DNA of 64,000 nt, from positions 274,810 through 338,809 of the forward strand of contig NZ_LWDV01000007.1 of NCBI RefSeq assembly GCF_001693735.1, read 5' to 3'. Of this stretch, positions 1-64,000 are shown one piece after another. Below the pieces are notes generated by a model. That model had not been told where the DNA came from and made no database searches. It was given only the letters and a program-made list of their open reading frames with translations. Origin of the DNA: Orenia metallireducens. Its GTDB lineage: Bacteria; Bacillota; Halanaerobiia; Halobacteroidales; Halobacteroidaceae. The position numbers were made by a program, and so were the translations under genes. The stretch's first letter is position 1. Each line of letters opens with the position of its first letter.

Positions 1-154
1 GAGCAGTATCAAAATAATTGATTCCTAGTTCAGAGGCTCTTCTTACAATTTGAGCATTCTCTTCAATACTCTTATTTTTAGTATCAAATCTCATCCCACC
101 AAAACCTAATGCCGATAATTTCTTACCTGTTTTACCATATTCTTTATAAATCAT
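1..154 (-). CDS. Aldo/keto reductase, N-terminal fragment (runs off the window)
   Basis: Only the first 51 codons are present; the gene continues past base 1. The translation starts MIYKEYGKTGKKLSALGFGG and reaches ELGINYFDTA. This is the N-terminal barrel strand and the G-x-N-x-F-D-T-A motif of the NADPH-dependent aldo/keto reductase superfamily, in which that Asp is a catalytic residue. Subfamily and substrate cannot be judged from so little. It lies downstream of a MerR-family regulator on the same strand and has its own promoter with a dyad in the spacer, so control by that MerR protein is likely (inference). Confidence 0.8.
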   Translation of the reverse strand, partial: MIYKEYGKTGKKLSALGFGGMRFDTKNKSIEENAQIVRRASELGINYFDTA

Positions 155-286
155 CTTTATTAATCACCCTTTTCTATATTTAATAGTTATCTCTCTAACT
201 CTCAAATACCACCTACTACACCCTTCTACACAAATAGATAAGAGGATTATATAATTAAAAGCTTTATAAATCATTTCAATTGTCTG

Positions 287-316
287 ATTATACTACCTTT
301 CACCAAGAGATGAAAG
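287..316 (-). promoter_or_regulatory. Promoter with dyad upstream of the aldo/keto reductase
   Basis: On the minus strand a perfect TATAAT lies at 287-292. Just upstream sits the inverted repeat CTTTCA-N8-TGAAAG (297-316), in the stretch between -10 and -35. No good TTGACA is seen. A dyad placed in the spacer is the arrangement MerR-family activators use, and a MerR gene lies next door. Binding is inferred. Confidence 0.5.
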
Positions 317-415
317 TAAAATATTTAGTAAGAGTTTATAGAGAAATATAAGATAATAGGATAATCTATGAAATTTAGTATCTCTTTAAATACTAAGTTA
401 AAATAACTAACTTTT

Positions 416-820
416 TCATTCATTTGTCTTATAATTTGGATTACATACATCTGTCTCTTCACTTATAGTAAGGTCATTATAACACTTTAATTTCTTATTA
501 ATTTTAACCAAAGATTGTTTCATCTTCTCTATCTTCTGCTCTACTTTAAGTTTGTGATCAAGTATTATCTGCCTTCGCAGTTCAGTTGTCTTATCACCCT
601 CTATACAGAGATTTACATAGTCCTTTATTTCAGAAATAGACATACCTGTATCTCGCAAACAACAGACCAACTGAATCCATTCAATATCAGAATCTTTAAA
701 TACACGATTACCATGTTCATTACGTTCAATAAATGGCAATAAACCTTCTTTTTCATAATATCTAAGTGTATATGTTGTCAAATCAACCATTTCAGCTACC
801 TGCCTAATTGTATATCCCAT
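416..820 (-). CDS. MerR-family transcriptional regulator
   Basis: A 134-residue protein. Residues 1-70 form the winged helix-turn-helix of the MerR family (TIRQVAEMVDLTTYTLRYYE, then the wing residues GNRVFKDSDIEWI). This is followed by a long helical segment (about 80-120) that would form the antiparallel dimer coiled coil. There is no extended C-terminal ligand-binding domain. Two Cys in QLVCCLRDTG and one near the C-terminus (DVCNPNY) could serve in redox or aldehyde sensing, but this is only a possibility. It precedes an aldo/keto reductase on the same strand, a common pairing for AdhR-like MerR proteins that respond to aldehydes. Its own promoter carries a palindrome in a 19-bp spacer, which suggests autoregulation. 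Confidence 0.9.
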   Translation of the reverse strand: MGYTIRQVAEMVDLTTYTLRYYEKEGLLPFIERNEHGNRVFKDSDIEWIQLVCCLRDTGMSISEIKDYVNLCIEGDKTTELRRQIILDHKLKVEQKIEKMKQSLVKINKKLKCYNDLTISEETDVCNPNYKTNE

Positions 821-852
821 TAACTTACCTCCAAATACTTATTTCTAATTAT

Positions 853-883
853 ATTATACACATTAGAGTTTACTCTAAGTCAA
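853..883 (-). promoter_or_regulatory. MerR-type promoter with palindromic 19-bp spacer
   Basis: On the minus strand TTGACT (878-883) and TATAAT (853-858) are separated by 19 bp instead of 17. The spacer contains the perfect palindrome TTAGAGT-AA-ACTCTAA (863-878). An over-long spacer with a centred dyad is the diagnostic layout of promoters twisted into register by MerR-family activators. It drives the MerR gene starting at 820. Confidence 0.75.
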
Positions 884-923
884 TAGTTTATTAAAAATAT
901 TAGAAAATCTTTTATCTATAGAA

Positions 924-953
924 AATAAAAAAGGTCTCCTAAATTGGAGACCT
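924..953 (-). terminator. Intrinsic terminator after groEL
   Basis: Minus strand: GGTCTCC / GGAGACC stem (933-939 with 946-952) with a 6-nt loop, followed by a run of T. It lies just past the groEL stop at 970. Confidence 0.85.
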
Positions 954-969
954 CTCTTATTAACTTAAA

Positions 970-2640
<1,671 letters not shown>

Positions 2641-2752
2641 CTAAATTATTTATTCATAATTTTTCCTTAAAATTTATCTCTCACAGTTTAAAGACAAAAA
2701 CTATTCGTTAGTAACAAATAATTCTCTTTTTTAATTATTGTTGAATTATTTA

Positions 2753-3040
2753 TTACTCTATAACAGCTAAAATATCTTTTTCACTTAAGATTAGGTACTC
2801 TTGACCTTCATGCTTAATCTCTGTACCAGCAAACTTACCATAAATAACAACATCACCAGCTTTAACCTCTGGAGCCAGAACCTCTCCATTGTCCAATTTC
2901 TTACCTGCTCCTACTGCTACTACTTCACCTTGTTGAGGTTTTTCCTTTGCAGTATCAGGTAATACGATACCACTCTTAGTCACTTCTTCCTTCTCTACAG
3001 CTTTAATTACCACTCTGTCGCCTAACGGCTTAATATTCAT
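2753..3040 (-). CDS. groES: Co-chaperonin GroES
   Basis: 95 residues starting [13 protein letters not shown] and ending EKDILAVIE, with a mobile loop around [19 protein letters not shown]. It caps the GroEL ring. An upstream in-frame start exists, but the start at 3040 is preferred because the AGGGAGGG ribosome binding site sits just before it and the GroES family begins at MNIKPL. First gene of the groESL operon, directly behind the CIRCE operator. Confidence 0.97.
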
Positions 3041-3090
3041 TGAAAACCCTCCCTTTGTATGTAATTTGAATATAGAATGACTTTTTGTTA

Positions 3091-3117
3091 TTAGCACTCA
3101 CTAAGTTCGAGTGCTAA
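3091..3117 (-). promoter_or_regulatory. CIRCE operator (HrcA binding site)
   Basis: Perfect TTAGCACTC-N9-GAGTGCTAA (3091-3099 and 3109-3117). This is the CIRCE consensus bound by the heat-shock repressor HrcA. It lies between the promoter and groES. The hrcA gene itself is not in this window. Confidence 0.97.
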
Positions 3118-3131
3118 TCATTACATAATTA

Positions 3132-3160
3132 ATAATAACTAAGTTTCCCAATAAAATCAA
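3132..3160 (-). promoter_or_regulatory. sigma-A-type promoter of groESL
   Basis: Minus strand TTGATT (3155-3160), 17-bp spacer, TATTAT (3132-3137). The predicted start site falls just ahead of CIRCE, so HrcA bound there would block transcription. Confidence 0.65.
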
Positions 3161-3351
3161 GTCTAAATTTGATTTTTTTCTATTTATTTTCAAAGATTTA
3201 ATTTGATTAGCTTAAATTAAATCTCTATATCTCATAAAATAAACATTTAATTCATTATTAAGCAATATTACTTGCTTAGATATCAATCACATTAGATTAT
3301 TATCTCCAACTAATCCCAACTTATACTTCAAAATTATAAATTAACTACTTT

Positions 3352-3429
3352 TAGTGACAAGTAACAGGTAACAAGTAAAATCTTTTTCTCATCACTTATT
3401 ACTTTATCACTCTCCATTAATCGTCACTA
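3352..3429. repeat. Intergenic hairpin made of short degenerate words
   Basis: The left arm (TAGTGACAAGTAACAGGTAA) repeats a 7-8 base word and the right arm (3389-3429, ending GTCACTA) is its approximate reverse complement. It lies in the 390-bp non-coding stretch between the divergent groES and ACT-domain genes. The rest of that stretch holds the two promoters and AT-rich sequence without recognisable features. It is one of a family of such elements in this window. Confidence 0.6.
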
Positions 3430-3441
3430 AGTATAAATTAA

Positions 3442-3470
3442 TTGACATTATAAAATAAATACTATAATAT
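3442..3470 (+). promoter_or_regulatory. sigma-A-type promoter of the ACT/UPF0210 operon
   Basis: TTGACA at 3442-3447, 17-bp spacer, TAATAT at 3465-3470; an overlapping TATAAT at 3463-3468 gives a 15-bp spacer. It lies 40 bp upstream of the ACT-domain gene. Confidence 0.6.
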
Positions 3471-3509
3471 ATAGATTAATCTAATATTTATGCAAGGGAG
3501 GGAACAAAG

Positions 3510-3800
3510 TTGAATAATAATAACTCACATGAAAGAGCAGTAGTCACAGTTTTAGGTAGTGATAAAGTTGGTATTGTTGCTAAAGTAACTGCTACTTTGG
3601 CTGAACATAATGCTAATATTATCGATATTAGCCAGACATTATTAGATGATTTGTTTACTATGATTATGTTAGTTGAAGTTAGTGACTTAACTAATGGATT
3701 TGAAAGTTTAAACAAAGAGTTAGAGTCAATCGGTAATGACTTAGAGGTTAAAATAATGTTACAACATGAGAAAGTATTCCGTTATATGCATCGTATCTAA
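3510..3800 (+). CDS. ACT domain-containing protein (UPF0237)
   Basis: 96 residues, almost entirely one ACT domain (VVTVLGSDKVGIVAKVTATL, then the second half with the DLFTMIMLVEV strand). It starts at a TTG with a strong AGGGAGGG ribosome binding site. ACT domains bind small ligands, often amino acids. This family is nearly always found next to the UPF0210 gene that follows here after 18 bp. The pair is thought to work together, but the biochemical role is not established. Confidence 0.92.
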   Translation: MNNNNSHERAVVTVLGSDKVGIVAKVTATLAEHNANIIDISQTLLDDLFTMIMLVEVSDLTNGFESLNKELESIGNDLEVKIMLQHEKVFRYMHRI

Positions 3801-3818
3801 ATGAGGAGGTGAGAATAG

Positions 3819-5180
3819 ATGCTATTCAATACTGGAGAAATTCTAGAGACTGTAAAGATGATTGAATCAGAGAATTTTGATATCAGAACAATAACTATGG
3901 GAATTAGCTTAAGGGACTGTTCTCATCCCGATATTGAGATCTTAAATAAGAACATTTATGAAAAAATTACTACTAAAGCTAAAGACTTAGTTAAAGTAGC
4001 TAATAAAATCGAAAAGAAATTTGGTGTTCCTATTATAAATAAGAGAATCTCAGTTACTCCAATTTCAATTGTTGCTAATGCTTGTAAAGAGACCGATTAT
4101 ACAAGTATTGCTCAAACTTTGGACAAGGCTGCTAAAGAAGTTGGAGTAGACTTTATAGGTGGATTTTCAGCATTAGTGCATAAAGGATATACAAGTGGTG
4201 AGAGAAATCTAATTAAATCTATTCCTCAAGCTTTAGCAACTACAGATAGAGTCTGTTCTTCTGTTAATGTTGCTTCAACTAAGGCTGGAATCAATATGGA
4301 TGCAGTTTTAGAGATGGGACAGGTTATCAAGAAATGTGCTGAATTAACAGCAGACAAAGATGGCCTTGGAGCAGCAAAACTTGTTGTATTCTGTAATGTA
4401 CCTGAGGATAATCCATTTATGGCAGGTGCTTTCCATGGAACCGGAGAACCTGAAACTGTTATCAATATCGGAGTAAGTGGTCCAGGAGTAGTAAAGAATG
4501 TAGTAGAGAAGATTCCTGATGCTAACTTTAACGAATTAGCAGATACAATCAAGAGAACGGCATTTAAAATCACTAGAATGGGAGAGTTAGTTGGACAGAC
4601 TGCTTCAGAGATGTTAGGAATTCCCTTTGGAATAGTTGACCTATCTTTAGCCCCAACACCAGCTATCGGTGATAGTGTTGCTAATATCTTAGAAGGCATG
4701 GGACTAGAGTATTGTGGTACTCATGGAACTACAGCTGCACTAGCATTATTAAATGATGCTGTTAAGAAGGGTGGAGCAATGGCATCCTCTTCAGTAGGTG
4801 GACTTAGTGGTGCTTTCATCCCTGTCAGTGAAGACCAAGGAATGATTGAAGCAACTAAGGTTGGTGCCTTAAGCTTAGAGAAGTTAGAAGCTATGACCTG
4901 TGTATGTTCAGTTGGACTTGATATGATTGCTGTTCCAGGAGATACAACTGCGGAAACAATTGCAGCAATCACAGCTGATGAGATGGCTATCGGTATGATT
5001 AATAAGAAGACTACAGCTGTTAGAATCATTCCAGCACCTAATAAGACTGTTGGTGATGAGGTAGTATTTGGTGGTTTATTAGGAGAAGCTCCAATTATGA
5101 AGGTAAGTAAGTTTAAAGCTGATAAATTTGTTCACCGTGGAGGAAGAATTCCTGCACCTATTCAATCATTGACTAATTAA
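3819..5180 (+). CDS. UPF0210/PFL family protein (DUF711)
   Basis: 453 residues, full length for the family. It matches the PFL family (DUF711), which is structurally related to the pyruvate formate-lyase fold but has no demonstrated activity. It contains the [22 protein letters not shown] region and a Gly-rich C-terminal half ([19 protein letters not shown]). The start has a GAGGAGGTGAG ribosome binding site. It is second in a two-gene operon with the ACT protein, which may be its regulatory subunit (inference). Confidence 0.9.
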
Positions 5181-5190
5181 ATAATAAAAG

Positions 5191-5245
5191 CGAGTAGTGA
5201 GTAGTGAGTAGATTTAGAAATATCTCCTCACTCCTACTCCTCATT
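5191..5245. repeat. Hairpin of AGTAGTG-type tandem words between convergent genes
   Basis: Left arm GAGTAGTGAGTAGTGAGTAG (5192-5211); right arm ctcctcactcctactcctca (5224-5243) is close to its reverse complement. It sits between the ends of two convergent genes, where a bidirectional terminator would be expected. Confidence 0.6.
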
Positions 5246-5249
5246 AAAT

Positions 5250-6179
5250 TTAAATCTGCTCAATTACATCCTTTAGTGATTTAGCTGAAAACCTCAACTT
5301 CTCTATCTCTTCTTTAGGTAAAGGAAACTCTAATAACTTTTCCACTCCATTTTCAGAGACTATACAAGGTACACTTAGAGCTACATCTTCAATTCCATAT
5401 TCCCCTTTTAAGAGAACTGATACTGGCAAAATAGACTTCTCATCTAAAGAGATAGCTTTAACTATTCTACCAACTCCAGCAGCTATACCATGATTTGTAT
5501 ACCCTTTCTTCCTCCAGACCTCCATACCAATCTTTTTAGTATCTTCTTCTATAGCATCTTTATCTAGTTTAATATTAAACCCTCTTACCTTAATAAATTC
5601 CTCAAGAGTATAACCGCAGATATTAGAGATACTCCATGCAGCAAAAGAGGTCCTACCATGCTCCCCTAACATATAAGCAAAGATATTCTTAGGGTCTAAA
5701 TTATATTTATTACCAATAATTCTCATTAAGCGAGCACTATCTACTATAGTCCCTGTACCAATAATCTTGTTACGAGGATAGTCAAACTCTGCTGCTGCCA
5801 CGTAAGTAACTATATCTACTGGATTAGTGACAGGAATAATAATAGCATCCTTAGTATATTTAGTGATATTCTCCATTATCTCTCTCATAACTTTAGCATT
5901 CTTTCCTGCTAAATCGATTCTAGTTTCACCTTTTTTGATACTAGGTCCTGCTGTCATAATGATTAAATCAGCATCTTTACAGTGATGATAGTCACCAATC
6001 TTCAGATTCGCACTTGGATTATAATTATAAGATGTTGTATGGGAATAATCTAAGATTTCTCCTTCTGCTTTATCACGGTCAAGATCCAACAGATAAATCT
6101 CTGAAATCCCACCATGAGCCAAAAGTTCACCAACCACTGCACTTCCTACCATACCTGCACCAATAACAACTACTTTCAT
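5250..6179 (-). CDS. Lactate/malate dehydrogenase family 2-hydroxyacid dehydrogenase
   Basis: 309 residues. N-terminal Rossmann fold with GAGMVGSAVV (residues 7-16) and the NAD-selective Asp in LLDLDRDKA. The catalytic His is in GEHGRTSFAAWS, the Asp/Arg pair in GTIVDSARLM, and the substrate-carboxylate Arg in GETRIDL. The residue that separates lactate (Gln102) from malate (Arg102) dehydrogenases reads Ile in the stretch TAGPSIKKGETR. It is therefore neither a standard L-LDH nor an MDH, and a 2-hydroxyacid with a hydrophobic side chain is plausible (inference). It follows the radical SAM/PDZ gene by about 60 bp on the same strand. Confidence 0.85.
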   Translation of the reverse strand: MKVVVIGAGMVGSAVVGELLAHGGISEIYLLDLDRDKAEGEILDYSHTTSYNYNPSANLKIGDYHHCKDADLIIMTAGPSIKKGETRIDLAGKNAKVMREIMENITKYTKDAIIIPVTNPVDIVTYVAAAEFDYPRNKIIGTGTIVDSARLMRIIGNKYNLDPKNIFAYMLGEHGRTSFAAWSISNICGYTLEEFIKVRGFNIKLDKDAIEEDTKKIGMEVWRKKGYTNHGIAAGVGRIVKAISLDEKSILPVSVLLKGEYGIEDVALSVPCIVSENGVEKLLEFPLPKEEIEKLRFSAKSLKDVIEQI

Positions 6180-6238
6180 TTAAATCCCTCCACAGTCAGT
6201 AATTTTAATCTACTCACTCCTTAACTTACATTAATATT

Positions 6239-7597
6239 TTATATAATCTCAACCTCTACTCCAAACTCTTCTACTAATTGATAATAATTTTTATCTAATA
6301 AATCTAAGCCCCAATAATTGAAGGCTATCTTTGGCAATAAAATTAAATCTATCTCCGCCAATCCATCTCTATATTCCTGTAAAGCCTCTCTAAAATCATC
6401 AACTACCAATAATCCAGCAGCTAAGATAGAGCCACCAAAAAATCTATTCTCTACAACCAATATATCTATCTCTAAATTAGGATTCTTCTCCTGTAGTAAT
6501 TCGACCCCTAATCTAATTCTAGCTTCTGCTAATTTAGAGGTTAATAGTAGAGTCTTATTTGCTCTATAATTAGAGATAACCCTTTCTATCTCCTGCAATG
6601 TACTTGGAGACAAGTCATAATCAAATACTAAACCAGATTTCTGATTCAAAGACTTTTTAATCTCAATTAACTTTGAAATGCCATCATTATCTATCAAAAC
6701 CTTGGGATTACTCTTTTCTGTAATTTGATTAAAAGCATCTACTCTAGATAATACCTTCTCTCCATCAACTTCAAGTATTATATCTCCAACTTTAATACCA
6801 GCTTCAAAAGCTGGTGAATCCTTAATTACACCAACTACAACTCCAGCTAAGCTCTCTATTTTAACTGGGTCTAAGGTAATTGGAGTCTGATACTTCTGCC
6901 TACATTTGTTAATAAATTCTCTTAAATCTTCCCACAAGTTTAAGTCAAACTTCATACTCTCAGGGCTATATTTAGTATAACCAGGTAAGAACACTCTGAT
7001 AGTCTGCGCATGATAAGTATCAAGATACTCTATACTCTCTTCCAAATCATTCCACCCTGTGATATGGGGCATAGCCACAATACTACCATGATAAGTGATA
7101 TCTAGCTCCTTTAACCTTTTAATTGCCTCTAAGACAACCTCACCACGTCTATCCTTCATCAACTTGTCTCTTCCACTTAAACTACTACTATTTAAGGATA
7201 GATTGATTTCTATAGGCTGCAAGCTCTCTAGTAATTTAAGATTTTCTTCAGTCAATCTACTACCATTTGTTGTAATTTGAATTAAAGTTTCAGGAAATTT
7301 CTTTCTCAATAATCTTAATATATCTATAATCTGAGGATGGGTAAAGGGCTCCCCCTCACAAATACGGGTAATAGATTCACCTATTACAATCTTCTTATCC
7401 TTATCTATAAATTCAATAATCTCTTCTATCTCCTCAAGAGAGCGGTGACCTGAAGAAAAGGTTCTAATATCACTAGGATTTCCTTGATGGCTACAGAATA
7501 AACATCTTACATTACATACTGAAGTAATTGCTAAGATATTACTCTCTTGAGCTGATAATATAGCTAATTGCTGTTCTGAATAGTTCATATAATTCAC
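6239..7597 (-). CDS. Radical SAM protein with internal PDZ and DUF512-like C-terminus
   Basis: 452 residues. The radical SAM cluster motif C-N-V-R-C-L-F-C (Cys 28, 32, 35) is at the N-terminus. It is followed by the SAM-binding region (TRICEGEPFTHPQI) and the TTNGSRLTEENL strand. Residues about 245-300 form a PDZ domain (GVIKDSPAFEAGIKVGDIIL). The C-terminal 130 residues contain NRFFGGSILAAGLLVVDDF, matching the signature of DUF512. Canonical DUF512 proteins have the PDZ first, so the order here is different. Substrate unknown. It lies between tsaD and the dehydrogenase gene; no functional link can be drawn. Confidence 0.85.
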   Translation of the reverse strand: MNYMNYSEQQLAILSAQESNILAITSVCNVRCLFCSHQGNPSDIRTFSSGHRSLEEIEEIIEFIDKDKKIVIGESITRICEGEPFTHPQIIDILRLLRKKFPETLIQITTNGSRLTEENLKLLESLQPIEINLSLNSSSLSGRDKLMKDRRGEVVLEAIKRLKELDITYHGSIVAMPHITGWNDLEESIEYLDTYHAQTIRVFLPGYTKYSPESMKFDLNLWEDLREFINKCRQKYQTPITLDPVKIESLAGVVVGVIKDSPAFEAGIKVGDIILEVDGEKVLSRVDAFNQITEKSNPKVLIDNDGISKLIEIKKSLNQKSGLVFDYDLSPSTLQEIERVISNYRANKTLLLTSKLAEARIRLGVELLQEKNPNLEIDILVVENRFFGGSILAAGLLVVDDFREALQEYRDGLAEIDLILLPKIAFNYWGLDLLDKNYYQLVEEFGVEVEII

Positions 7598-7611
7598 ACC
7601 TTTTTCAACGA

Positions 7612-7673
7612 TAGTGACGAGTAACCAGTAAAGAACTTAACTTGTCACCTATTACTCATCACTCGTTACTGTC
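7612..7673. repeat. Hairpin of TAGTGACGAGTAA-type words
   Basis: Left arm tagtgacgagtaaccagtaa (7612-7631); right arm (7643-7673) reads approximately its reverse complement, including ACTCATCACTCGTTACTG. It lies between tsaD and the radical SAM gene, upstream of the latter. Confidence 0.6.
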
Positions 7674-7727
7674 TGAATATACCCATAGTGTAATAAATAA
7701 ATCCCCCTGAAATTCAGGAGGATCCAC

Positions 7728-8747
7728 TTAACCTAACTTAAGATTAGGATTTGCATTTAATGAATATGGTGCTATCTCTCCAGTCAGTTGATACTTAAAA
7801 TAGACAGCTGTTCCAATCATCGCAGCATTATCAGTACATAACTTTGGCTGAGGATAGTATAGCTTAATCTCTAATTCATCTAGCTTCTCTTCTAATTCTC
7901 TTCTCAAATGACTATTAGCAGAGACACCACCTGATAATAGAACCTTCTTAACTCCTTTATCTTGGGCAGCTTTAAATACTTTAGCTGTTAAGACATCTAC
8001 TACCGCCTGTTGGAAGCTTGCTGCTAAATCAGCCTGAGGAACCTCTTCACCCTTCTGTTTCTTCTGATTTATGTAATTTAAAACAGCTGTCTTTAGCCCA
8101 CTAAAACTAAAGTCATAATTATCATCATAGATTAATGGACGAGGTAAGTCAATTGCTTGACTGTCTCCTTCTTTAGCCAATTTATCAATGGCTGGTCCTC
8201 CTGGATAACCAATCTCCATTACTCTAGCTACTTTGTCAAAGGCTTCACCAGCGGCATCATCTTTGGTTCTACCCAAAATCTGATAAGAACCTAGCTCTTC
8301 AAAGTATAATAAATCGGTATGACCTCCTGATACTGTTAAACAGAGCAATGGTGGCTCTATCTCTGGATGGGAGATAAAGTTAGAGTAAATATGTCCTTCA
8401 ATATGATTTACTCCAACTAAAGGTATATTATGAGCATAAGCTATAGCCTTAGCTGCTGCAATTCCAACCAATAACCCTCCAACCAAGCCTGGTCCATAAG
8501 TGACAGCTACCAAAGACAACTCCTCATAGTCTACCCCTGCTTCCTCTAAAGCATCCTCAATTACTGGATTAATTAACTCTACATGCTTACGAGAAGCAAT
8601 TTCAGGGACAACCCCACCAAACTTCCGATGTAAATTAATTTGAGAGGCTATCACATTTGATAATACCTCTTTACCATCCTTAATTACTGCTGCTGATGTT
8701 TCATCACAAGAACTCTCAATTCCTAATGTTAAAAAACTATCTGACAT
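7728..8747 (-). CDS. tsaD: tRNA N6-adenosine threonylcarbamoyltransferase TsaD
   Basis: 339 residues, family length. It transfers the threonylcarbamoyl group to A37 of ANN-decoding tRNAs. The ASKHA fold starts [16 protein letters not shown]; the metal-binding motif H-I-E-G-H lies in [13 protein letters not shown], and the ATP-binding [14 protein letters not shown] and SGGHTDL motifs are present. A start 18 bp upstream is also open, but its codons overlap the GGAGGTG ribosome binding site of the ATG at 8747, so the downstream start is chosen. Last gene of the tsaE-tsaB-rimI-tsaD operon; TsaC is not in this window. Confidence 0.97.
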
Positions 8748-8849
8748 TATGTATTCACCTCCCATATACTAATTTAAAATTATCAATTACAGGAAAAGAT
8801 AAATAGGGAAGTTCTTTTCCCCCTAAATACTATAAATTGCACATTACAC

Positions 8850-9299
8850 TTAAAGTTGTTTCCACATAATCACTGCATCTTCTTTATTATCACTGTAATA
8901 ATTCTTGCGTACTCCAACCTCTACAAAGCCTTCCTGAAGGTATAATTTTTTTGCTTTATGATTAGAGACTCTCACCTCTAAAGTGGCTTTATTAATCTGA
9001 TTCTCCCTAACATCCTTAAATAATTCCTCTAATATCAAAGTGGCTATTCCCTGCCTTCTATACTCTTTAGCAACAGCTAAGGTGGTAATATGGGCCTCCT
9101 CAAAGATTAGCCAAGCCCCGATATAAGCTACTAATTTATCACCTATACTAGCCACTAGATAATATGCATACTGATTTTTCAATTCACTCATAAAAGCATT
9201 TTTAGACCATGGACTACTGAAGGATTCTTCTTCAATCATCAATATATCTTGGATATCAGCAGTTACCATTGGTCTAATCTCTAAATTATTCAACTCCAA
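8850..9299 (-). CDS. rimI: Ribosomal protein S18-alanine N-acetyltransferase RimI
   Basis: 149 residues, one GNAT domain: substrate region EEESFSSPWSKNAFMSEL (typical of RimI), the acetyl-CoA pyrophosphate loop RRQGIATLILEEL, and the C-terminal NHKAKKLYLQEGFVEVG motif. It starts with TTG preceded by GAGAGG. It lies between tsaB and tsaD, the usual Firmicute place for rimI. The target in the cell could be S18 or another N-terminal Ala; the name follows the family and context. Confidence 0.92.
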   Translation of the reverse strand: MELNNLEIRPMVTADIQDILMIEEESFSSPWSKNAFMSELKNQYAYYLVASIGDKLVAYIGAWLIFEEAHITTLAVAKEYRRQGIATLILEELFKDVRENQINKATLEVRVSNHKAKKLYLQEGFVEVGVRKNYYSDNKEDAVIMWKQL

Positions 9300-9309
9300 T
9301 TACATCCTC

Positions 9310-10008
9310 TCACTTATTATACTTCTTCTCCCATTGAATCTCTGCTTGTGAACGCTTAAGATAATTAGGCGTTAAGGTAAATAGATTATCCTCTTTACCT
9401 GCAAGTAACCTCTTTAGAGATAGCTCACCTATAATTGAAGCCTTAGGTAAGTTGAAGCTAGAACTCACAAATCTAGGTTCCTTAACCTCTTCCATGATTT
9501 TATCTCTATACTTATTGGCTACCTCTCCAATAAAATAAATATCTTCCTCTATATCAACTAACTCTTTTAGCAAATCATCAATTGCAATTAAAGACTCCTG
9601 GCTCTCTGCTTCTAAGTACCCTTTACCTTTATATAAGACCGTAAAAACCCTATCTCTTCTACCATCTATCATTGGACATAGATAGGCAGAAGTATACTTT
9701 AGATTATATGCCATAGCCTCTAAAGTAGAGATACCTATAATAGGTATCTTCAATGACTGAGCTAGAGTCTTAGCAGTAGTTAGACCAATTCTGATTCCAG
9801 TAAAAGAACCAGGTCCTAATCCTACACCAACCCCTTCTAAATCTTTAGGTTCATAACCCGAACCCTCTAATAAGTTGACTAATTGAGGCATCAATCGCTG
9901 AGAATGAGTATCAGTTAAATTCAATAACTCTTCACCTATCAAACCATCTTCAGAAATTAAGGCTATACTTCCTGTATTTGTAGAACTATCGATTGCTAAC
10001 GTCAACAT
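9310..10008 (-). CDS. tsaB: tRNA t6A biosynthesis protein TsaB
   Basis: 232 residues with the ASKHA N-terminal strand (LTLAIDSSTNTGSIALI) and GVGLGPGSFTGIRIGLTTAK, the TsaB signature. It is the non-catalytic partner that bridges TsaD and TsaE in the threonylcarbamoyl transfer complex. Its start overlaps the end of tsaE by 23 bp, suggesting translational coupling. Confidence 0.96.
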   Translation of the reverse strand: MLTLAIDSSTNTGSIALISEDGLIGEELLNLTDTHSQRLMPQLVNLLEGSGYEPKDLEGVGVGLGPGSFTGIRIGLTTAKTLAQSLKIPIIGISTLEAMAYNLKYTSAYLCPMIDGRRDRVFTVLYKGKGYLEAESQESLIAIDDLLKELVDIEEDIYFIGEVANKYRDKIMEEVKEPRFVSSSFNLPKASIIGELSLKRLLAGKEDNLFTLTPNYLKRSQAEIQWEKKYNK

Positions 10009-10459
10009 CTTTTTTCAACTCCGCCATCAATTCAATAAATTTATTTGCTTGGGGGATGATCCGAATCTCCCTGTCAGTTCCTTCTCCCCTCAAATTAATA
10101 TCTAAATATTGGTCAGGCATCAATGAGCCTGATTTATCAGGCCATTCAATAATAGTAACACCATCACCATATAAGTAATCTTCAAATCCTAAATCAAACA
10201 ATTCATCCTCTCGGCGAATACGATAAAGATCCATATGGTTAACCTTATACTTACCTCTGTATTCATTGACAATAGTATAAGTTGGACTAGTGATATCACC
10301 TTTAACCCCTAACCCTGCACAAATTCCTTTAGCTAAGCTAGTCTTGCCAGCTCCTAAATCCCCTTGTAAACAAACAATATCTCCAGGTGCTAATTTCTTT
10401 CCTAATTCTTCTCCTACCTTGAAGGTTTCCTCGGGATTGCTTGTATTAATCTTAATCAT
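9986..10459 (-). CDS. tsaE: tRNA t6A biosynthesis ATPase TsaE
   Basis: 157 residues. Walker A GDLGAGKTSLAKG (about residues 34-46), switch region ITSPTYTIVNEYRGKYKVNH and Walker B-like HMDLYRIRREDE, all characteristic of TsaE (YjeE). The ATPase turns over the TsaBD complex. First gene of the t6A operon; ribosome binding site GAGGTGG at the start. Confidence 0.96.
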   Translation of the reverse strand: MIKINTSNPEETFKVGEELGKKLAPGDIVCLQGDLGAGKTSLAKGICAGLGVKGDITSPTYTIVNEYRGKYKVNHMDLYRIRREDELFDLGFEDYLYGDGVTIIEWPDKSGSLMPDQYLDINLRGEGTDREIRIIPQANKFIELMAELKKDVDVSNR

Positions 10460-10738
10460 TATTAAATTCCACCTCTTTATTTATTATATTATAATTAACT
10501 TACTATATTGCTATCCAATAGATCATAAAAACTATCTAAAATCTCCTCTATCTGTCTAATAGATAACAACTTTATAATAACTTCATTCTCCACATATGTT
10601 TTTTTTCCTTCACTTTTCATCTAGTCTATCCTAATAAAAGATAGCTTATTTAATTCTAACGGAATACTACCCTAGATAATATCATTAATTAACTATCAAA
10701 TACAAGTAGATTTACTATAAATTTATCCAAATAAAAAT
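10460..10738. other. Non-coding stretch upstream of tsaE
   Basis: The roughly 310 bp between the TPR gene stop and the tsaE start hold AT-rich sequence. A TATAAT-like box on the minus strand near 10484-10492 may serve the t6A operon, and the palindrome described separately lies at the left end. No open reading frame or RNA recognised. Confidence 0.4.
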
Positions 10739-10768
10739 TAGCTACTAGCTATTAATAGCTAGTAGCTA
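10739..10768. repeat. Perfect 30-bp palindrome at the end of the TPR gene
   Basis: Built from the word TAGCTAC/TAGCTAG; positions 10739-10753 are the exact reverse complement of 10754-10768. It lies 5 bp past the TPR gene stop and may act as a 3' mRNA-stabilising or terminating hairpin. No clear T-run follows. Confidence 0.7.
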
Positions 10769-10773
10769 AAGGT

Positions 10774-13104
10774 TTAAAACCTATTCATGTCTTCTATATG
10801 AATTAATAAATCCTTTAATAGTTTAAGTTCTTCTCCTTCTAACACAGATTTAGCCATCTCTAATTGTAGATTATCCTCTCTAATTGCACTGATAAGACCT
10901 ACATAAAAGTATGGTAATTTATAATCATAATTTTCAAAGATAGATTCTCTGTACCTAAATAAAGCCTCAATCAACTTACCTTGTTGGCGTAACCTATCAC
11001 CTTTGATACGATTGATTCTTCCTGGTACATAGATATCTTTATATTCCTTCTGTAAACTACTTACTCTATCAATTAATTCTAATATCTCTGCCCCTATAGT
11101 CCCTTCTTCTATCTCTGCTATCTTTTCTGCTTCTTGCCTAGCCAAATCAAGATGATCAACCATTAGATAAGCTAAAGCCAGATTATAATGATTCTCTACA
11201 TTATCTTGTCGGTCCAGTGCTAGTTTAAAATAAGAGATAGCCTTCTCTAAATCTCCAGCTGAAAACTTATACTTACCCAATAATTGGTATATTTTCATTT
11301 GAGAGTCAATCTCTAATAGTTGATCTAACTTATTTAATTTCTTTTGGTCTTCTTCCTCAAAGTAGATATACCCTAAACGTCTATAAATCTCCTCTATCTC
11401 TTCATCTGTTAATAGACCTTCTTTTTTCAATGCAGAATGATAGATATCAATTGCTGAATCAAGGTCATACTGCTTCACTATATCTCCTATCTGTAAATAG
11501 AATTCTCCAAAACTATTCTCTTCTAAAATCTTATTAAAGATATCTAAGCCTCTTTCTCTATCCCCAGTAGCTAAGTAACTTTCTGCCACTTTAAATTTCA
11601 AATTCAAATTACCTGCACTTCTACTTTGCAGAACTTTATACTCTTTTAAAGCCAATTCATACTTTCCTTCTTCAAAATAAAAGTCAGCCAAACGCCTTTG
11701 ATTTTCTAAGGAATCATCTAAGTAGACGATATATTCATATAATTCCTCAGCCTTATTATCTTTATCTATCTTGTCATAAAATTGAGCCAGTTTGATGTAA
11801 ACCCAAGTATCCTCAGGAGCTAACTCAACTGCTTTAGAATAGACTTGATAAGCCTTAAATTCTTCACCTTTTTCAAGATATATATCAGCTAAATAGATTC
11901 TATAGCTCTTATTTTTAGGTTCTAACTTAACTAATTTCTCTGCTACACCTTCAGCCCGCTCTAGCATATATTTGCCAGATTCTTCAGCTAAATTACTATA
12001 GACCCAGAATAGCTTTTCTAAATAAAGAGTGTTCTTCGGATCTAAATCGACTGCCTTTTCTAAAGAATGACGAGCATTATCAATTCTACCTAACTGTAAC
12101 TGTACCTCACCTAATAGATAGTTTAGCTCTGCATCATTATAAGCTGATTGCAGCGCTACTCTAACTTCACCTAAAGCCTCTCTATATTTTCCTTGCATTT
12201 GATATATCTCTACTAGCTTCTTTCTATACTCTATACTATCTTTTGTCCTAATAGCATTCTGTAAACTGTTGACAGCTTCTTCTAAATTACCATCTTTCAC
12301 ATATAAATCACTCAATAGCCAATGCAACTTATCATTATCCCGTTGCTCTTTTATCTTCTCTTTAAGCTGCTTAATTTTAGTCTGATAATCTGTATCAAAA
12401 CCTTTAGCAAAATCAAATTCAGTCAACCCAACATTAATACCCCAGTTTTGATAAATAACCTCCATTAATAGCCTTCCTCTACCATCACTAACCACTATCT
12501 TGGCTGGTAACCAGATATTAGAATCAAATAAACTAATATCTCTATAATTAATAGTAGCCAACCTAATATTAGCCCCATTAAAGATTTCGATTTTAGAGAT
12601 AGTCTTATACTCTTTATCCACAAATATTCTTTGCATTGCAAGCATATTCTCTAATTGGATAATATAAACTTCCCGCTCACCATCAATAGATTCACCTAAT
12701 AATTCTACATTATATAAATTACTAAGCTTATCTAAGGGTTCTTGGTAATCTAATTGCCCTTCTAAAGGTAGGGAGTTCTTTAAAATATTATAATTTGGAG
12801 GCAAATAAATCCAGGGAATAGAGTTTAATAATTTATTCTCTTCTGATTCTAATTGACTATTATCACTTAAATTATTACTCATAAACCTAGTTTTAGATTT
12901 CATCACTTGTGTGCGATAATCAATTACTTCTTCACCTAAATATAGTTTAGATACAATTGTCCCTTTAAAGTCTTCTACTTGCTCTAATTGAGATATTACA
13001 TCTGCTAACAAACTCTTAGCAGATATCTCTTCTGCTTCAATTGGACTCGAAGATAATACTGCTATAACTAAAACAAAAGCCAACAAATATCTCTTCAACT
13101 TCAT
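10774..13104 (-). CDS. Secreted TPR protein with LolA-like N-terminal domain
   Basis: 776 residues. An N-terminal signal peptide (KLKRYLLAFVLVIAVLSSSPIEAE, shown here split: KLKRYLLAFVLV then IAVLSSSP-IEA) would export it. Residues about 25-230 resemble the LolA/outer-membrane lipoprotein-sorting beta fold (repeated strands, with FVDKEYKTISKIEIF and the WLPAKIVVSD segment). Residues about 245-740 are tandem tetratricopeptide repeats, for example EAVNSLQNAIRTKD, DNARHSLEKAVDLDPKN and EKAISYFKLALDRQDN. This suggests an envelope scaffold or assembly role; the partner is unknown. Between the t6A operon and the M20 gene, with long hairpin repeats on both sides, so probably a single-gene unit. Confidence 0.8.
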   Translation of the reverse strand: MKLKRYLLAFVLVIAVLSSSPIEAEEISAKSLLADVISQLEQVEDFKGTIVSKLYLGEEVIDYRTQVMKSKTRFMSNNLSDNSQLESEENKLLNSIPWIYLPPNYNILKNSLPLEGQLDYQEPLDKLSNLYNVELLGESIDGEREVYIIQLENMLAMQRIFVDKEYKTISKIEIFNGANIRLATINYRDISLFDSNIWLPAKIVVSDGRGRLLMEVIYQNWGINVGLTEFDFAKGFDTDYQTKIKQLKEKIKEQRDNDKLHWLLSDLYVKDGNLEEAVNSLQNAIRTKDSIEYRKKLVEIYQMQGKYREALGEVRVALQSAYNDAELNYLLGEVQLQLGRIDNARHSLEKAVDLDPKNTLYLEKLFWVYSNLAEESGKYMLERAEGVAEKLVKLEPKNKSYRIYLADIYLEKGEEFKAYQVYSKAVELAPEDTWVYIKLAQFYDKIDKDNKAEELYEYIVYLDDSLENQRRLADFYFEEGKYELALKEYKVLQSRSAGNLNLKFKVAESYLATGDRERGLDIFNKILEENSFGEFYLQIGDIVKQYDLDSAIDIYHSALKKEGLLTDEEIEEIYRRLGYIYFEEEDQKKLNKLDQLLEIDSQMKIYQLLGKYKFSAGDLEKAISYFKLALDRQDNVENHYNLALAYLMVDHLDLARQEAEKIAEIEEGTIGAEILELIDRVSSLQKEYKDIYVPGRINRIKGDRLRQQGKLIEALFRYRESIFENYDYKLPYFYVGLISAIREDNLQLEMAKSVLEGEELKLLKDLLIHIEDMNRF

Positions 13105-13133
13105 AACCTCCTTCTTCCAAATTGCTATGTTAA

Positions 13134-13210
13134 GACAGTGATAAGTAACTAGTAATAAGTCAATAGCAAATAGCTTTACTAATTACCTACCACTAGCTAC
13201 TAAATGCTGT
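13134..13210. repeat. Imperfect hairpin of AGTGATAAGTAACTAGTAA words
   Basis: Left arm (13134-13160) starts ACAGTGATAAGTAACTAGTA; right arm (13178-13210) ends CACTAGCTACTAAATGCTGT, roughly its reverse complement. It lies in the 250-bp gap between the TPR and M20 genes, upstream of the TPR start. Confidence 0.5.
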
Positions 13211-13354
13211 ATTAATCATCTTAGTCAATATTTAGCTATATATTCCGTAATTTTCACTAGAAAATTTAATATTCTTCAACTTATTTAAACTCTATAATAA
13301 TTATCAAATCTTCTAAAGTCAGTATCTAATTGATATATTCTATAAATAGTGGCA

Positions 13355-14524
13355 TTACTCCTCTATTCTATTTAAAGTAATATAGACAAAAAGTGCCACC
13401 CCTATCTTTAATGCTTTTTCATCAAAATTAAATTTAGGATGATGCCCAGGATAATAATCTTCCTGAGGGTCTGCAGCCCCTAATCTAAAAAAGATACCAG
13501 GAACTTCTTTTAAGTAATAAGCAAAATCTTCCGCCCCCATTGAAGATCTTAAGATATACTTAATATCGTCAACATAGGGTATTGAACCTATAGCCCCTTT
13601 AACCTCCTGTACTAATTCTGTAGAATTAATTAATACTGGATAACCAAACCTATAATCAAGCTCATAATCAGACCTCTGACTTAGGGTAATGCCTTTGATA
13701 ATCTGTTCTATCATTTCAGGCATCATCTTCCTTAAATCTGGGTCAGTTGTCCGAACCGTTCCTGTTACCTTCACTTCATCAGCAATAACATTTCTTTTAT
13801 ATCCACCATTAATAGTCCCTAAACTTATTACCGCTGATTTCTGGGGATTAATCTGCCTACTAATAACAGTCTGTAAAGCCGTTATTACTTGGCTTGCAGT
13901 AATAATTGCATCTACTCCCTGATGTGGTGCTGCAGCATGTCCTCCCTTCCCTTTGATTAGTATATCGATTTCATCAGCTGCTGCTGACCCTACCTTAGGT
14001 TGTATCCCTATAGTCCCAGTAGGAAGTGACTCCTCTATATGTAGTCCAAAGATATTATCAACCTTTGGTCCTTCTAAAACTCCTGCCTCAATTAAGGGGA
14101 AAGCCCCCCCTGGTCCTTCTTCAGCTGGTTGAAAGATAAATTTAACCTTTCCCTTTAACCTATCTCTAAACTTACTCAATACCTTAGCTACTCCCAATAG
14201 TATTGCAGTATGTCCATCATGTCCACAAGCATGCATTATACCTTTAACCTTCGACTTGTAACTAACTTCAGTCTTCTCTTCAATCGGTAAAGCATCAATA
14301 TCAGCCCTTAAGGCAATCACCGGTCCTTCTCCACAATCCAACAGAGCAACTACTCCTGTTTTAGCTAGCCTATCAACCTTTATGTCTAATTCCTCTAAAA
14401 AATCAACTATCTTTTGAGAAGTCCTATGCTCTTCAAAGCCTACCTCAGGGTATTGATGGATATCCCTTCTAATTGAAATCAATTCCTCTTCTATCTCTTC
14501 AATATATTTAATAATCTCATCCAT
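13355..14524 (-). CDS. M20 family amidohydrolase (N-acyl-L-amino acid amidohydrolase type)
   Basis: 389 residues, full length for the M20D group (hippurate hydrolase, IAA-amino acid hydrolase, N-acetyldiaminopimelate deacetylase relatives). Metal-binding residues are seen in MHACGHDGHTAILLG and QPAEEGPGGAFP, and at the C-terminus in FYPGHH-type context (DYYPGHHPKFNFDE). A dimerisation lid domain is inserted in the middle (about residues 180-300, KGKGGHAAAPHQGVDAI). No signal peptide, so cytoplasmic. It would remove acyl groups from N-acyl amino acids; the physiological substrate cannot be told. Confidence 0.92.
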   Translation of the reverse strand: MDEIIKYIEEIEEELISIRRDIHQYPEVGFEEHRTSQKIVDFLEELDIKVDRLAKTGVVALLDCGEGPVIALRADIDALPIEEKTEVSYKSKVKGIMHACGHDGHTAILLGVAKVLSKFRDRLKGKVKFIFQPAEEGPGGAFPLIEAGVLEGPKVDNIFGLHIEESLPTGTIGIQPKVGSAAADEIDILIKGKGGHAAAPHQGVDAIITASQVITALQTVISRQINPQKSAVISLGTINGGYKRNVIADEVKVTGTVRTTDPDLRKMMPEMIEQIIKGITLSQRSDYELDYRFGYPVLINSTELVQEVKGAIGSIPYVDDIKYILRSSMGAEDFAYYLKEVPGIFFRLGAADPQEDYYPGHHPKFNFDEKALKIGVALFVYITLNRIEE

Positions 14525-14531
14525 ACTCTCA

Positions 14532-14638
14532 CTTCCTTAAGTAATTTGAGTTTAAGTTTGAGATTTACTTAAATATAAAGTTTTTATTTCTCTTTAGACT
14601 TAACCTCAAACTTAATTTATATATATTACTTAAGGAAG
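14532..14638. repeat. Long nested inverted repeat between mazF and the M20 gene
   Basis: Outer arms of 14 bp are perfect (14532-14545 and 14625-14638, CTTCCTTAAGTAAT / ATTACTTAAGGAAG). Inside, TTTGAGTTTAAGTTTGAG (14546-14563) faces CTTAACCTCAAACTTAA. The whole would fold into a hairpin of more than 100 nt directly upstream of the M20 start. Confidence 0.7.
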
Positions 14639-14701
14639 AGAAAGATAACAAAAAATAATTTTAGCTAAGTAATTTAAATTACTTAGCTACAGAATTGAGT
14701 T

Positions 14702-15061
14702 CTATAATTCAACTAGACCAATACTAATCTCTAGTGCTTTATTTACTTCCTCTACTATCCTATCGCCGAGATGAGTTACATGTCTTTTTAAACGTTTCTT
14801 ATCTATAGTCCTAATCTGTTCTAATAAAATAACTGAGTCTCTATCTAAACTAGAGGTCGTTGCATCAATTTCTACATGGGTAGGAAGCTTTGCTTTATCA
14901 ATTTTAGAAGTAATTGCTGCAATAATTACTGTAGGACTATATTTATTTCCGATATCATTCTGAATTACCAATACAGGTCTAATCCCCCCTTGCTCTGAAC
15001 CAACAACAGGGTTCAAATCTGCATAGTAAACATCACCTCGTTTAATTGTCAATTTAATCAC
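14702..15061 (-). CDS. mazF: MazF/EndoA-type mRNA interferase toxin
   Basis: 119 residues with the PemK/MazF fold: [19 protein letters not shown], then [10 protein letters not shown] with the catalytic Arg, and IIAAITSKI with the catalytic Thr. It closely follows the pattern of Bacillus EndoA, which cuts single-stranded mRNA at UACAU (family knowledge). The start overlaps the antitoxin gene end by 8 bp, so the two are translationally coupled. Confidence 0.95.
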
Positions 15062-15332
15062 ACTCCGCTAATCTAGCCTCATAATTAAAAAAGGTGTTAT
15101 TCTCAACCATAAAGCATTCTGTTGCTATACAAAGATTTATTTTAGCCATCTCTAAATACCCCTGCTTCATCTCATCTCGAAATTTACTTGTGCGTAATTG
15201 ATTAACATAGATCTCCATAGCATCACTAATAAATTGACTACGATCTTGATTATCCTCTTTAATGAAGCCATCGATTTCTTGCAATAAATTATTAGGCAAA
15301 CTGATCATAACTTTCTTTAAATTAGTAGTCAA
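15054..15332 (-). CDS. mazE: MazE/EndoAI-type antitoxin (ribbon-helix-helix)
   Basis: 92 residues. Residues 1-50 form a ribbon-helix-helix DNA-binding domain ([18 protein letters not shown] and [13 protein letters not shown]). The C-terminal tail [19 protein letters not shown] is the toxin-binding segment found in Bacillus EndoAI (similar GYMEMAKINL motif). The start is taken as the TTG at 15332, because GGAGGTG lies 6 bp before it; an upstream ATG would put that ribosome binding site inside the gene. It neutralises MazF and probably autorepresses the operon. Confidence 0.93.
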
Positions 15333-15481
15333 AAAGAACACCTCCAAGTTGTAGCTCAAACTTACATTAATATATGTTTAATAATTTTATAACGTGTATA
15401 AATTTTATGATTACACAGGGATAAAAAAATAATCTATATCCTAGTTTTTACAATTCTCTGCAATTTATACATTTTAATGAA

Positions 15482-15506
15482 TAAAAAGAGACGCTATTAA
15501 CGTCTC
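15482..15506 (-). terminator. Intrinsic terminator after the 54-residue MazE-tail-like gene
   Basis: Minus strand GAGACG (15501-15506) and CGTCTC (15488-15493) form the stem with a 7-nt loop, followed by TTTTTAT. This separates the small gene from mazEF. Confidence 0.8.
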
Positions 15507-15514
15507 CATATATT

Positions 15515-15679
15515 CTAAAAATATTGATAAGCCTCTCTATCTGCTGGCAATCCCTCTTGGGCCAATTTTAAATTTATCTCTGCCATTTGGCAATAGCCTC
15601 TTTTTAATCTCTCTTTTAATTTCTCTCTATCTTCTACCTTACTATAAACTCTTCTTTTTAGGAATTGGCTTTGACCCAT
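15515..15679 (-). CDS. 54-residue protein resembling the toxin-binding tail of MazE
   Basis: An open frame of 54 codons from ATG (15679) to TAG, with a good ribosome binding site GAGGTG 10 bp ahead. The protein starts MGQSQFLKRRVYSKVEDREK and is highly charged and helical. Its C-terminal half, LKRGYCQMAEINLKLAQEG, lines up with [19 protein letters not shown] of the antitoxin encoded 180 bp downstream. The ribbon-helix-helix DNA-binding part is absent. It could be a stand-alone antitoxin fragment able to bind MazF, or a protein of another function that shares the helix. Its own terminator follows. Confidence 0.7.
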   Translation of the reverse strand: MGQSQFLKRRVYSKVEDREKLKERLKRGYCQMAEINLKLAQEGLPADREAYQYF

Positions 15680-15815
15680 AGTATTTTATCACCTCATAAT
15701 AAGTTATAACTATACAAAAAGCCACTAAAGTAATTATATATTTTTATAAGCCAGATGTCAATAGAGGGGAAAACTTATTAATCGATTTGGACAAGTAATT
15801 TATACCAAATCACCT

Positions 15816-18056
15816 TTACAATTTGTAGTAATATCCATTAGATTTAACATATTCTATTAACTTACTATAAATTGAATTGTTGGATATAGTAACAGAATCT
15901 CCAATAATGATCAACCTTCTTTTGGCTCTAGTGACAGAGACATTTAACCTTCTAATATCCTTTAAAAAACCAGTATTACCTTTAAGATTACTTCTTACTA
16001 GAGATAAGATAACTACCTCTTTCTCTCTACCTTGAAAGCCATCTATAGTATTTACTTCTATCTCTTCTCCTTTTAGTAACTTCTTAACCAAATCAACTTG
16101 AGCTTTATAAGGAGAAATTAGAGCAATCTCACTGACATCAATCCCAGCACTAATCCCATGTTTAATAATCTCCACACTCAACTCTGCTTCAATTCTATTA
16201 TAGATAGACTTGGAATCTTTTTTAGATCTTTCAGGTGCTTCCATCCCTTGCGTATCAAAGAATATAATCCCTTCTTGACGGTTAAAAGCCTGCTCTGCTG
16301 GAGAATTTCCTGCCGAAATAGTGATATTTAAATCTTTAAGATTGATATCCTTTATCTCAGAAGCTACTACCAAATTACCATTATAAAACTCTTGACTAGC
16401 AAAATTCATTATCTGCTCATTCATTCTATACTGGGTATTTAACATTACCTTAATCTCAGAACCATAAATCTCTAATAACCTCTCAAATAAAGATTCTGCC
16501 AGACCTTCATTTTTAGCCTTTTGATTTAGTATAGTCGGAGGTAACTGTTTATGGTCACCAACTAAGATAACTTTATCTGCTTTAACAAAGGGTATCAACG
16601 TAGAAGGCTCTGTAGCTTGAGTAGCCTCATCTACTAATAGTAAATCAAAGACTTCTGCTTCTAAAACTTCAGAACCTGCTGTAGAGTTGGTAGCACAGAC
16701 TACCTCAGCTTCACCAATTAGTTCTCTAACTGCTTCCTCCTCTAATCTATCAACCTTTTTAAATAGCCTATCAATTTTATCCTGTAGCTTCAGCCATTCC
16801 CCCATCTCTTTAATCTTATGAGGAGAAATTCCTCTACTCCCTCGACCTTGCTTAGCTAAAGATTTTATTTCATTATTACTCATTCCTCTTCTCCATCTGC
16901 CGCTAGGATGGATATACTTTTTCTGCTCTTCTAGAACCTTATAGGCTTTCTCTCTAACTTGCTTGGCCTTCTGATATTTAGGATGCTCATCGATTAAACA
17001 ATCTAAAGTATGCTCCCTTAAAAGAGGTGTTACTCTAGCAGGATGGCCAACTCTTAATACCTTCCTACCTCTCTTGACCAATCGCTCTACCAAATTATCT
17101 ACAGCAGTATTGGAATCTGCTGTAGCCAAGATACTTTTATCCTGCTCAATACTCTGCTCTAAAATTTCAATTGCAGTTACTGTCTTTCCTGTTCCAGGAG
17201 GTCCATGGACTAAAAATAAATCTTTTGCTGCTAAAGCAGCTTTTACTGCCTCTTGTTGTGATGAGTCTAGGAGCTTATTTTTGAAGTTTATAGAGATATC
17301 TTCTCCAAATTCTAATCTTTCTAATCCTACTATTTTATCCCTTAACTCTGCCAACCTACCTTGAGCAGATTTTAATCTACCCAAAGCATCTAACATTCTT
17401 TGAAAAGTAATATCATTAACATATAAATCTAACCTTAAGCCTTTATTATAAATAAACTTAGGTGGTTTCTTATCAAAAACTACAGTTATGGCATAATTAC
17501 TCATCTCTACTACTGTTCCTGTAGGATTATCTTTAGCTAAGGGGTTACCTTTACTAATCATCACCAGATCACCAACACTAATTTGCGTATCAGGTAGTGT
17601 CTCTCCCCTTTTCTGTCTAATAAACTTAACTAGGAACTTTCCAGCAAATCCTTGCCCTTGGTCTCTACCTCTTAAATGTAGGATAGCTCGTCCTTTCTTC
17701 TCTCTTTGACGTCCAGTTAGATTCTTAATCTCTAACTCTTGAACTCTCATCTCTTCTTTACGTTCTAATTGGACTAAATATCTATATTTGCTTACATAAT
17801 CATCTATATACCTTAATCTATCCATAAAATTATTATCAATCTCTACTCTAACATTCTTACCTGCTATCTTATTATTGTTCATCACATCTGCTACTTTTTT
17901 AGCAACACTATCCTTTATCTCTACAAGAGCAATCTTATCATGAAAGTCAATCTTTCCAATTTGACTAGATTCTATCTTAGCCTCATTAATAAAAGCCCCT
18001 ACTATATCACCAGGTCCAGTACCTCTAGCCAAATCTCTAATAACTAAATTAACCAT
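15816..18056 (-). CDS. SF1 helicase of the IGHMBP2/Dna2 type with N-terminal DbpA-like RNA-binding domain
   Basis: 746 residues. Residues 2-75 (DLARGTGPGDIVGAFINEA, then IGKIDFHDKIALVEI and KIAGKNVRVEI) match the RNA-binding domain found at the C-terminus of DbpA/CsdA DEAD-box helicases. A coiled linker and a beta-barrel (about 120-215) follow. The core has Walker A GPPGTGKT at 285-292, Walker B VDEATQATEPS, motif III GDHKQLPPT, motif IV QYRMNEQIM, motif V DGFQGREKEVVI and motif VI NVSVTRAKRRLI, as in UPF1-like SF1B enzymes. A 5'-3' RNA or DNA helicase directed by the N-terminal domain is likely; the substrate is inferred. It follows the CBS gene and its terminator. Confidence 0.88.
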   Translation of the reverse strand: MVNLVIRDLARGTGPGDIVGAFINEAKIESSQIGKIDFHDKIALVEIKDSVAKKVADVMNNNKIAGKNVRVEIDNNFMDRLRYIDDYVSKYRYLVQLERKEEMRVQELEIKNLTGRQREKKGRAILHLRGRDQGQGFAGKFLVKFIRQKRGETLPDTQISVGDLVMISKGNPLAKDNPTGTVVEMSNYAITVVFDKKPPKFIYNKGLRLDLYVNDITFQRMLDALGRLKSAQGRLAELRDKIVGLERLEFGEDISINFKNKLLDSSQQEAVKAALAAKDLFLVHGPPGTGKTVTAIEILEQSIEQDKSILATADSNTAVDNLVERLVKRGRKVLRVGHPARVTPLLREHTLDCLIDEHPKYQKAKQVREKAYKVLEEQKKYIHPSGRWRRGMSNNEIKSLAKQGRGSRGISPHKIKEMGEWLKLQDKIDRLFKKVDRLEEEAVRELIGEAEVVCATNSTAGSEVLEAEVFDLLLVDEATQATEPSTLIPFVKADKVILVGDHKQLPPTILNQKAKNEGLAESLFERLLEIYGSEIKVMLNTQYRMNEQIMNFASQEFYNGNLVVASEIKDINLKDLNITISAGNSPAEQAFNRQEGIIFFDTQGMEAPERSKKDSKSIYNRIEAELSVEIIKHGISAGIDVSEIALISPYKAQVDLVKKLLKGEEIEVNTIDGFQGREKEVVILSLVRSNLKGNTGFLKDIRRLNVSVTRAKRRLIIIGDSVTISNNSIYSKLIEYVKSNGYYYKL

Positions 18057-18085
18057 AATATAAACTTAACACTCCTCTCATAAGA

Positions 18086-18109
18086 AAATACACCCTTAAG
18101 GGTGTATTT
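18086..18109 (-). terminator. Palindromic terminator between the CBS and helicase genes
   Basis: A 24-bp perfect palindrome (AAATACACCCTT and its complement), followed on the minus strand by TTTTC. It lies about 85 bp past the CBS gene stop and just upstream of the helicase start. Confidence 0.6.
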
Positions 18110-18194
18110 ACATTAATGAGTATAGCAAAAAAGTTTATAATCGTCAAAAATCTATCAAATCTACTATACATTTATTTAATTTTTATACTCAGAC

Positions 18195-18650
18195 TTAATC
18201 TAATAATCCTTCACCAATACATCTAACAATATCTCCACGGCTTACAATACCAACTAATTTACCATCTTCAACTACAGGAACACGATTGACCCCATCCTCA
18301 GTCAAGATAGTAGCTATCTCTTCTACCTCAGTATCAGGAGTAACAGTTATTACATCTGCTGTCATAATATCTTTTACTTGAACTCCAACCATCTTCTTAA
18401 AGTCCTTTTCGAACTTCTCCAAACTATCCAAATAGAAGACACTATCCAAGAAGTAAACATAGTTAGGAAATTGTAACTTCTTATCTCGAGTAATCAAATC
18501 ACCCTCACTAACAATCCCTATTAATTTACCATCTTCCAAAACCGGAACTCCACTAATCTTATTATCTGTTAAAATTTTAGCTACCTCTTTTACAGTCTGT
18601 TCAGGTCTTACTGAAACCACTTCTTCAGTCATGATATCTTTAGCTAACAT
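18195..18650 (-). CDS. Two-CBS-domain protein
   Basis: 151 residues: CBS1 about 1-60 (LAKDIMTEEVVSVRPEQTVK ... GVPVLEDGKLIGIVSEGDL) and CBS2 about 95-151 (VKDIMTADVITVTPDTEVEE ... RVPVVEDGKLVGIVSRGDI). They are joined by a 35-residue aromatic-rich helical insertion (FPNYVYFLDSVFYLD). CBS pairs bind adenine nucleotides; no effector domain is attached. The start at 18650 is chosen for its GGAGGGG ribosome binding site. Downstream of nnrE/D by about 55 bp. Confidence 0.92.
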   Translation of the reverse strand: MLAKDIMTEEVVSVRPEQTVKEVAKILTDNKISGVPVLEDGKLIGIVSEGDLITRDKKLQFPNYVYFLDSVFYLDSLEKFEKDFKKMVGVQVKDIMTADVITVTPDTEVEEIATILTEDGVNRVPVVEDGKLVGIVSRGDIVRCIGEGLLD

Positions 18651-18665
18651 ATTATCCCCTCCTTG

Positions 18666-18723
18666 AATTAGTAAATAGTGAGCAGTAAGTAGCAAAGGAT
18701 TATTTTACTTATCACTCCTTACT
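18666..18723. repeat. Hairpin of AGTAAATAGTGAGCAGTAAG words between nnr and CBS genes
   Basis: Left arm ATTAGTAAATAGTGAGCAGT (18667 onward) and right arm TTACTTATCACTCCTTACTG are approximately reverse complements. The right arm overlaps the last codons of the nnr gene, so the element is inside the operon. Confidence 0.5.
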
Positions 18724-20258
18724 GCCTTCAATGATTGTGGTAAATAATCTATTATATCACTTGGCAATAAAGAATACTCTGTCAAATCCTCTGCTGCCAA
18801 GTCAGCAGCTAAACCATGTAAATATACACCTATAATAGTAGCAGATACTTCATCAATCCCTTGGACAAGTAACCCTGAGATTAACCCTGTCAAGACATCT
18901 CCACTACCACCAGTAGCCAGACCAGAATTACCGGTATGGTTGATATAAATTTGCCCTTGAGGAGTAGCTATTATAGTCCTAGCCCCCTTCAAAACTAAGG
19001 TAACATTATAATCTCTAGCAAAATTCTTAGCTACCTCAATAGGGTTATCTCTGATTATTTCAATTGACTTATTGATTAGCCTAGATAATTCCCCTGGATG
19101 AGGAGTCAAAATTGTAGGAGCACCTCTTCCTTTTAGAATATTTAAATCAGAAATTACATTAAGTCCATCAGCATCAACCACCATAGGTTTATCAGTCTTT
19201 TCAAGAAGGTGGTTGAGTATATAACTAATCTCATCATTAGCAGTTAACCCTGGTCCAATTGCTAATACATCTCTATCATTTAGTAACCTTTTAATCTCAA
19301 TTACCGATTCCCTTGATAGAACCCCTTCTTTACTTTCGCCTAAAGGATAGGTCATCGCTTCTGTCAATTTGTTCTCTAGAATAGGGTTCAAGCTTCTTGG
19401 AGTACCTAGTGTTACTAGACCAGCCCCTATTCTCAAGCTTGCCTGGGTAGCCAAAGTAGCTGCTCCAGTCATTCCAGTTGAGCCAGCTACTAATAAGAGT
19501 TTACCATAACTTCCTTTATGACTATCGGCTGCTCTTATAGGGAGTAATTTATTAACCAATTCAGAAGTGATTAAATCTATCTTAAAATCTTGCTTATCAA
19601 TCACCATCTGAGGAATCCCAATATCTACAACCTTTAAATCACCTACAAAATCTGCTCCAGGGTACAATATAGTTCCTATCTTTGGTAGAGCAAAGGTGAT
19701 GGTCTCTTGAGCTTCAATAGCTATATCAGCAACTCTTCCTGTATCTGCTTCTACACCTGAAGGAATATCCACTGCAATTACAGAAGTGGGCGAGTTATTC
19801 ACCAAAGTAATTAGTTTAGGGTATAATCCTCTAAGCTCCCCTTTAATTCCTGTTCCTAATAGAGCATCTACTATTAAATCGGCCTTATCTAAAGTACCTT
19901 TTAATGCTAATGTCTCTTCCTTACTGATTATTTCCTGTACTTCAATCCCTAACTTATCTAAAATTTCTAAATTAACTTTGGCATCTTCACTAGTATCTTC
20001 TTTCTTACCTAGCAGAATAGTCTTTACTCCAATACCATGCTCTATTAGTAACCTGCTAATAACAAAACCGTCTCCACCATTATTACCTTTACCTGCTAAA
20101 ATAATGACCTGCTTATCTTTTAAATCACCCAAAAATTCTATAATAGCTTGGGCAACCTCTTTACCTGCATTCTCCATCAGGACTAGACCAGAGATTCCAA
20201 TTTCTTCAATACTATATCTGTCAACCTCTTTCATCTCAGCTCCTGTTACTAATTTCAC
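18705..20258 (-). CDS. nnr: Bifunctional NAD(P)HX epimerase / ADP-dependent NAD(P)HX dehydratase
   Basis: 517 residues. The N-terminal YjeF_N epimerase half (about 1-215) has AGKGNNGGDGFVISRLL and DALLGTGIKGELRG. The C-terminal ribokinase-like dehydratase half (about 225-510) has KGSYGKLLLVAGSTGMTGAA, LTPHPGELSRL and GGSGDVLTGLISGLL. It repairs hydrated NAD(P)H. The start is taken as the GTG at 20258 because GGAGGTG lies 6 bp before it. It is next to acpS, a common Firmicute order. Confidence 0.96.
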   Translation of the reverse strand: MKLVTGAEMKEVDRYSIEEIGISGLVLMENAGKEVAQAIIEFLGDLKDKQVIILAGKGNNGGDGFVISRLLIEHGIGVKTILLGKKEDTSEDAKVNLEILDKLGIEVQEIISKEETLALKGTLDKADLIVDALLGTGIKGELRGLYPKLITLVNNSPTSVIAVDIPSGVEADTGRVADIAIEAQETITFALPKIGTILYPGADFVGDLKVVDIGIPQMVIDKQDFKIDLITSELVNKLLPIRAADSHKGSYGKLLLVAGSTGMTGAATLATQASLRIGAGLVTLGTPRSLNPILENKLTEAMTYPLGESKEGVLSRESVIEIKRLLNDRDVLAIGPGLTANDEISYILNHLLEKTDKPMVVDADGLNVISDLNILKGRGAPTILTPHPGELSRLINKSIEIIRDNPIEVAKNFARDYNVTLVLKGARTIIATPQGQIYINHTGNSGLATGGSGDVLTGLISGLLVQGIDEVSATIIGVYLHGLAADLAAEDLTEYSLLPSDIIDYLPQSLKAVRSDK

Positions 20259-20366
20259 CTGATTCACCTCCAATAAAAGCAATTCACAATTGGCAATTTA
20301 CACTATAAAATTAAAAGAATTAATTATCTAAATGATTATAACTATTTAATAATTGGCAACTGTTTA

Positions 20367-20732
20367 TTATTTCACTACTGCATTTGCAACTGCATAATCT
20401 CTACTATGAGAGATACTAATTATAATCTCTGTTATCCCTAGTTCTTTAGCAAGATTATTGGCTTGATTATGCAATCTTACCTTAGGTTTTCCTAATTCAT
20501 CTTTAATTATCTCTATATCCTGCCATTTAAAACCTCTAAACCCTGTTCCCAAAGCCTTAACTATAGCTTCCTTGGCTGCAAAACGACCAGCATAATGAAC
20601 CCAGGGAGATTTATGTAATTCACAATAAGCAATTTCACTTTCAGTAAAGAACCTATCCTTAAATCTATCTTTACTTAAAATAGCATCTTTAATCCGTTCA
20701 ATCTCGATAATATCAATCCCTATCCCCTTCAT
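20367..20732 (-). CDS. acpS: Holo-[acyl-carrier-protein] synthase
   Basis: 121 residues, family length. GIGIDIIEIERI holds the first metal-binding Asp and FAAKEAIVKALGTGF the metal-binding Glu and catalytic Lys of AcpS-type phosphopantetheinyl transferases. It activates the fatty-acid ACP. Two adjacent ATGs exist (20735 and 20732); the second has better spacing from AAGGAG. This is distinct from the Sfp-type enzyme at 44033, which should serve the NRPS. Confidence 0.96.
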   Translation of the reverse strand: MKGIGIDIIEIERIKDAILSKDRFKDRFFTESEIAYCELHKSPWVHYAGRFAAKEAIVKALGTGFRGFKWQDIEIIKDELGKPKVRLHNQANNLAKELGITEIIISISHSRDYAVANAVVK

Positions 20733-21094
20733 CATCTAGCTCCTTATCTATTATCACCTTATATAAATAACTTCTACAAATTTCCTCTTTCTCCTTGCTC
20801 TTATGAAAATTTAATTTACATTAGAATTATATTATAGTTAATTAGCTTTATTAAAATAATATACTTTAAGGATATTGCGATACTATTTACAATTGCGAAT
20901 TAAAATATTTCAAACCGAAAAAAATTTCTGTTTGACCAAAGCAAAAATTGATCTAAAATTTAAAGTTTAATCAGATTTTGAATAAAGAATCGAGCTAATA
21001 ATTATTAGTATTATGATTGCTGAATGAGTGGGCTTTGCCACGGATAGAAGTTATATAACCACAGTTATTATCTATTATTTGATATAATAAGAGA
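20733..21094. other. AT-rich non-coding stretch
   Basis: A stretch of about 360 bp between acpS and the small secreted-protein gene. A TATAAT-like box on the minus strand near 20830-20836 may belong to the acpS promoter. The piece GGCTTTGCCACGGATAGAAG (21031-21050) resembles the end of the widespread GCCACGG repeat seen more fully at 25556. Nothing else recognised. Confidence 0.4.
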
Positions 21095-21128
21095 AATAAT
21101 CCCCTGAATTTAAATTCAAGGGATTATT
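21095..21128 (-). terminator. Hairpin after the small secreted-protein gene
   Basis: AATAATCCC (21095-21103) pairs with GGGATTATT (21120-21128), with further pairing inside. A T-rich but interrupted tail follows on the minus strand, 7 bp past the gene stop. Confidence 0.6.
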
Positions 21129-21135
21129 AATAAAT

Positions 21136-21651
21136 CTAAAACTTATAATCAGCAGTTGCCTTTAATTCTCCTCTGTGAACCTTTAAAGAGATATTATGTT
21201 TGAGCTTTGCATTTGTAATTTCAGCAGCACGATAAGCATCTAATAGCTCCCATGATTTTGTCCCCACAAATGCTATAGAGGAGATTATACCGAGTATCTC
21301 TTTTCTAGAGGGGTCTTTATAATCAAAATCATCATCACTATTGAAGCTTAACATCATTATTATCGCCTCGATTACCTCGGCATATAAAAACTTTCTCCCT
21401 CTTTCCCAGTCTCCTGCGTAAGCATGACCTAGAGATGGAATAGTGGCAAGCACTGTTGCCAAACCCTTAGTCTTCTTATTATTTAGATATTCTATTTCAG
21501 CTTGATAATTCCATTCTACAGGATAAGAGTTTAACCATTGCCCTTCTTTAAACTCTAGCGTCTTTTCGATATTTATCAGCCCTTTAGCTTCAACTTTTAC
21601 TCCACTTGTTATAATTAACATTAGACAGATTAGAATCAGATACCTTTTCAT
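21136..21651 (-). CDS. Small exported protein, DUF5683-like, function unknown
   Basis: 171 residues. An N-terminal signal peptide (KRYLILICLMLIITSG, cut likely near VEAKG) is followed by a segment GLATVLATIPSLGHAYAGDWERG. That segment resembles the small membrane hairpin of DUF5683/TM2-like proteins (proline-glycine turn, GxG/H-Y-x-G-x-W-x-x-G). A hydrophobic stretch follows, and the C-terminus ends in aromatic Phe (KATADYKF). The start at 21651 is chosen because it begins the signal peptide and AAAGGA precedes it. It sits after glmS but behind a strong terminator, so it is a separate unit. Confidence 0.65.
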   Translation of the reverse strand: MKRYLILICLMLIITSGVKVEAKGLINIEKTLEFKEGQWLNSYPVEWNYQAEIEYLNNKKTKGLATVLATIPSLGHAYAGDWERGRKFLYAEVIEAIIMMLSFNSDDDFDYKDPSRKEILGIISSIAFVGTKSWELLDAYRAAEITNAKLKHNISLKVHRGELKATADYKF

Positions 21652-21751
21652 TCTATCAATCCTTTCTATTAATTTATAGTCTAATGTTAAATTCAATTTT
21701 ATTTGATAGTTTTCCTCTTTTTTTATCAGAATTATTATATTTTAGCAAAAC

Positions 21752-21783
21752 AAAAAAACCCTTGAAGAAATCTTCAAGGGTTT
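21752..21783 (-). terminator. Strong intrinsic terminator of glmS
   Basis: Minus strand: AAACCCTTGAAGA pairs with TCTTCAAGGGTTT around a 2-nt centre, followed by seven T. Just past the glmS stop. Confidence 0.92.
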
Positions 21784-21789
21784 AATAAT

Positions 21790-23613
21790 TTATTCTACAG
21801 TTACACTCTTAGCTAAATTACGTGGTTGATCAACATCACAACCACGCTCTACAGCTACATAATAAGCTAATAGCTGAGTTGGTACTACTGACAAAATGGC
21901 AGTCAATAACTCATCTGTTTTGGGTATTTCAATTCTATAATCTAAATCTTCAACCTCATCTTCACCTTCAAATACAATACCTGTAACAACACCACCACGA
22001 GCTTTAACTTCTTTAACATTACTTAAAGTCTTATCAATTACTGATTTTTGAGTTGCTAAAGCAATTACTGGAATTCCTTCTTCGATTAAAGCTAAGGTTC
22101 CATGCTTTAACTCACCAGCTGGATAGGCTTCTGCATGAATATAAGAAACCTCTTTTAATTTTAATTGACCTTCTACAGCTACAGCATAATCGATACTTCT
22201 TCCAATAAAGAAGGCATGCTCATGGTCAGCATATCCCTTAGATAATTCTTTAATCTCTTCTTCACTATTATTAATAATATCCTCTACCTGATTAGGTAAA
22301 GCTTTAAGACCAGCAATCAACCTCTTACTGTCTATATCACTTAACGTATTTTTAGCTCTAGCAAAGTAGATAGCTAACATATAAAAAGACATCAGCATTC
22401 CAATATAAGCTTTAGTAGAAGCTACTGCAATCTCTGGCCCTGCTTGTATATAAATAACCTCATCAGCTTCACGGGCAATTGTACTACCAACAACATTACA
22501 AATAGCCACTACCTTAGCACCTTTATCCTGAGCTTCTCTTAAGGCTGCTAAAGTATCTGCTGTCTCTCCAGATTGACTAACTACAATTACTAAAGTACTT
22601 TCATCTACTAATGGATCTCTATATCTAAATTCCGAAGCAACATCAATCTCTACTGGAATCTTTGCTAGCTTTTCAATAGCATACTTTCCAACCAATCCAG
22701 AATTGTAGGCAGTTCCAGCAGCTACAATATAAATTTTATTATAAGAGTCAATATCTTGTGCTGTTAAAGTAAAATCAGTTAACTGTATATCAGTCTCTGT
22801 TAGTCTACCAGCAATACATCTTCTTAAAGTCTCTGGTTGTTCATGAATCTCTTTTAACATAAAGTGATCAAATCCTGCTTTTTCTGCCATCCCAGGATCC
22901 CAATCGACCTTAAATACATCTTTATCTACTTTTTCTCCTGTTACAGTAGATAATCCTACTCCATCGCGAGTAATTACAGCCATTTCACCATCATCTAAGA
23001 TATAAACCTCATCAGTATGCTTTAAAATAGCTGGGATATCAGAACCAATAAAGTATTCTCCCTCACCTAAACCTATAATTAAAGGACTATCCTCTCTTAC
23101 AGTAATTAATTTATCAGGCTCTTCAGAAGATAAGATAGCCAAAGCATAAGCCCCTTCTAATCTGGCAATTGTCTTTCTGACTGCTTCTTCTAAATCACCA
23201 TCATAATTTTCCTGAATTAAGTTAGGGATAACCTCAGTATCAGTTTCTGACTTAAATTCATATCCTTTACCCTTTAACTCTTCCTTTAACTTCATATAAT
23301 TCTCAATAATTCCATTATGAACTACTGTAAATTTTCCGTTAGCACTTGTATGGGGATGAGAGTTAGGAGTAGATGGCTTACCATGAGTTGCCCAACGGGT
23401 ATGACCTATTCCGATACTACCCTTAGGCTCTTCTTTATCAGTTAAATCCTCTAGATTTTCTAATTTACCAACTATCTTAAAAGTATTAATCTGTCCATCA
23501 TTATATAAAGCAACACCAGCAGAATCATATCCACGATACTCTAACTTCTGTAAACCTTCTACTAAAATTGGACTAGCTTCTTGCTTTCCGATATAACCGA
23601 CAATTCCACACAT
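21790..23613 (-). CDS. glmS: Glutamine-fructose-6-phosphate aminotransferase
   Basis: 607 residues, full length. It makes glucosamine-6-phosphate from fructose-6-phosphate and glutamine, the first step to UDP-GlcNAc. The N-terminal glutaminase starts MCGIVGYIG with the nucleophile Cys2 and has HTRWATHGKPS. Two SIS isomerase domains follow (AAGTAYNSGLVGKYAIEKLA and GRSIDYAVAVEGQLKLKEVS). It ends in the conserved LAKSVTVE. A glmS ribozyme is encoded in its leader, so glucosamine-6-phosphate down-regulates its mRNA. glmM lies upstream in the same direction. Confidence 0.98.
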   Translation of the reverse strand: MCGIVGYIGKQEASPILVEGLQKLEYRGYDSAGVALYNDGQINTFKIVGKLENLEDLTDKEEPKGSIGIGHTRWATHGKPSTPNSHPHTSANGKFTVVHNGIIENYMKLKEELKGKGYEFKSETDTEVIPNLIQENYDGDLEEAVRKTIARLEGAYALAILSSEEPDKLITVREDSPLIIGLGEGEYFIGSDIPAILKHTDEVYILDDGEMAVITRDGVGLSTVTGEKVDKDVFKVDWDPGMAEKAGFDHFMLKEIHEQPETLRRCIAGRLTETDIQLTDFTLTAQDIDSYNKIYIVAAGTAYNSGLVGKYAIEKLAKIPVEIDVASEFRYRDPLVDESTLVIVVSQSGETADTLAALREAQDKGAKVVAICNVVGSTIAREADEVIYIQAGPEIAVASTKAYIGMLMSFYMLAIYFARAKNTLSDIDSKRLIAGLKALPNQVEDIINNSEEEIKELSKGYADHEHAFFIGRSIDYAVAVEGQLKLKEVSYIHAEAYPAGELKHGTLALIEEGIPVIALATQKSVIDKTLSNVKEVKARGGVVTGIVFEGEDEVEDLDYRIEIPKTDELLTAILSVVPTQLLAYYVAVERGCDVDQPRNLAKSVTVE

Positions 23614-23659
23614 ATATATTACCTCCCATATATTTAAATTTCAATGTTCAAAATAGCTA

Positions 23660-23815
23660 TTCTTAAATTCCTTTGTCATCAGGATTGCTCCTAACTTTTA
23701 AGAATTTAGTTATAGGCTAATAGCTCTAGCCTGAGGGTATCCGCCGAAAGTTCGATAATCCCTCTCCTCGTCAACTCATAATCTATTCCGTCCAATTATG
23801 AGTTCGGGCGCTATA
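23660..23815 (-). promoter_or_regulatory. glmS ribozyme (glucosamine-6-phosphate-activated, self-cleaving)
   Basis: On the minus strand the leader holds the conserved pieces in order. AGCGCCCGAACT is at 23801-23812, then a P2 hairpin whose arms are ACTCATAAT and ATTATGAGT. These are followed by GTTGACGAGGAGAGGG, TTATCGA, TTTCGGCGGATACCC and a closing GGCTAGAGCTATTAGCC stem. By family knowledge the cleavage site is between the A and G of AGCGCC (complements of 23812 and 23811). It lies between glmM and glmS, so processing would separate the two mRNAs. The downstream boundary is approximate. Confidence 0.95.
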
Positions 23816-23875
23816 ATTATAAAGTGAGAGCTAGTTTAAGCTTAAGAACCAAAAATCTTTAACCTCAAACTCAAA

Positions 23876-25213
23876 CTAATTCAGCTCCGCCTCTACTACA
23901 CCAGCTACCTTATTTACTAACATCTCTATTTGAGAATTATCCTTACCTTCAACCATTACTCTAACTACAGGTTCAGTTCCAGAAGCTCTAACAAAGATTC
24001 TACCTTCACCATCTAAATCTGCTTCTACCTCTGCAATAGCCTCTTTGATTATAGAATTATCTTTCCAATTCTTATTAGTTACTCTAACATTGACTAGCAA
24101 CTGTGGGAATTCAGTCATCTCTTGGCGCAGTTGGGATAAGGTCTTATCTCTTTTCTTGACTACATTAATTAATTGTAATGCAGTTAATACACCATCACCA
24201 GTAGTATTATAATCTAAGAAGATAATATGACCTGACTTCTCTCCACCTAAGATATAACCTTTATCCATCATTTCAGTCAAAACATAACGATCACCATTTC
24301 CTACAACTGAAACTTTGCCATCTACCTCATTCATAGCTTGCTGTAATCCTAAATTACTATATTTTGTGGCTACTATTGTATTATCTGTTAATTTACCTTC
24401 TTTTATTAGTTGACGACCACAAATAGCTAGAATATAATCACCATCAACTAATTGACCTTTTTCATCAACAGCAATCACTCTATCGGCATCACCATCATGA
24501 GCAATACCTATATCGGCATTGTTATCTAATACAGCCTTTTGAATAATTTCAGGATGAGTAGAACCACAATCTACATTAATATTCAATCCTGTTGGCTTAT
24601 TATTAAGAGCAATAACCTCTGCACCCAACTCTTCTAACAATCTAGGTGCTAATTTATAGGCTGCTCCATTAGCAGCATCTACTACTACTTTTAGTCCAGA
24701 AAAATCATCATCAACAGTCGACTTAATATAGTCTATATACTCCTCTAAACTATGGTGGATAAACTCTACTTTACCTACCTTATCTCCTGCTGGTACTGGT
24801 AACTTATCTAAAGAATTTAAAATAATATCCTCAATCTCATCTTCTTGTTCATCAGATAATTTAAACCCATTACCATTAAAGAATTTAATTCCATTATCTT
24901 GAACAGGATTATGGGAAGCCGAAATCATGACACCTGCTGTAACATCCTTATGTTTAGTAAGATATGCAACAACTGGTGTAGGAACTACTCCAACCTTAAC
25001 TACATCTATACCTAAAGAAGTAATCCCTGCTATTAATGCAGCTTCTAACATATCACCTGAGACTCTAGTATCCTTCCCAATTAATATCTTAGGATTATCT
25101 TCCTTCTGTGATAGATAATAAGCCCCTGCTTTACCAATCTTAAAAGCCATTTCAGGTGTTAGAAAAACATTTGCTTCACCACGAACACCATCAGTTCCAA
25201 ACAACTCTCCCAT
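23876..25213 (-). CDS. glmM: Phosphoglucosamine mutase
   Basis: 445 residues, full length. It interconverts glucosamine-6-P and glucosamine-1-P. It starts MGELFGTDGVRGEAN, with the phosphoserine loop MISASHNPVQDNGIKFF (active Ser near residue 100), the metal-binding DGDADR, the sugar-binding GGEKSGH and the C-terminal phosphate-binding RASGTEPVVRVMVE. Ribosome binding site GGAGGTG. It precedes glmS in the same pathway and orientation. Confidence 0.97.
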   Translation of the reverse strand: MGELFGTDGVRGEANVFLTPEMAFKIGKAGAYYLSQKEDNPKILIGKDTRVSGDMLEAALIAGITSLGIDVVKVGVVPTPVVAYLTKHKDVTAGVMISASHNPVQDNGIKFFNGNGFKLSDEQEDEIEDIILNSLDKLPVPAGDKVGKVEFIHHSLEEYIDYIKSTVDDDFSGLKVVVDAANGAAYKLAPRLLEELGAEVIALNNKPTGLNINVDCGSTHPEIIQKAVLDNNADIGIAHDGDADRVIAVDEKGQLVDGDYILAICGRQLIKEGKLTDNTIVATKYSNLGLQQAMNEVDGKVSVVGNGDRYVLTEMMDKGYILGGEKSGHIIFLDYNTTGDGVLTALQLINVVKKRDKTLSQLRQEMTEFPQLLVNVRVTNKNWKDNSIIKEAIAEVEADLDGEGRIFVRASGTEPVVRVMVEGKDNSQIEMLVNKVAGVVEAELN

Positions 25214-25555
25214 CTTTTCACCTCCTTCTAACCTATTATATTGTTTAATTTATTAAATGTGACTAACCTAATAGCTAGTCCTTTTTAATTATATGTTATA
25301 AAGAAATTAATTTCAACTAAAATTAATATCAATAACTTCAAACTTTTAAAAATTTTTCTTTTTTAGAATTCAAAATAGTAAATTTATCAAGGATAAAATC
25401 TATTAAGGTTTATATAAATTATTCCCAATTTATATATTCTATAAACAGAAAAATAGAGATGGATTGACCATCACCTATTTGTAAATCTTCTATTTCTAAA
25501 GATAACTTATAATAGGTTTGTGAATCTAAAGTGAAATAAATAAAAAGCATATTTA
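25214..25555. other. AT-rich non-coding stretch upstream of glmM
   Basis: About 500 bp lie between mtlD and glmM, counting the repeat at its left. A TATAAT-like box on the minus strand lies near 25234-25242, close to the glmM start. No open frame or further RNA recognised. Confidence 0.35.
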
Positions 25556-25638
25556 GCCACGAATTAATACAGATAAATGATTAATGAAAAATATAATTAT
25601 TTGATTTTAATCCGTGAAAATCTGTGAGTATCCGTGGC
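25556..25638. repeat. GCCACG...CGTGGC dispersed repeat
   Basis: The stretch starts GCCACGAATTAATACAGAT and ends TGTGAGTATCCGTGGC. It has inverted ends and inner words AATTAATACAGATAAA / GAAAATCTGTGAGTATCCG. It matches a short dispersed intergenic motif I have seen in many unrelated bacterial genomes (GCCACGGATTAACACAGAT type). Its function is not known to me. Confidence 0.55.
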
Positions 25639-25718
25639 AAAAATTACTTTTATTTTATCTTGAGATTTAAAATTAACCAATAACTTCCAACATGAAATCT
25701 TTATCGGTTTCTATATAT

Positions 25719-26873
25719 CTAAATAGCTAACTTTTTATATTCTTTTAATACTTCTTGCCCTAATTTATCTTTAGGAGAGATACCTGTAACCTCTTCTAAA
25801 GCATTCTCTATTCCTTCTTCTTTAATAATTTTTTGAATCTTTTGAGCAGCTTCATCTTCAGCTACATCAAATAAGAATCCTAAAGCAATGCATTTAGCCA
25901 AATTATTAGGGAATTTACCCATCTTAACTGCTCTTGAGGCTGGCTTAACTAATCTATCCTTAGCTCCCAATTTTCTTAATGGATCACGTCCTACTCTTGT
26001 TACAGAGTCCATTAAAGCTGGGTTTTCAAATCTCTTTAATATTTTGTTAATATAGCTTTTATGAGTATCTTCATCAAAACCATAAAACTCAATTAGGCTA
26101 CTACCTGACTCTAATAGAGCTTCTTTAATTGTATTATAAATCTCTTCATCCTTAATTGCTTCATGAATATATTGATAACCTTTATAGTATCCCATATAAG
26201 CTGTTCCGCAATGTCCTGTATTGAGAGTAAATATCTTTCTTTCAACAAAAGCCAATAGATTGTCAGTTAAATCCATCCCCTCAACCTCTGGTATTTCACC
26301 CTTAAATTGGGTTTGATCAACTATCCATTCTTTAAAAGGCTCTACTTTAACTTCTAAAGATTCATTAATCTCTTGGGGAGGTACTATTCTATCAACTGCT
26401 GAATCTGGGAATCCAATGTATAAGTCTGCTTTTTCTTGCAAATGCCCATCTAAATTTTGATATACATAATCCTTTAGTTCAGTTGAGGCTTTTACAGCAT
26501 TCTCACAAGCTATAATATTAAGCTCTTCAGGTCTAGCTTGTTCTAATCTTATCTTAAGCCCTTCAGCAATTGCAGGAGCAATAAACTTTAAATTATTTGG
26601 TCCTACTGCTGCTGTAACTATATCCCCATCTGCTATCTCTTTAGCAACTGCTGCAATCTCCTTACCATTAATCCCTCTAACATTCTCCACTACATACTCT
26701 TTCTCTTCTGCTCCACCCACTTCTAATACCTTATATCTGTTATTTTTATTAAGTGCAGCTAGAATCTCTTCATTAACATCAACAAAAACCACTTCATATC
26801 CTGACAACCCTAGTAATAGACCAATAAATCCTCTACCTATATTTCCAGCTCCAAAATGTACTGCTTTTTTCAC
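25719..26873 (-). CDS. mtlD: Mannitol-1-phosphate 5-dehydrogenase
   Basis: 384 residues. N-terminal NAD-binding GAGNIGRGFIGLLL, then the polyol-dehydrogenase domain with the catalytic Lys in ERKIFTLNTGHCGTAYMGY. It oxidises mannitol-1-phosphate from the PTS to fructose-6-phosphate. Last gene of mtlA-mtlR-mtlF-mtlD, 11 bp after mtlF. Confidence 0.97.
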   Translation of the reverse strand: MKKAVHFGAGNIGRGFIGLLLGLSGYEVVFVDVNEEILAALNKNNRYKVLEVGGAEEKEYVVENVRGINGKEIAAVAKEIADGDIVTAAVGPNNLKFIAPAIAEGLKIRLEQARPEELNIIACENAVKASTELKDYVYQNLDGHLQEKADLYIGFPDSAVDRIVPPQEINESLEVKVEPFKEWIVDQTQFKGEIPEVEGMDLTDNLLAFVERKIFTLNTGHCGTAYMGYYKGYQYIHEAIKDEEIYNTIKEALLESGSSLIEFYGFDEDTHKSYINKILKRFENPALMDSVTRVGRDPLRKLGAKDRLVKPASRAVKMGKFPNNLAKCIALGFLFDVAEDEAAQKIQKIIKEEGIENALEEVTGISPKDKLGQEVLKEYKKLAI

Positions 26874-26884
26874 AATTATCCCCC

Positions 26885-27361
26885 CTAAACAAGTTTACTA
26901 AGAATAAAGTCTTTATCGTTAGTGCTACTTAGTTTCTGTACTTCTTCTTCTTTTTGGCATATAGTTGCTAAATTCTGAAGAATCTGTATATGGTCATCTC
27001 CCTTTCCTGCAATCCCGATAACTAGATAACACATCTCTCCAGTACCAAAATCAACCCCCTGTGGAAATTGAATAAAAGAGATTCCTGACTTGACTATATA
27101 CTCTTTAGCTTCACTTGTACCATGGGGTATTGCCACCCCATTACCTATATAAGTTGTTACCTTTTCTTCTCTTTCTTTCATTCCTGCTATATATTCTGGA
27201 CTTACATAGCCTCCATCTACTAACAATTGCCCTGCCATCTCTATTGCTTTAGCCTTATCAACACTTTCTGCTCCCAAGATAATAGCTTCTTTACTTAATA
27301 TTGCACTCTCTTCTTTCACATCATTCTCTTTCTTCTTATTGAACAACCCAAAAATCCCCAT
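26885..27361 (-). CDS. mtlF: Mannitol PTS enzyme IIA component
   Basis: 158 residues with the PTS EIIA-2 fold. The phosphorylated His is in GNGVAIPHGTSEAKEYI. A short charged N-terminal stretch precedes the domain (GLFNKKKENDVKEES). It passes phosphate from HPr to the IIB domain of MtlA. 22 bp after mtlR and directly before mtlD. Confidence 0.95.
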   Translation of the reverse strand: MGIFGLFNKKKENDVKEESAILSKEAIILGAESVDKAKAIEMAGQLLVDGGYVSPEYIAGMKEREEKVTTYIGNGVAIPHGTSEAKEYIVKSGISFIQFPQGVDFGTGEMCYLVIGIAGKGDDHIQILQNLATICQKEEEVQKLSSTNDKDFILSKLV

Positions 27362-27382
27362 CTAACTCCCTCCTTATTAAAC

Positions 27383-29503
27383 TTATTTAAATAGGGTCCT
27401 ATAATAATCTTCCATAACTTTTCTTAAATAATCTATCAGTTCCTCTTGATTACCTTCTCTAATAACGTTATGAAAATCTTTATTTTCAATTATAGAAGCA
27501 CTAAAGCTACTTATTAATTGAATCTCTTCAGAGATAAGCTCCTTTGGTGCTAGCAGAACGATAATCCTATCAACCTCTTGCTTTAAATTATTAGGACCTG
27601 ATAATAAAATTGCTTCATCTAATATAACCAATCCTATAAAAGGTTTTTGAATCCCATCTGTTCTGGCATGTAATAAAGTAAGTTTCATCTCTGGGATTAT
27701 TGTTGATCCCTTTTCTTCACGAGCTTTTAGAGCATTATATACTGCTTTAGAGTCAGTATTAAGGGGGATAAAATCTTTCTTACTAACCTCTTTAATAATC
27801 TGGTCATAATTTTTAATAGCTATCTTCTTAACCTTTACATTCTTTAAGATACTAATAATATCATTGGATATCTTAGCCATAATCTCTAATTCATCTTCTA
27901 TTCTCTCTTCTTTCTTTAATTCTCTTTCTGTATCCCTTTCTAAATTAGCCATCTCAATCTGCCTTATCTTTCTTTTAATTCTTTGAACCTCTTCTGGCAA
28001 TAAGATAGGGGATACTACAACTAATTTATCTTGATAATTATCAATAGGAATAGTTGATATTATAAGGTCAATATCTTCTTGACCTATCCTATTCTGTTCT
28101 AAAGAGAAAGCAGATACTTCATCAACTATCTCTAAATTTTCAATTGTTTTTTTCAATCTAGTAGATAAAATTTTAGAACTTCCAATACCACTAGAACACA
28201 CAAGTAAAACTTTGACTTTATATCTATTTACATTTTCTACTGCTGCAGCAATATGCATTGTAAGAAATCCAATCTCTGAATCAGGTATACTGGCTTCTAT
28301 TACCTCTGCTATCTTATCAGCTGCTCTTTTAGTAGCAGAGAATATATCACTATACTCTCTCTTCAAATCAGCCAAGATTGGGTTTCTAATTTCCATCCCC
28401 AATTTAATTCGAGAAATTGCAGGTTCTAAATGAGTCACTAATCCTGATATTAAAGTAACATCATCTGAGATTGTTACCTTCAATTCTTTCTCTACTTCCC
28501 TTACTAATATACGAGCTAATTTTATAACTTCAAGCTTTTCAATAGCTAAAGGTTCTCCATCAAATTCAAGTTTGTTCATTAATTTTGCACCTTTTAAGTG
28601 CATAGCTATATAAGCTTTCTCTTCTATTGGAATTATCAAATCAAATACCTGTTCTAATTTAGTAGATAGTTTTTCTGCAATTTCATATTCTTTAGTCGAT
28701 TTTAATTTATCTAATTTATCCTTATTAATGTATATCTTCTCTCCAGCTTCCAACCTATTAATAGCTAAAGATAGATGGATTATTAATCCTATATATGAAG
28801 TATTTACCATATTAAATTTAGCTTCTTTTAAAATCTCATCAACTGTTTCCTCTAATTGAGAAAATATATCCATATTCATAAAACCTAATATCTTATCTCT
28901 AATCCTTGCTGCTATAGTCTCTTTGTCAGCAATCTTATTCTTTAGGTTATTACGAATTAAAGTTAGGATATCTTCTTTTTCCATATTAGCATATAAAAAA
29001 TCAATTATAGCCTTTCTAAAGGAGGCCTCTGATCCCTTTAAATAAACACCTACACCTTGTTTTCTAACAAGAGAAAGTCCTCTTTCCTCAAACCATTTAG
29101 CTACTTTATTTAAGTCATAACTAATAGTAGCTTCAGTTACTGCTAATTTATAAGCAAGAGCAGTTAATTTTTGAAAGCGATCTGATAATAGAAATTCCTC
29201 AATAATATAAGTATATCTTTCTTGTGGAGTCAAATCCTTCTTCTCTGATATCTCCTTTAAATTCTTCTGAGCTTCTTCTAAAAACTCTTTTTTGCCTTCT
29301 ATAGAAATCCCAACTCCTGGCTTTGATTTTAAAGTCAAGTTAAACTCTTCTAAGACCTTTCTTAAGCTCGATAACTCCCTATTAATAGTTCTTTTGCTAA
29401 CACCTATCTCATCTGCTAACTCTTTTATAGTAACAACATCAGATGATTCTATTAAAATGGCAATAATTTTTTTCTGCCTAGAAGATAGATTATTTAACCT
29501 CAT
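27383..29503 (-). CDS. mtlR: Mannitol operon activator MtlR (PRD-containing, PTS-regulated)
   Basis: 706 residues from the ATG at 29503, which has AGGGGAG upstream. Domain order: HTH (RQKKIIAILIESSDVVTIKE) and a second helix-turn-helix (TALAYKLAVTEATISYDLNK), then PRD1 and PRD2 with His residues (GLIIHLSLAINRLE, AMHLKGAKL, LVTHLEPAISR, FLTMHIAAAV). A IIB-like domain with the Cys in LLVCSSGIGSSK and a C-terminal IIA-like domain with the His in TLLHARTDG complete it. Phosphorylation at these sites tunes activity (family knowledge). The gene lies between mtlA and mtlF, and a candidate operator lies upstream of the mtlA promoter. Confidence 0.94.
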   Translation of the reverse strand: MRLNNLSSRQKKIIAILIESSDVVTIKELADEIGVSKRTINRELSSLRKVLEEFNLTLKSKPGVGISIEGKKEFLEEAQKNLKEISEKKDLTPQERYTYIIEEFLLSDRFQKLTALAYKLAVTEATISYDLNKVAKWFEERGLSLVRKQGVGVYLKGSEASFRKAIIDFLYANMEKEDILTLIRNNLKNKIADKETIAARIRDKILGFMNMDIFSQLEETVDEILKEAKFNMVNTSYIGLIIHLSLAINRLEAGEKIYINKDKLDKLKSTKEYEIAEKLSTKLEQVFDLIIPIEEKAYIAMHLKGAKLMNKLEFDGEPLAIEKLEVIKLARILVREVEKELKVTISDDVTLISGLVTHLEPAISRIKLGMEIRNPILADLKREYSDIFSATKRAADKIAEVIEASIPDSEIGFLTMHIAAAVENVNRYKVKVLLVCSSGIGSSKILSTRLKKTIENLEIVDEVSAFSLEQNRIGQEDIDLIISTIPIDNYQDKLVVVSPILLPEEVQRIKRKIRQIEMANLERDTERELKKEERIEDELEIMAKISNDIISILKNVKVKKIAIKNYDQIIKEVSKKDFIPLNTDSKAVYNALKAREEKGSTIIPEMKLTLLHARTDGIQKPFIGLVILDEAILLSGPNNLKQEVDRIIVLLAPKELISEEIQLISSFSASIIENKDFHNVIREGNQEELIDYLRKVMEDYYRTLFK

Positions 29504-29541
29504 AATATCTCCCCTTTTTATACTTATAGAGGAAAAGAGGG

Positions 29542-29575
29542 TAAAGTAATGAGTTGGTACCAACTCATTACTTTA
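29542..29575. repeat. Perfect 34-bp palindrome between mtlA and mtlR
   Basis: Positions 29542-29558 are the exact reverse complement of 29559-29575; the centre is GTTGGTACCAAC. It lies 34 bp after mtlA and 38 bp before the mtlR start. No T-run follows, so an mRNA processing or stabilising hairpin between high-expression mtlA and low-expression mtlR is as likely as a terminator (inference). Confidence 0.75.
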
Positions 29576-29609
29576 ATGTATAATCCCCTTCAATTCTTCC
29601 ATAAATTTA

Positions 29610-30995
29610 TTATACTACTTCTGATTTTTCAGCTTTTAATCTCTCTACAAGTTCATCATAAACTGGATTATTTAAGAAGGTCTCAATTGGGATATACTCC
29701 TTACCAGGAGCAGATTTTTTAGCTCTATCCAATAACTCTTTATGGACAATTACAATATCAACATCTTGAGGAATTTCATCTACTGCAGAATTGTCTACTT
29801 TTATATCCAACCCTGCCTTTTGAACCTTACTTCTAACTTGTGAAGCCGCCATAGCACTAGATCCCATACCTGCATCACAGGCAACAATAATTTTCTTTAC
29901 TGATACAATATTACTGTCAGGAATAGATACTTTCTTTCCTTTTAATTTTCTCATCTGCTCAGTAGCACTCTCTAAATTATCATTAGTACTATTTGTTGAT
30001 GCTTTTAAAAGTGTAGAAGCAACAAAGAAAGATACTGCTGTAGCTGTAACAACACCTGCTATAACTCCGAAGAAATTCCCTTTAGGAGTCATTGCCAACA
30101 ATGCAATTATACTTCCTGGAGATGGACTAGCAACTAAACCAGCACCAGTTATAACAAAGGTAAATACTCCAGTTGCCCCACCAGCAATTACTGCTAACAG
30201 TAAAGAAGGTTTCATTAAGACATAAGGGAAGTAAATTTCATGAATTCCTCCAAAGAAATGAATAATTGCTGCTCCAGGTGCAGACTCTTTAGCATTACCC
30301 TTTCCAGCTAACATATAAGCTAATAGAATACCAAGACCAGGACCAGGATTTGTTTCTAATAAGAAGAAGATGGATTGACCTAATTCTTTAACTTCATTTA
30401 CACCAAGTGGACTTAATACCCCATGGTTAATTGCATTATTTAAGAATAATATTTTAGCTGGTTCAATAAATAAAGAAGCCACAGGTAATAATCCAGCATT
30501 AACTATTGTGTGTACTCCAGCTGCTAGTACCTTATTTAAAGATAAAACTACTGGTCCAATTCCTAAATAAGCTACTATAGCTAGTATCATTCCTATAATA
30601 CCTGCAGAAAAGTTATTAACTAACATTTCAAAACCAGATTTAACTTTTCCATCTATCATCTCATCAAACTTTTTGATTACTAAACCACCTAATGGTCCCA
30701 TAACCATTGCACCTAAGAACATCGGTATATCTGCTCCTACGATAACTCCCATCGTTGCTACTGCACCAACTACTCCTCCCCTAACATCAGCAACCATCTT
30801 ACCTCCAGTATAACCAATCAATAAAGGTAATAAATAAGTAATCATCGGTCCAACCATAGAACTTAAGTTTTCATTTGGTAACCAACCTGTTGGAATAAAT
30901 AAAGCAGTAATAAATCCCCAAGCAATAAATGCACCTATATTCGGCATTACCATCCCACTAAGAAAACGTCCAAATTTCTGAATTCTTTGTCTCAT
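29610..30995 (-). CDS. mtlA: Mannitol PTS enzyme IICB component
   Basis: 461 residues. The membrane IIC part (about 1-345) has many hydrophobic helices, the motif [15 protein letters not shown] with the sugar-binding Glu, and [13 protein letters not shown]. The IIB domain at about 365-455 has the phosphorylated Cys in [15 protein letters not shown]. The IIA part is separate, encoded by mtlF. It imports mannitol as mannitol-1-phosphate. First gene of the operon. Confidence 0.97.
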
Positions 30996-31119
30996 TGATA
31001 TTCCTCCCTAAGTTAAATTTATAGATAGATTTACTGTCAAACAACACTTCAACTCTTTGATATTATATTGTTATTTTCTTATTCACTTATTATCTTATTA
31101 GCTTGTTCAACTTACTTAT

Positions 31120-31148
31120 ATCATACCACCAGGGTATATTAGAGACAA
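31120..31148 (-). promoter_or_regulatory. sigma-A-type promoter of the mtl operon
   Basis: Minus strand TTGTCT (31143-31148), 17-bp spacer, TATGAT (31120-31125). The predicted leader to mtlA is about 115 nt. The weak -35 fits an activator-dependent promoter. Confidence 0.65.
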
Positions 31149-31164
31149 GGAATTCAATTTAACA

Positions 31165-31191
31165 TAATGTCAATATATATTAATGACATTA
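31165..31191. promoter_or_regulatory. Candidate MtlR operator
   Basis: Inverted repeat TAATGTCA-N11-TGACATTA, centred about 30 bp upstream of the mtl -35 box. This is where an activator such as MtlR would bind; MtlR sites in Bacillus are also TGNCA-type dyads (from memory). Binding is inferred. Confidence 0.5.
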
Positions 31192-31563
31192 CTTAATATA
31201 AAAAAGATAAATTTACAGATAAATTGATTGAAAATTACCAAAACTATACAATTAAGGATTCTGGTTGACTCAACAAAAATTTATTGGAATATTATTATTT
31301 ACCTTAATATACTTAGTAGTTAAGTAACATATTAAAATTATAGACAGAGTAAACTATCTATTAAGAGTACCTCATTAAATTCAAATAAACTATCAATCTT
31401 AAAAAGATGTCCACATTTACTAGTGACAATTTTTAATATCATCTACCTAAAAACTAGTTAAATTATATATATTTAATTTAAATTTATAACTTAGACTTGC
31501 TCATCATTAACACTCTATAGATATAGGCTAAACAAAAAGATTAATTATTATTTATTTAACCTT
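31192..31563. other. AT-rich non-coding stretch
   Basis: About 370 bp upstream of the mtl operator. No open frame of note, no RNA motif and no clear repeat. It separates the mtl operon from the terminator of the small gene at 31637. Confidence 0.4.
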
Positions 31564-31593
31564 AAAAACAAAAACCAGTCCAAAATAGACTGG
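31564..31593 (-). terminator. Intrinsic terminator of the 100-residue protein gene
   Basis: CCAGTC (31575-31580) pairs with GACTGG (31588-31593); on the minus strand TTTTTGTTTTT follows. About 45 bp past the gene stop. Confidence 0.85.
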
Positions 31594-31636
31594 GTCTTTC
31601 AATATCTTTATATTATTTCTTAACATAAAATTTTCT

Positions 31637-31939
31637 CTAGTCAATAATAAATACTTCTCCATTTTTATAGGTTATTTTTAATTTTCTATCTTCTGCCACC
31701 TTATCGATAAACTTCAGTTCAATAATATCATCTATAGATGGTAGTGAATCTAATGGTTTAAGCCATCCATTCTCTATAGAATATATACCCTTTTTAGGGA
31801 CAAATCTCAAAGATATACCATAAGTTTTACTAGATGTCTTATTGATTACTTGTAAGGCCTCTGCTAAATCATTATACTCTTGATGGAGCTGATCAATTGC
31901 CTCAAGATTTTGACTAATCTGTTCATCATAACTACTCAT
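31637..31939 (-). CDS. Conserved-looking small protein of unknown function
   Basis: 100 residues, no signal peptide or membrane segment. The first 35 residues are a predicted helix or coiled coil (EQISQNLEAIDQLHQEYNDL); the rest looks like beta strands, ending ITYKNGEVFIID. It has a ribosome binding site (GGAGGAAG) and its own terminator, so it is very probably a real gene. I do not recognise the family. It stands between the mtl operon and cdaA without operon partners. Confidence 0.6.
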   Translation of the reverse strand: MSSYDEQISQNLEAIDQLHQEYNDLAEALQVINKTSSKTYGISLRFVPKKGIYSIENGWLKPLDSLPSIDDIIELKFIDKVAEDRKLKITYKNGEVFIID

Positions 31940-32234
31940 TATTTATTCTTCCTCCTTTACTCTCCAACAATTATTTTATAATTTCTGTTCAAAACTACCT
32001 CCTCCTTTAATTTTATCAAAATTAAATAGTAATTACTATAATCTAAAGTGTTTAATATTCTTCATGGTTGATTATAATAAGAGATATTAAAATCTACCAC
32101 TATAATCAACTTATATTATTTAAGAATCAAAAGTTTGTTTCTGTTGAAGAAGTGCTCTGCTTAGTTATAATAGTTTTACATAAAATATTTATATTAATTA
32201 TATATAGTATGAATAAGTAATTTATAATTTATCG

Positions 32235-32987
32235 TTAACTAATCTCTAACTCTTCAAATTTTGTAAATAATTTTTCTTTTAATGTAAATTCATCTAGACC
32301 ATATTTAATCTTTCCTTCATAAGTAGTAGAAACTGTCCCTGTCTCTTCTGAGACTATTACCACAAAAGCATCAGTCTCTTCAGTTATTCCAATAGCTGCT
32401 CTATGCCTTGTACCTAAACTCTGTCTCAACCTCTGATCCTTGGTTAGAGGTAAAAGGCAATTAGCTGCTATTATCCTATCTTTATCTATGATTACAGCAC
32501 CATCATGCAAAGGACTTTTAGGGGTAAAGATATTGACCAATAATTCTGGTGATAATTTTGCATCTAATTCTACCCCTGTATCGATTATATCACGTAATCC
32601 TGTACTTCTTTTCAGCACAATTAATGCCCCTATCTTATCACGGCTTAACCTCATTACAGTTGCTACCAATTTATCAATATAGGTCTTAAACTTATCCTTT
32701 CTTATTAAATAATTAAGCACCTTTCCCCTTCCAATCTGCTCCAAAGCTCTGCGTAGTTCAGGTTGAAAAACAACTGGAAGAGCAATTAAAACAAGAGTCT
32801 TTATTTGATCTAGTAAGGAATTAAAAATTTTAAGCCCCAAAACCTTACTAGCAAACCTAATCAAAAATAATACCAATACACCATTTAAAAGCTGAATAGC
32901 CCGTGTTTCTTTGATTAAAGTAAAGAATTTATAAGAAACCAAGATTGTAACTACAACATCAAGAAGGATTATAATGTCAAAATCCAC
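32235..32987 (-). CDS. cdaA: Diadenylate cyclase CdaA
   Basis: 250 residues. Three N-terminal membrane helices (about 1-75) are followed by the DAC domain with the DGA motif (LHDGAVIIDKDRI) and the RHR motif (GTRHRAAIGITEETDAF), the two signatures of c-di-AMP synthesis. In most Firmicutes cdaA is followed by cdaR (YbbR) and glmM; here cdaR is absent nearby and glmM lies about 7 kb away. It is monocistronic here, upstream of an AT-rich gap. Confidence 0.95.
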   Translation of the reverse strand: MDFDIIILLDVVVTILVSYKFFTLIKETRAIQLLNGVLVLFLIRFASKVLGLKIFNSLLDQIKTLVLIALPVVFQPELRRALEQIGRGKVLNYLIRKDKFKTYIDKLVATVMRLSRDKIGALIVLKRSTGLRDIIDTGVELDAKLSPELLVNIFTPKSPLHDGAVIIDKDRIIAANCLLPLTKDQRLRQSLGTRHRAAIGITEETDAFVVIVSEETGTVSTTYEGKIKYGLDEFTLKEKLFTKFEELEIS

Positions 32988-33112
32988 GATCTTCCCCTCC
33001 CTACCTTACCTTATATTTTATCCTTTTTGACTAAAATAAACCAAGTTATAAGAATATTTTTCATTTTATTTCACCTACTTATTAGACTGAAGGTTAAAAT
33101 TAATAAAGAAAT

Positions 33113-34233
33113 CACTAACGTTGCATTGTTGAAAATAATCAAATAAGATTAAATACTATACATGCTATTTATAACTTAAAATTTAAATAGGACGAATATC
33201 CTATTAGTAAATTTAATAAATCAAGTCAAGAATATAACATTAAATTAAAAATATAGAATAAATTTCTTTGATGAATTAAAATTAATCCAAATTAAACAAG
33301 TTTTTTAAAGTCAGTGGCTATTTAGCCATATATACCAACTAAATGTTCTTTTAACACATGAAAATATTGAATATTTTATTTTTTGAATAAGCTTAAGCAA
33401 AGTGCCTTTAAATTTAACTTCTTTCTTAATCACCTTTAAAATTAAAAATAGAATTAAAGCACTATAAATCTGGATTAAAACAACATTTCTATTTTGTCCA
33501 AAGAATCTTTTTATCTTTAGATGTTGCTTAATCCATTTAAAGAATAACTCTATTTCCCAACGTTTTTTTATATGACTTTGCTATAATATGAGCTTCCAAA
33601 TCAAATCGATTATTTAAAATATCAATTATTTTTTCTTTGTTATCTCTATCAATTGTTTTAACTCTAACTAATCTCATTTCATGTTTCATTCTAGTTTTAG
33701 AAGTATGATCACCAAGCATAACATCAGCATCTAGTAAAATATTTGATTCTTTATCTTTGGTGTTTAAATCTACAGGATTAATGATTTCAATTTTAGTATT
33801 TGACTTTACTCTTGTTACAAAATAAATCCTGAAAAATTCCAACAAATATTTGATAATTTCTGCTTTCGTTTTTTCGAGATAATTGAGATTCACTTATCTT
33901 TAGCAAGACTTTATTTAGATTTTTATTGTTTGCTAATTCAAAAAAGTCTTCTAAGCTATCTTTTTCTGTAAGGTTGTAACAAGTATAGCAAATGTATTTT
34001 AGTTGTTAGCTTGTGTACTTTATAGTCTGAATTATATTTATTGGCTAGATCTCTGAAGAAATCCTTATCGATAATATCTAGAAATTTGTTTAAAAGTATA
34101 GTACAATTATTCATAAATTGATTCTCCTTTGATTTTATGGATTTTTATACTGGGCGGTACTCATCTATTTAATCAAAGGAGTTTTCTTTTTGCAATATAT
34201 TTTTTGTATAATTATTTAGATGCAACGTTAGTG
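33113..34233 (-). mobile_element. Defective IS4-like insertion sequence with intact ends
   Basis: The ends are perfect 14-bp inverted repeats (CACTAACGTTGCAT at 33113-33126 and its complement at 34220-34233). Outside them lies a 9-bp direct repeat TAAAGAAAT (33104-33112 and 34234-34242), a target duplication. At 1121 bp the element is shorter than usual for the family (about 1.4 kb), because the transposase lost its middle part. The flanking duplication being perfect suggests a fairly recent insertion of an already defective or later-decayed copy. Confidence 0.88.
33311..34114 (-). pseudogene. IS4-family transposase, internally deleted and frameshifted
   Basis: The N-terminus starts at 34114 (MNNCTILLNKFLDIIDKDFF) with AAAGGAG before it. 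A shift near 33965 moves the frame to NLTEKDSLEDFFELANNKN. After SESQLSR the part with the first two catalytic Asp residues is missing, and the sequence resumes at FRIYFVTRVKSNTKI. The 118-codon open frame at 33537-33893 is this middle piece. Another shift in a run of seven A near 33565 leads to the C-terminal Y-K-K-R-W-E-I-E-L-F-F-K-W-I-K signature with the catalytic Glu. With the missing Asp residues it cannot be active. Confidence 0.85.
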
Positions 34234-34339
34234 TAAAGAAATATAAATTTAAATTATATTTTTTTGAAAGAATATGAAGGATAAAAGCGATTTTTGTCTA
34301 ATTAGATATTATAGAAGGAAATATATTGTCAAATAACCA

Positions 34340-34368
34340 TTGTTAATTATTAATTACAAGGTTATAAC
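34340..34368 (+). promoter_or_regulatory. Promoter of the riboswitch-chemoreceptor operon
   Basis: TTGTTA (34340-34345), 17-bp spacer, TATAAC (34363-34368). The predicted start, about 34375, lies a few bases ahead of the riboswitch. Confidence 0.55.
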
Positions 34369-34380
34369 AGTAATTAAATA

Positions 34381-34466
34381 GAAAGGGCAAACATACCAAA
34401 AGGTATGGACGCAAAGCCATGGGTCTAAGGATATAGTATTTATATCTATGATTGCCAGGTTGCCAT
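34381..34466 (+). promoter_or_regulatory. Cyclic di-GMP-I (GEMM) riboswitch
   Basis: Conserved pieces in order: AGGGCAAAC, stem ATACC/GGTAT with an AAAA tetraloop-like turn, GGACGCAAAGCC, ATGGGTCTAAGG, a variable P3 hairpin and the closing ATTGCCAGGTTGCC. These are the hallmarks of the c-di-GMP-I aptamer. A rho-independent terminator follows at once. GTTGCCA (34459-34465) can pair either with the 5' arm of P1 (GGCAAAC) or with TGGCAAC (34482-34488) inside the terminator. Ligand binding should therefore favour termination, making an OFF switch (inference). Confidence 0.93.
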
Positions 34467-34473
34467 TATTTGA

Positions 34474-34500
34474 ATCCATAGTGGCAACTATGGATTTTTA
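34474..34500 (+). terminator. Riboswitch-controlled terminator
   Basis: ATCCATAG (34474-34481) pairs with CTATGGAT (34488-34495) around TGGCAA, followed by TTTTT (34495-34499, the last stem T included). The loop is the partner of the alternative antiterminator pairing. Confidence 0.9.
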
Positions 34501-34581
34501 TGTTTTCAATTTCAAGATAATTCAATAAATTATGAATTACCCAATAGTTCTATTTATTAAAGTAAAGGAGGTAGATATTTT

Positions 34582-35724
34582 TTGAAACTTCAGTTAAAAA
34601 AACAGCTATTATCTAAAGTAAACTTGATGATACTTGTGATAATATTAATTAGTTTTTCTTTAGTAATAGTTAGTTTCACACAAGAACAGATTGGTAGAGC
34701 AATATTTCAAACAATAATCTTGGCTGTTTTAACTTTTTTGGGGTTATCTAGTTTATTTAACCAGCTTAATAAACCCCCCTCAAAATCAACAAATAATTTA
34801 CAATCAAAACTAACAAAATTTATTAATGGAGGTAACAAAATAACTCAATTAATAGTTGAAGTAGATGATGATGTAGATGACTTAACTAAAACATTTAATC
34901 AAGTAATACTAAATCTACAAGAAACTTTAAGTAAAATAGTTAAAGAAACTGAAGATATTGAAGATACTTCTCAATTATTAAAAGAAGCATCTAGTGAAGG
35001 AAATATAATAATTGAACAGGCTATTGACACTATCCAAAGTATCTCTACTGCTATAGAACAAATTTCTGCTAGCAATCAAGAAATAAGTATCTTTTCTGAG
35101 CATACAAGCCAAGCTGCTCAAGAAGGTAAAGAAGATATTGAAAAAGCCATTGAACAGATTGAAAGTATTAAACTAGTAACCCAAAATTCAACAACACATA
35201 TGGAAAGGCTTAATGAAAAAACTGGACAAATAAACCAAATTGCTGATCTTATTACTAACATAGCAGATCAAACAAACCTTTTAGCTTTAAATGCAGCTAT
35301 TGAAGCTGCACGGGCTGGAGAACATGGAAGAGGATTTGCTGTTGTAGCTGAAGAAATTAGAAATTTAGCTGAAGAAACTGCTGGTGCAACAGGAAAGATC
35401 ACTGAATTAATTAAAGATATTAAATTAGAAACTAATCAAGCTTTAACTGCATCTAAAAATGGGAAAGATGAAGCACTAAAAGGGCAGACGATTATCACTC
35501 AACTTGGTAATAACTTTAGTAAAATTTTAGAACAGATTGAAGAGACTACTTCTCAAATTCAACAAGCAACTGCTGCTACAGAAGAATTAGCTACAGAAAG
35601 TGATGAAATGGTTAATATGACTGATGGAGTTAAATTAATTATGGATGAAATCATCAATTCTACAACTTATATGTCCGATAGTTTACAAGGGTTATACCAA
35701 ATGATAGAGGAGTTTAAAAATTAA
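34582..35724 (+). CDS. Methyl-accepting chemotaxis protein without periplasmic sensor
   Basis: 380 residues. Two adjacent membrane helices at the N-terminus (about 12-32 and 42-60, [16 protein letters not shown] and [16 protein letters not shown]) have almost no loop between them, so there is no external ligand domain. The signalling domain carries the CheA/CheW-binding hairpin tip [20 protein letters not shown] followed by [14 protein letters not shown]. No HAMP is evident. It starts at a TTG with AAAGGAGG 10 bp ahead. Expression should depend on c-di-GMP through the upstream riboswitch. It is followed by a small STAS-like gene in the same operon. Confidence 0.92.
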
Positions 35725-35766
35725 ATTTTAATATAAATTATTAATAATTTCAAGGAGGAATTGAAA

Positions 35767-36129
35767 ATGAAAAATTATGATCTAAAATATGATGGTGGAA
35801 AAAATAGAATTTACATTACTTTTAAGGATAGCTTAAAAGTTGATGAAGCAAAGGCATATCTTAAAGACCTAAAACAATTAATTACTACAACTAAACCAAA
35901 TCTTACTGTATGTCTTGATGTATCTTGTGATCCTGTCCACTCTAAAGAGGTAGATGCCCTCTTTAATGAAGGACGACAAGCCTTAGTAGAAAAAGGGCTT
36001 AAAGGCATAGGTACAGTCATGTCCAAGTCATCAATTGCCAAAATGCAAGTAAAAAGAACCCTTAAAGACTTAAATAATAATATTTTTGCAAGTAAGACTG
36101 AAGCTGAAAAGTACCTTGATTCACTGTAA
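35767..36129 (+). CDS. Small SpoIIAA/STAS-like protein
   Basis: 120 residues, soluble. An alternation of strands and helices (IYITFKDSLKVDEAKAYLKD, then LTVCLDVSCDPVHSKEVDAL and GLKGIGTVMSKSSIAKMQVK) resembles the SpoIIAA-like/STAS fold; the resemblance is structural and weak in sequence. The ATG at 35767 is chosen over an upstream TTG because AAGGAGG is 8 bp ahead of it. 42 bp after the chemoreceptor gene, before a strong terminator, so it belongs to the c-di-GMP riboswitch operon and may work with the receptor. Confidence 0.6.
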   Translation: MKNYDLKYDGGKNRIYITFKDSLKVDEAKAYLKDLKQLITTTKPNLTVCLDVSCDPVHSKEVDALFNEGRQALVEKGLKGIGTVMSKSSIAKMQVKRTLKDLNNNIFASKTEAEKYLDSL

Positions 36130-36143
36130 AATTACATATCGAT

Positions 36144-36186
36144 AAAAAAAGGGGAATAATGATTTAAATCATTATTCCCCTTTTTT
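36144..36186. terminator. Bidirectional terminator between convergent operons
   Basis: A perfect 30-bp palindrome (36151-36180, arms starting GGGGAATAATGATTT), with seven A on the left and six T on the right. It can stop both the chemoreceptor operon (plus) and the NRPS gene (minus). Confidence 0.95.
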
Positions 36187-36201
36187 AATATCCTTTTAAA
36201 A

Positions 36202-39200
36202 CTATTTATGTTCAATATATCCAATACCTTGACAATAATCCAGAAGTCTTCTTATATATTCTGAATCAATTTTAGGCCAAACAAAACCTGCCTTCTCTAA
36301 AGCCTTCACAGTAAACGTAGTATCCATCTTTTCTTGAGTACCTTCTTCAATAAAGTTATGAACACCAGCTGCTAGATCGTTAAATAATGTACTTAACTCT
36401 CTTTCAAAATCAGAATTTTTAATTCGATTAGAAATCAAATTATAAAATTCTTGGTCATCTACTTCTTCTATCAAATAACCTGCTTTATTAATGCCACTAA
36501 TGAACTCTCTCATAGGAATCAAATTGGCATTCATCATATGGAAGTTATATCCTATAGACTCTTCCCATAAAATCAACTTGACCATAGCTTCGCTACATGT
36601 ATCTACTGCCGTAAAGTCACTTCTATAATCCATATAAGAACTTGGTGCTTTAGCAAGAGAAATTAAACCTTTAGTATTGTTATAGAATCTATTTTCAATG
36701 ATATTCTCTTGGAAGTGTCCATCTTCATATCTCCCAACTAAAAGACCAATTCTGTAAATGGAAGCCTTTAATCCCTTATTTCTAGCTTGATATACTACTC
36801 TTTCTGCCTCAAATTTACTCTTACTATAAACATCAGTCATAAAGTTCTGCCCAATATTAAAGTCACTTTCTTTAAATTTTCCTTTTCTACCCCCTTCACC
36901 GACGATGCTTATAGTGGAGGTATGATGAAACTTTTTCTCTTTACCCACCAAACAGAAGTCTACCAATCTTTGAGTACCAAAGACATTAATATTTGCAAAC
37001 TGTTCATACTTTCCATAATGCCTTACATCTGCTGCAGAATTGATAACTGTATCAATCTTATTAGCTAATTCTTGATAAAGCTCATCTTCAATTCCTAAGT
37101 TATCCTTAGTTAAATCCCCTTTAATAGCAATAATTCTATTATCTAAATATCTATCTAGTTTTTCACCAAAATAAAAATTTAACCTCTTCTTTAATCTAAG
37201 CCTAGGTTTATCATCATTCTTATCCCTTAACAAACAATAAATAGTTGCATCAGTTTCAGTAATAAGGTCTCTTAATACATGAGAACCTAAAAAACCAGTA
37301 GCACCTGCTAATAATATATTCTCTGGATTAGCCTTAGTAATAGATAATTTATCAAAAGCTGCCAAATCATATTCTTCCATTGAAACTTCCTCTAAGTTGT
37401 CTTCTAAAGAGACTGAAACCTCCTCTAAAGCAGACATTACTTCTTCTAAACCTCTCTCTTTTATCTGTTCAATCTTCTCTGCTAACTCCTCAATTGTTGG
37501 TGTGGAATAAATCTCTCCAATAGGAATTAAAACCTCACACTCCAATTGAATCAGCTGCATCATTTGTATTACTGATAATGAACTTCCACCTAAATCTAAA
37601 AAGCTATCCCTGATTCCTATCTTATCTATTTTCAATATTTTCGCCCAAATTTCAACTAACTTCTTCTCTAATTGGGTACGTGGAGCCATATATTTTACTC
37701 CAGTATCTATCTCTGCATTAGGCTCTGGCAATGCTTTTCTATCTACCTTACCATTATGGTTAAGAGGCATTTGATTTAGCTGGATAAAGTATGATGGAAT
37801 CATATAAGTTGGAATCTTCTTCTCTAAATAAGAACGAATCTCTTTAATACTTAATTCTTTCTCCTTAATAGGTATAATATAAGCAACTAAACGTTTATCT
37901 CCAGAACCAAAATCCTTGGCTAATACTACAACCTCTTTAATTTCAGGGTGCTTTAGTAGAGCAGACTCTATCTCACCTAACTCTATTCTAAAACCTCTAA
38001 TTTTAACCTGATGGTCTATTCTACCTAAATATTCCATATCACCATTACTTAGTAATCTGGCTAAATCTCCTGACCTATATAATCTCTCATCTGGATTATA
38101 TGGATTAGTAACAAACTTCTCATTAGTCAGCTCTTCTCGATTTAAATAACCTCTGGTTACTCCCTCACCACCAACACATAACTCTCCTGGTACTCCTATT
38201 GGCTGTAATTTCAGATTTTCATCCATAATATAAGTAGTTAATGTTGGAATTGCTTGACCTATATTACTTACCCCTAGCTCTATCTCCTTCATTGTTATCT
38301 CTTTAAAGGTAACATGAACTGTTGTCTCTGTAATTCCATACATATTGATTAACTTAGTTGCTGGGTACTTCTCTTTCCACTCCTGTAACCTTAATGGGCT
38401 TAATGCTTCCCCACCAAAGATTACATATTTTAAGTTTAAGTCTTTATCTTCATGGGTTAGTTCTTCATTGATTAGATTATAAAAGGCAGATGGAGTCTGA
38501 TTTAATACAGTTACCTGTTGGTGATTTAATAAATCTCTAAATTTCTTAGTATCCCTTGCTATACTCTTAGATACTAAAACTAATTTACCACCATATAATA
38601 AAGCTCCATACATCTCCCAGACTGAAAAGTCAAAACAATAGGAATGGAACATAGTCCAAACATCATTACTGTTAAAATCAAATTGAAATTTATCATTAAA
38701 TAACAATCTAACTAAATTTCTATGCTCTACCATTACCCCTTTAGGCTTACCAGTAGTTCCTGAGGTATAGATAATATAAGCTAAATCATTGGGATTATTT
38801 ATATTTTCTAGATTGCTACTATCACCCTGATAGATACTCTTATCATCTAGATAGACTCTTTCTTGGTTAAAGTCTACTACATCTTTTAAGTTACTGGTAG
38901 TTAACAAGATAGCTGTCCCACTATCTGCTAAAATATAATCTATTCTATCCTGAGGATAAGTAGGATCAATTGGTACATAAGCTCCCCCTGCTTTCAGAAT
39001 TGCCATAATACTAATTATCATCTCTAAAGAATCTTCGACCAATATTCCTACTAAATTATCTGGTCTTACTCCTTTAGCCCTTAGTCTTCTAGCCAGTTGG
39101 TTTGATTTTCGATTCAATTCTTGATAGGTTAATTCTTTATCCTCAAATACTACTGCAATACTCTCTTTATTATTATCTACCTGCTCTTCAAAGATTTGCT

Positions 39201-42200
39201 GGATTGTCTTCTGCTGTGGATAATCAGCTTGAGTATCATTGAATTTACTTAATAATTCTTCTTTTTCTTTATCAGATATCATCTCTATTTCTGACAACTT
39301 AATCTCTGGATTCTCTACAACCTCTTTGATGATATTAATTAAGTGATTAGAGAAACGCTCTATAGTCTCTTGCTTAAATAAGTCAGTACAATACTGTAAA
39401 TCAAATTTAATTCCTTCTTCTTTTTCTACCCCTTCTAACAATATATCAGCCTTGGCATTATTATATCTAAAATCAATAGGTGTTACATCCAAACCACCAA
39501 ATTGCATCTTTTCTAAATTAATACTCTGTAAGACAAAGGCTACATCAAAAAGAGGATGTCTACCTAAATCTCTTTTAATATCCAACTCATCAACTAAATC
39601 TGCTAGTTGATAATCTAAATTCTCATAAGCCTTTAATGCTTTATCTTTTACTTCACTTAGAAACTCTCTAAAGCTTTTATTAGCACTAGGATGATTTCTT
39701 AAAGCAAGAGTATTTACAAACATTCCAAATATATTCTCTAAATCAATATGAGGTCTTCCAAACATAGGAGAACCAACTATAATATCTTCATCACCTGTGT
39801 ATTTGTATAATAAAGTATTATAAATAGCAAGTAAACCCATATATAAGGTTGTATTATTCTCCTTTACTAGCTCTTTTAATTTATTACTTATATCTTTATC
39901 AAGAGTAAAGGTAATATTTTCTCCTTCATAACTTTTAACCTTTGGTCTTGGATAATCAGTTGGCAGATTAAGTATAGGTACTTTACCTTCAAATTCATTC
40001 AACCAATACTCTTTCTGTCTCTCTATTAAGTCATTATTATCAAGTTGTTTTCTTTGCCATACTGCATAGTCTTTATAAGTCTTCTCTAAAGGTTCTAATT
40101 CCTCACCTTCATATAACTTCTTAATCTCTTCTATCATAATCTCTAAAGAAGCACCATCCATCATAATATGATGAAGAACAATTAAAAGATAATATCTATC
40201 TTCTTCAACCTTGACTAAAGTTACTCTTAATAATGGCGCCTTACTTAAATCAAAGGCACTTCCTAATTCCTCTAATACCTCTTCAATCTCATCTTCATCT
40301 CTTTTAATATAATTAATCTTAAAAGGAACAGTTTCATGTATTTTTTGCATAAATTGACCATTAACAACTTCAAATCCTGTTCTTAAAGATTCATGCCTCT
40401 TTATCAACTGATCAAAAATTTCTTCTAATTTATTAATATTAACCTTTCCTTCTATTAACAGACCAAAAGGTTCATTATAGTTTGTACTAGCTGGATCCAA
40501 TTCTGTCTCTATCATTATCCTCTCTTGAGCTGACGATAATGGATAGTATTCTCTTTCTTCTACCTGTTCTATTCCAACCTTGTCAACTTTCTCAGCCATT
40601 TCTATGTATTCAGCCAGTTGTTTTATCTGGGATCTTTGACTAATCTCTTTTAAAGAGACCTCAACACTCAACTCTTGGTAAATTCGATTAGAAAGGCTTA
40701 TCAACTTTAATGAATTTCCTCCTAGAGCAAAGAGGTCATCATTCATCCCAATCTTCTCTATTCCTAATATACTTTCACAAATTCTAATTAGTTCTTTCTC
40801 CATCTCACTTTCTGGTGCTAAATACTCTACCCCTGTATCTAAGGTTCCATCAGGTTCAGGTAATCTCTTTCTGTCTATCTTACCATTTTGGGTAAGTGGC
40901 ATTTGTTCTAACTGAACAAAATAAGCAGGAATCATATAATCAGGTAAATCTTCAGCCAAAAATTCTCTTAATTCAGCTATTGTAAACTCTTTATTTCCAG
41001 TTATATATCCACATAAGTAACTTACACTCCCATTTTCCCCTTTAGCTATAACTATTGCTTCCTTAATAGCAGGGTGCTCTAATAATTTACTCTGTATCTC
41101 ACCCAACTCAATTCTAAATCCTCTAATTTTAACCTGATGGTCTATCCTTCCAATAAACTCTACATTTCCATCACCTAACATTCTTACTAAATCTCCTGTA
41201 CGATACATCTTTCCTTCACCAAAAGGATTATCAACAAAAACTTCAGCGGTCTTTTCTGGTCTATTTAAATATCCCTTAGCCAAACCATCACCAGCTATAC
41301 ATAACTCCCCTGGCACTCCTATTGGCTGTAAGTTATTATTCTTGTCCAAAACATAAAGTTCTGTATTAGCCAAAGGACTTCCAATTGGTATATTGTCAGC
41401 CTTCTCATCAATTTCATTAATATAATAATAAGTAGCATAAACTGTAGTCTCTGTTGGTCCATAAACATGAATTAACTTTTCTTTTCCTAAATAATCTAAT
41501 GCCTTTCTAGCATGAGGTACAGATATTCTCTCTCCTCCAAAGAGAATCTTTCTAACACCTTTTAGTGCCTCTAAGTTATTATCTACTAGGACATTAAATA
41601 AAGCTGTTGTTACAAAAAAGATTGTTATTTCTTCCTCTTTAATTAAATTAGACAGCTTATTTATCTCTAATAAGTTATCTTTACTTACCATTACTAATTT
41701 AGCACCATTTAGCAAAGCTCCGTAAATATCAAATGTAGAACCATCAAAAGCATAATTAGATAATTGGAGTATTCTATCTTCAGAATTAATATCAATGTAA
41801 TTAGTATTCTTAACTACCCTACTGATATTATAATGCATAGTTAAAATCCCTTTAGGTTTTCCTGTAGTTCCTGAGGTATAAACCATATAAACAATATCAT
41901 CAGGGCTATTTATATTCTCTAAATTAGATTTATCCCCTTGATACAGATTAATATCAGTTATATCTATAACCTCTCCAGTATAATCTATCTGATCTATTAA
42001 CTGAGTATGCCCTACTAAAATTTGAACTTGACTATCTTCTAACATATAGTCTATTCTATCTTTTGGATAATTGGGTTCTATTGGAAGATAGGTTGCACCT
42101 GACTTTATAATTCCCCAAATTCCAACCATCATATCTAAAGAACGTTCTACCATCAAACCTACAACTTTACCTGCTTTTACTCCTCTTGCTCTTAAGCTTC

Positions 42201-43098
42201 TAGCTAGTTGATTAGCTCTTTCATTCAATTCTAAATATGTTAATTGCTTATCTCCTAACTTTACAGCTACTTGATTAGGATTTTTAGCAACCTGCTTCTC
42301 AAATATCTCTTGTAAAGTTTCATCCTTTGGAAAATCAGTTACTGTATCATTAAACTCATAAAGTAATTTGTTCTTTTCTTCTTCTGAAATAACTTCAATT
42401 TGACCTAAAATAGTTTCAGGTTCTTCTACAATTATTGTTAAAATATTTTTAAAATGCTCTGATAATCTTTCTATTGTTTCTTCTTTAAATAAGTTTACAT
42501 TATAATTAATATTAAATTCAACTTTATTCCCTACTTCTCTTCCTAAGAATAAAATATCTATCTCAAACATTGTTGCTAGTATATCTTCAAGGTCAGCTAT
42601 GTTACTATTCAAAGAAAAAATAGTACTGAATATCCTTTCACCTTCATCTAAAGCCAATTCTTCAATTAAACAATCTAACTGGTAATCTTTATTATCATAA
42701 GCCTCAGCTTTATTTTTCTGTACTTCTAGTAAAAATTCTTTGAAATTCTTACTTTCTTTGGGGTTACTTCTCAAAGGTAATAACCTATCTTCATCTGATA
42801 AATTATTATTAACAGGCAAACCTATTACTATATCATCTTGACCTGTATACTTATACAATAAAATATTATAAGCTGCAATCAATAAATCGACTAACTTAAC
42901 CTTATAAAGCTCACTTAAAGAATTTAATTTAGTTACTAGTTCTTGATTTAATGTAAAATTACTAACTGCAAATTCAGAGTTTGATTCTGCTCTCATCTTA
43001 TAATCTGTTGGCAAATTAAGTGTTGGAATCTCCTCCTTAAATCTATTCAACCAATATTCTTTTTGTGCTTTCATTTGATTTTCTAATACGTCTTTCAT
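36202..43098 (-). CDS. Nonribosomal peptide synthetase, half C-A-PCP-C-A-PCP-reductase
   Basis: 2298 residues from the ATG at 43098 (AAGGAGGG ahead). Domains: C-terminal half of a condensation domain (about 10-240, no HHxxxDG); A1 (about 250-745, YTSGTTGKPKG); PCP1 (LGGNS, Ser near 796); full C domain with HHIMMDG (976-982); A2 (about 1300-1790); PCP2 (LGGSS); and terminal thioester reductase (about 1925-2298). The reductase has GATGFLG at 1932-1938 and Y-S-K-S-K catalytic Tyr/Lys at 2091/2095. Aligned by hand to GrsA, the A1 pocket reads D-G-F-F-L-G-V-V-Y-K (recalled Ile code) and A2 reads D-F-W-N-I-G-M-V-H-K (recalled Thr code). Reductive release should give an Ile-Thr aldehyde, which can cyclise. 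An Sfp-type enzyme is encoded 1 kb upstream. No transport or tailoring gene adjoins. Confidence 0.93.
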   Translation of the reverse strand: MKDVLENQMKAQKEYWLNRFKEEIPTLNLPTDYKMRAESNSEFAVSNFTLNQELVTKLNSLSELYKVKLVDLLIAAYNILLYKYTGQDDIVIGLPVNNNLSDEDRLLPLRSNPKESKNFKEFLLEVQKNKAEAYDNKDYQLDCLIEELALDEGERIFSTIFSLNSNIADLEDILATMFEIDILFLGREVGNKVEFNINYNVNLFKEETIERLSEHFKNILTIIVEEPETILGQIEVISEEEKNKLLYEFNDTVTDFPKDETLQEIFEKQVAKNPNQVAVKLGDKQLTYLELNERANQLARSLRARGVKAGKVVGLMVERSLDMMVGIWGIIKSGATYLPIEPNYPKDRIDYMLEDSQVQILVGHTQLIDQIDYTGEVIDITDINLYQGDKSNLENINSPDDIVYMVYTSGTTGKPKGILTMHYNISRVVKNTNYIDINSEDRILQLSNYAFDGSTFDIYGALLNGAKLVMVSKDNLLEINKLSNLIKEEEITIFFVTTALFNVLVDNNLEALKGVRKILFGGERISVPHARKALDYLGKEKLIHVYGPTETTVYATYYYINEIDEKADNIPIGSPLANTELYVLDKNNNLQPIGVPGELCIAGDGLAKGYLNRPEKTAEVFVDNPFGEGKMYRTGDLVRMLGDGNVEFIGRIDHQVKIRGFRIELGEIQSKLLEHPAIKEAIVIAKGENGSVSYLCGYITGNKEFTIAELREFLAEDLPDYMIPAYFVQLEQMPLTQNGKIDRKRLPEPDGTLDTGVEYLAPESEMEKELIRICESILGIEKIGMNDDLFALGGNSLKLISLSNRIYQELSVEVSLKEISQRSQIKQLAEYIEMAEKVDKVGIEQVEEREYYPLSSAQERIMIETELDPASTNYNEPFGLLIEGKVNINKLEEIFDQLIKRHESLRTGFEVVNGQFMQKIHETVPFKINYIKRDEDEIEEVLEELGSAFDLSKAPLLRVTLVKVEEDRYYLLIVLHHIMMDGASLEIMIEEIKKLYEGEELEPLEKTYKDYAVWQRKQLDNNDLIERQKEYWLNEFEGKVPILNLPTDYPRPKVKSYEGENITFTLDKDISNKLKELVKENNTTLYMGLLAIYNTLLYKYTGDEDIIVGSPMFGRPHIDLENIFGMFVNTLALRNHPSANKSFREFLSEVKDKALKAYENLDYQLADLVDELDIKRDLGRHPLFDVAFVLQSINLEKMQFGGLDVTPIDFRYNNAKADILLEGVEKEEGIKFDLQYCTDLFKQETIERFSNHLINIIKEVVENPEIKLSEIEMISDKEKEELLSKFNDTQADYPQQKTIQQIFEEQVDNNKESIAVVFEDKELTYQELNRKSNQLARRLRAKGVRPDNLVGILVEDSLEMIISIMAILKAGGAYVPIDPTYPQDRIDYILADSGTAILLTTSNLKDVVDFNQERVYLDDKSIYQGDSSNLENINNPNDLAYIIYTSGTTGKPKGVMVEHRNLVRLLFNDKFQFDFNSNDVWTMFHSYCFDFSVWEMYGALLYGGKLVLVSKSIARDTKKFRDLLNHQQVTVLNQTPSAFYNLINEELTHEDKDLNLKYVIFGGEALSPLRLQEWKEKYPATKLINMYGITETTVHVTFKEITMKEIELGVSNIGQAIPTLTTYIMDENLKLQPIGVPGELCVGGEGVTRGYLNREELTNEKFVTNPYNPDERLYRSGDLARLLSNGDMEYLGRIDHQVKIRGFRIELGEIESALLKHPEIKEVVVLAKDFGSGDKRLVAYIIPIKEKELSIKEIRSYLEKKIPTYMIPSYFIQLNQMPLNHNGKVDRKALPEPNAEIDTGVKYMAPRTQLEKKLVEIWAKILKIDKIGIRDSFLDLGGSSLSVIQMMQLIQLECEVLIPIGEIYSTPTIEELAEKIEQIKERGLEEVMSALEEVSVSLEDNLEEVSMEEYDLAAFDKLSITKANPENILLAGATGFLGSHVLRDLITETDATIYCLLRDKNDDKPRLRLKKRLNFYFGEKLDRYLDNRIIAIKGDLTKDNLGIEDELYQELANKIDTVINSAADVRHYGKYEQFANINVFGTQRLVDFCLVGKEKKFHHTSTISIVGEGGRKGKFKESDFNIGQNFMTDVYSKSKFEAERVVYQARNKGLKASIYRIGLLVGRYEDGHFQENIIENRFYNNTKGLISLAKAPSSYMDYRSDFTAVDTCSEAMVKLILWEESIGYNFHMMNANLIPMREFISGINKAGYLIEEVDDQEFYNLISNRIKNSDFERELSTLFNDLAAGVHNFIEEGTQEKMDTTFTVKALEKAGFVWPKIDSEYIRRLLDYCQGIGYIEHK

Positions 43099-43482
43099 TT
43101 TTGTAGCAACCCTCCTTAATTTGTACATTGTTCAAGTTTTAATAAATATAGTAGTCGTTCACTAAATATCTAATATCTTCAATAAAAGATACTTTAGTGA
43201 CTATATCCTCGAATCTATTATATTTTAACTACTAATAATTATATAATTCTGCCATTGATTTCAAAACTCCTTCTTTATTTACATAAGAATATGGTTTTAT
43301 TACTATTATTTTATAATATGAGTTCAATCCTTAATTTTCTTATTTTACTAAAATCATATTTTTAATGGATATTCTACAAGGATATCTTTATTTGGTGTAG
43401 AATAGTGTAAATAGGATATAAATTTACATAACTATCATCATATTAAAAATATATCCTTAAACTAATCAATGGAGGGAAATCT
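43099..43482. other. Intergenic region between the divergent NRPS and NTF2-like genes
   Basis: 384 bp holding the start regions of both genes. On the minus strand TTGAAA and TATAAT (near 43237-43263) could promote the NRPS, though the spacer is only 15 bp. An inverted repeat TTCTACA-N17-TGTAGAA lies at 43373-43403, upstream of the NTF2-like gene. No trace of the missing N-terminal half of the first C domain is seen. Confidence 0.4.
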
Positions 43483-43884
43483 ATGAATGATCAGAAGAGA
43501 GATTTGGCTATTTCTAAAGTTAATCAATTTCTAGATGCACTAAAAGAAGGTGATTTAGATGGTATGAAATCAACACTACACTCAGAGGAATTCGAATGTT
43601 TAGAAAGAGGTGAAAAACTGGCAGACACTAGAAAAGACTTTATCAAAATATTTGAACATGAATTTAAGGCAGGATTAGAGTTATATAAAATAGAACTTGT
43701 AGACAAAGAAATTTCAGTATTAGATTCTGATAACAATATTAAAATTAAGGGAAGACAAGTTCATGATGTAAAAGACCCAGGTAAAACACGTGAAATACAG
43801 GAATTTATCTTTGCCTATGAATTAAAAAATATTAATGAAGAATGGTATATTAATAAGGTAATTATAGATGATATTGAAGATTAA
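43483..43884 (+). CDS. Probable NTF2-like/SnoaL-fold protein
   Basis: 133 residues, soluble. It opens with a helical segment (AISKVNQFLDALKEGDLDGM) followed by strands (IELVDKEISVL, IKIKGRQVHDV, IQEFIFAYELKNINEEWYIN). This is the typical layout of NTF2-like cone folds (helix, then KLx-D-G-W-x-I last strand). No catalytic residues can be named. GGAGGG ribosome binding site. Divergent from the NRPS; a role in that pathway is possible but unsupported. Confidence 0.6.
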   Translation: MNDQKRDLAISKVNQFLDALKEGDLDGMKSTLHSEEFECLERGEKLADTRKDFIKIFEHEFKAGLELYKIELVDKEISVLDSDNNIKIKGRQVHDVKDPGKTREIQEFIFAYELKNINEEWYINKVIIDDIED

Positions 43885-43950
43885 TAAGTATATAGTCTGA
43901 CTATATGAAGAGTATATCTAAAATAGAATAGAATTTAATTTAATTAGATT

Positions 43951-44027
43951 AACTTTAGCCTGAGTTTGAGTCTAAGTAACTTCCAAGACCAATTTTTAAT
44001 GGTTAACTTAAACTCAAACTCAAACCT
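43951..44027. repeat. Hairpin of GAGTTTGAGTCTAAG words between convergent genes
   Basis: Left arm CCTGAGTTTGAGTCTAAGTA (43959-43978) and right arm ACTTAAACTCAAACTCAAAC (44006-44025) are near reverse complements. It separates the convergent NTF2-like and Sfp genes and probably ends both transcripts. Confidence 0.6.
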
Positions 44028-44032
44028 ATAAC

Positions 44033-44719
44033 TTATATATGCTCTTTAAAATCATTGATAATTTCATTTACTGATGAAATTATCAACTCATCTTCCTGCA
44101 ACTTACCCTTGACACAGCTAGCCATTTTATAATCTCTATCAATTTTATATTTTTTAAAAGTATATAAGCCACTTCTATTTTGATCTTCTAAAAAGATATT
44201 CTTATCACGATCAATTATTGTAAATTGATTTAATGGTATTGATAAGCCCATACCAACTGCTTTTATATAACTCTCTTTTAAGGTCCATAAATTATAAAAA
44301 TAACTCAATTGATTATTTTTAGTCATTAATTCCTCATATTCTTTCTTTGAAAAAAATCTTTTAGCTATATTTAAATCAATTGCTTTGACTTCTTCTATAT
44401 CTACACCAACTTCTCTTTCACTTATAGCACATACTACCCATCTTCTAGAATGCGATATGTTAAAATAAAGATTATCATAACCTTTCAAAAATGGTTTACC
44501 ATAATTATTATTTTCAAAGATAATTTGATTATTCTTTAAATCTAGCTTCTCACAAACTAGCTTTCTGACTAAAATTTCTCCTATTATGCTATGATAAATA
44601 TCTTCTTGCCTTAAAAATCTGCTGATTTTATCCTTCCTTTTTTCAGAGAGATAAGGAATTAAGCTTTTTAATCTAAAATCATCTATCTCTTCCTGTTTGA
44701 CCGCATAAACCTCCAACAT
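44033..44719 (-). CDS. Sfp-type 4'-phosphopantetheinyl transferase
   Basis: 228 residues. Family motifs: NISHSRRWVVCAI, GVDIEEVKAIDLNIAKRFF (metal-binding Asp and Glu) and NLWTLKESYIKAVGMGL (W-x-x-K-E-x-x-x-K). It loads phosphopantetheine onto carrier domains. With the NRPS gene less than 1 kb away, its PCPs are the likely substrates. It is separate from AcpS at 20367. Confidence 0.93.
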   Translation of the reverse strand: MLEVYAVKQEEIDDFRLKSLIPYLSEKRKDKISRFLRQEDIYHSIIGEILVRKLVCEKLDLKNNQIIFENNNYGKPFLKGYDNLYFNISHSRRWVVCAISEREVGVDIEEVKAIDLNIAKRFFSKKEYEELMTKNNQLSYFYNLWTLKESYIKAVGMGLSIPLNQFTIIDRDKNIFLEDQNRSGLYTFKKYKIDRDYKMASCVKGKLQEDELIISSVNEIINDFKEHI

Positions 44720-44746
44720 AATCTCTCAGCTAATCCCCCTTATGAT

Positions 44747-45499
44747 TTATATAACTGTATTCTTTAAAATACCAATCTCTTCAATCTTTACTTCTAATTC
44801 ATCTTTTACCTCTACACTACCTACCCCTGGAGGAGTTCCAGTAGCTATTATATCACCAGGCTTTAATGTCATTACTTGAGAGATAAAGCTGACTAACTCC
44901 TTAACTGAGAATATCATTTGATTAGTATTAGAGTCTTGTTTTATCTTCCCATTATGAATTAATTGAATTCCCAAATTATTAGGATCTAAATCAGTTGCTA
45001 TTGCTGGTCCTAAAGGAGCAAATCCATCAAAGGACTTAGCTCTAGTCCATTGCCCATCTCTATTTTGCAAATCTCTAGCTGTAATATCATTAAAACAAGT
45101 ATATCCTAAAATATGGTTCTCAACCTCTTTAGGACTTAAATCTTTAATCTCATTTTTGATTACAATAGCCAATTCTGCCTCGTAATCCACCTGTCTACTA
45201 ATCTTAGGATATTTAATCTTCTTATTTGGTCCATTTAGAGCAGTTGCTGGCTTCATAAAGATAACCGGCTCTTTAGGAAGTTCCATATTCATCTCTTTGG
45301 CATGGTCTTTATAATTAAGACCTACACATATTATCTTACTAGGATTACATGGTGCAAGTAATTCAATATTCACTAAGCGGTGGAAAATATTAGTTTTCTG
45401 ATAATCCCCAAAAATATCTCCTTCAAGCTCTTGTACATTATCATCCTCTAAGATACCATATTTAACCTTTTTTTCTGCTTTAAATCTAACAAATTTCAT
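44747..45499 (-). CDS. Fumarylacetoacetate hydrolase family protein
   Basis: 250 residues, one FAH domain (about 50-250): ICVGLNYKDHAKEMN, EPVIFMKPATALNGPN, metal ligands in VDYEAELAIVI and DITARDLQNRDGQWTRAKSFDGFAPLGP, ending GDIIATGTPPGVG. Typical of small hydrolase/decarboxylase/isomerase members that act on 2-keto acids such as acylpyruvates or oxaloacetate; the exact substrate is not clear. The ATG at 45499 is used, because an upstream GTG overlaps its AGGTG ribosome binding site. 27 bp upstream of the Sfp gene, so possibly in one operon with it. Confidence 0.88.
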   Translation of the reverse strand: MKFVRFKAEKKVKYGILEDDNVQELEGDIFGDYQKTNIFHRLVNIELLAPCNPSKIICVGLNYKDHAKEMNMELPKEPVIFMKPATALNGPNKKIKYPKISRQVDYEAELAIVIKNEIKDLSPKEVENHILGYTCFNDITARDLQNRDGQWTRAKSFDGFAPLGPAIATDLDPNNLGIQLIHNGKIKQDSNTNQMIFSVKELVSFISQVMTLKPGDIIATGTPPGVGSVEVKDELEVKIEEIGILKNTVI

Positions 45500-45540
45500 T
45501 CTACTCACCTACTTTTATTTATTTTAAATTTAAGTTTATA

Positions 45541-46794
45541 TTAACACCCTTCGTCTAATAAATCAGTAATAGTTAAGCCTTTTAAACGCTTCCTTAATTC
45601 ATCTTTTAAAGAGGCATATACTCCACAAACCTCTTCATCAGCAAATATCTCTTTAACAGATACCTCTTGCTTAAAGAGTAACAGCTCACATATCTCCCAT
45701 AGAGATATTCTTTGGAGAGTAGTTATTGGAATATATCTATTCTCTTTGGTAATAGTAATCAAGTTCTCTGCCATTAATCCTTTAATATTATCCTCAATTA
45801 TTTCTACAGGAATATTGATTTTATTGGCTAAGCCTTCAAAGGTTATCCCTGTTGATTTTCTATCCATAAATTCTTTACATATTACTACTAATATTGCAAT
45901 AGGAATTATATTTTGAATACCAATTGTAATATCTTGAAGAGTATTAAAATGGTGCAAGTTAGACCTATTTTGAAAGACATAGCAGATAACTGCTCCTAAT
46001 AATGTAATCATCCAGACTAGATATAACCAGACTAAAAAGAGAGGGATTACCGATAAAGAACCATAAATCTGACTATAGCCCACTGCATACTTGGTATAAA
46101 CTTTATACAGAGTCTTAGCTAAATTGAATAAAAATCCACTAATAGAACCTCCCACAATAGCAGCTAATGGTTCTACATCTGTATTTGGAATCAGATAATA
46201 TCCTACAATAAAGATTAGAAAATATGAGACAACTGAGATAAAACGAAAGATATATGTATTCCCAGTAGAGACTTCAATCAAATCAGAGCTTAGATAAGAA
46301 CTAATCACAGAGATAGTCAGACTCAAAGAAAGAGTAATTAAAAAGGTACCTAAAGTAACAAAGGTCCAAAAAGCAACAAACCTCTTAAAGATATCACGGT
46401 GCTCCTCTACTCCCCAAATCTTATTAAAGGTCATTTCAATTCTAGCTAGCATAAATACAATTACTATTACTAAGGAGAAGAAGCTAATAACTCCTAATTG
46501 AGTAATATCTACATTGGTAACATAATTCTCTAAATACCTAATTACAATTTCACCAGTCCCAGTAGCTAGGTTCTCTAGAATAATTCCTTTTAAAGCATTA
46601 ATTATCCTCTCCATCCCTCCAAAAATATTAAATAAGGTCATTATATAAAAAGAAAAGATTAATAATGGAACAAGTGATAATAAAGTCGTATAAACTAAAC
46701 TCATAGCATTGACAAATATATCTACTGATTTGGCTTTCTGATAAACCCTCTGAGCAAATAATTTCCAATTAAAATCTAAAATCCCATCTCCCAT
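45541..46794 (-). CDS. YihY/BrkB family membrane protein with C-terminal winged-helix-like domain
   Basis: 417 residues. Residues about 25-290 hold five or six membrane helices with the family motifs AMSLVYTTLLSLVPLLIFSF, RIEMTFNKIWGVEEH and SQIYGSLSVIPLFLVWLYL. The old name RNase BN is not correct for this family. The last 120 residues (GITFEGLANKINIPVEIIED, LLLFKQEVSVKEIF) look like winged helices of the kind fused to some YihY proteins. Transport or envelope function unknown. 42 bp upstream of the FAH gene in the same direction. Confidence 0.87.
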   Translation of the reverse strand: MGDGILDFNWKLFAQRVYQKAKSVDIFVNAMSLVYTTLLSLVPLLIFSFYIMTLFNIFGGMERIINALKGIILENLATGTGEIVIRYLENYVTNVDITQLGVISFFSLVIVIVFMLARIEMTFNKIWGVEEHRDIFKRFVAFWTFVTLGTFLITLSLSLTISVISSYLSSDLIEVSTGNTYIFRFISVVSYFLIFIVGYYLIPNTDVEPLAAIVGGSISGFLFNLAKTLYKVYTKYAVGYSQIYGSLSVIPLFLVWLYLVWMITLLGAVICYVFQNRSNLHHFNTLQDITIGIQNIIPIAILVVICKEFMDRKSTGITFEGLANKINIPVEIIEDNIKGLMAENLITITKENRYIPITTLQRISLWEICELLLFKQEVSVKEIFADEEVCGVYASLKDELRKRLKGLTITDLLDEGC

Positions 46795-46962
46795 AATACC
46801 CTCCCCTAGTTAGTGATCAGGTCTAACATAAACTTAAGTTTAAGAAGATATTCTTATATCCTTCTAAACCTTAATCTCTAAATTCACTTAATAAATCTCT
46901 ATAACCATAATTTTACTATAAACTCACTTAAAATTAAAGTTGAATCTAAATTTTATCAATTA

Positions 46963-46995
46963 AATAAAAAGACCAGACACTTATTAGTGTCTGAC
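46963..46995 (-). terminator. Intrinsic terminator of the beta-barrel protein gene
   Basis: CAGACACT (46974-46981) pairs with AGTGTCTG (46986-46993) around TATT; TCTTTTTATTT follows on the minus strand. Confidence 0.9.
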
Positions 46996-47040
46996 CAATT
47001 ATAAAAAATTATTTATTATTTTTTAGTTTATTTATAATTA

Positions 47041-47772
47041 TTAGAACTTATACGCAAGTCCAAAAGTAAGTTCAAAACCACTAGCATCCAATTCATCTTC
47101 ACCATCATCCTTTTGATCATTGTAATTACCATCTATGTAAGCTTCATCAACAGAAACAGAATCATCAAAATCCATATCTAAAGTCAATATCCGATAGTTA
47201 GCATTTCCATAAATATTAACATTTTCACTTAATGAATAACTACTTCCTATTCCCAACTTAGCACCTATTCCACTTAAATCAGCTTTCTGAGTATAATTAT
47301 AACTTTCAGAATTTTCCACTTCAAACTCATATTCTCCTGTATAATAACCTAACCCACCATTAATTATTATAAATTTGTTAACTTGATACTTAGCTACCCC
47401 TGTAAACCCTTGTAAATCAATATTAATAGTAGCATCGACTTCAAAACCATCATTCTCCTTCTTATAAAGTTTACTTTTATCAGGAGAAATATTCTCATAT
47501 TCGCCACCAATCTTTAATTTAGGACTAAATGTAGGTAAATCAGTATACCCTCCCAAATAAAAACCAGCTGTATTTTCAATCTCATCAAACTTATTTGACT
47601 TCAAATCAGAAGCAGAAAATGTATCCTTATTAACATTTTTAATCCAATCATTTAAATTACTAAAATCAAAAGTAGTATAAATCCCTCCACCAACAACTTC
47701 ATAACCAGCAAATACAACTGTTGAACTTAAACACATTATCAATAATGCTAATAAAATAGTAAACTTTCTCAT
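47041..47772 (-). CDS. Outer membrane beta-barrel protein
   Basis: 243 residues. Signal peptide RKFTILLALLIMCLSSTVVFA with a cut expected after FAG-like residues. The mature part alternates hydrophobic and polar residues in 8-12 residue strands (ATINIDLQGFTGVAKYQV, FIIINGGLGYYTGEYEF, NVNIYGNANYRILTLDMDF) and ends in the signature aromatic C-terminus FELTFGLAYKF. Such a protein implies an outer membrane. It has its own terminator and ribosome binding site (GAGGAG). Specific pore or receptor function unknown. Confidence 0.82.
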   Translation of the reverse strand: MRKFTILLALLIMCLSSTVVFAGYEVVGGGIYTTFDFSNLNDWIKNVNKDTFSASDLKSNKFDEIENTAGFYLGGYTDLPTFSPKLKIGGEYENISPDKSKLYKKENDGFEVDATINIDLQGFTGVAKYQVNKFIIINGGLGYYTGEYEFEVENSESYNYTQKADLSGIGAKLGIGSSYSLSENVNIYGNANYRILTLDMDFDDSVSVDEAYIDGNYNDQKDDGEDELDASGFELTFGLAYKF

Positions 47773-47892
47773 TACTTTTCAACTCCTCTTTAATATTATT
47801 TTCCCATATTATTAATTCTATAAATATAAACCACATCCTTCAAATAATTAGAATTATTTTATTTAAAAAATAAAATATAACAATTATAAATA

Positions 47893-47923
47893 ATAAAAAA
47901 GACAACCAAGTAATTAGGTTGCC
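47893..47923 (-). terminator. Intrinsic terminator of the ilv-leu-cimA operon
   Basis: Minus strand GGCAACC (47917-47923) pairs with GGTTGTC (47901-47907, one G-U), followed by TTTTTTATT. About 120 bp past the cimA stop. Confidence 0.85.
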
Positions 47924-48044
47924 TTAAGAATATATTCTTGTTTTATCTGTATATAGTATTAATATTTCATCAATTTCAATCAGGTTTCAATACCGTTACC
48001 AGTAAACCTTTCGGAAAGTGCTCATATCTACTTTTTATAGATAT

Positions 48045-49610
48045 TTATTTATTAGATTGTTTCAACTTTATCCCATACTCTATGCTATCCACTAAAGCCT
48101 GCCAACTGGCTTCGATAATATTGGTTGAAGCTCCAACAGTACCCCAAGTTTGGTGTCCATCTGTAGACTCAATTAACACCCTAACCTTAGCTGAAGTTCC
48201 TTCATTACCTTCTAAGACCCTAACTTTATAGTCTATTAAATGGATATCCTTAAGTTCAGGATAGAAACTAATTAATGCCTTTCGTAAAGCACCATCAAGA
48301 GCATTAACTGGTCCATCACCTTCTGCTGCTGTATGGACTCTCTCTCCATTGACCTTAACCTTGATAGTAGCTTCTGATAAAGGACTAATATCTTCAGACT
48401 TTTCAGTGATAATTCTAACCCCTTCTAGTTCAAAGAGCTTTGTATATCTACCTGTTGCTTTTTCTACTAATAATTCAAAGGAGGCTTCAGCACCTTCAAA
48501 GTGATAGCCCTGATGCTCTAAATCTTTAATCTTATCTAAAACAGCCCTTAAATCTGTGCTCTCCTCTTCAATATTAATACCAAGCTCTTGAGCTTTATAA
48601 ACAAGATTACTCTTACCAGACAATTCAGAAACAAGAACTCTCTGCTTATTACCTACTAACTCTGGTCGAATATGTTCATAGGTCTTAGAATCTCTTAAGA
48701 TAGCACTAACATGAATTCCACCCTTATGAGCAAAAGCACTATCTCCAACATAAGGTTTATGGCTAGGAGGGTTTAAATTGGCTACCTCACTAACATAACG
48801 AGATACCTCTGTAATCTTTGATAATTGTTCATCAGTTATAAAATCTTCATTATACTTTAATTTCAAGTTTGGCATAATTGAAGATAGATTAGCATTACCA
48901 CACCTCTCACCATAACCATTGATAGTTCCTTGAATCTGTACTGCCCCTGCTTCATAAGCAGTTAGGGAGTTAGCTACTGCTAACTCAGTATCATTATGGG
49001 CATGAATACCTAAAGGTGTGTTAACCTCTTCTTTAACCTTGGCTATAATCTCTTTGATTCTAAAAGGCATTGTACCACCATTAGTATCACATAAGATCAA
49101 TGTATTAGCTCCACCCTTTTCGGCAGCCTGTAAGACCTTAGTAGCATACTCAGGATTAGCCTCATAACCATCAAAGAAATGTTCAGCATCAAAGTTAACT
49201 TCTAAGCCTTTACTCTTTAGATAAGCCACAGAACTCTCAATCATCTTTAAATTCTCTTCTAAAGTAGTCTTTAAAGCTTGGGTCACATGCAAATCCCAGG
49301 TCTTTCCAAAGATTGTAGCAACTTTGACCCCAGAAGCCAAGATAGCATTCAAGTTCTTATCTTCCTCTGCTTTAATATTGGCTCTACGGGTACTACCAAA
49401 AGCAGCTATCTTAGCATTTTCAAGCTTTAAATCCTGCACTTTATTGAAATACTCAATATCTTTGGGATTGGAACCAGGCCAACCCCCTTCTATATAATCA
49501 ACACCTAATTCATCTAATTTCTTAGTAATATTTAATTTATCTTCTGTAGAATAGGAGATACCCTCTCTTTGACTTCCGTCACGTAAGGTAGTATCATAAA
49601 TTTTTATCAC
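48045..49610 (-). CDS. cimA: (R)-citramalate synthase
   Basis: 521 residues. The catalytic TIM barrel starts [20 protein letters not shown], with the metal-binding [14 protein letters not shown]. The C-terminal LeuA-type regulatory domain (about 390-515) contains [19 protein letters not shown]. This form ([18 protein letters not shown]) is the CimA/AksA type rather than isopropylmalate synthase. It condenses pyruvate with acetyl-CoA, giving 2-oxobutyrate for isoleucine after LeuCDB action. Its position behind leuCDB and the presence of a separate leuA fit that role. Last gene of the T-box operon. Confidence 0.93.
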
Positions 49611-49622
49611 TACAATCCCCTC

Positions 49623-50675
49623 CTATCCTAAAACACTACAGATGTAATCTCCTACTCCGTCAGTAGTTAATTTTCCACCCATATCAATAGTAGTTTGATT
49701 CTCTGCTAATGATAAATCGATTGCTTTTTGAATCATTTGAGCCTCTTTAGGATTTCCTAGAACCTCAACCATCATTGCTGCTGCTAATAATGCAGCTAAT
49801 GGATTAGCCTTATTTTGACCTGCAATATCTGGAGCAGAACCATGAACTGGCTCAAACATGGATACACCTTCTGGATTGATATTACCTGATACAGCCATAC
49901 CCATTCCACCTTGAATCTCTGCACCTAAATCAGTGATGATATCTCCAAACATATTACAAGTAACTACTACATCAAAGATTTCTGGATTTCTAACCATCTT
50001 CATAGTCATAGCATCAACTAACATGTGATGTTGAGTTACATCAGGATACTTTTCTCCAACCTCTTTGAATACTCTTTGCCATAAGTCATGAGAATAAGTT
50101 AAAACATTACTCTTATCACATAAAGTCAATTTGTTATTTTTATTACGCTTTTGAGCATACTCATAAGCATAACGTATAACTCGCTCTACACCTTTATAAG
50201 TATTGATCATCTCTTGAGTAGCCACTTCATCCTTAGTTCCTTTCTTAAAGAAACCACCTACTCCAGCATAAAGACCCTCTGTATTCTCACGGACGATCAT
50301 CATATCGATATCTTTAGGACCTTTACCCTTTAATGGAGTAAATTTAGAATCCAATAACTTAATTGGACGAAGATTGATATATTGGTCTAAAGAGAAGCGT
50401 AAGTCTAATAAAATTCCATGCTCTAAAACACCTGGTTTAACACGAGGATCTCCTACTGCCCCCAAATAGATAGCATCAAAGTTTAATAAATCAGCCTTAA
50501 CCTCATCAGTTACTAGCTCACCAGTAGCTAAATAATGGTCAGCTCCTATACTAAATTCTTCAAACTCAAAATCTAAATCTGTAATTTGAGATAACTTCTC
50601 TAATACCTTAACACCCTGCTTAGTTACCTCTGGTCCAATTCCATCTCCACCGATTACTGCTATTCTCTTAGTCAT
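49623..50675 (-). CDS. leuB: 3-Isopropylmalate dehydrogenase
   Basis: 350 residues, beta-decarboxylating dehydrogenase family. It starts KRIAVIGGDGIGPEVTKQG, with substrate Arg residues in RPIKLLDSKF, RENTEGLYAG and Asp residues in MFGDIITDLGAEIQGG. The NAD loop is EPVHGSAPDIAGQ. With LeuCD it would process isopropylmalate, and probably also methylmalate for the citramalate route. By sequence it is somewhat apart from the classic LeuB, nearer the homoisocitrate/tartrate-like members, so the name rests partly on the operon. 12 bp before cimA. Confidence 0.88.
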   Translation of the reverse strand: MTKRIAVIGGDGIGPEVTKQGVKVLEKLSQITDLDFEFEEFSIGADHYLATGELVTDEVKADLLNFDAIYLGAVGDPRVKPGVLEHGILLDLRFSLDQYINLRPIKLLDSKFTPLKGKGPKDIDMMIVRENTEGLYAGVGGFFKKGTKDEVATQEMINTYKGVERVIRYAYEYAQKRNKNNKLTLCDKSNVLTYSHDLWQRVFKEVGEKYPDVTQHHMLVDAMTMKMVRNPEIFDVVVTCNMFGDIITDLGAEIQGGMGMAVSGNINPEGVSMFEPVHGSAPDIAGQNKANPLAALLAAAMMVEVLGNPKEAQMIQKAIDLSLAENQTTIDMGGKLTTDGVGDYICSVLG

Positions 50676-50753
50676 AATTACTCTCCTTCTCCATTCTTAT
50701 TGTTTTTTGAAACCTCCAACTCTCACTTTAATCTCATAGAAATTAACTTAAGA

Positions 50754-50870
50754 GCCACACCTCATCCCCAGCCCTTCTCCTACTCTTAGGAGAAGGGAGA
50801 AAAACAAAAGATAAAGGGTTTCCCCTCTCATTAGATAAGGAGAGGGGATTAAGGGGTGAGGTGTGAGGGC
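50754..50870. repeat. GC-richer inverted repeat between leuD and leuB
   Basis: Ends GCCACACCTCATCCCC (50755 on) and GGGGTGAGGTGTGAGGGC (50853-50870) are inverted. Inner arms TCTCCTACTC/GAGAAGGGAG and CCCCTCTCATT/GGAGAGGGGA give further hairpins. Base composition is much less AT-rich than its surroundings. It belongs to a type of dispersed repeat (CCTCACCCCTTAATCCCC/CTCTCC words) I have seen in many bacteria. An open frame over it is an artefact. It interrupts the leu operon without a terminator-like T-run. Confidence 0.7.
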
Positions 50871-50967
50871 TTGATTTTATAGCATTTATCCTTAAGTTAT
50901 GATATTTTAAATTAAGATAAAAGTACGGGTTGGTGTTAACCAACCCCTACAATTTATTATTCAAAAT

Positions 50968-51462
50968 CTATCCCTTTACCTTCTCTTTTACGTAATTTAC
51001 TAATCCACCTGCATCAATGATTTTTTGCATAAATTCTGGGAATGGTTCAGCTTGAAACTCAGTACCTTTACTTAAGTTCTTGATTACTCCAGAATCTACA
51101 TCTATCTCTACTTCATCTCCCTTTTCAATTCCAGCAACTGCTTCTGGACATTCTAAGATAGGAAGTCCGATATTGATTGCATTTCTAAAGAAGATACGGG
51201 CAAAAGAGTTAGCAATTACTGCTGATACTCCTGCTGCTTTAATTGAGATTGGAGCATGCTCACGGGAGCTTCCACAACCAAAGTTATCCTCTGCTACGAT
51301 GATATCACCTTGCTCCACATTAGCAGCAAAAGTATCATCAATATCCTCCATACAATGTTCCGCTAATTTCTGAGGATCAGATGTATTTAAATATCTAGCT
51401 GGGATAATTACATCAGTATCTACATCATTACCATACTTCCATACTCTACCTTTAATCTCCAT
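50968..51462 (-). CDS. leuD: 3-Isopropylmalate dehydratase small subunit
   Basis: 164 residues. Typical short archaeal/Firmicute Leu[53 protein letters not shown]. The start at 51462 has GGAGGT upstream; longer frames read through the leuC end in another register. 1 bp after the leuC stop. With LeuC it isomerises isopropylmalate, and methylmalate for the cimA path. Confidence 0.96.
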
Positions 51463-51463
51463 C

Positions 51464-52726
51464 TTATAATACCTCCTTCGGACTAACAATCTTACCAGCA
51501 ATTGCAGAAGCTGCTGCAATTGCTGGGTTTGATAAATAAACTTCACTTTCTGGATGGCCCATACGACCAACAAAGTTACGGTTAGTTGTAGCAATAGCTC
51601 TTTCACCTTTAGCTAAGATACCCATATGTCCACCTAAGCAAGGTCCACAAGTTGGAGTACTTACTGCTGCTCCAGCATCAATAAAGATTTCAATTAATCC
51701 TTCTTTCATTGCTTGCTTATAAATCTCTTGAGTACCAGGGAAGATGATTAATCTTACATGTTTAGCTTTCTTCTTACCTTTTAAAATTTCAGCTGCAACT
51801 CTTAAATCTTCAATTCTTCCATTAGTACAAGAACCAATTACAGATTGGTCAATCTTAATATCTCCCACTTCACTGATTCCTCTTGTATTCTCAGGTAAAT
51901 GAGGGAAAGCTACTTGAGGTTCGATATTTGTTACATCATACTCAATTACTTGAGCATACTCTGCATCTTCATCACTTTTATATACTGTCCACTCACGTTG
52001 AGCTCTATCTTTAACATACTCCAAAGTAATCTCATCTGCTTCAATTAATCCACACTTTCCTCCAGCTTCGATAGCCATATTAGACATAGTAAATCTATTA
52101 TCCATAGATAAATTATCAATTACTGGACCTGTAAACTCCATAGCTTTATATAAAGCACCATCTACACCGATATCACCGATTGTATAAAGGATTAAGTCTT
52201 TACCGCTAACCCACTCTTGTAACTCACCTTTATAGACAAACTTAATAGTCTCTGGAACCTTAAACCATGCTTCACCAGTTGCCATACCTGCTGCCATATC
52301 AGTACTTCCAATTCCTGTAGCTAAAGCACCTAAAGCACCATAAGTACATGTATGTGAATCTGCACCAATAACAATATCTCCAGGAACAACTAAACCTTTT
52401 TCAGGTAATAAACAGTGTTCAATTCCCATTTCTCCTAATTCAAAAAAGTTTGTAATCTCTTTTTCCTCAGCAAACTCTCTAATCATTTTAACCTGTTCTG
52501 CTGAATTAATATCTTTATTAGGAACAAAATGATCTGGTACAATTGCTATTCTATCCTTATCAAAGACATTTTGAATACCTATCTTCTTAAACTCCTTTAC
52601 TGCTACTGGAGTAGTTACATCATTTCCTAAAACTAAATCTAATTTTGCATTTACCAATTCTCCTGGTCTTACTTTATCTTTACCAGCATGAGCTGCTAAG
52701 ATCTTCTCTACCATTGTCATTCCCAT
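51464..52726 (-). CDS. leuC: 3-Isopropylmalate dehydratase large subunit
   Basis: 420 residues, the short LeuC type. Cluster cysteines lie in [18 protein letters not shown] and [12 protein letters not shown]; substrate-binding features lie in [20 protein letters not shown]. It binds a 4Fe-4S cluster as aconitase does. Ribosome binding site GGAGGCG at the start. Upstream of leuD and downstream of leuA. Confidence 0.97.
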
Positions 52727-52781
52727 AATTACTCGCCTCCTCGACTTATTTACTTATTGAATATTCTCTAACGAACACTAC

Positions 52782-54287
52782 TTACTTAATAGCTACAAAT
52801 ATCCTATTCATCGCATTATTATAAGCTCTGGCACTAGCTTCAATTATATCTGTACTAATACCTCTACCAACATAAATCTTATCTTGATAATCTAACTTAA
52901 CAATTACCTCACCTAATGCATCCTTACCACTAGTTACTGAATCTATCTGATAATCAGCCAACTTACATTCTAAACCTGTTATCCGATTCATCGCCTCATA
53001 GATCGCATCAATCGGTCCACCTTCAGAACAAGCACTCTCATTGATCTTCTGACCATCCTTCTCCAACTGAACAGTAGCTGTTGCTAACCCTGGGCTACTT
53101 GTTACTTGTAAAAGATTTATCTGATAAACTTGGTCAACTTGGCTAATCTCATCTTCCATAATAGCTTCTAAATCAAAACCAGTAATCTCTTTTTTCTTAT
53201 CTGCTAGGTCTTTGAATCTTTTGAAGGCAGAATTTAATTCTTCCTGACCCAATTCATAGCCCAATTCCTCTAGCTTCTGTCTAAAGGCATGGCGCCCTGA
53301 ATGCTTTCCAAGAACAATTTTATTCTCCTCTAACCCAATAGTTGTTGCATCCATAATCTCATAAGTGGTTCTCTCTTTAATCACACCATCTTGGTGAATA
53401 CCAGACTCATGGGCAAAGGCATTCTTACCAACAATAGCTTTATTAGGTTGAATCTCCATACCAGTCAAATGGCTAACCAATCTACTGGTACGAGCAATCT
53501 CTTTCAAATTTAAATTACTCTGTTTATCAAAGTAATCATAACGGGTATTCAGCGCTAAAGCAATCTCTTCTAATGCAGTATTACCTGCCCTTTCACCAAT
53601 TCCATTTACAGCACATTCAATCTGTTCTGCTCCATTTTCAATAGCTGCTAATGAGTTTGCAACTGCCAAACCTAAGTCATTGTGGCAATGAACACTGATT
53701 ACAGCTTGATTAATATTAGGTACATTATCTTTAATATATTTTATAAGTCCACCAAATTCTAAAGGAGTAGCATAACCAACTGTATCTGGAATATTAATTG
53801 TAGTTGCCCCAGCAGCAATCACTGCTTCAAAGACTTCACATAAGAAGTCCTTATCACTTCTAAAGGCATCCTCTGCTGAAAACTCCACATCATCGGTATA
53901 AGTCTTAGCATATTTAACAGCTTCAACAGCACTTTCTAAAACCTCTTGTGATGATTTCTGCAATTTATATTTCATGTGAACAGGTGAAGTAGCTATAAAG
54001 GTATGAATTCTTGGTCTTTCTGCATCCTTAAGTGCTTCCCCAGCCCTATCGATATCTTGCTTAGTAGCTCTAGCTAATCCAGCAATTACTGGACCTTTAA
54101 CTTCTTGGGCTATCTTCTGAACTCCCTTAAAATCTCCTTCTGAAGCAATAGGAAATCCCGCTTCAATCACATCTACTTCTAACTTTGCCAACTGCTTAGC
54201 AATCTCCAACTTCTCTTTAACACTCAAGCTAACTCCTGGTGACTGCTCACCATCACGCAAAGTAGTATCAAAGATTTTAATAGCCAT
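52782..54287 (-). CDS. leuA: 2-Isopropylmalate synthase
   Basis: 501 residues. Catalytic barrel starts [19 protein letters not shown], with metal-binding [14 protein letters not shown]. The C-terminal regulatory domain (about 385-500, [19 protein letters not shown]) is where leucine binds in the family. The DGEQSPG motif marks it as isopropylmalate synthase, in contrast to the DGSQREG of cimA in the same operon. Confidence 0.96.
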
Positions 54288-54300
54288 AAAAACTCACCTC

Positions 54301-54388
54301 ACTCTTTTTTGTGTGAGTGGGTGTGATAAGTGTGAGTGAAAAATAGCTTATATTCCACTATCTCACCCCCACACTCACTACTCACACT
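54301..54388. repeat. Hairpin of GTGTGAGTG words between ilvC and leuA
   Basis: Left arm GTGTGAGTGGGTGTGATAAG (54310-54329) with a second GTGTGAGTG; right arm CTCACCCCCACACTCACTAC (54361-54380) is its approximate reverse complement. Inside the operon, 5 bp after ilvC. Confidence 0.6.
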
Positions 54389-54393
54389 AAAAA

Positions 54394-55383
54394 TTAATCA
54401 AGATAATTCATTTTAGATCTTAACTCTGCTCCAACTTTTTCAATCAGATGATCCTCATCAATAGCTTTCTTTCTATTATATCCTGGACGACCAACTTGAT
54501 TTTCAAGTAACCATTGCTTAGCAAATTCTCCTTCTTGAATATCTGTAAGTAACTTCTTCATAGCCTTTCTTGATTTATCATTAATAACCTGCTTTCCAGC
54601 AATTAAATCTCCATATTCAGCAGTATCAGAGATAGAATCTCTCATAGTAGCAATACCACCTTCATACATTAAGTCAACAATTAACTTAAGCTCATGTAAA
54701 CATTCAAAGTAAGCAATCTCTGGTTGATAACCAGCTTCTACTAATGTTTCAAAACCTGCTCTAACTAACTCAGTAGTTCCTCCACATAATACTGCTTGCT
54801 CACCGAATAGATCTGTTTCAGTCTCTTCTTTAAATGTAGTCTCAATTACACCTGCTCTAGTACCACCTACACCCTTAGCATGAGCCAATGCATAGTCTTT
54901 AGCATTACCAGTAGCATCTTGATAGATAGCAATCAATGCTGGAACACCAAAACCTTCAGTATAAACTCTTCTTACTAAGTGCCCTGGCCCTTTAGGAGCC
55001 ACCATATATACATCTACATCAGCAGGTGGGACGATTTGACCATAATGGATATTAAATCCATGTGAGAATACTAAAGCATTACCTGCTTCTAAATTTGGTT
55101 CAACTTCACTATAATATACCTTCTTCTGTACTTCATCTGGAAGTAAGATTTGAATTATATCTGCCTCTTTAGCAGCTTCAGCAGCACTCTTAGGTTCAAA
55201 ACCATCTTTAACTGCTTGCTCATAGTTTTTAGTTCCTTCTAACTCAGATACAATAACGTCTAATCCTGCATCTCTCATATTTTGAGCTTGTGCATGACCT
55301 TGACTACCATAACCAATAACTGCAACTTTCTTTCCTTCTAAAACTTTTAAATCAGCATCTTCATTATAATACATTTTTACCAT
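54394..55383 (-). CDS. ilvC: Ketol-acid reductoisomerase
   Basis: 329 residues, class I (short). Rossmann motif [20 protein letters not shown], catalytic [12 protein letters not shown] and [16 protein letters not shown]. It turns acetolactate into dihydroxyisovalerate (and the Ile counterpart). The ATG at 55383 is preferred, because the ATG 9 bp upstream directly abuts its GAGGAG ribosome binding site. Between ilvN and leuA. Confidence 0.97.
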
Positions 55384-55404
55384 TCTACTCATCTCCTCGA
55401 ATTG

Positions 55405-55573
55405 TTAGTTTACAGTTGACAGTTGACAGTGGACAGTTAAGTTAAAGAGAAAATTAATAATAACTATACACCATACACCTAATCTAAACTGTATTATTTT
55501 ATTTATTTTAATTTATAAAATAGCTCTTTAATTATTAATGTTTTTTATTTATAACTGTAAACCGTTAACTGGT
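55405..55573. repeat. CAGTTGA tandem words and distant complement between ilvN and ilvC
   Basis: TTACAGTTGACAGTTGACAG (55410-55429) repeats a 7-base word four times with change. ATAACTGTAAACCGTTAACTG at 55552-55572 (given as approximate arm) can pair with it across about 110 bp of AT-rich sequence. It fills the 190-bp gap between ilvN and ilvC. Confidence 0.5.
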
Positions 55574-56053
55574 TTACTTCTTCCCTCTAGCCATAGCTAT
55601 CTTACCAGTTCTAACTAGTTCTTTAATCCCAAAAGGTCTTAATAACTCTTCAATTGCAGTAATTTTATCTTCATTCCCAGTAATTTCAACCATAATTGAA
55701 TCAGAAGCCACATCTACAATCTTTCCTCTAAAGATATCTACAATCTGCATAATCTCAGAGCGAGTAGTTGCAGTAGCCTTGACCTTAATTAAAGCCAACC
55801 CTCTACTAACAACTGATTCTTTAGTCAAATCACTGATTTTATGGACAACAATCAACTTATTTAATTGTTTAGTCAACTGCTCTAAAACCCTATCACTACC
55901 TTCAACAACCAAAGTAATTCTAGATATCTCATCATTATCTGTTTTACCAACAGATAAACTCTCAATATTAAAGCCCCTTCTGCTGAACAGACTGGCTATC
56001 CTAGCTAAGACCCCAGCTTCATTAGCTACTAAAACTGAAACTGTATGCTTCAT
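55574..56053 (-). CDS. ilvN: Acetolactate synthase small (regulatory) subunit
   Basis: 159 residues: N-terminal ACT domain (HTVSVLVANEAGVLARIASL, FSRRGFNIESLSVG) where valine binds in the family, and a C-terminal domain (ARGLALIKVKATATTRSEIM). The start overlaps the ilvB stop by one base (TAATG), so translation is coupled. It controls feedback inhibition of IlvB. Confidence 0.97.
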   Translation of the reverse strand: MKHTVSVLVANEAGVLARIASLFSRRGFNIESLSVGKTDNDEISRITLVVEGSDRVLEQLTKQLNKLIVVHKISDLTKESVVSRGLALIKVKATATTRSEIMQIVDIFRGKIVDVASDSIMVEITGNEDKITAIEELLRPFGIKELVRTGKIAMARGKK

Positions 56054-57789
56054 TATGCCTCCTCCTTTAAGACCATATTATCTAAGCTACCACCTGGTGG
56101 TACCATTGGGAATACATTCTCTTCCTCTTCTATAATAAAGTCTAGTAGGTAAGGGTGAGGACTATTAATTGCTTCCTCTAATGCTGGTCTTATCTCTTCT
56201 GCCTTTGTTATCCTCTTAGCTTTAATTCCATAAGCTTCTGCCAGTTTAACAAAATCAGGTGTTGTCACTGGGCAGTGATCCCCTGGTGAAGAGCATCCTG
56301 GAGGACAGCTCTCTTGCATCTTCAAACAGACTGATGAATATCTTCTATCATAAAACATCTCTTGCCATTGCCTTACCATCCCTAAGTATCCATTATTGAA
56401 GATAACGATATTTAATGGTAATTTATTCTTAGCTACTGTAGCCAGCTCTTGGACATTCATCTGAAAACTTCCATCACCAGCTAAAGCAAAAACTACACTA
56501 TCTTTATTACCAACTTGAACTCCTACAGCAGCTGGAAAGCCATATCCCATTGTCCCCAAACCTCCAGAAGTCATAAAACTTCTAGGCTTAGTATATTTAT
56601 AAAATTGGGCTGCCCACATCTGATGTTGCCCTACTTCAGTAGTAATTAAGGCTTCACCTTGGGTTAGCTCATCTATAGCCTCGATAATCTCTTTTGGCGA
56701 TAACTTCTTCTTATCTTTTCTAACTTGACTGACTTCATCTAATTTACGCCAGTTATCAATTAAAGCTAACCATTCACTTCTATCCTTCTCTTCAACCACC
56801 TTATTTAAAATAGTTAATATCCTCTTAACATCTCCAACTATTGGAATATCAACAAGTTTCCTTTTTCCTACCTCTGCTGGATCGATATCGATATGAATAA
56901 TCTTAGCATCTTTAGCAAAGGTATCAAGTTTACCTGTAACTCTATCATCAAACCTTGATCCAATTGCTATCAATAAATCTGCATTTGATATAGCTAGATT
57001 TGCTTCAGTAGTACCATGCATCCCTAGCATCCCTAGGCTCAATTCATCCCTTTCATTAAAGGCTCCAAGCCCTGTTAAGGTAGTAGTTACTGGAATATTT
57101 GCCTTCTTAGCTAACTCACGCAATTCATCACTAGCTTCTGAGATGATAACACCTCCACCAGAATAAATTACTGGATTTTTAGACTCATTAATTGCCTTAG
57201 CTGCTTCTTTAATTTGTAGCTCATGCCCCTCATAGTTTGGCTTATACCCTGGAAGATTAATCTTGTTTGGATATACAAACTCTGCTTCTTCTTGTAATAC
57301 ATCCTTTGGAATATCTATTAAAACAGGTCCAGGTCTTCCAGTTTTAGCAATATGGAAGGCCTCCTTAATAATTCTAGATAAATCCTTTACATCTTGAACT
57401 AAGTAATTATGCTTTGTAATAGGTGTTGTAATTCCTGTAATGTCTGCCTCTTGAAAGGCATCAGTTCCCAACATTGCTCTAGGTACCTGACCAGTAAAAG
57501 CTACAATCGGTACAGAATCCATATAGGCTGTCGCCAATCCTGTTACCAAATTGGTTGCCCCAGGTCCAGAAGTGGTAAGACAAACACCAACTTTACCAGT
57601 AGAACGGGCATATCCATCTGCTGCATGAATTCCTCCTTGTTCATGATGTGGCATAATATGTTTAAATTTTGAATCATACAATACATCATAAATTGGGATA
57701 ACCTTCCCCCCAGGATAACCAAAGATTATCTCTACCCCTTCTTTATAAAGGGACTCTACAAATATTTGAGCACCTGTCAATAACGTCAT
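56053..57789 (-). CDS. ilvB: Acetolactate synthase large subunit with Cys-rich insertion
   Basis: 578 residues, ThDP-dependent. Catalytic Glu in HHEQGGIHAADGYARSTG; FAD-related region AFTGQVPRAMLGTDAFQEAD; ThDP/Mg motif AGDGSFQMNVQELATVAKN ... NNGYLGMVRQWQEMFYDRRY. Between DRRYSS and TPDFVKLAEAYG, where most relatives have a few residues, there is a roughly 22-residue insert with four spaced Cys (CLKMQESCPPGCSSPGDHCP). The ATG at 57789 is chosen because a TTG 9 bp upstream abuts AAGGAG. First gene after the T-box. Confidence 0.96.
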   Translation of the reverse strand: MTLLTGAQIFVESLYKEGVEIIFGYPGGKVIPIYDVLYDSKFKHIMPHHEQGGIHAADGYARSTGKVGVCLTTSGPGATNLVTGLATAYMDSVPIVAFTGQVPRAMLGTDAFQEADITGITTPITKHNYLVQDVKDLSRIIKEAFHIAKTGRPGPVLIDIPKDVLQEEAEFVYPNKINLPGYKPNYEGHELQIKEAAKAINESKNPVIYSGGGVIISEASDELRELAKKANIPVTTTLTGLGAFNERDELSLGMLGMHGTTEANLAISNADLLIAIGSRFDDRVTGKLDTFAKDAKIIHIDIDPAEVGKRKLVDIPIVGDVKRILTILNKVVEEKDRSEWLALIDNWRKLDEVSQVRKDKKKLSPKEIIEAIDELTQGEALITTEVGQHQMWAAQFYKYTKPRSFMTSGGLGTMGYGFPAAVGVQVGNKDSVVFALAGDGSFQMNVQELATVAKNKLPLNIVIFNNGYLGMVRQWQEMFYDRRYSSVCLKMQESCPPGCSSPGDHCPVTTPDFVKLAEAYGIKAKRITKAEEIRPALEEAINSPHPYLLDFIIEEEENVFPMVPPGGSLDNMVLKEEA

Positions 57790-57802
57790 ACTTAGCAACT
57801 CC

Positions 57803-57856
57803 TTTCTACTCTCTACTCATTTTTTAATAAGAGGTTATTACTACTCACTACTAATT
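57803..57856. repeat. Hairpin of CTACTCTCTACTCA words upstream of ilvB
   Basis: TTTCTACTCTCTACTCATTT (57804-57823) and TATTACTACTCACTACTAAT (57836-57855) are copies of related words on the same strand, not a perfect hairpin. It lies between the T-box terminator and ilvB. Confidence 0.4.
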
Positions 57857-57876
57857 ACTTTATCCTTAGATATAAA

Positions 57877-58222
57877 TATAAAAAACCTCTCATCTCAATT
57901 AACGGATTAAATCCATTAATTGGGACGAGAGGTCTTCTCACGTGGTACCACCCAAATTCACTACCATCTTAAAATAGCAGTCTCAATAAGTACTCTCATA
58001 CTAAATAATCTAGTACAATTTATACTTCAGCATATGATAACGGATGCTGTCTCCTAAAAACTAGGATTCCGGCAAAACCTACTTAGAATTTCCTTTCAAT
58101 TTTGCAGTTCAAGGGCTACAAAAATAATCCTTTAGATATCGGTTCTCAGCTACCCCGATTCTCTGTAATCCTAAAAATTATTTCCCTCCCTATCATAACC
58201 TTTAAAGAGTGTATGTTATTTA
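57877..58222 (-). promoter_or_regulatory. T-box leader of the ilv-leu operon
   Basis: On the minus strand the T-box sequence GGGTGGTACCACG lies at 57941-57953, ahead of a terminator. Upstream is Stem I with the AG-bulge pattern AGAGAATCGGGGTAGCTGAG (near 58146-58165). By comparison with known leaders the specifier could be GTA (Val, 58117-58119), just before GCCCTTGAAC, but this assignment is weak. Uncharged tRNA pairing at TGGT of the T-box would prevent termination and turn on branched-chain amino acid synthesis. Confidence 0.93.
57885..57932 (-). terminator. T-box terminator
   Basis: Minus strand ACCTCTCGTCCCAATTAATG pairs with its complement (57885-57904 side) around a short loop, followed by TTTTTTATAT. 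The 5' arm competes with the T-box antiterminator. Confidence 0.92.
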
Positions 58223-58228
58223 ATAAAT

Positions 58229-58257
58229 AGTATATGTTAGTTATTTACATTTGTCAA
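58229..58257 (-). promoter_or_regulatory. Consensus sigma-A promoter of the ilv-leu operon
   Basis: Minus strand TTGACA (58252-58257), 17-bp spacer, TATACT (58229-58234). Predicted start about 58222, just ahead of T-box Stem I. Confidence 0.8.
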
Positions 58258-58269
58258 GATATTTATTAT

Positions 58270-58746
58270 TTACCCCTTCAAGGAAATATCATTATCTGTT
58301 TTTAAATCTTTATGCATAAAGATCACATAATTTATTAAAGTAGATATTGTAACTCCCAATAAAGTATCTGCCAATCTATAGATGCTATAGTAAAAAGGAG
58401 TTACATAATCATATAAATTCACCATTATAGCTATAAAGACTATACAAGCTATATTAATTGAATTAGTATACCCAATCTTTTGGCATATCATTACGGTAAT
58501 AAAGATGCCAACTCCACATAAAATTATACTGTTTTGATTTAAATAAGCAAAAAATATACCTGTGCCTGCTCCTATAAAGGTTCCCATCATTCTGTTTTTT
58601 GCAGATTGAAAGCTATCAGCAAATCCTGTTCCTATAGTTATTACTGCAGCTATAGCTGCATAAAAGGTAGATTCGATATTTAATAACCTTCCTATAGCAA
58701 TAGATAATGAGACTGCTAATGCAACCTTCAAAGCTTTCTTATACAT
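58270..58746 (-). CDS. Aromatic acid exporter/FUSC-like membrane protein (N-terminal domain only)
   Basis: 158 residues with four or five membrane helices (VALAVSLSIAIGRLL, FYAAIAAVITIGTG, NSIILCGVGIFITVMICQKI, INIACIVFIAIMVNLYDY). The motif F-x-A-x-A-A-V-x-T and SFQSAKNRMMGTFIGAGTG matches the ArAE_1/DUF939 membrane domain. Longer relatives carry a cytoplasmic C-terminal domain that is absent here. Transport function inferred from the family. Located upstream of the T-box promoter on the same strand. Confidence 0.8.
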   Translation of the reverse strand: MYKKALKVALAVSLSIAIGRLLNIESTFYAAIAAVITIGTGFADSFQSAKNRMMGTFIGAGTGIFFAYLNQNSIILCGVGIFITVMICQKIGYTNSINIACIVFIAIMVNLYDYVTPFYYSIYRLADTLLGVTISTLINYVIFMHKDLKTDNDISLKG

Positions 58747-58956
58747 AATACCACCTTAGAATATAATAATTTATTTAAAAAATGTTATATATCTTATTAC
58801 TTCACCAAACTATTTTATATAACTAATTTTTTAAATTAAAGTTTATCATTTGACTAAGAATTTGTCAACATTAAAAGTTAGGTCAAAGCTTTAAGTAAAT
58901 AATATCATATGTTTAATATTTATTACAAAAACAGATTAAGAGGTCACCATAATGGA

Positions 58957-58997
58957 AACCTTATATTAATTATACTCTTTGTAATTAATATAAGGTT
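58957..58997 (-). terminator. Long AT-rich hairpin after the methyltransferase
   Basis: Perfect 16-bp arms (58957-58972 and 58982-58997, AACCTTATATTAATTA and complement), 9-nt loop; no strong T-run follows. It lies 15 bp past the gene stop. Confidence 0.55.
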
Positions 58998-59011
58998 AAA
59001 TTCTTAGTACA

Positions 59012-59718
59012 TTATTTCTTTGCTATAATGTATCCAAAGGTAACCCATCTACCTTTATCCTTTTCGATAAACTCGCCATCTTCTCCAGGCTCACTTGAAT
59101 AAGGGTCATACTCAGCATACTCTTCCCACCATAACTGAGCATCAGGTGCTATATCAGCTTCGATTATCTCAAAACCTACTGACTCAAAAACTTCAATAGT
59201 CTCTTCAAGAGTTGCAAAACATTTAGTCCAAGGTGCTGGCATATTCCCTTTTGTTACATAAGGATATATCTCTTTAGGAATAGCCACATCATTATGCATC
59301 GGTTCACCAAGTCCAAAAATACCACCTGGCTTAAGAACTCTATAAATCTCTTCAACTGCTTCTTTATACCCCTTAGCTCCATTCATTCCTCTTAGCATCT
59401 CAAGGGTAGTGGTTGTATATACCTTATCAAAACAAGAATCAGCAAAATCTATATCTGGTACACCAACTTTGATACCAAGAATATTACCTTCTACTCCCCA
59501 TTTTCTAGCATTACCCATTAATTTTTCGACAGAATCACCCAAGAGTCAATCCCTACTATAAATGGGCTAAATTCCTTTGCCAAAAAGCAGGTCTGATAAC
59601 CATTACTTGTTCCTACATCTAAAATCTTATCTCCCTGCTTGACTCCCATCTTATCTGCCAAAAATTCAGCTAAATTTAAACCACCTGGACCACTGCAATT
59701 TTTATAAATCTCATACAA
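59012..59718 (-). pseudogene. SAM-dependent methyltransferase, split by a one-base frameshift
   Basis: Two overlapping frames make one methyltransferase. The first (59718 to about 59540) has the SAM-binding motif I, GDKILDVGTSNGYQTCFLA, and ends VGIDSW before the shift. The second (about 59542 to 59012) continues GDSVEKLMGNARKWG and holds motifs DSCFDKVYTTTTLEMLRG and EIYRVLKPGGIFGLGEP, ending FGYIIAKK. The shift is in TTGGGTG near 59540, where one base is missing. The joined protein resembles SAM-methyltransferases acting on small molecules or sterol-like substrates (PF08241 class). A sequencing error cannot be excluded. Starts at a TTG. Confidence 0.8.
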
Positions 59719-59784
59719 ATCTGTATATTTATTTACTTTTTATAATTATAATTTGTAATCGTTAGTTTACCTCCAAAATTTCTT

Positions 59785-60816
59785 CTAAAAACCAAATATA
59801 TCTTTTTGCATTAATTTAGCTGCTCGTTCTGCTCCATACTTTCTCTTACGTTCAATATATAATAATTCTCTTTCTAACTTCCTATAACTCTCTAACCTTT
59901 CCTCTGGCAATTCACCTTGTTCTATAGCTTTTTTAACAGCACAACCTGGCTCTGAATCATGTTGGCAATTATTAAATTTACAGCTTCTTGCTAACTCTTC
60001 TATATCTGAGAAACTCCCCTTTAAGCCTTCAGAATTATCCCATAATTGAATCTCTCTCATTCCTGGAGTATCAATAATAACCCCACCTTCTTCCAAAAGA
60101 ATCAATTCACGATGAGTAGTAGTATGCTTCCCCTTACCATCATCTTCTCTAATCTCGTTAACCTTCATCTTATCCTTACCAAGTAAATTATTAATCAAAG
60201 TAGATTTCCCTACTCCTGAAGAGCCCAATAAGGCAACAGTTTTTCCTTTTTGAAGGTACTGTCTTAATCCATCTATTCCTTGATTATCAATAGAGCTGAT
60301 TACATGAATTGGTACTCCAAATGCAACACTTTCAACTTGGCTTTTCTTCTCTCGAATATCTTCACATAAATCAGCTTTACTTAAAATCACAACTGGATTG
60401 GCTCCACTATCCCAGGCAATAGTTAAATACCGTTCTATCCTTCTTAAATTAAAGTCTTGATTTAGAGAGGTGACTATAAATACTGTATCTATATTGGCTG
60501 CTACTATCTGTTCTCCGTTTTTAGTACCAGCCATGTTTCTAGAGAATTTACTTTTTCTAGGTAGAATATGATAAATTACTGCTCTCTCTTCTAAACCTTG
60601 TAAAGAAACAACTACCCAATCACCCACAGCTGGAAACTCTTCATTATAACGCATCTTTCCTGTTATCTCTCCTAAAACCTCACCATGCTCAGTGTATAAC
60701 TTGTAAATACCCTTATATTCTACAGCAACTCTAGCTACTTGATATCGTCCTTTATCATTAAATTGATTAAACTCACTTTCAAAATTTTTATTCCAACCTA
60801 AATCTATTAAATTCAA
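59785..60816 (-). CDS. rsgA: Ribosome biogenesis GTPase RsgA
   Basis: 343 residues. N-terminal OB fold (about 35-100); circularly permuted GTPase with SKADL (G4) before G1 GSSGVGKSTLINNLLG and G3 DTPGMREIQLW; C-terminal zinc-binding C-K-F-N-N-C-Q-H and C (about 285-300). It helps 30S subunit maturation. Starts at TTG (60816) with AAGGAGG ahead. The longer relatives of this type (YloQ/RsgA 2) carry an extra N-terminal helix as here. Confidence 0.93.
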   Translation of the reverse strand: MNLIDLGWNKNFESEFNQFNDKGRYQVARVAVEYKGIYKLYTEHGEVLGEITGKMRYNEEFPAVGDWVVVSLQGLEERAVIYHILPRKSKFSRNMAGTKNGEQIVAANIDTVFIVTSLNQDFNLRRIERYLTIAWDSGANPVVILSKADLCEDIREKKSQVESVAFGVPIHVISSIDNQGIDGLRQYLQKGKTVALLGSSGVGKSTLINNLLGKDKMKVNEIREDDGKGKHTTTHRELILLEEGGVIIDTPGMREIQLWDNSEGLKGSFSDIEELARSCKFNNCQHDSEPGCAVKKAIEQGELPEERLESYRKLERELLYIERKRKYGAERAAKLMQKDIFGF

Positions 60817-60868
60817 TGCAATTTCCTCCTTGTTTATTTAGTGGAGGTATAACCCTCCACCTTCTATT

Positions 60869-62074
60869 CTAGTAATTCATATAAAAATGAGAGTTCATTC
60901 TAGGAAAGAGAATATTAATAAGATCTCGATACCTGTGATTAACATTACAGTCAGGTAAAAAGCTATTAATCTCTGACCTACTCTTCTCTCCTAAAAATAG
61001 CTTAATAGCACCTTGCGGATTTAAATTAAAATCCCACTTTGCTTCTTTTCTCTCTTCTTTAATCAAATTTATTCTTCCATTATCAATCTCAAACTTAATC
61101 AACTCTCTAAAGTTATCATAATAAAATTCAACCTGTTCATCTTTATAAATAGAGTTATTTAATCTCTCTTCTAATACAGATTTTATATCAGTTAAAAATT
61201 TAAACTCATCAAGTATCTTTATCTGCCATGAATACCACTGCTTCCAGTTGCACCCATATCTGTCCATCAGCTTGATAAATTTGCTTTCTCTAGGAATATC
61301 TATATTAATAAAACTCTTCCCTTGCCCTTTAAAATAGTCAATGACTGCTTCATATATCTTAAAACTTAAATTATCAGAGATATCACAGATTTGAACTTCA
61401 TCACCACTATTTAAAGCTAAGTAACCGATTTTGGTTTGATTCTTTTTTATTATTAAATATTTCTTTCTTATAACTGGGGAAATATAATCTAGCATCTGAG
61501 CTTTGATAATATCTTTCCCTTTAACAGTACATAAATCTGCTATTTTAGAAGCTTCCCTGAAGTTGTCAGCTATAAAAGCGATGTCTTCTTCTTTTGCTAC
61601 CCTGATTACAATATCTTTATCACCTTTACTTTCTACCTTATCTAAATTCAAGTTTACACTGCCCATAGGTATGGCATAATTGAAACCATAGCGCCGATAA
61701 AAGTAAGGAATCCCTTCAATAGCTATAATGTTATACCCTAACTCTTCAGCTTTATTAAAGAATATCTCCATTAACTTCTTATTAATTCCTCTGCCTTGAT
61801 AATCTTTAGCTGTAGCTACAATTCCAAGTTCAGCAGATTTTAAAATAACATTCCCATATCTAATCGGCATAACTACTAAATTTACTGTTCCTACATACTT
61901 ATTTGCTGTTTTATCATAAGCATAAAAACAGATATTCTCTTCCTTATTTGGGGAATTGAAAACTAAGTCATGCAATAATTCTTTCTCCTCTATAGCAAAA
62001 ACATCTTCACATAAATCCTTAATGCCTTCAAACTCCTCTTTACTCCTAGCAATTTTATATTCAATATTAGTCAT
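60869..62074 (-). CDS. Eis-like GNAT N-acetyltransferase
   Basis: 401 residues. N-terminal GNAT domain (about 1-150) with the acetyl-CoA loop TAKDYQGRGINKKLMEIFF and the RYGFNYAIPMG motif. Second GNAT-like domain in the middle (about 160-290). C-terminal SCP2-like domain (about 300-400, INSFLPDCNVNH). This three-part layout is that of Eis and related enhanced-survival acetyltransferases; the substrate here is unknown. Ribosome binding site AGGAGG. It stands alone, upstream of rsgA. Confidence 0.86.
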   Translation of the reverse strand: MTNIEYKIARSKEEFEGIKDLCEDVFAIEEKELLHDLVFNSPNKEENICFYAYDKTANKYVGTVNLVVMPIRYGNVILKSAELGIVATAKDYQGRGINKKLMEIFFNKAEELGYNIIAIEGIPYFYRRYGFNYAIPMGSVNLNLDKVESKGDKDIVIRVAKEEDIAFIADNFREASKIADLCTVKGKDIIKAQMLDYISPVIRKKYLIIKKNQTKIGYLALNSGDEVQICDISDNLSFKIYEAVIDYFKGQGKSFINIDIPRESKFIKLMDRYGCNWKQWYSWQIKILDEFKFLTDIKSVLEERLNNSIYKDEQVEFYYDNFRELIKFEIDNGRINLIKEERKEAKWDFNLNPQGAIKLFLGEKSRSEINSFLPDCNVNHRYRDLINILFPRMNSHFYMNY

Positions 62075-62195
62075 CGCTAATAAATTCCTCCTAATTTTTA
62101 ATAACTGAATTTTAAACTTTATTAACCTAATCTAACACTCATTTCTTTTTTAATCACAATCATTCTCATCGCTCCTTAAATAAAATATATAACTA

Positions 62196-62227
62196 CAAAA
62201 AGCCACAGGTAGATAAACCCATGGCTT
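62196..62227 (-). terminator. Terminator-like hairpin upstream of the GNAT gene
   Basis: AAGCCATGGG (62218-62227) and CCTGTGGCTT (62200-62209) pair with one internal mismatch, followed by TTTTGTAG. Its sequence resembles the stronger terminator at 62283. Confidence 0.6.
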
Positions 62228-62282
62228 CGATATAATTAGATATATTATATAATAGTAGGAAATATAGGGGGCTGCTGTATAT

Positions 62283-62314
62283 AAAAAAAGGCTATGGGCA
62301 TAAACCCATAGCCT
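62283..62314 (-). terminator. Strong intrinsic terminator of the candidate small RNA
   Basis: GGCTATGGG (62305-62313) pairs with CCCATAGCC (62290-62298) around a short loop, followed by seven T on the minus strand. Confidence 0.9.
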
Positions 62315-62572
62315 AAAATATCGTACTATACGATAATATATAACTATATCTATTAAGATGAGTTTATTAATCTAAGTTACTCTCCTAATTTCCAAGGACA
62401 TCTAAAAATAGACACACTAATCCCTTGGACATTTAAGCTCAAAAAAGCTTAAGATAATTAGTTCATGCATTAATAAAAAACATGACATCTTTTTTCAAAG
62501 AGAATAACATATTAAATTCGTTTAGATTAATAAACCCGCTTCCATTCACAATCCCCCTGTTTTCTACTATCT
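62284..62572 (-). ncRNA. Candidate structured small RNA downstream of ilvD, family unknown
   Basis: Within the 560-bp gap between the GNAT gene and ilvD a consensus promoter (62579-62607) predicts a start near 62572, and a strong terminator ends at 62283. That gives a transcript of about 290 nt without an open frame of note. A perfect 14-bp stem (62362-62375 with 62522-62535) closes the middle. Inside are a CCAAGG/CCTTGG hairpin (62391-62397 with 62423-62429) and TTAAGCT/AGCTTAA (62433-62439 with 62446-62452). I cannot assign it to 6S, SRP, tmRNA or a riboswitch family. Confidence 0.6.
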
Positions 62573-62578
62573 GACTAT

Positions 62579-62607
62579 ATTATACAAATAAATGATTTGA
62601 TTGTCAA
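62579..62607 (-). promoter_or_regulatory. Consensus sigma-A promoter downstream of ilvD
   Basis: Minus strand TTGACA (62602-62607), exactly 17 bp, TATAAT (62579-62584). It lies just past the ilvD stop and does not precede a protein gene for more than 450 bp. Confidence 0.85.
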
Positions 62608-62633
62608 TTTCTATCTAAAATAATTTAATCTTA

Positions 62634-64000
62634 TTATTTAAATACAGCTCCTGTACTAGCTGAAGTAACCAATCTAGCATAACGGGAAAGATATCCAGTC
62701 TTAATCTTAGGTTCTGGTGCTTCCCATTTATCTAATCTAGCCTGAATCTCTTCATCAGTTAAATCAACATTTAATTTTCCATTAGGGATATCTATCTGAA
62801 TGATATCTCCTTCTTCAACGATTGCCATTGGTCCACCTTCCATCGCTTCTGGTGATACGTGACCAATAGCCGCTCCTCTAGTAGCTCCTGAGAAACGTCC
62901 ATCAGTAATTAAAGCTACCTCTTTATCTAAACCAACACCTGCAATTGCTGATGTAGGTGTTAACATCTCTCTCATTCCTGGCCCACCTTTTGGACCTTCA
63001 TATCTGATTACAACTACATCTCCAGGATTAATCTTGCCAGCATGAATAGCTGCAACAGCATCCTGCTCAGCATCAAATACTCTTGCAGGTCCTTCATGGA
63101 CTAACATTTCATCAGCTACAGCAGCCTGCTTAACTACAGAACCATCTGGTGCTAAATTACCCTTTAAGAAGGATAATCCACCTTCAGCATGGTAAGCAGT
63201 AGCAAAATCCCTGATTACATCTTTATCTAAGACTTTCGCATTTGCTAAATTCTCTTTAATAGTCTTACCCGTTACAGTAATTAACTCTTCATTAAGTATT
63301 CCTTCCTCACTTAAGACTTTCATTACTGCAGGGATTCCTCCAGCTTCATGTAAATCTTGAATATGATGACTACCTGCTGGAGCTAAGCTGCAAATATGAG
63401 GTACTTCCTTCTTAACTTTATTAATTGCTTCTAATTCAAATTCTATACCTGCTTCATGGGCAATTGCTGGTAGATGTAAAGCTGTATTAGTTGAACAACC
63501 TAAAGCCATATCTACCTTTAGAGCATTATCAAAGGATTCTTCTGTTAATATATCCAAAGGCTTGATATCTTTCTTAAACATCTCCATTACCTGAATTCCT
63601 GCATATTTTGCCAATCTAATTCTATCAGCATAAACTGCTGGAATTGTACCATTACCAGGTAAACCTAACCCTAGAACCTCTGTTAAACAGTTCATAGAGT
63701 TTGCTGTAAACATACCAGAGCAAGAACCACAAGTCTGACATGCACTATTCTCTACTTCTAACAACTCTGATTCTGATATCTTGTCTACTTGATAAGCTGC
63801 CACACTTTCAAATACAGTATTTAAATCTATATCTTTTCCCTTATGCCTTCCTGCTAACATTGCTCCACCACTAACTACTACCGTTGGGATATTCAATCTA
63901 GCAGCTGCCATCAACATTCCAGGTACAATCTTATCACAGTTAGGAATTAAAACTAAGGCATCTAAAGCATGAGCTCTTGCCATAGTCTCTACAGAATCTG
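62634..64000 (-). CDS. ilvD: Dihydroxy-acid dehydratase, C-terminal part (runs off the window)
   Basis: About 455 of some 550 residues are present; the N-terminus lies beyond base 64000, and the frame is open to the edge ([15 protein letters not shown]). Conserved features: [21 protein letters not shown] with a cluster Cys, [20 protein letters not shown] with the second cluster Cys and catalytic surroundings, and [19 protein letters not shown]. It makes 2-oxoisovalerate and 2-oxo-3-methylvalerate for Val/Leu/Ile. It is separated from the T-box ilv-leu operon by about 5 kb, in the same direction. Confidence 0.97.

Follow-up and report, generated by a model that had tools for sequence, protein, structure and literature searches.

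A two-module, reductase-terminated peptide synthetase with predicted Ile and Thr specificity and its gene cassette in Orenia metallireducens

Relation to described dipeptide-aldehyde synthetases

The aureusimine synthetase AusA of Staphylococcus, with the domain order A-T-C-A-T-R, releases a dipeptide aldehyde, which cyclises to an imine and proceeds to a pyrazinone, the last oxidation being probably spontaneous (PMC12153313). What monoketopiperazines do in nature has been called elusive (PMC12153313). Dipeptide aldehydes are also the products of NRPS from gut clostridia (Guo 2017; ruminopeptin, Schneider and Balskus 2018), which were recovered in pyrazinone form once they had cyclised and oxidised non-enzymatically (PMC12327764). 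Compared by published description, the gut enzymes resemble the system presented here in their anaerobic hosts and in the dipeptide aldehydes predicted below.

Here, a 64,000-nucleotide stretch of the Orenia metallireducens genome, termed the window, encodes an NRPS with two A domains, two PCPs, one complete C domain and a terminal R domain on a single chain. Its orthologue (2066 aa, 77.8% identical) is found in Halonatronum saccharophilum DSM 13868, a member of the same family, Halobacteroidaceae. In common with AusA, the enzyme carries the A-T-C-A-T-R order on one protein, with a predicted branched-chain residue first and reductive release, and a PPTase lies nearby, as does the dedicated PPTase of AusA. 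It differs in its second residue, predicted to be Thr where AusA uses Tyr or Phe, in its neighbouring genes and in a shorter N-terminal extension (query 202 corresponds to profile 346), which is absent from Halonatronum. The likeness to AusA drawn in the first-pass annotation holds for the architecture and for the top NCBIfam match, the AusA equivalog NF047350, but the score of 1697 bits lies below the cut-off of 2500 (Halonatronum, 1564 bits), and the codes indicate Ile and Thr rather than Val in module 1 and an aromatic residue or Leu in module 2. None of the 398 genomes of the phylum sample passed the AusA cut-off. The enzyme kind itself is known; what is new is an A-T-C-A-T-R NRPS with an uncommon residue pair in a new gene context. 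The literature searched on gut dipeptide-aldehyde enzymes yielded no description of an Ile-Thr pairing or of the cassette partners, and we found no literature linking Halanaerobiales to a characterised NRPS product.

Domain layout, pocket codes and predicted product

The likely start of the NRPS is the ATG at 43098, which has AAGGAGG just 5' of it and had already been chosen in the first-pass annotation, in preference to the ATG at 43128, which lacks a ribosome-binding site. Pfam matches, whose E-values of down to 1e-186 per family rule out chance, comprise two AMP-binding, two AMP-binding_C, two PP-binding and two Condensation stretches and one NAD_binding_4 (171 bits). They reproduce the order half C-A-PCP-C-A-PCP-reductase previously read by eye, and the carrier serines, the HHIMMDG of the second C domain and the Tyr-x3-Lys of the reductase are all in place as claimed, together with the Rossmann motif GATGFLG (Table 1). 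The first Condensation match covers the C-terminal lobe only (profile 179-456), and the chain thus has no complete initiating C domain. As this half domain lacks the catalytic motif, the amine of the first residue should stay unacylated; its absence from the Halonatronum orthologue, which begins at A1, indicates that it is dispensable and hence that the alpha-amine should be free.

Table 1. Positions of the NRPS, its domains and neighbouring features in the window.
Feature	Position	Strand	Remarks
Dimodular NRPS with terminal reductase	36202..43128	-	2308 aa; likely start 43098
N-terminal half condensation domain	42379..43080	-	C-terminal lobe, no HHxxxDG; missing in Halonatronum orthologue
A1	40855..42375	-	Code DGFFLGVVYK, predicted Ile
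PCP1	40594..40806	-	LGGNS 40725-40711
Complete C domain	39229..40557	-	HHIMMDG 40173-40153
A2	37720..39228	-	Code DFWNIGMVHK, predicted Thr
PCP2	37477..37662	-	LGGSS 37593-37579
Thioester reductase (R) domain	36205..37353	-	GATGFLG 37305-37285; HTSTIS; YSKSK 36828-36814
Inverted repeat and T run, probable two-way terminator	36142..36189	.	24 nt, 96%; NRPS/STAS gap
STAS-like protein, 122 aa	35761..36129	+	By eye, no Pfam match; Halonatronum neighbour 77% identical
Methyl-accepting chemotaxis protein (MCP)	34582..35724	+	Halonatronum neighbour 63% identical
c-di-GMP-I riboswitch before MCP gene	34376..34467	+	Also at L003:16923-17009
SnoaL_3 (NTF2-like) protein	43483..43884	+	Divergent from NRPS; found only in two NRPS-bearing genomes
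Sfp/HetI-type phosphopantetheinyl transferase	44033..44719	-	
Transposon relic	33113-34233		118-aa ORF, weak DDE transposase match
FAAH	44747-45508		
cdaA	32235-32987		

A script anchored on conserved A-domain motifs returned the codes DGFFLGVVYK for A1 and DFWNIGMVHK for A2, and alignment of both orthologues gave the same two, letter for letter those read by hand in the first-pass annotation. The accompanying assignment to Ile and Thr is supported by ten-residue identity with characterised domains, namely module 1 of bacitracin synthetase for Ile (PMC2866473) and DhbF2, module 2 of Bacillus subtilis DhbF, for Thr (PMC4169593; see also PMC12283262). The bacitracin and DhbF lines have other end modules and thioesterase release, unlike the R-ending NRPS here. 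From these codes A1 is strongly predicted to load Ile and A2 to load Thr. In AusA-like enzymes A1 may have relaxed specificity, and an Ile code can also accept Val or Leu. Other R-terminated NRPS of the Bacillota sample carry different codes, and the Ile code reappears there in a four-module Paenibacillus line. In five genomes, the same sample also contains C-A-T-R synthetases (L043-L047) that consist of one module and measure about 1460 aa; three of them share the code DVWHFSLIDK.

Both pocket codes are unchanged in Halonatronum despite 22% protein divergence, and dN/dS between the two orthologues comes to 0.157 overall, with values of 0.14-0.19 when A1, C, A2 and R are taken separately. The NRPS is, on this comparison, under purifying selection, and the predicted dipeptide would therefore be conserved. 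An N-terminal half C domain without HHxxxDG, with no counterpart in the orthologue, might instead be a relic in a decaying line that has gone out of use. This is highly improbable given that all other motifs are intact, that the frame runs for 6.9 kb with no stop or frameshift, and that each of the four domains is strongly constrained; a pseudogene reading was dropped on the same grounds. An intact assembly line under selection is the preferred reading. It constitutes a pathway of a single, sharply coded enzyme, and a Pfam profile search of the source genome (3.47 Mb) of this halophilic anaerobe found no second C-domain gene. Besides the orthologue, Halonatronum has an ORF of about 1000 aa that contains parts of NRPS A domains (L024, L028; G003:C6:161285-163414).

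The best solved relatives of the R domain are 6vtj (NRPS; 175 bits), 4u7w (MxaA; 144) and 4f6l/4f6c (AusA; 110). These structures share its fold and motifs and mark it as a genuine NRPS reductase and not a thioesterase-like domain, in agreement with the earlier assignment. 6vtj is nearer to it than AusA's own R domain, and in a small tree the R domains of the window and Halonatronum form their own long branch. The release to an aldehyde or cyclic imine invoked in the first-pass annotation follows a logic established for AusA (PMC12153313). Ile would be loaded on PCP1 by A1 and Thr on PCP2 by A2, both carriers being potential substrates of the neighbouring PPTase, and the domain order implies that the single complete C domain would join them as Ile-Thr-S-PCP2. 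By analogy with AusA, the R domain would then reduce the thioester with NAD(P)H to an Ile-Thr aldehyde (C10H20N2O3, 216.147), which would react with its own free amine to form a cyclic imine (C10H18N2O2, 198.137). We consider it probable that this starter-terminator line makes one dipeptide, the Ile-Thr aldehyde or cyclic imine, and that its cassette moved as a unit.

Whether two or four electrons are transferred cannot be read from sequence, and an R domain reducing twice would yield the amino alcohol Ile-threoninol (C10H22N2O3, 218.163) and no cyclic imine. MxaA, the second-best solved match, is a four-electron reductase that makes alcohols. However, the characterised dimodular A-T-C-A-T-R enzyme, AusA, gives an aldehyde (PMC12153313), and a free amine beside an aldehyde cyclises quickly, so that double reduction appears distinctly improbable and the aldehyde and its imine are retained as the predicted products.

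Thr at position two introduces a further possibility, by chemical inference: aromatisation without oxygen, which would suit a strict anaerobe. The Thr-derived cyclic imine might lose the water of its 1-hydroxyethyl group and tautomerise to 3-sec-butyl-6-ethylpyrazin-2(1H)-one (C10H16N2O, 180.126), perhaps with help from the SnoaL-like protein. This would extend rather than contradict the predicted release. The formula balances without an oxidant, and, the family members being anaerobes, the imine is unlikely to be oxidised spontaneously by air in situ. Of the 13 genomes of the order, only the two that carry the NRPS have the SnoaL_3 gene, and the 398-genome phylum sample held no further match; with only two carriers, this co-occurrence is suggestive rather than statistical. 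The two proteins match SnoaL_3 at 23.7 and 34.7 bits (cut-off 22), and the SnoaL/NTF2-type superfamily includes dehydratases and isomerases; from its family membership the protein could be a candidate dehydration helper. Nevertheless, no catalytic residue was identified in it, its AlphaFold model, built from two sequences, though showing an NTF2-like order of elements, is of low confidence (pLDDT 49), its dN/dS is higher at 0.36 and SnoaL-like proteins have many unrelated roles, which leaves aromatisation unlikely. A comparison of the protein with solved structures gave no useful relative.

Proposed relocation of the cassette

In both genera the NRPS gene is flanked upstream by the divergent SnoaL-like gene and downstream by convergent STAS-like and chemoreceptor genes, the latter preceded by the c-di-GMP-I riboswitch. 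This cassette is missing from the other 11 genomes searched in the order. In the window the block sits between FAAH and cdaA, which are about 100 bp apart, with an empty junction, in the closest congener (G007; CimA 95%). FAAH and cdaA adjoin each other in Halonatronum too, with about 80 bp between them, but on a different contig from the NRPS block, which lies directly behind cimA. One block therefore occupies two chromosomal sites, and from this gene order we take the cassette to have relocated as a unit. The first-pass annotation had described a pathway of one enzyme plus Sfp. A PPTase is indeed nearby, but it is the SnoaL-like gene and the riboswitch-chemoreceptor-STAS module that travel along with the NRPS; the PPTase adjoins the cassette here, lies elsewhere in Halonatronum and is also present in genomes that lack the NRPS of the cassette, and is therefore not a fixed cassette part.

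An old cassette with relocation and losses is indistinguishable from old separate gains. Recent transfer between the two genera is unsupported, the NRPS identity of 78% being close to that of CimA (80%) and below that of LeuB (88%), and low GC is a weak sign of foreign origin (island 29.4%, window 32.7%, Halonatronum copy 29.7%). A plasmid search returned generic NRPS only, at below 60% identity, and no SnoaL relative. One edge of the block carries a degenerate transposon relic whose 14-bp inverted ends (CACTAACGTTGCAT) match perfectly, and the direct repeat TAAAGAAAT at 33104-33112 and 34234-34242 forms its 9-bp target duplication; there is no sign that the relic moved the block. The FAAH-cdaA interval varies within the family: in G006 it holds a sodium-symporter-like gene, in G001 an MCP gene (L076:13439-14755; L080:7341-8156). 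In G007, where the NRPS of the cassette is missing, a PCP-thioesterase ORF (L081:126-1892) sits close to the beginning of a contig and may be the tail of a different assembly line; an Sfp-type PPTase (L081:12578-13255), 49% identical, lies 11 kb from it.

Chemoreceptor linkage and a putative signalling role

The riboswitch scores 80.8 and 77.6 bits in the two genera against a gathering score of 35, and is one of seven of its class in the source genome. Chance could have placed the chemoreceptor, STAS gene and riboswitch beside the NRPS with no shared function, a reading that falls only a little short of an even chance. MCP genes occur elsewhere, as between FAAH and cdaA in G001, STAS paralogues lie apart from any NRPS in G000 and G007, and the NRPS and MCP genes are convergent and do not form a single operon. 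Yet both genera keep one gene order although the loci differ, and in the Halonatronum genome no c-di-GMP-I riboswitch was found other than the adjacent one. From this shared synteny we infer a joint function of the cassette genes. Given the convergent sides and the terminator-like repeat between them, the layout does not demonstrate co-regulation of the NRPS with the MCP and STAS genes.

The chemoreceptor linkage, which is positional only, suggests signalling, and it allows a concrete guess at the purpose of the molecule. Known bacterial signals and protease inhibitors include both pyrazinones and peptide aldehydes. In its fullest form, the guess would be a relocating signalling cassette in which the Ile-Thr aldehyde becomes an alkyl-pyrazinone without oxygen, by a dehydration that the SnoaL-like protein might carry out, and is sensed or responded to by a c-di-GMP-switched chemoreceptor and STAS protein; we regard this combination as very doubtful.

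Mini-ORFs with ribosome-binding sites lie 5' of the NRPS in both species (window 43098-43260; Halonatronum L003 upstream of 9004), encoding the peptides MAELYNY and MRNILLTTVKI, each ending at a stop. An attenuator leader at this position was rejected, the fold in the window being no better than that of shuffled sequences (z -0.45). Elsewhere in the window, a glmS ribozyme (23653-23823, minus strand; 125 bits) precedes a 607-aa ORF at 21790-23613, and a T-box leader (57918-58205, minus strand; 96.5 bits) precedes the ORF at 56053-57798 that heads the ilv/leu/cimA region.
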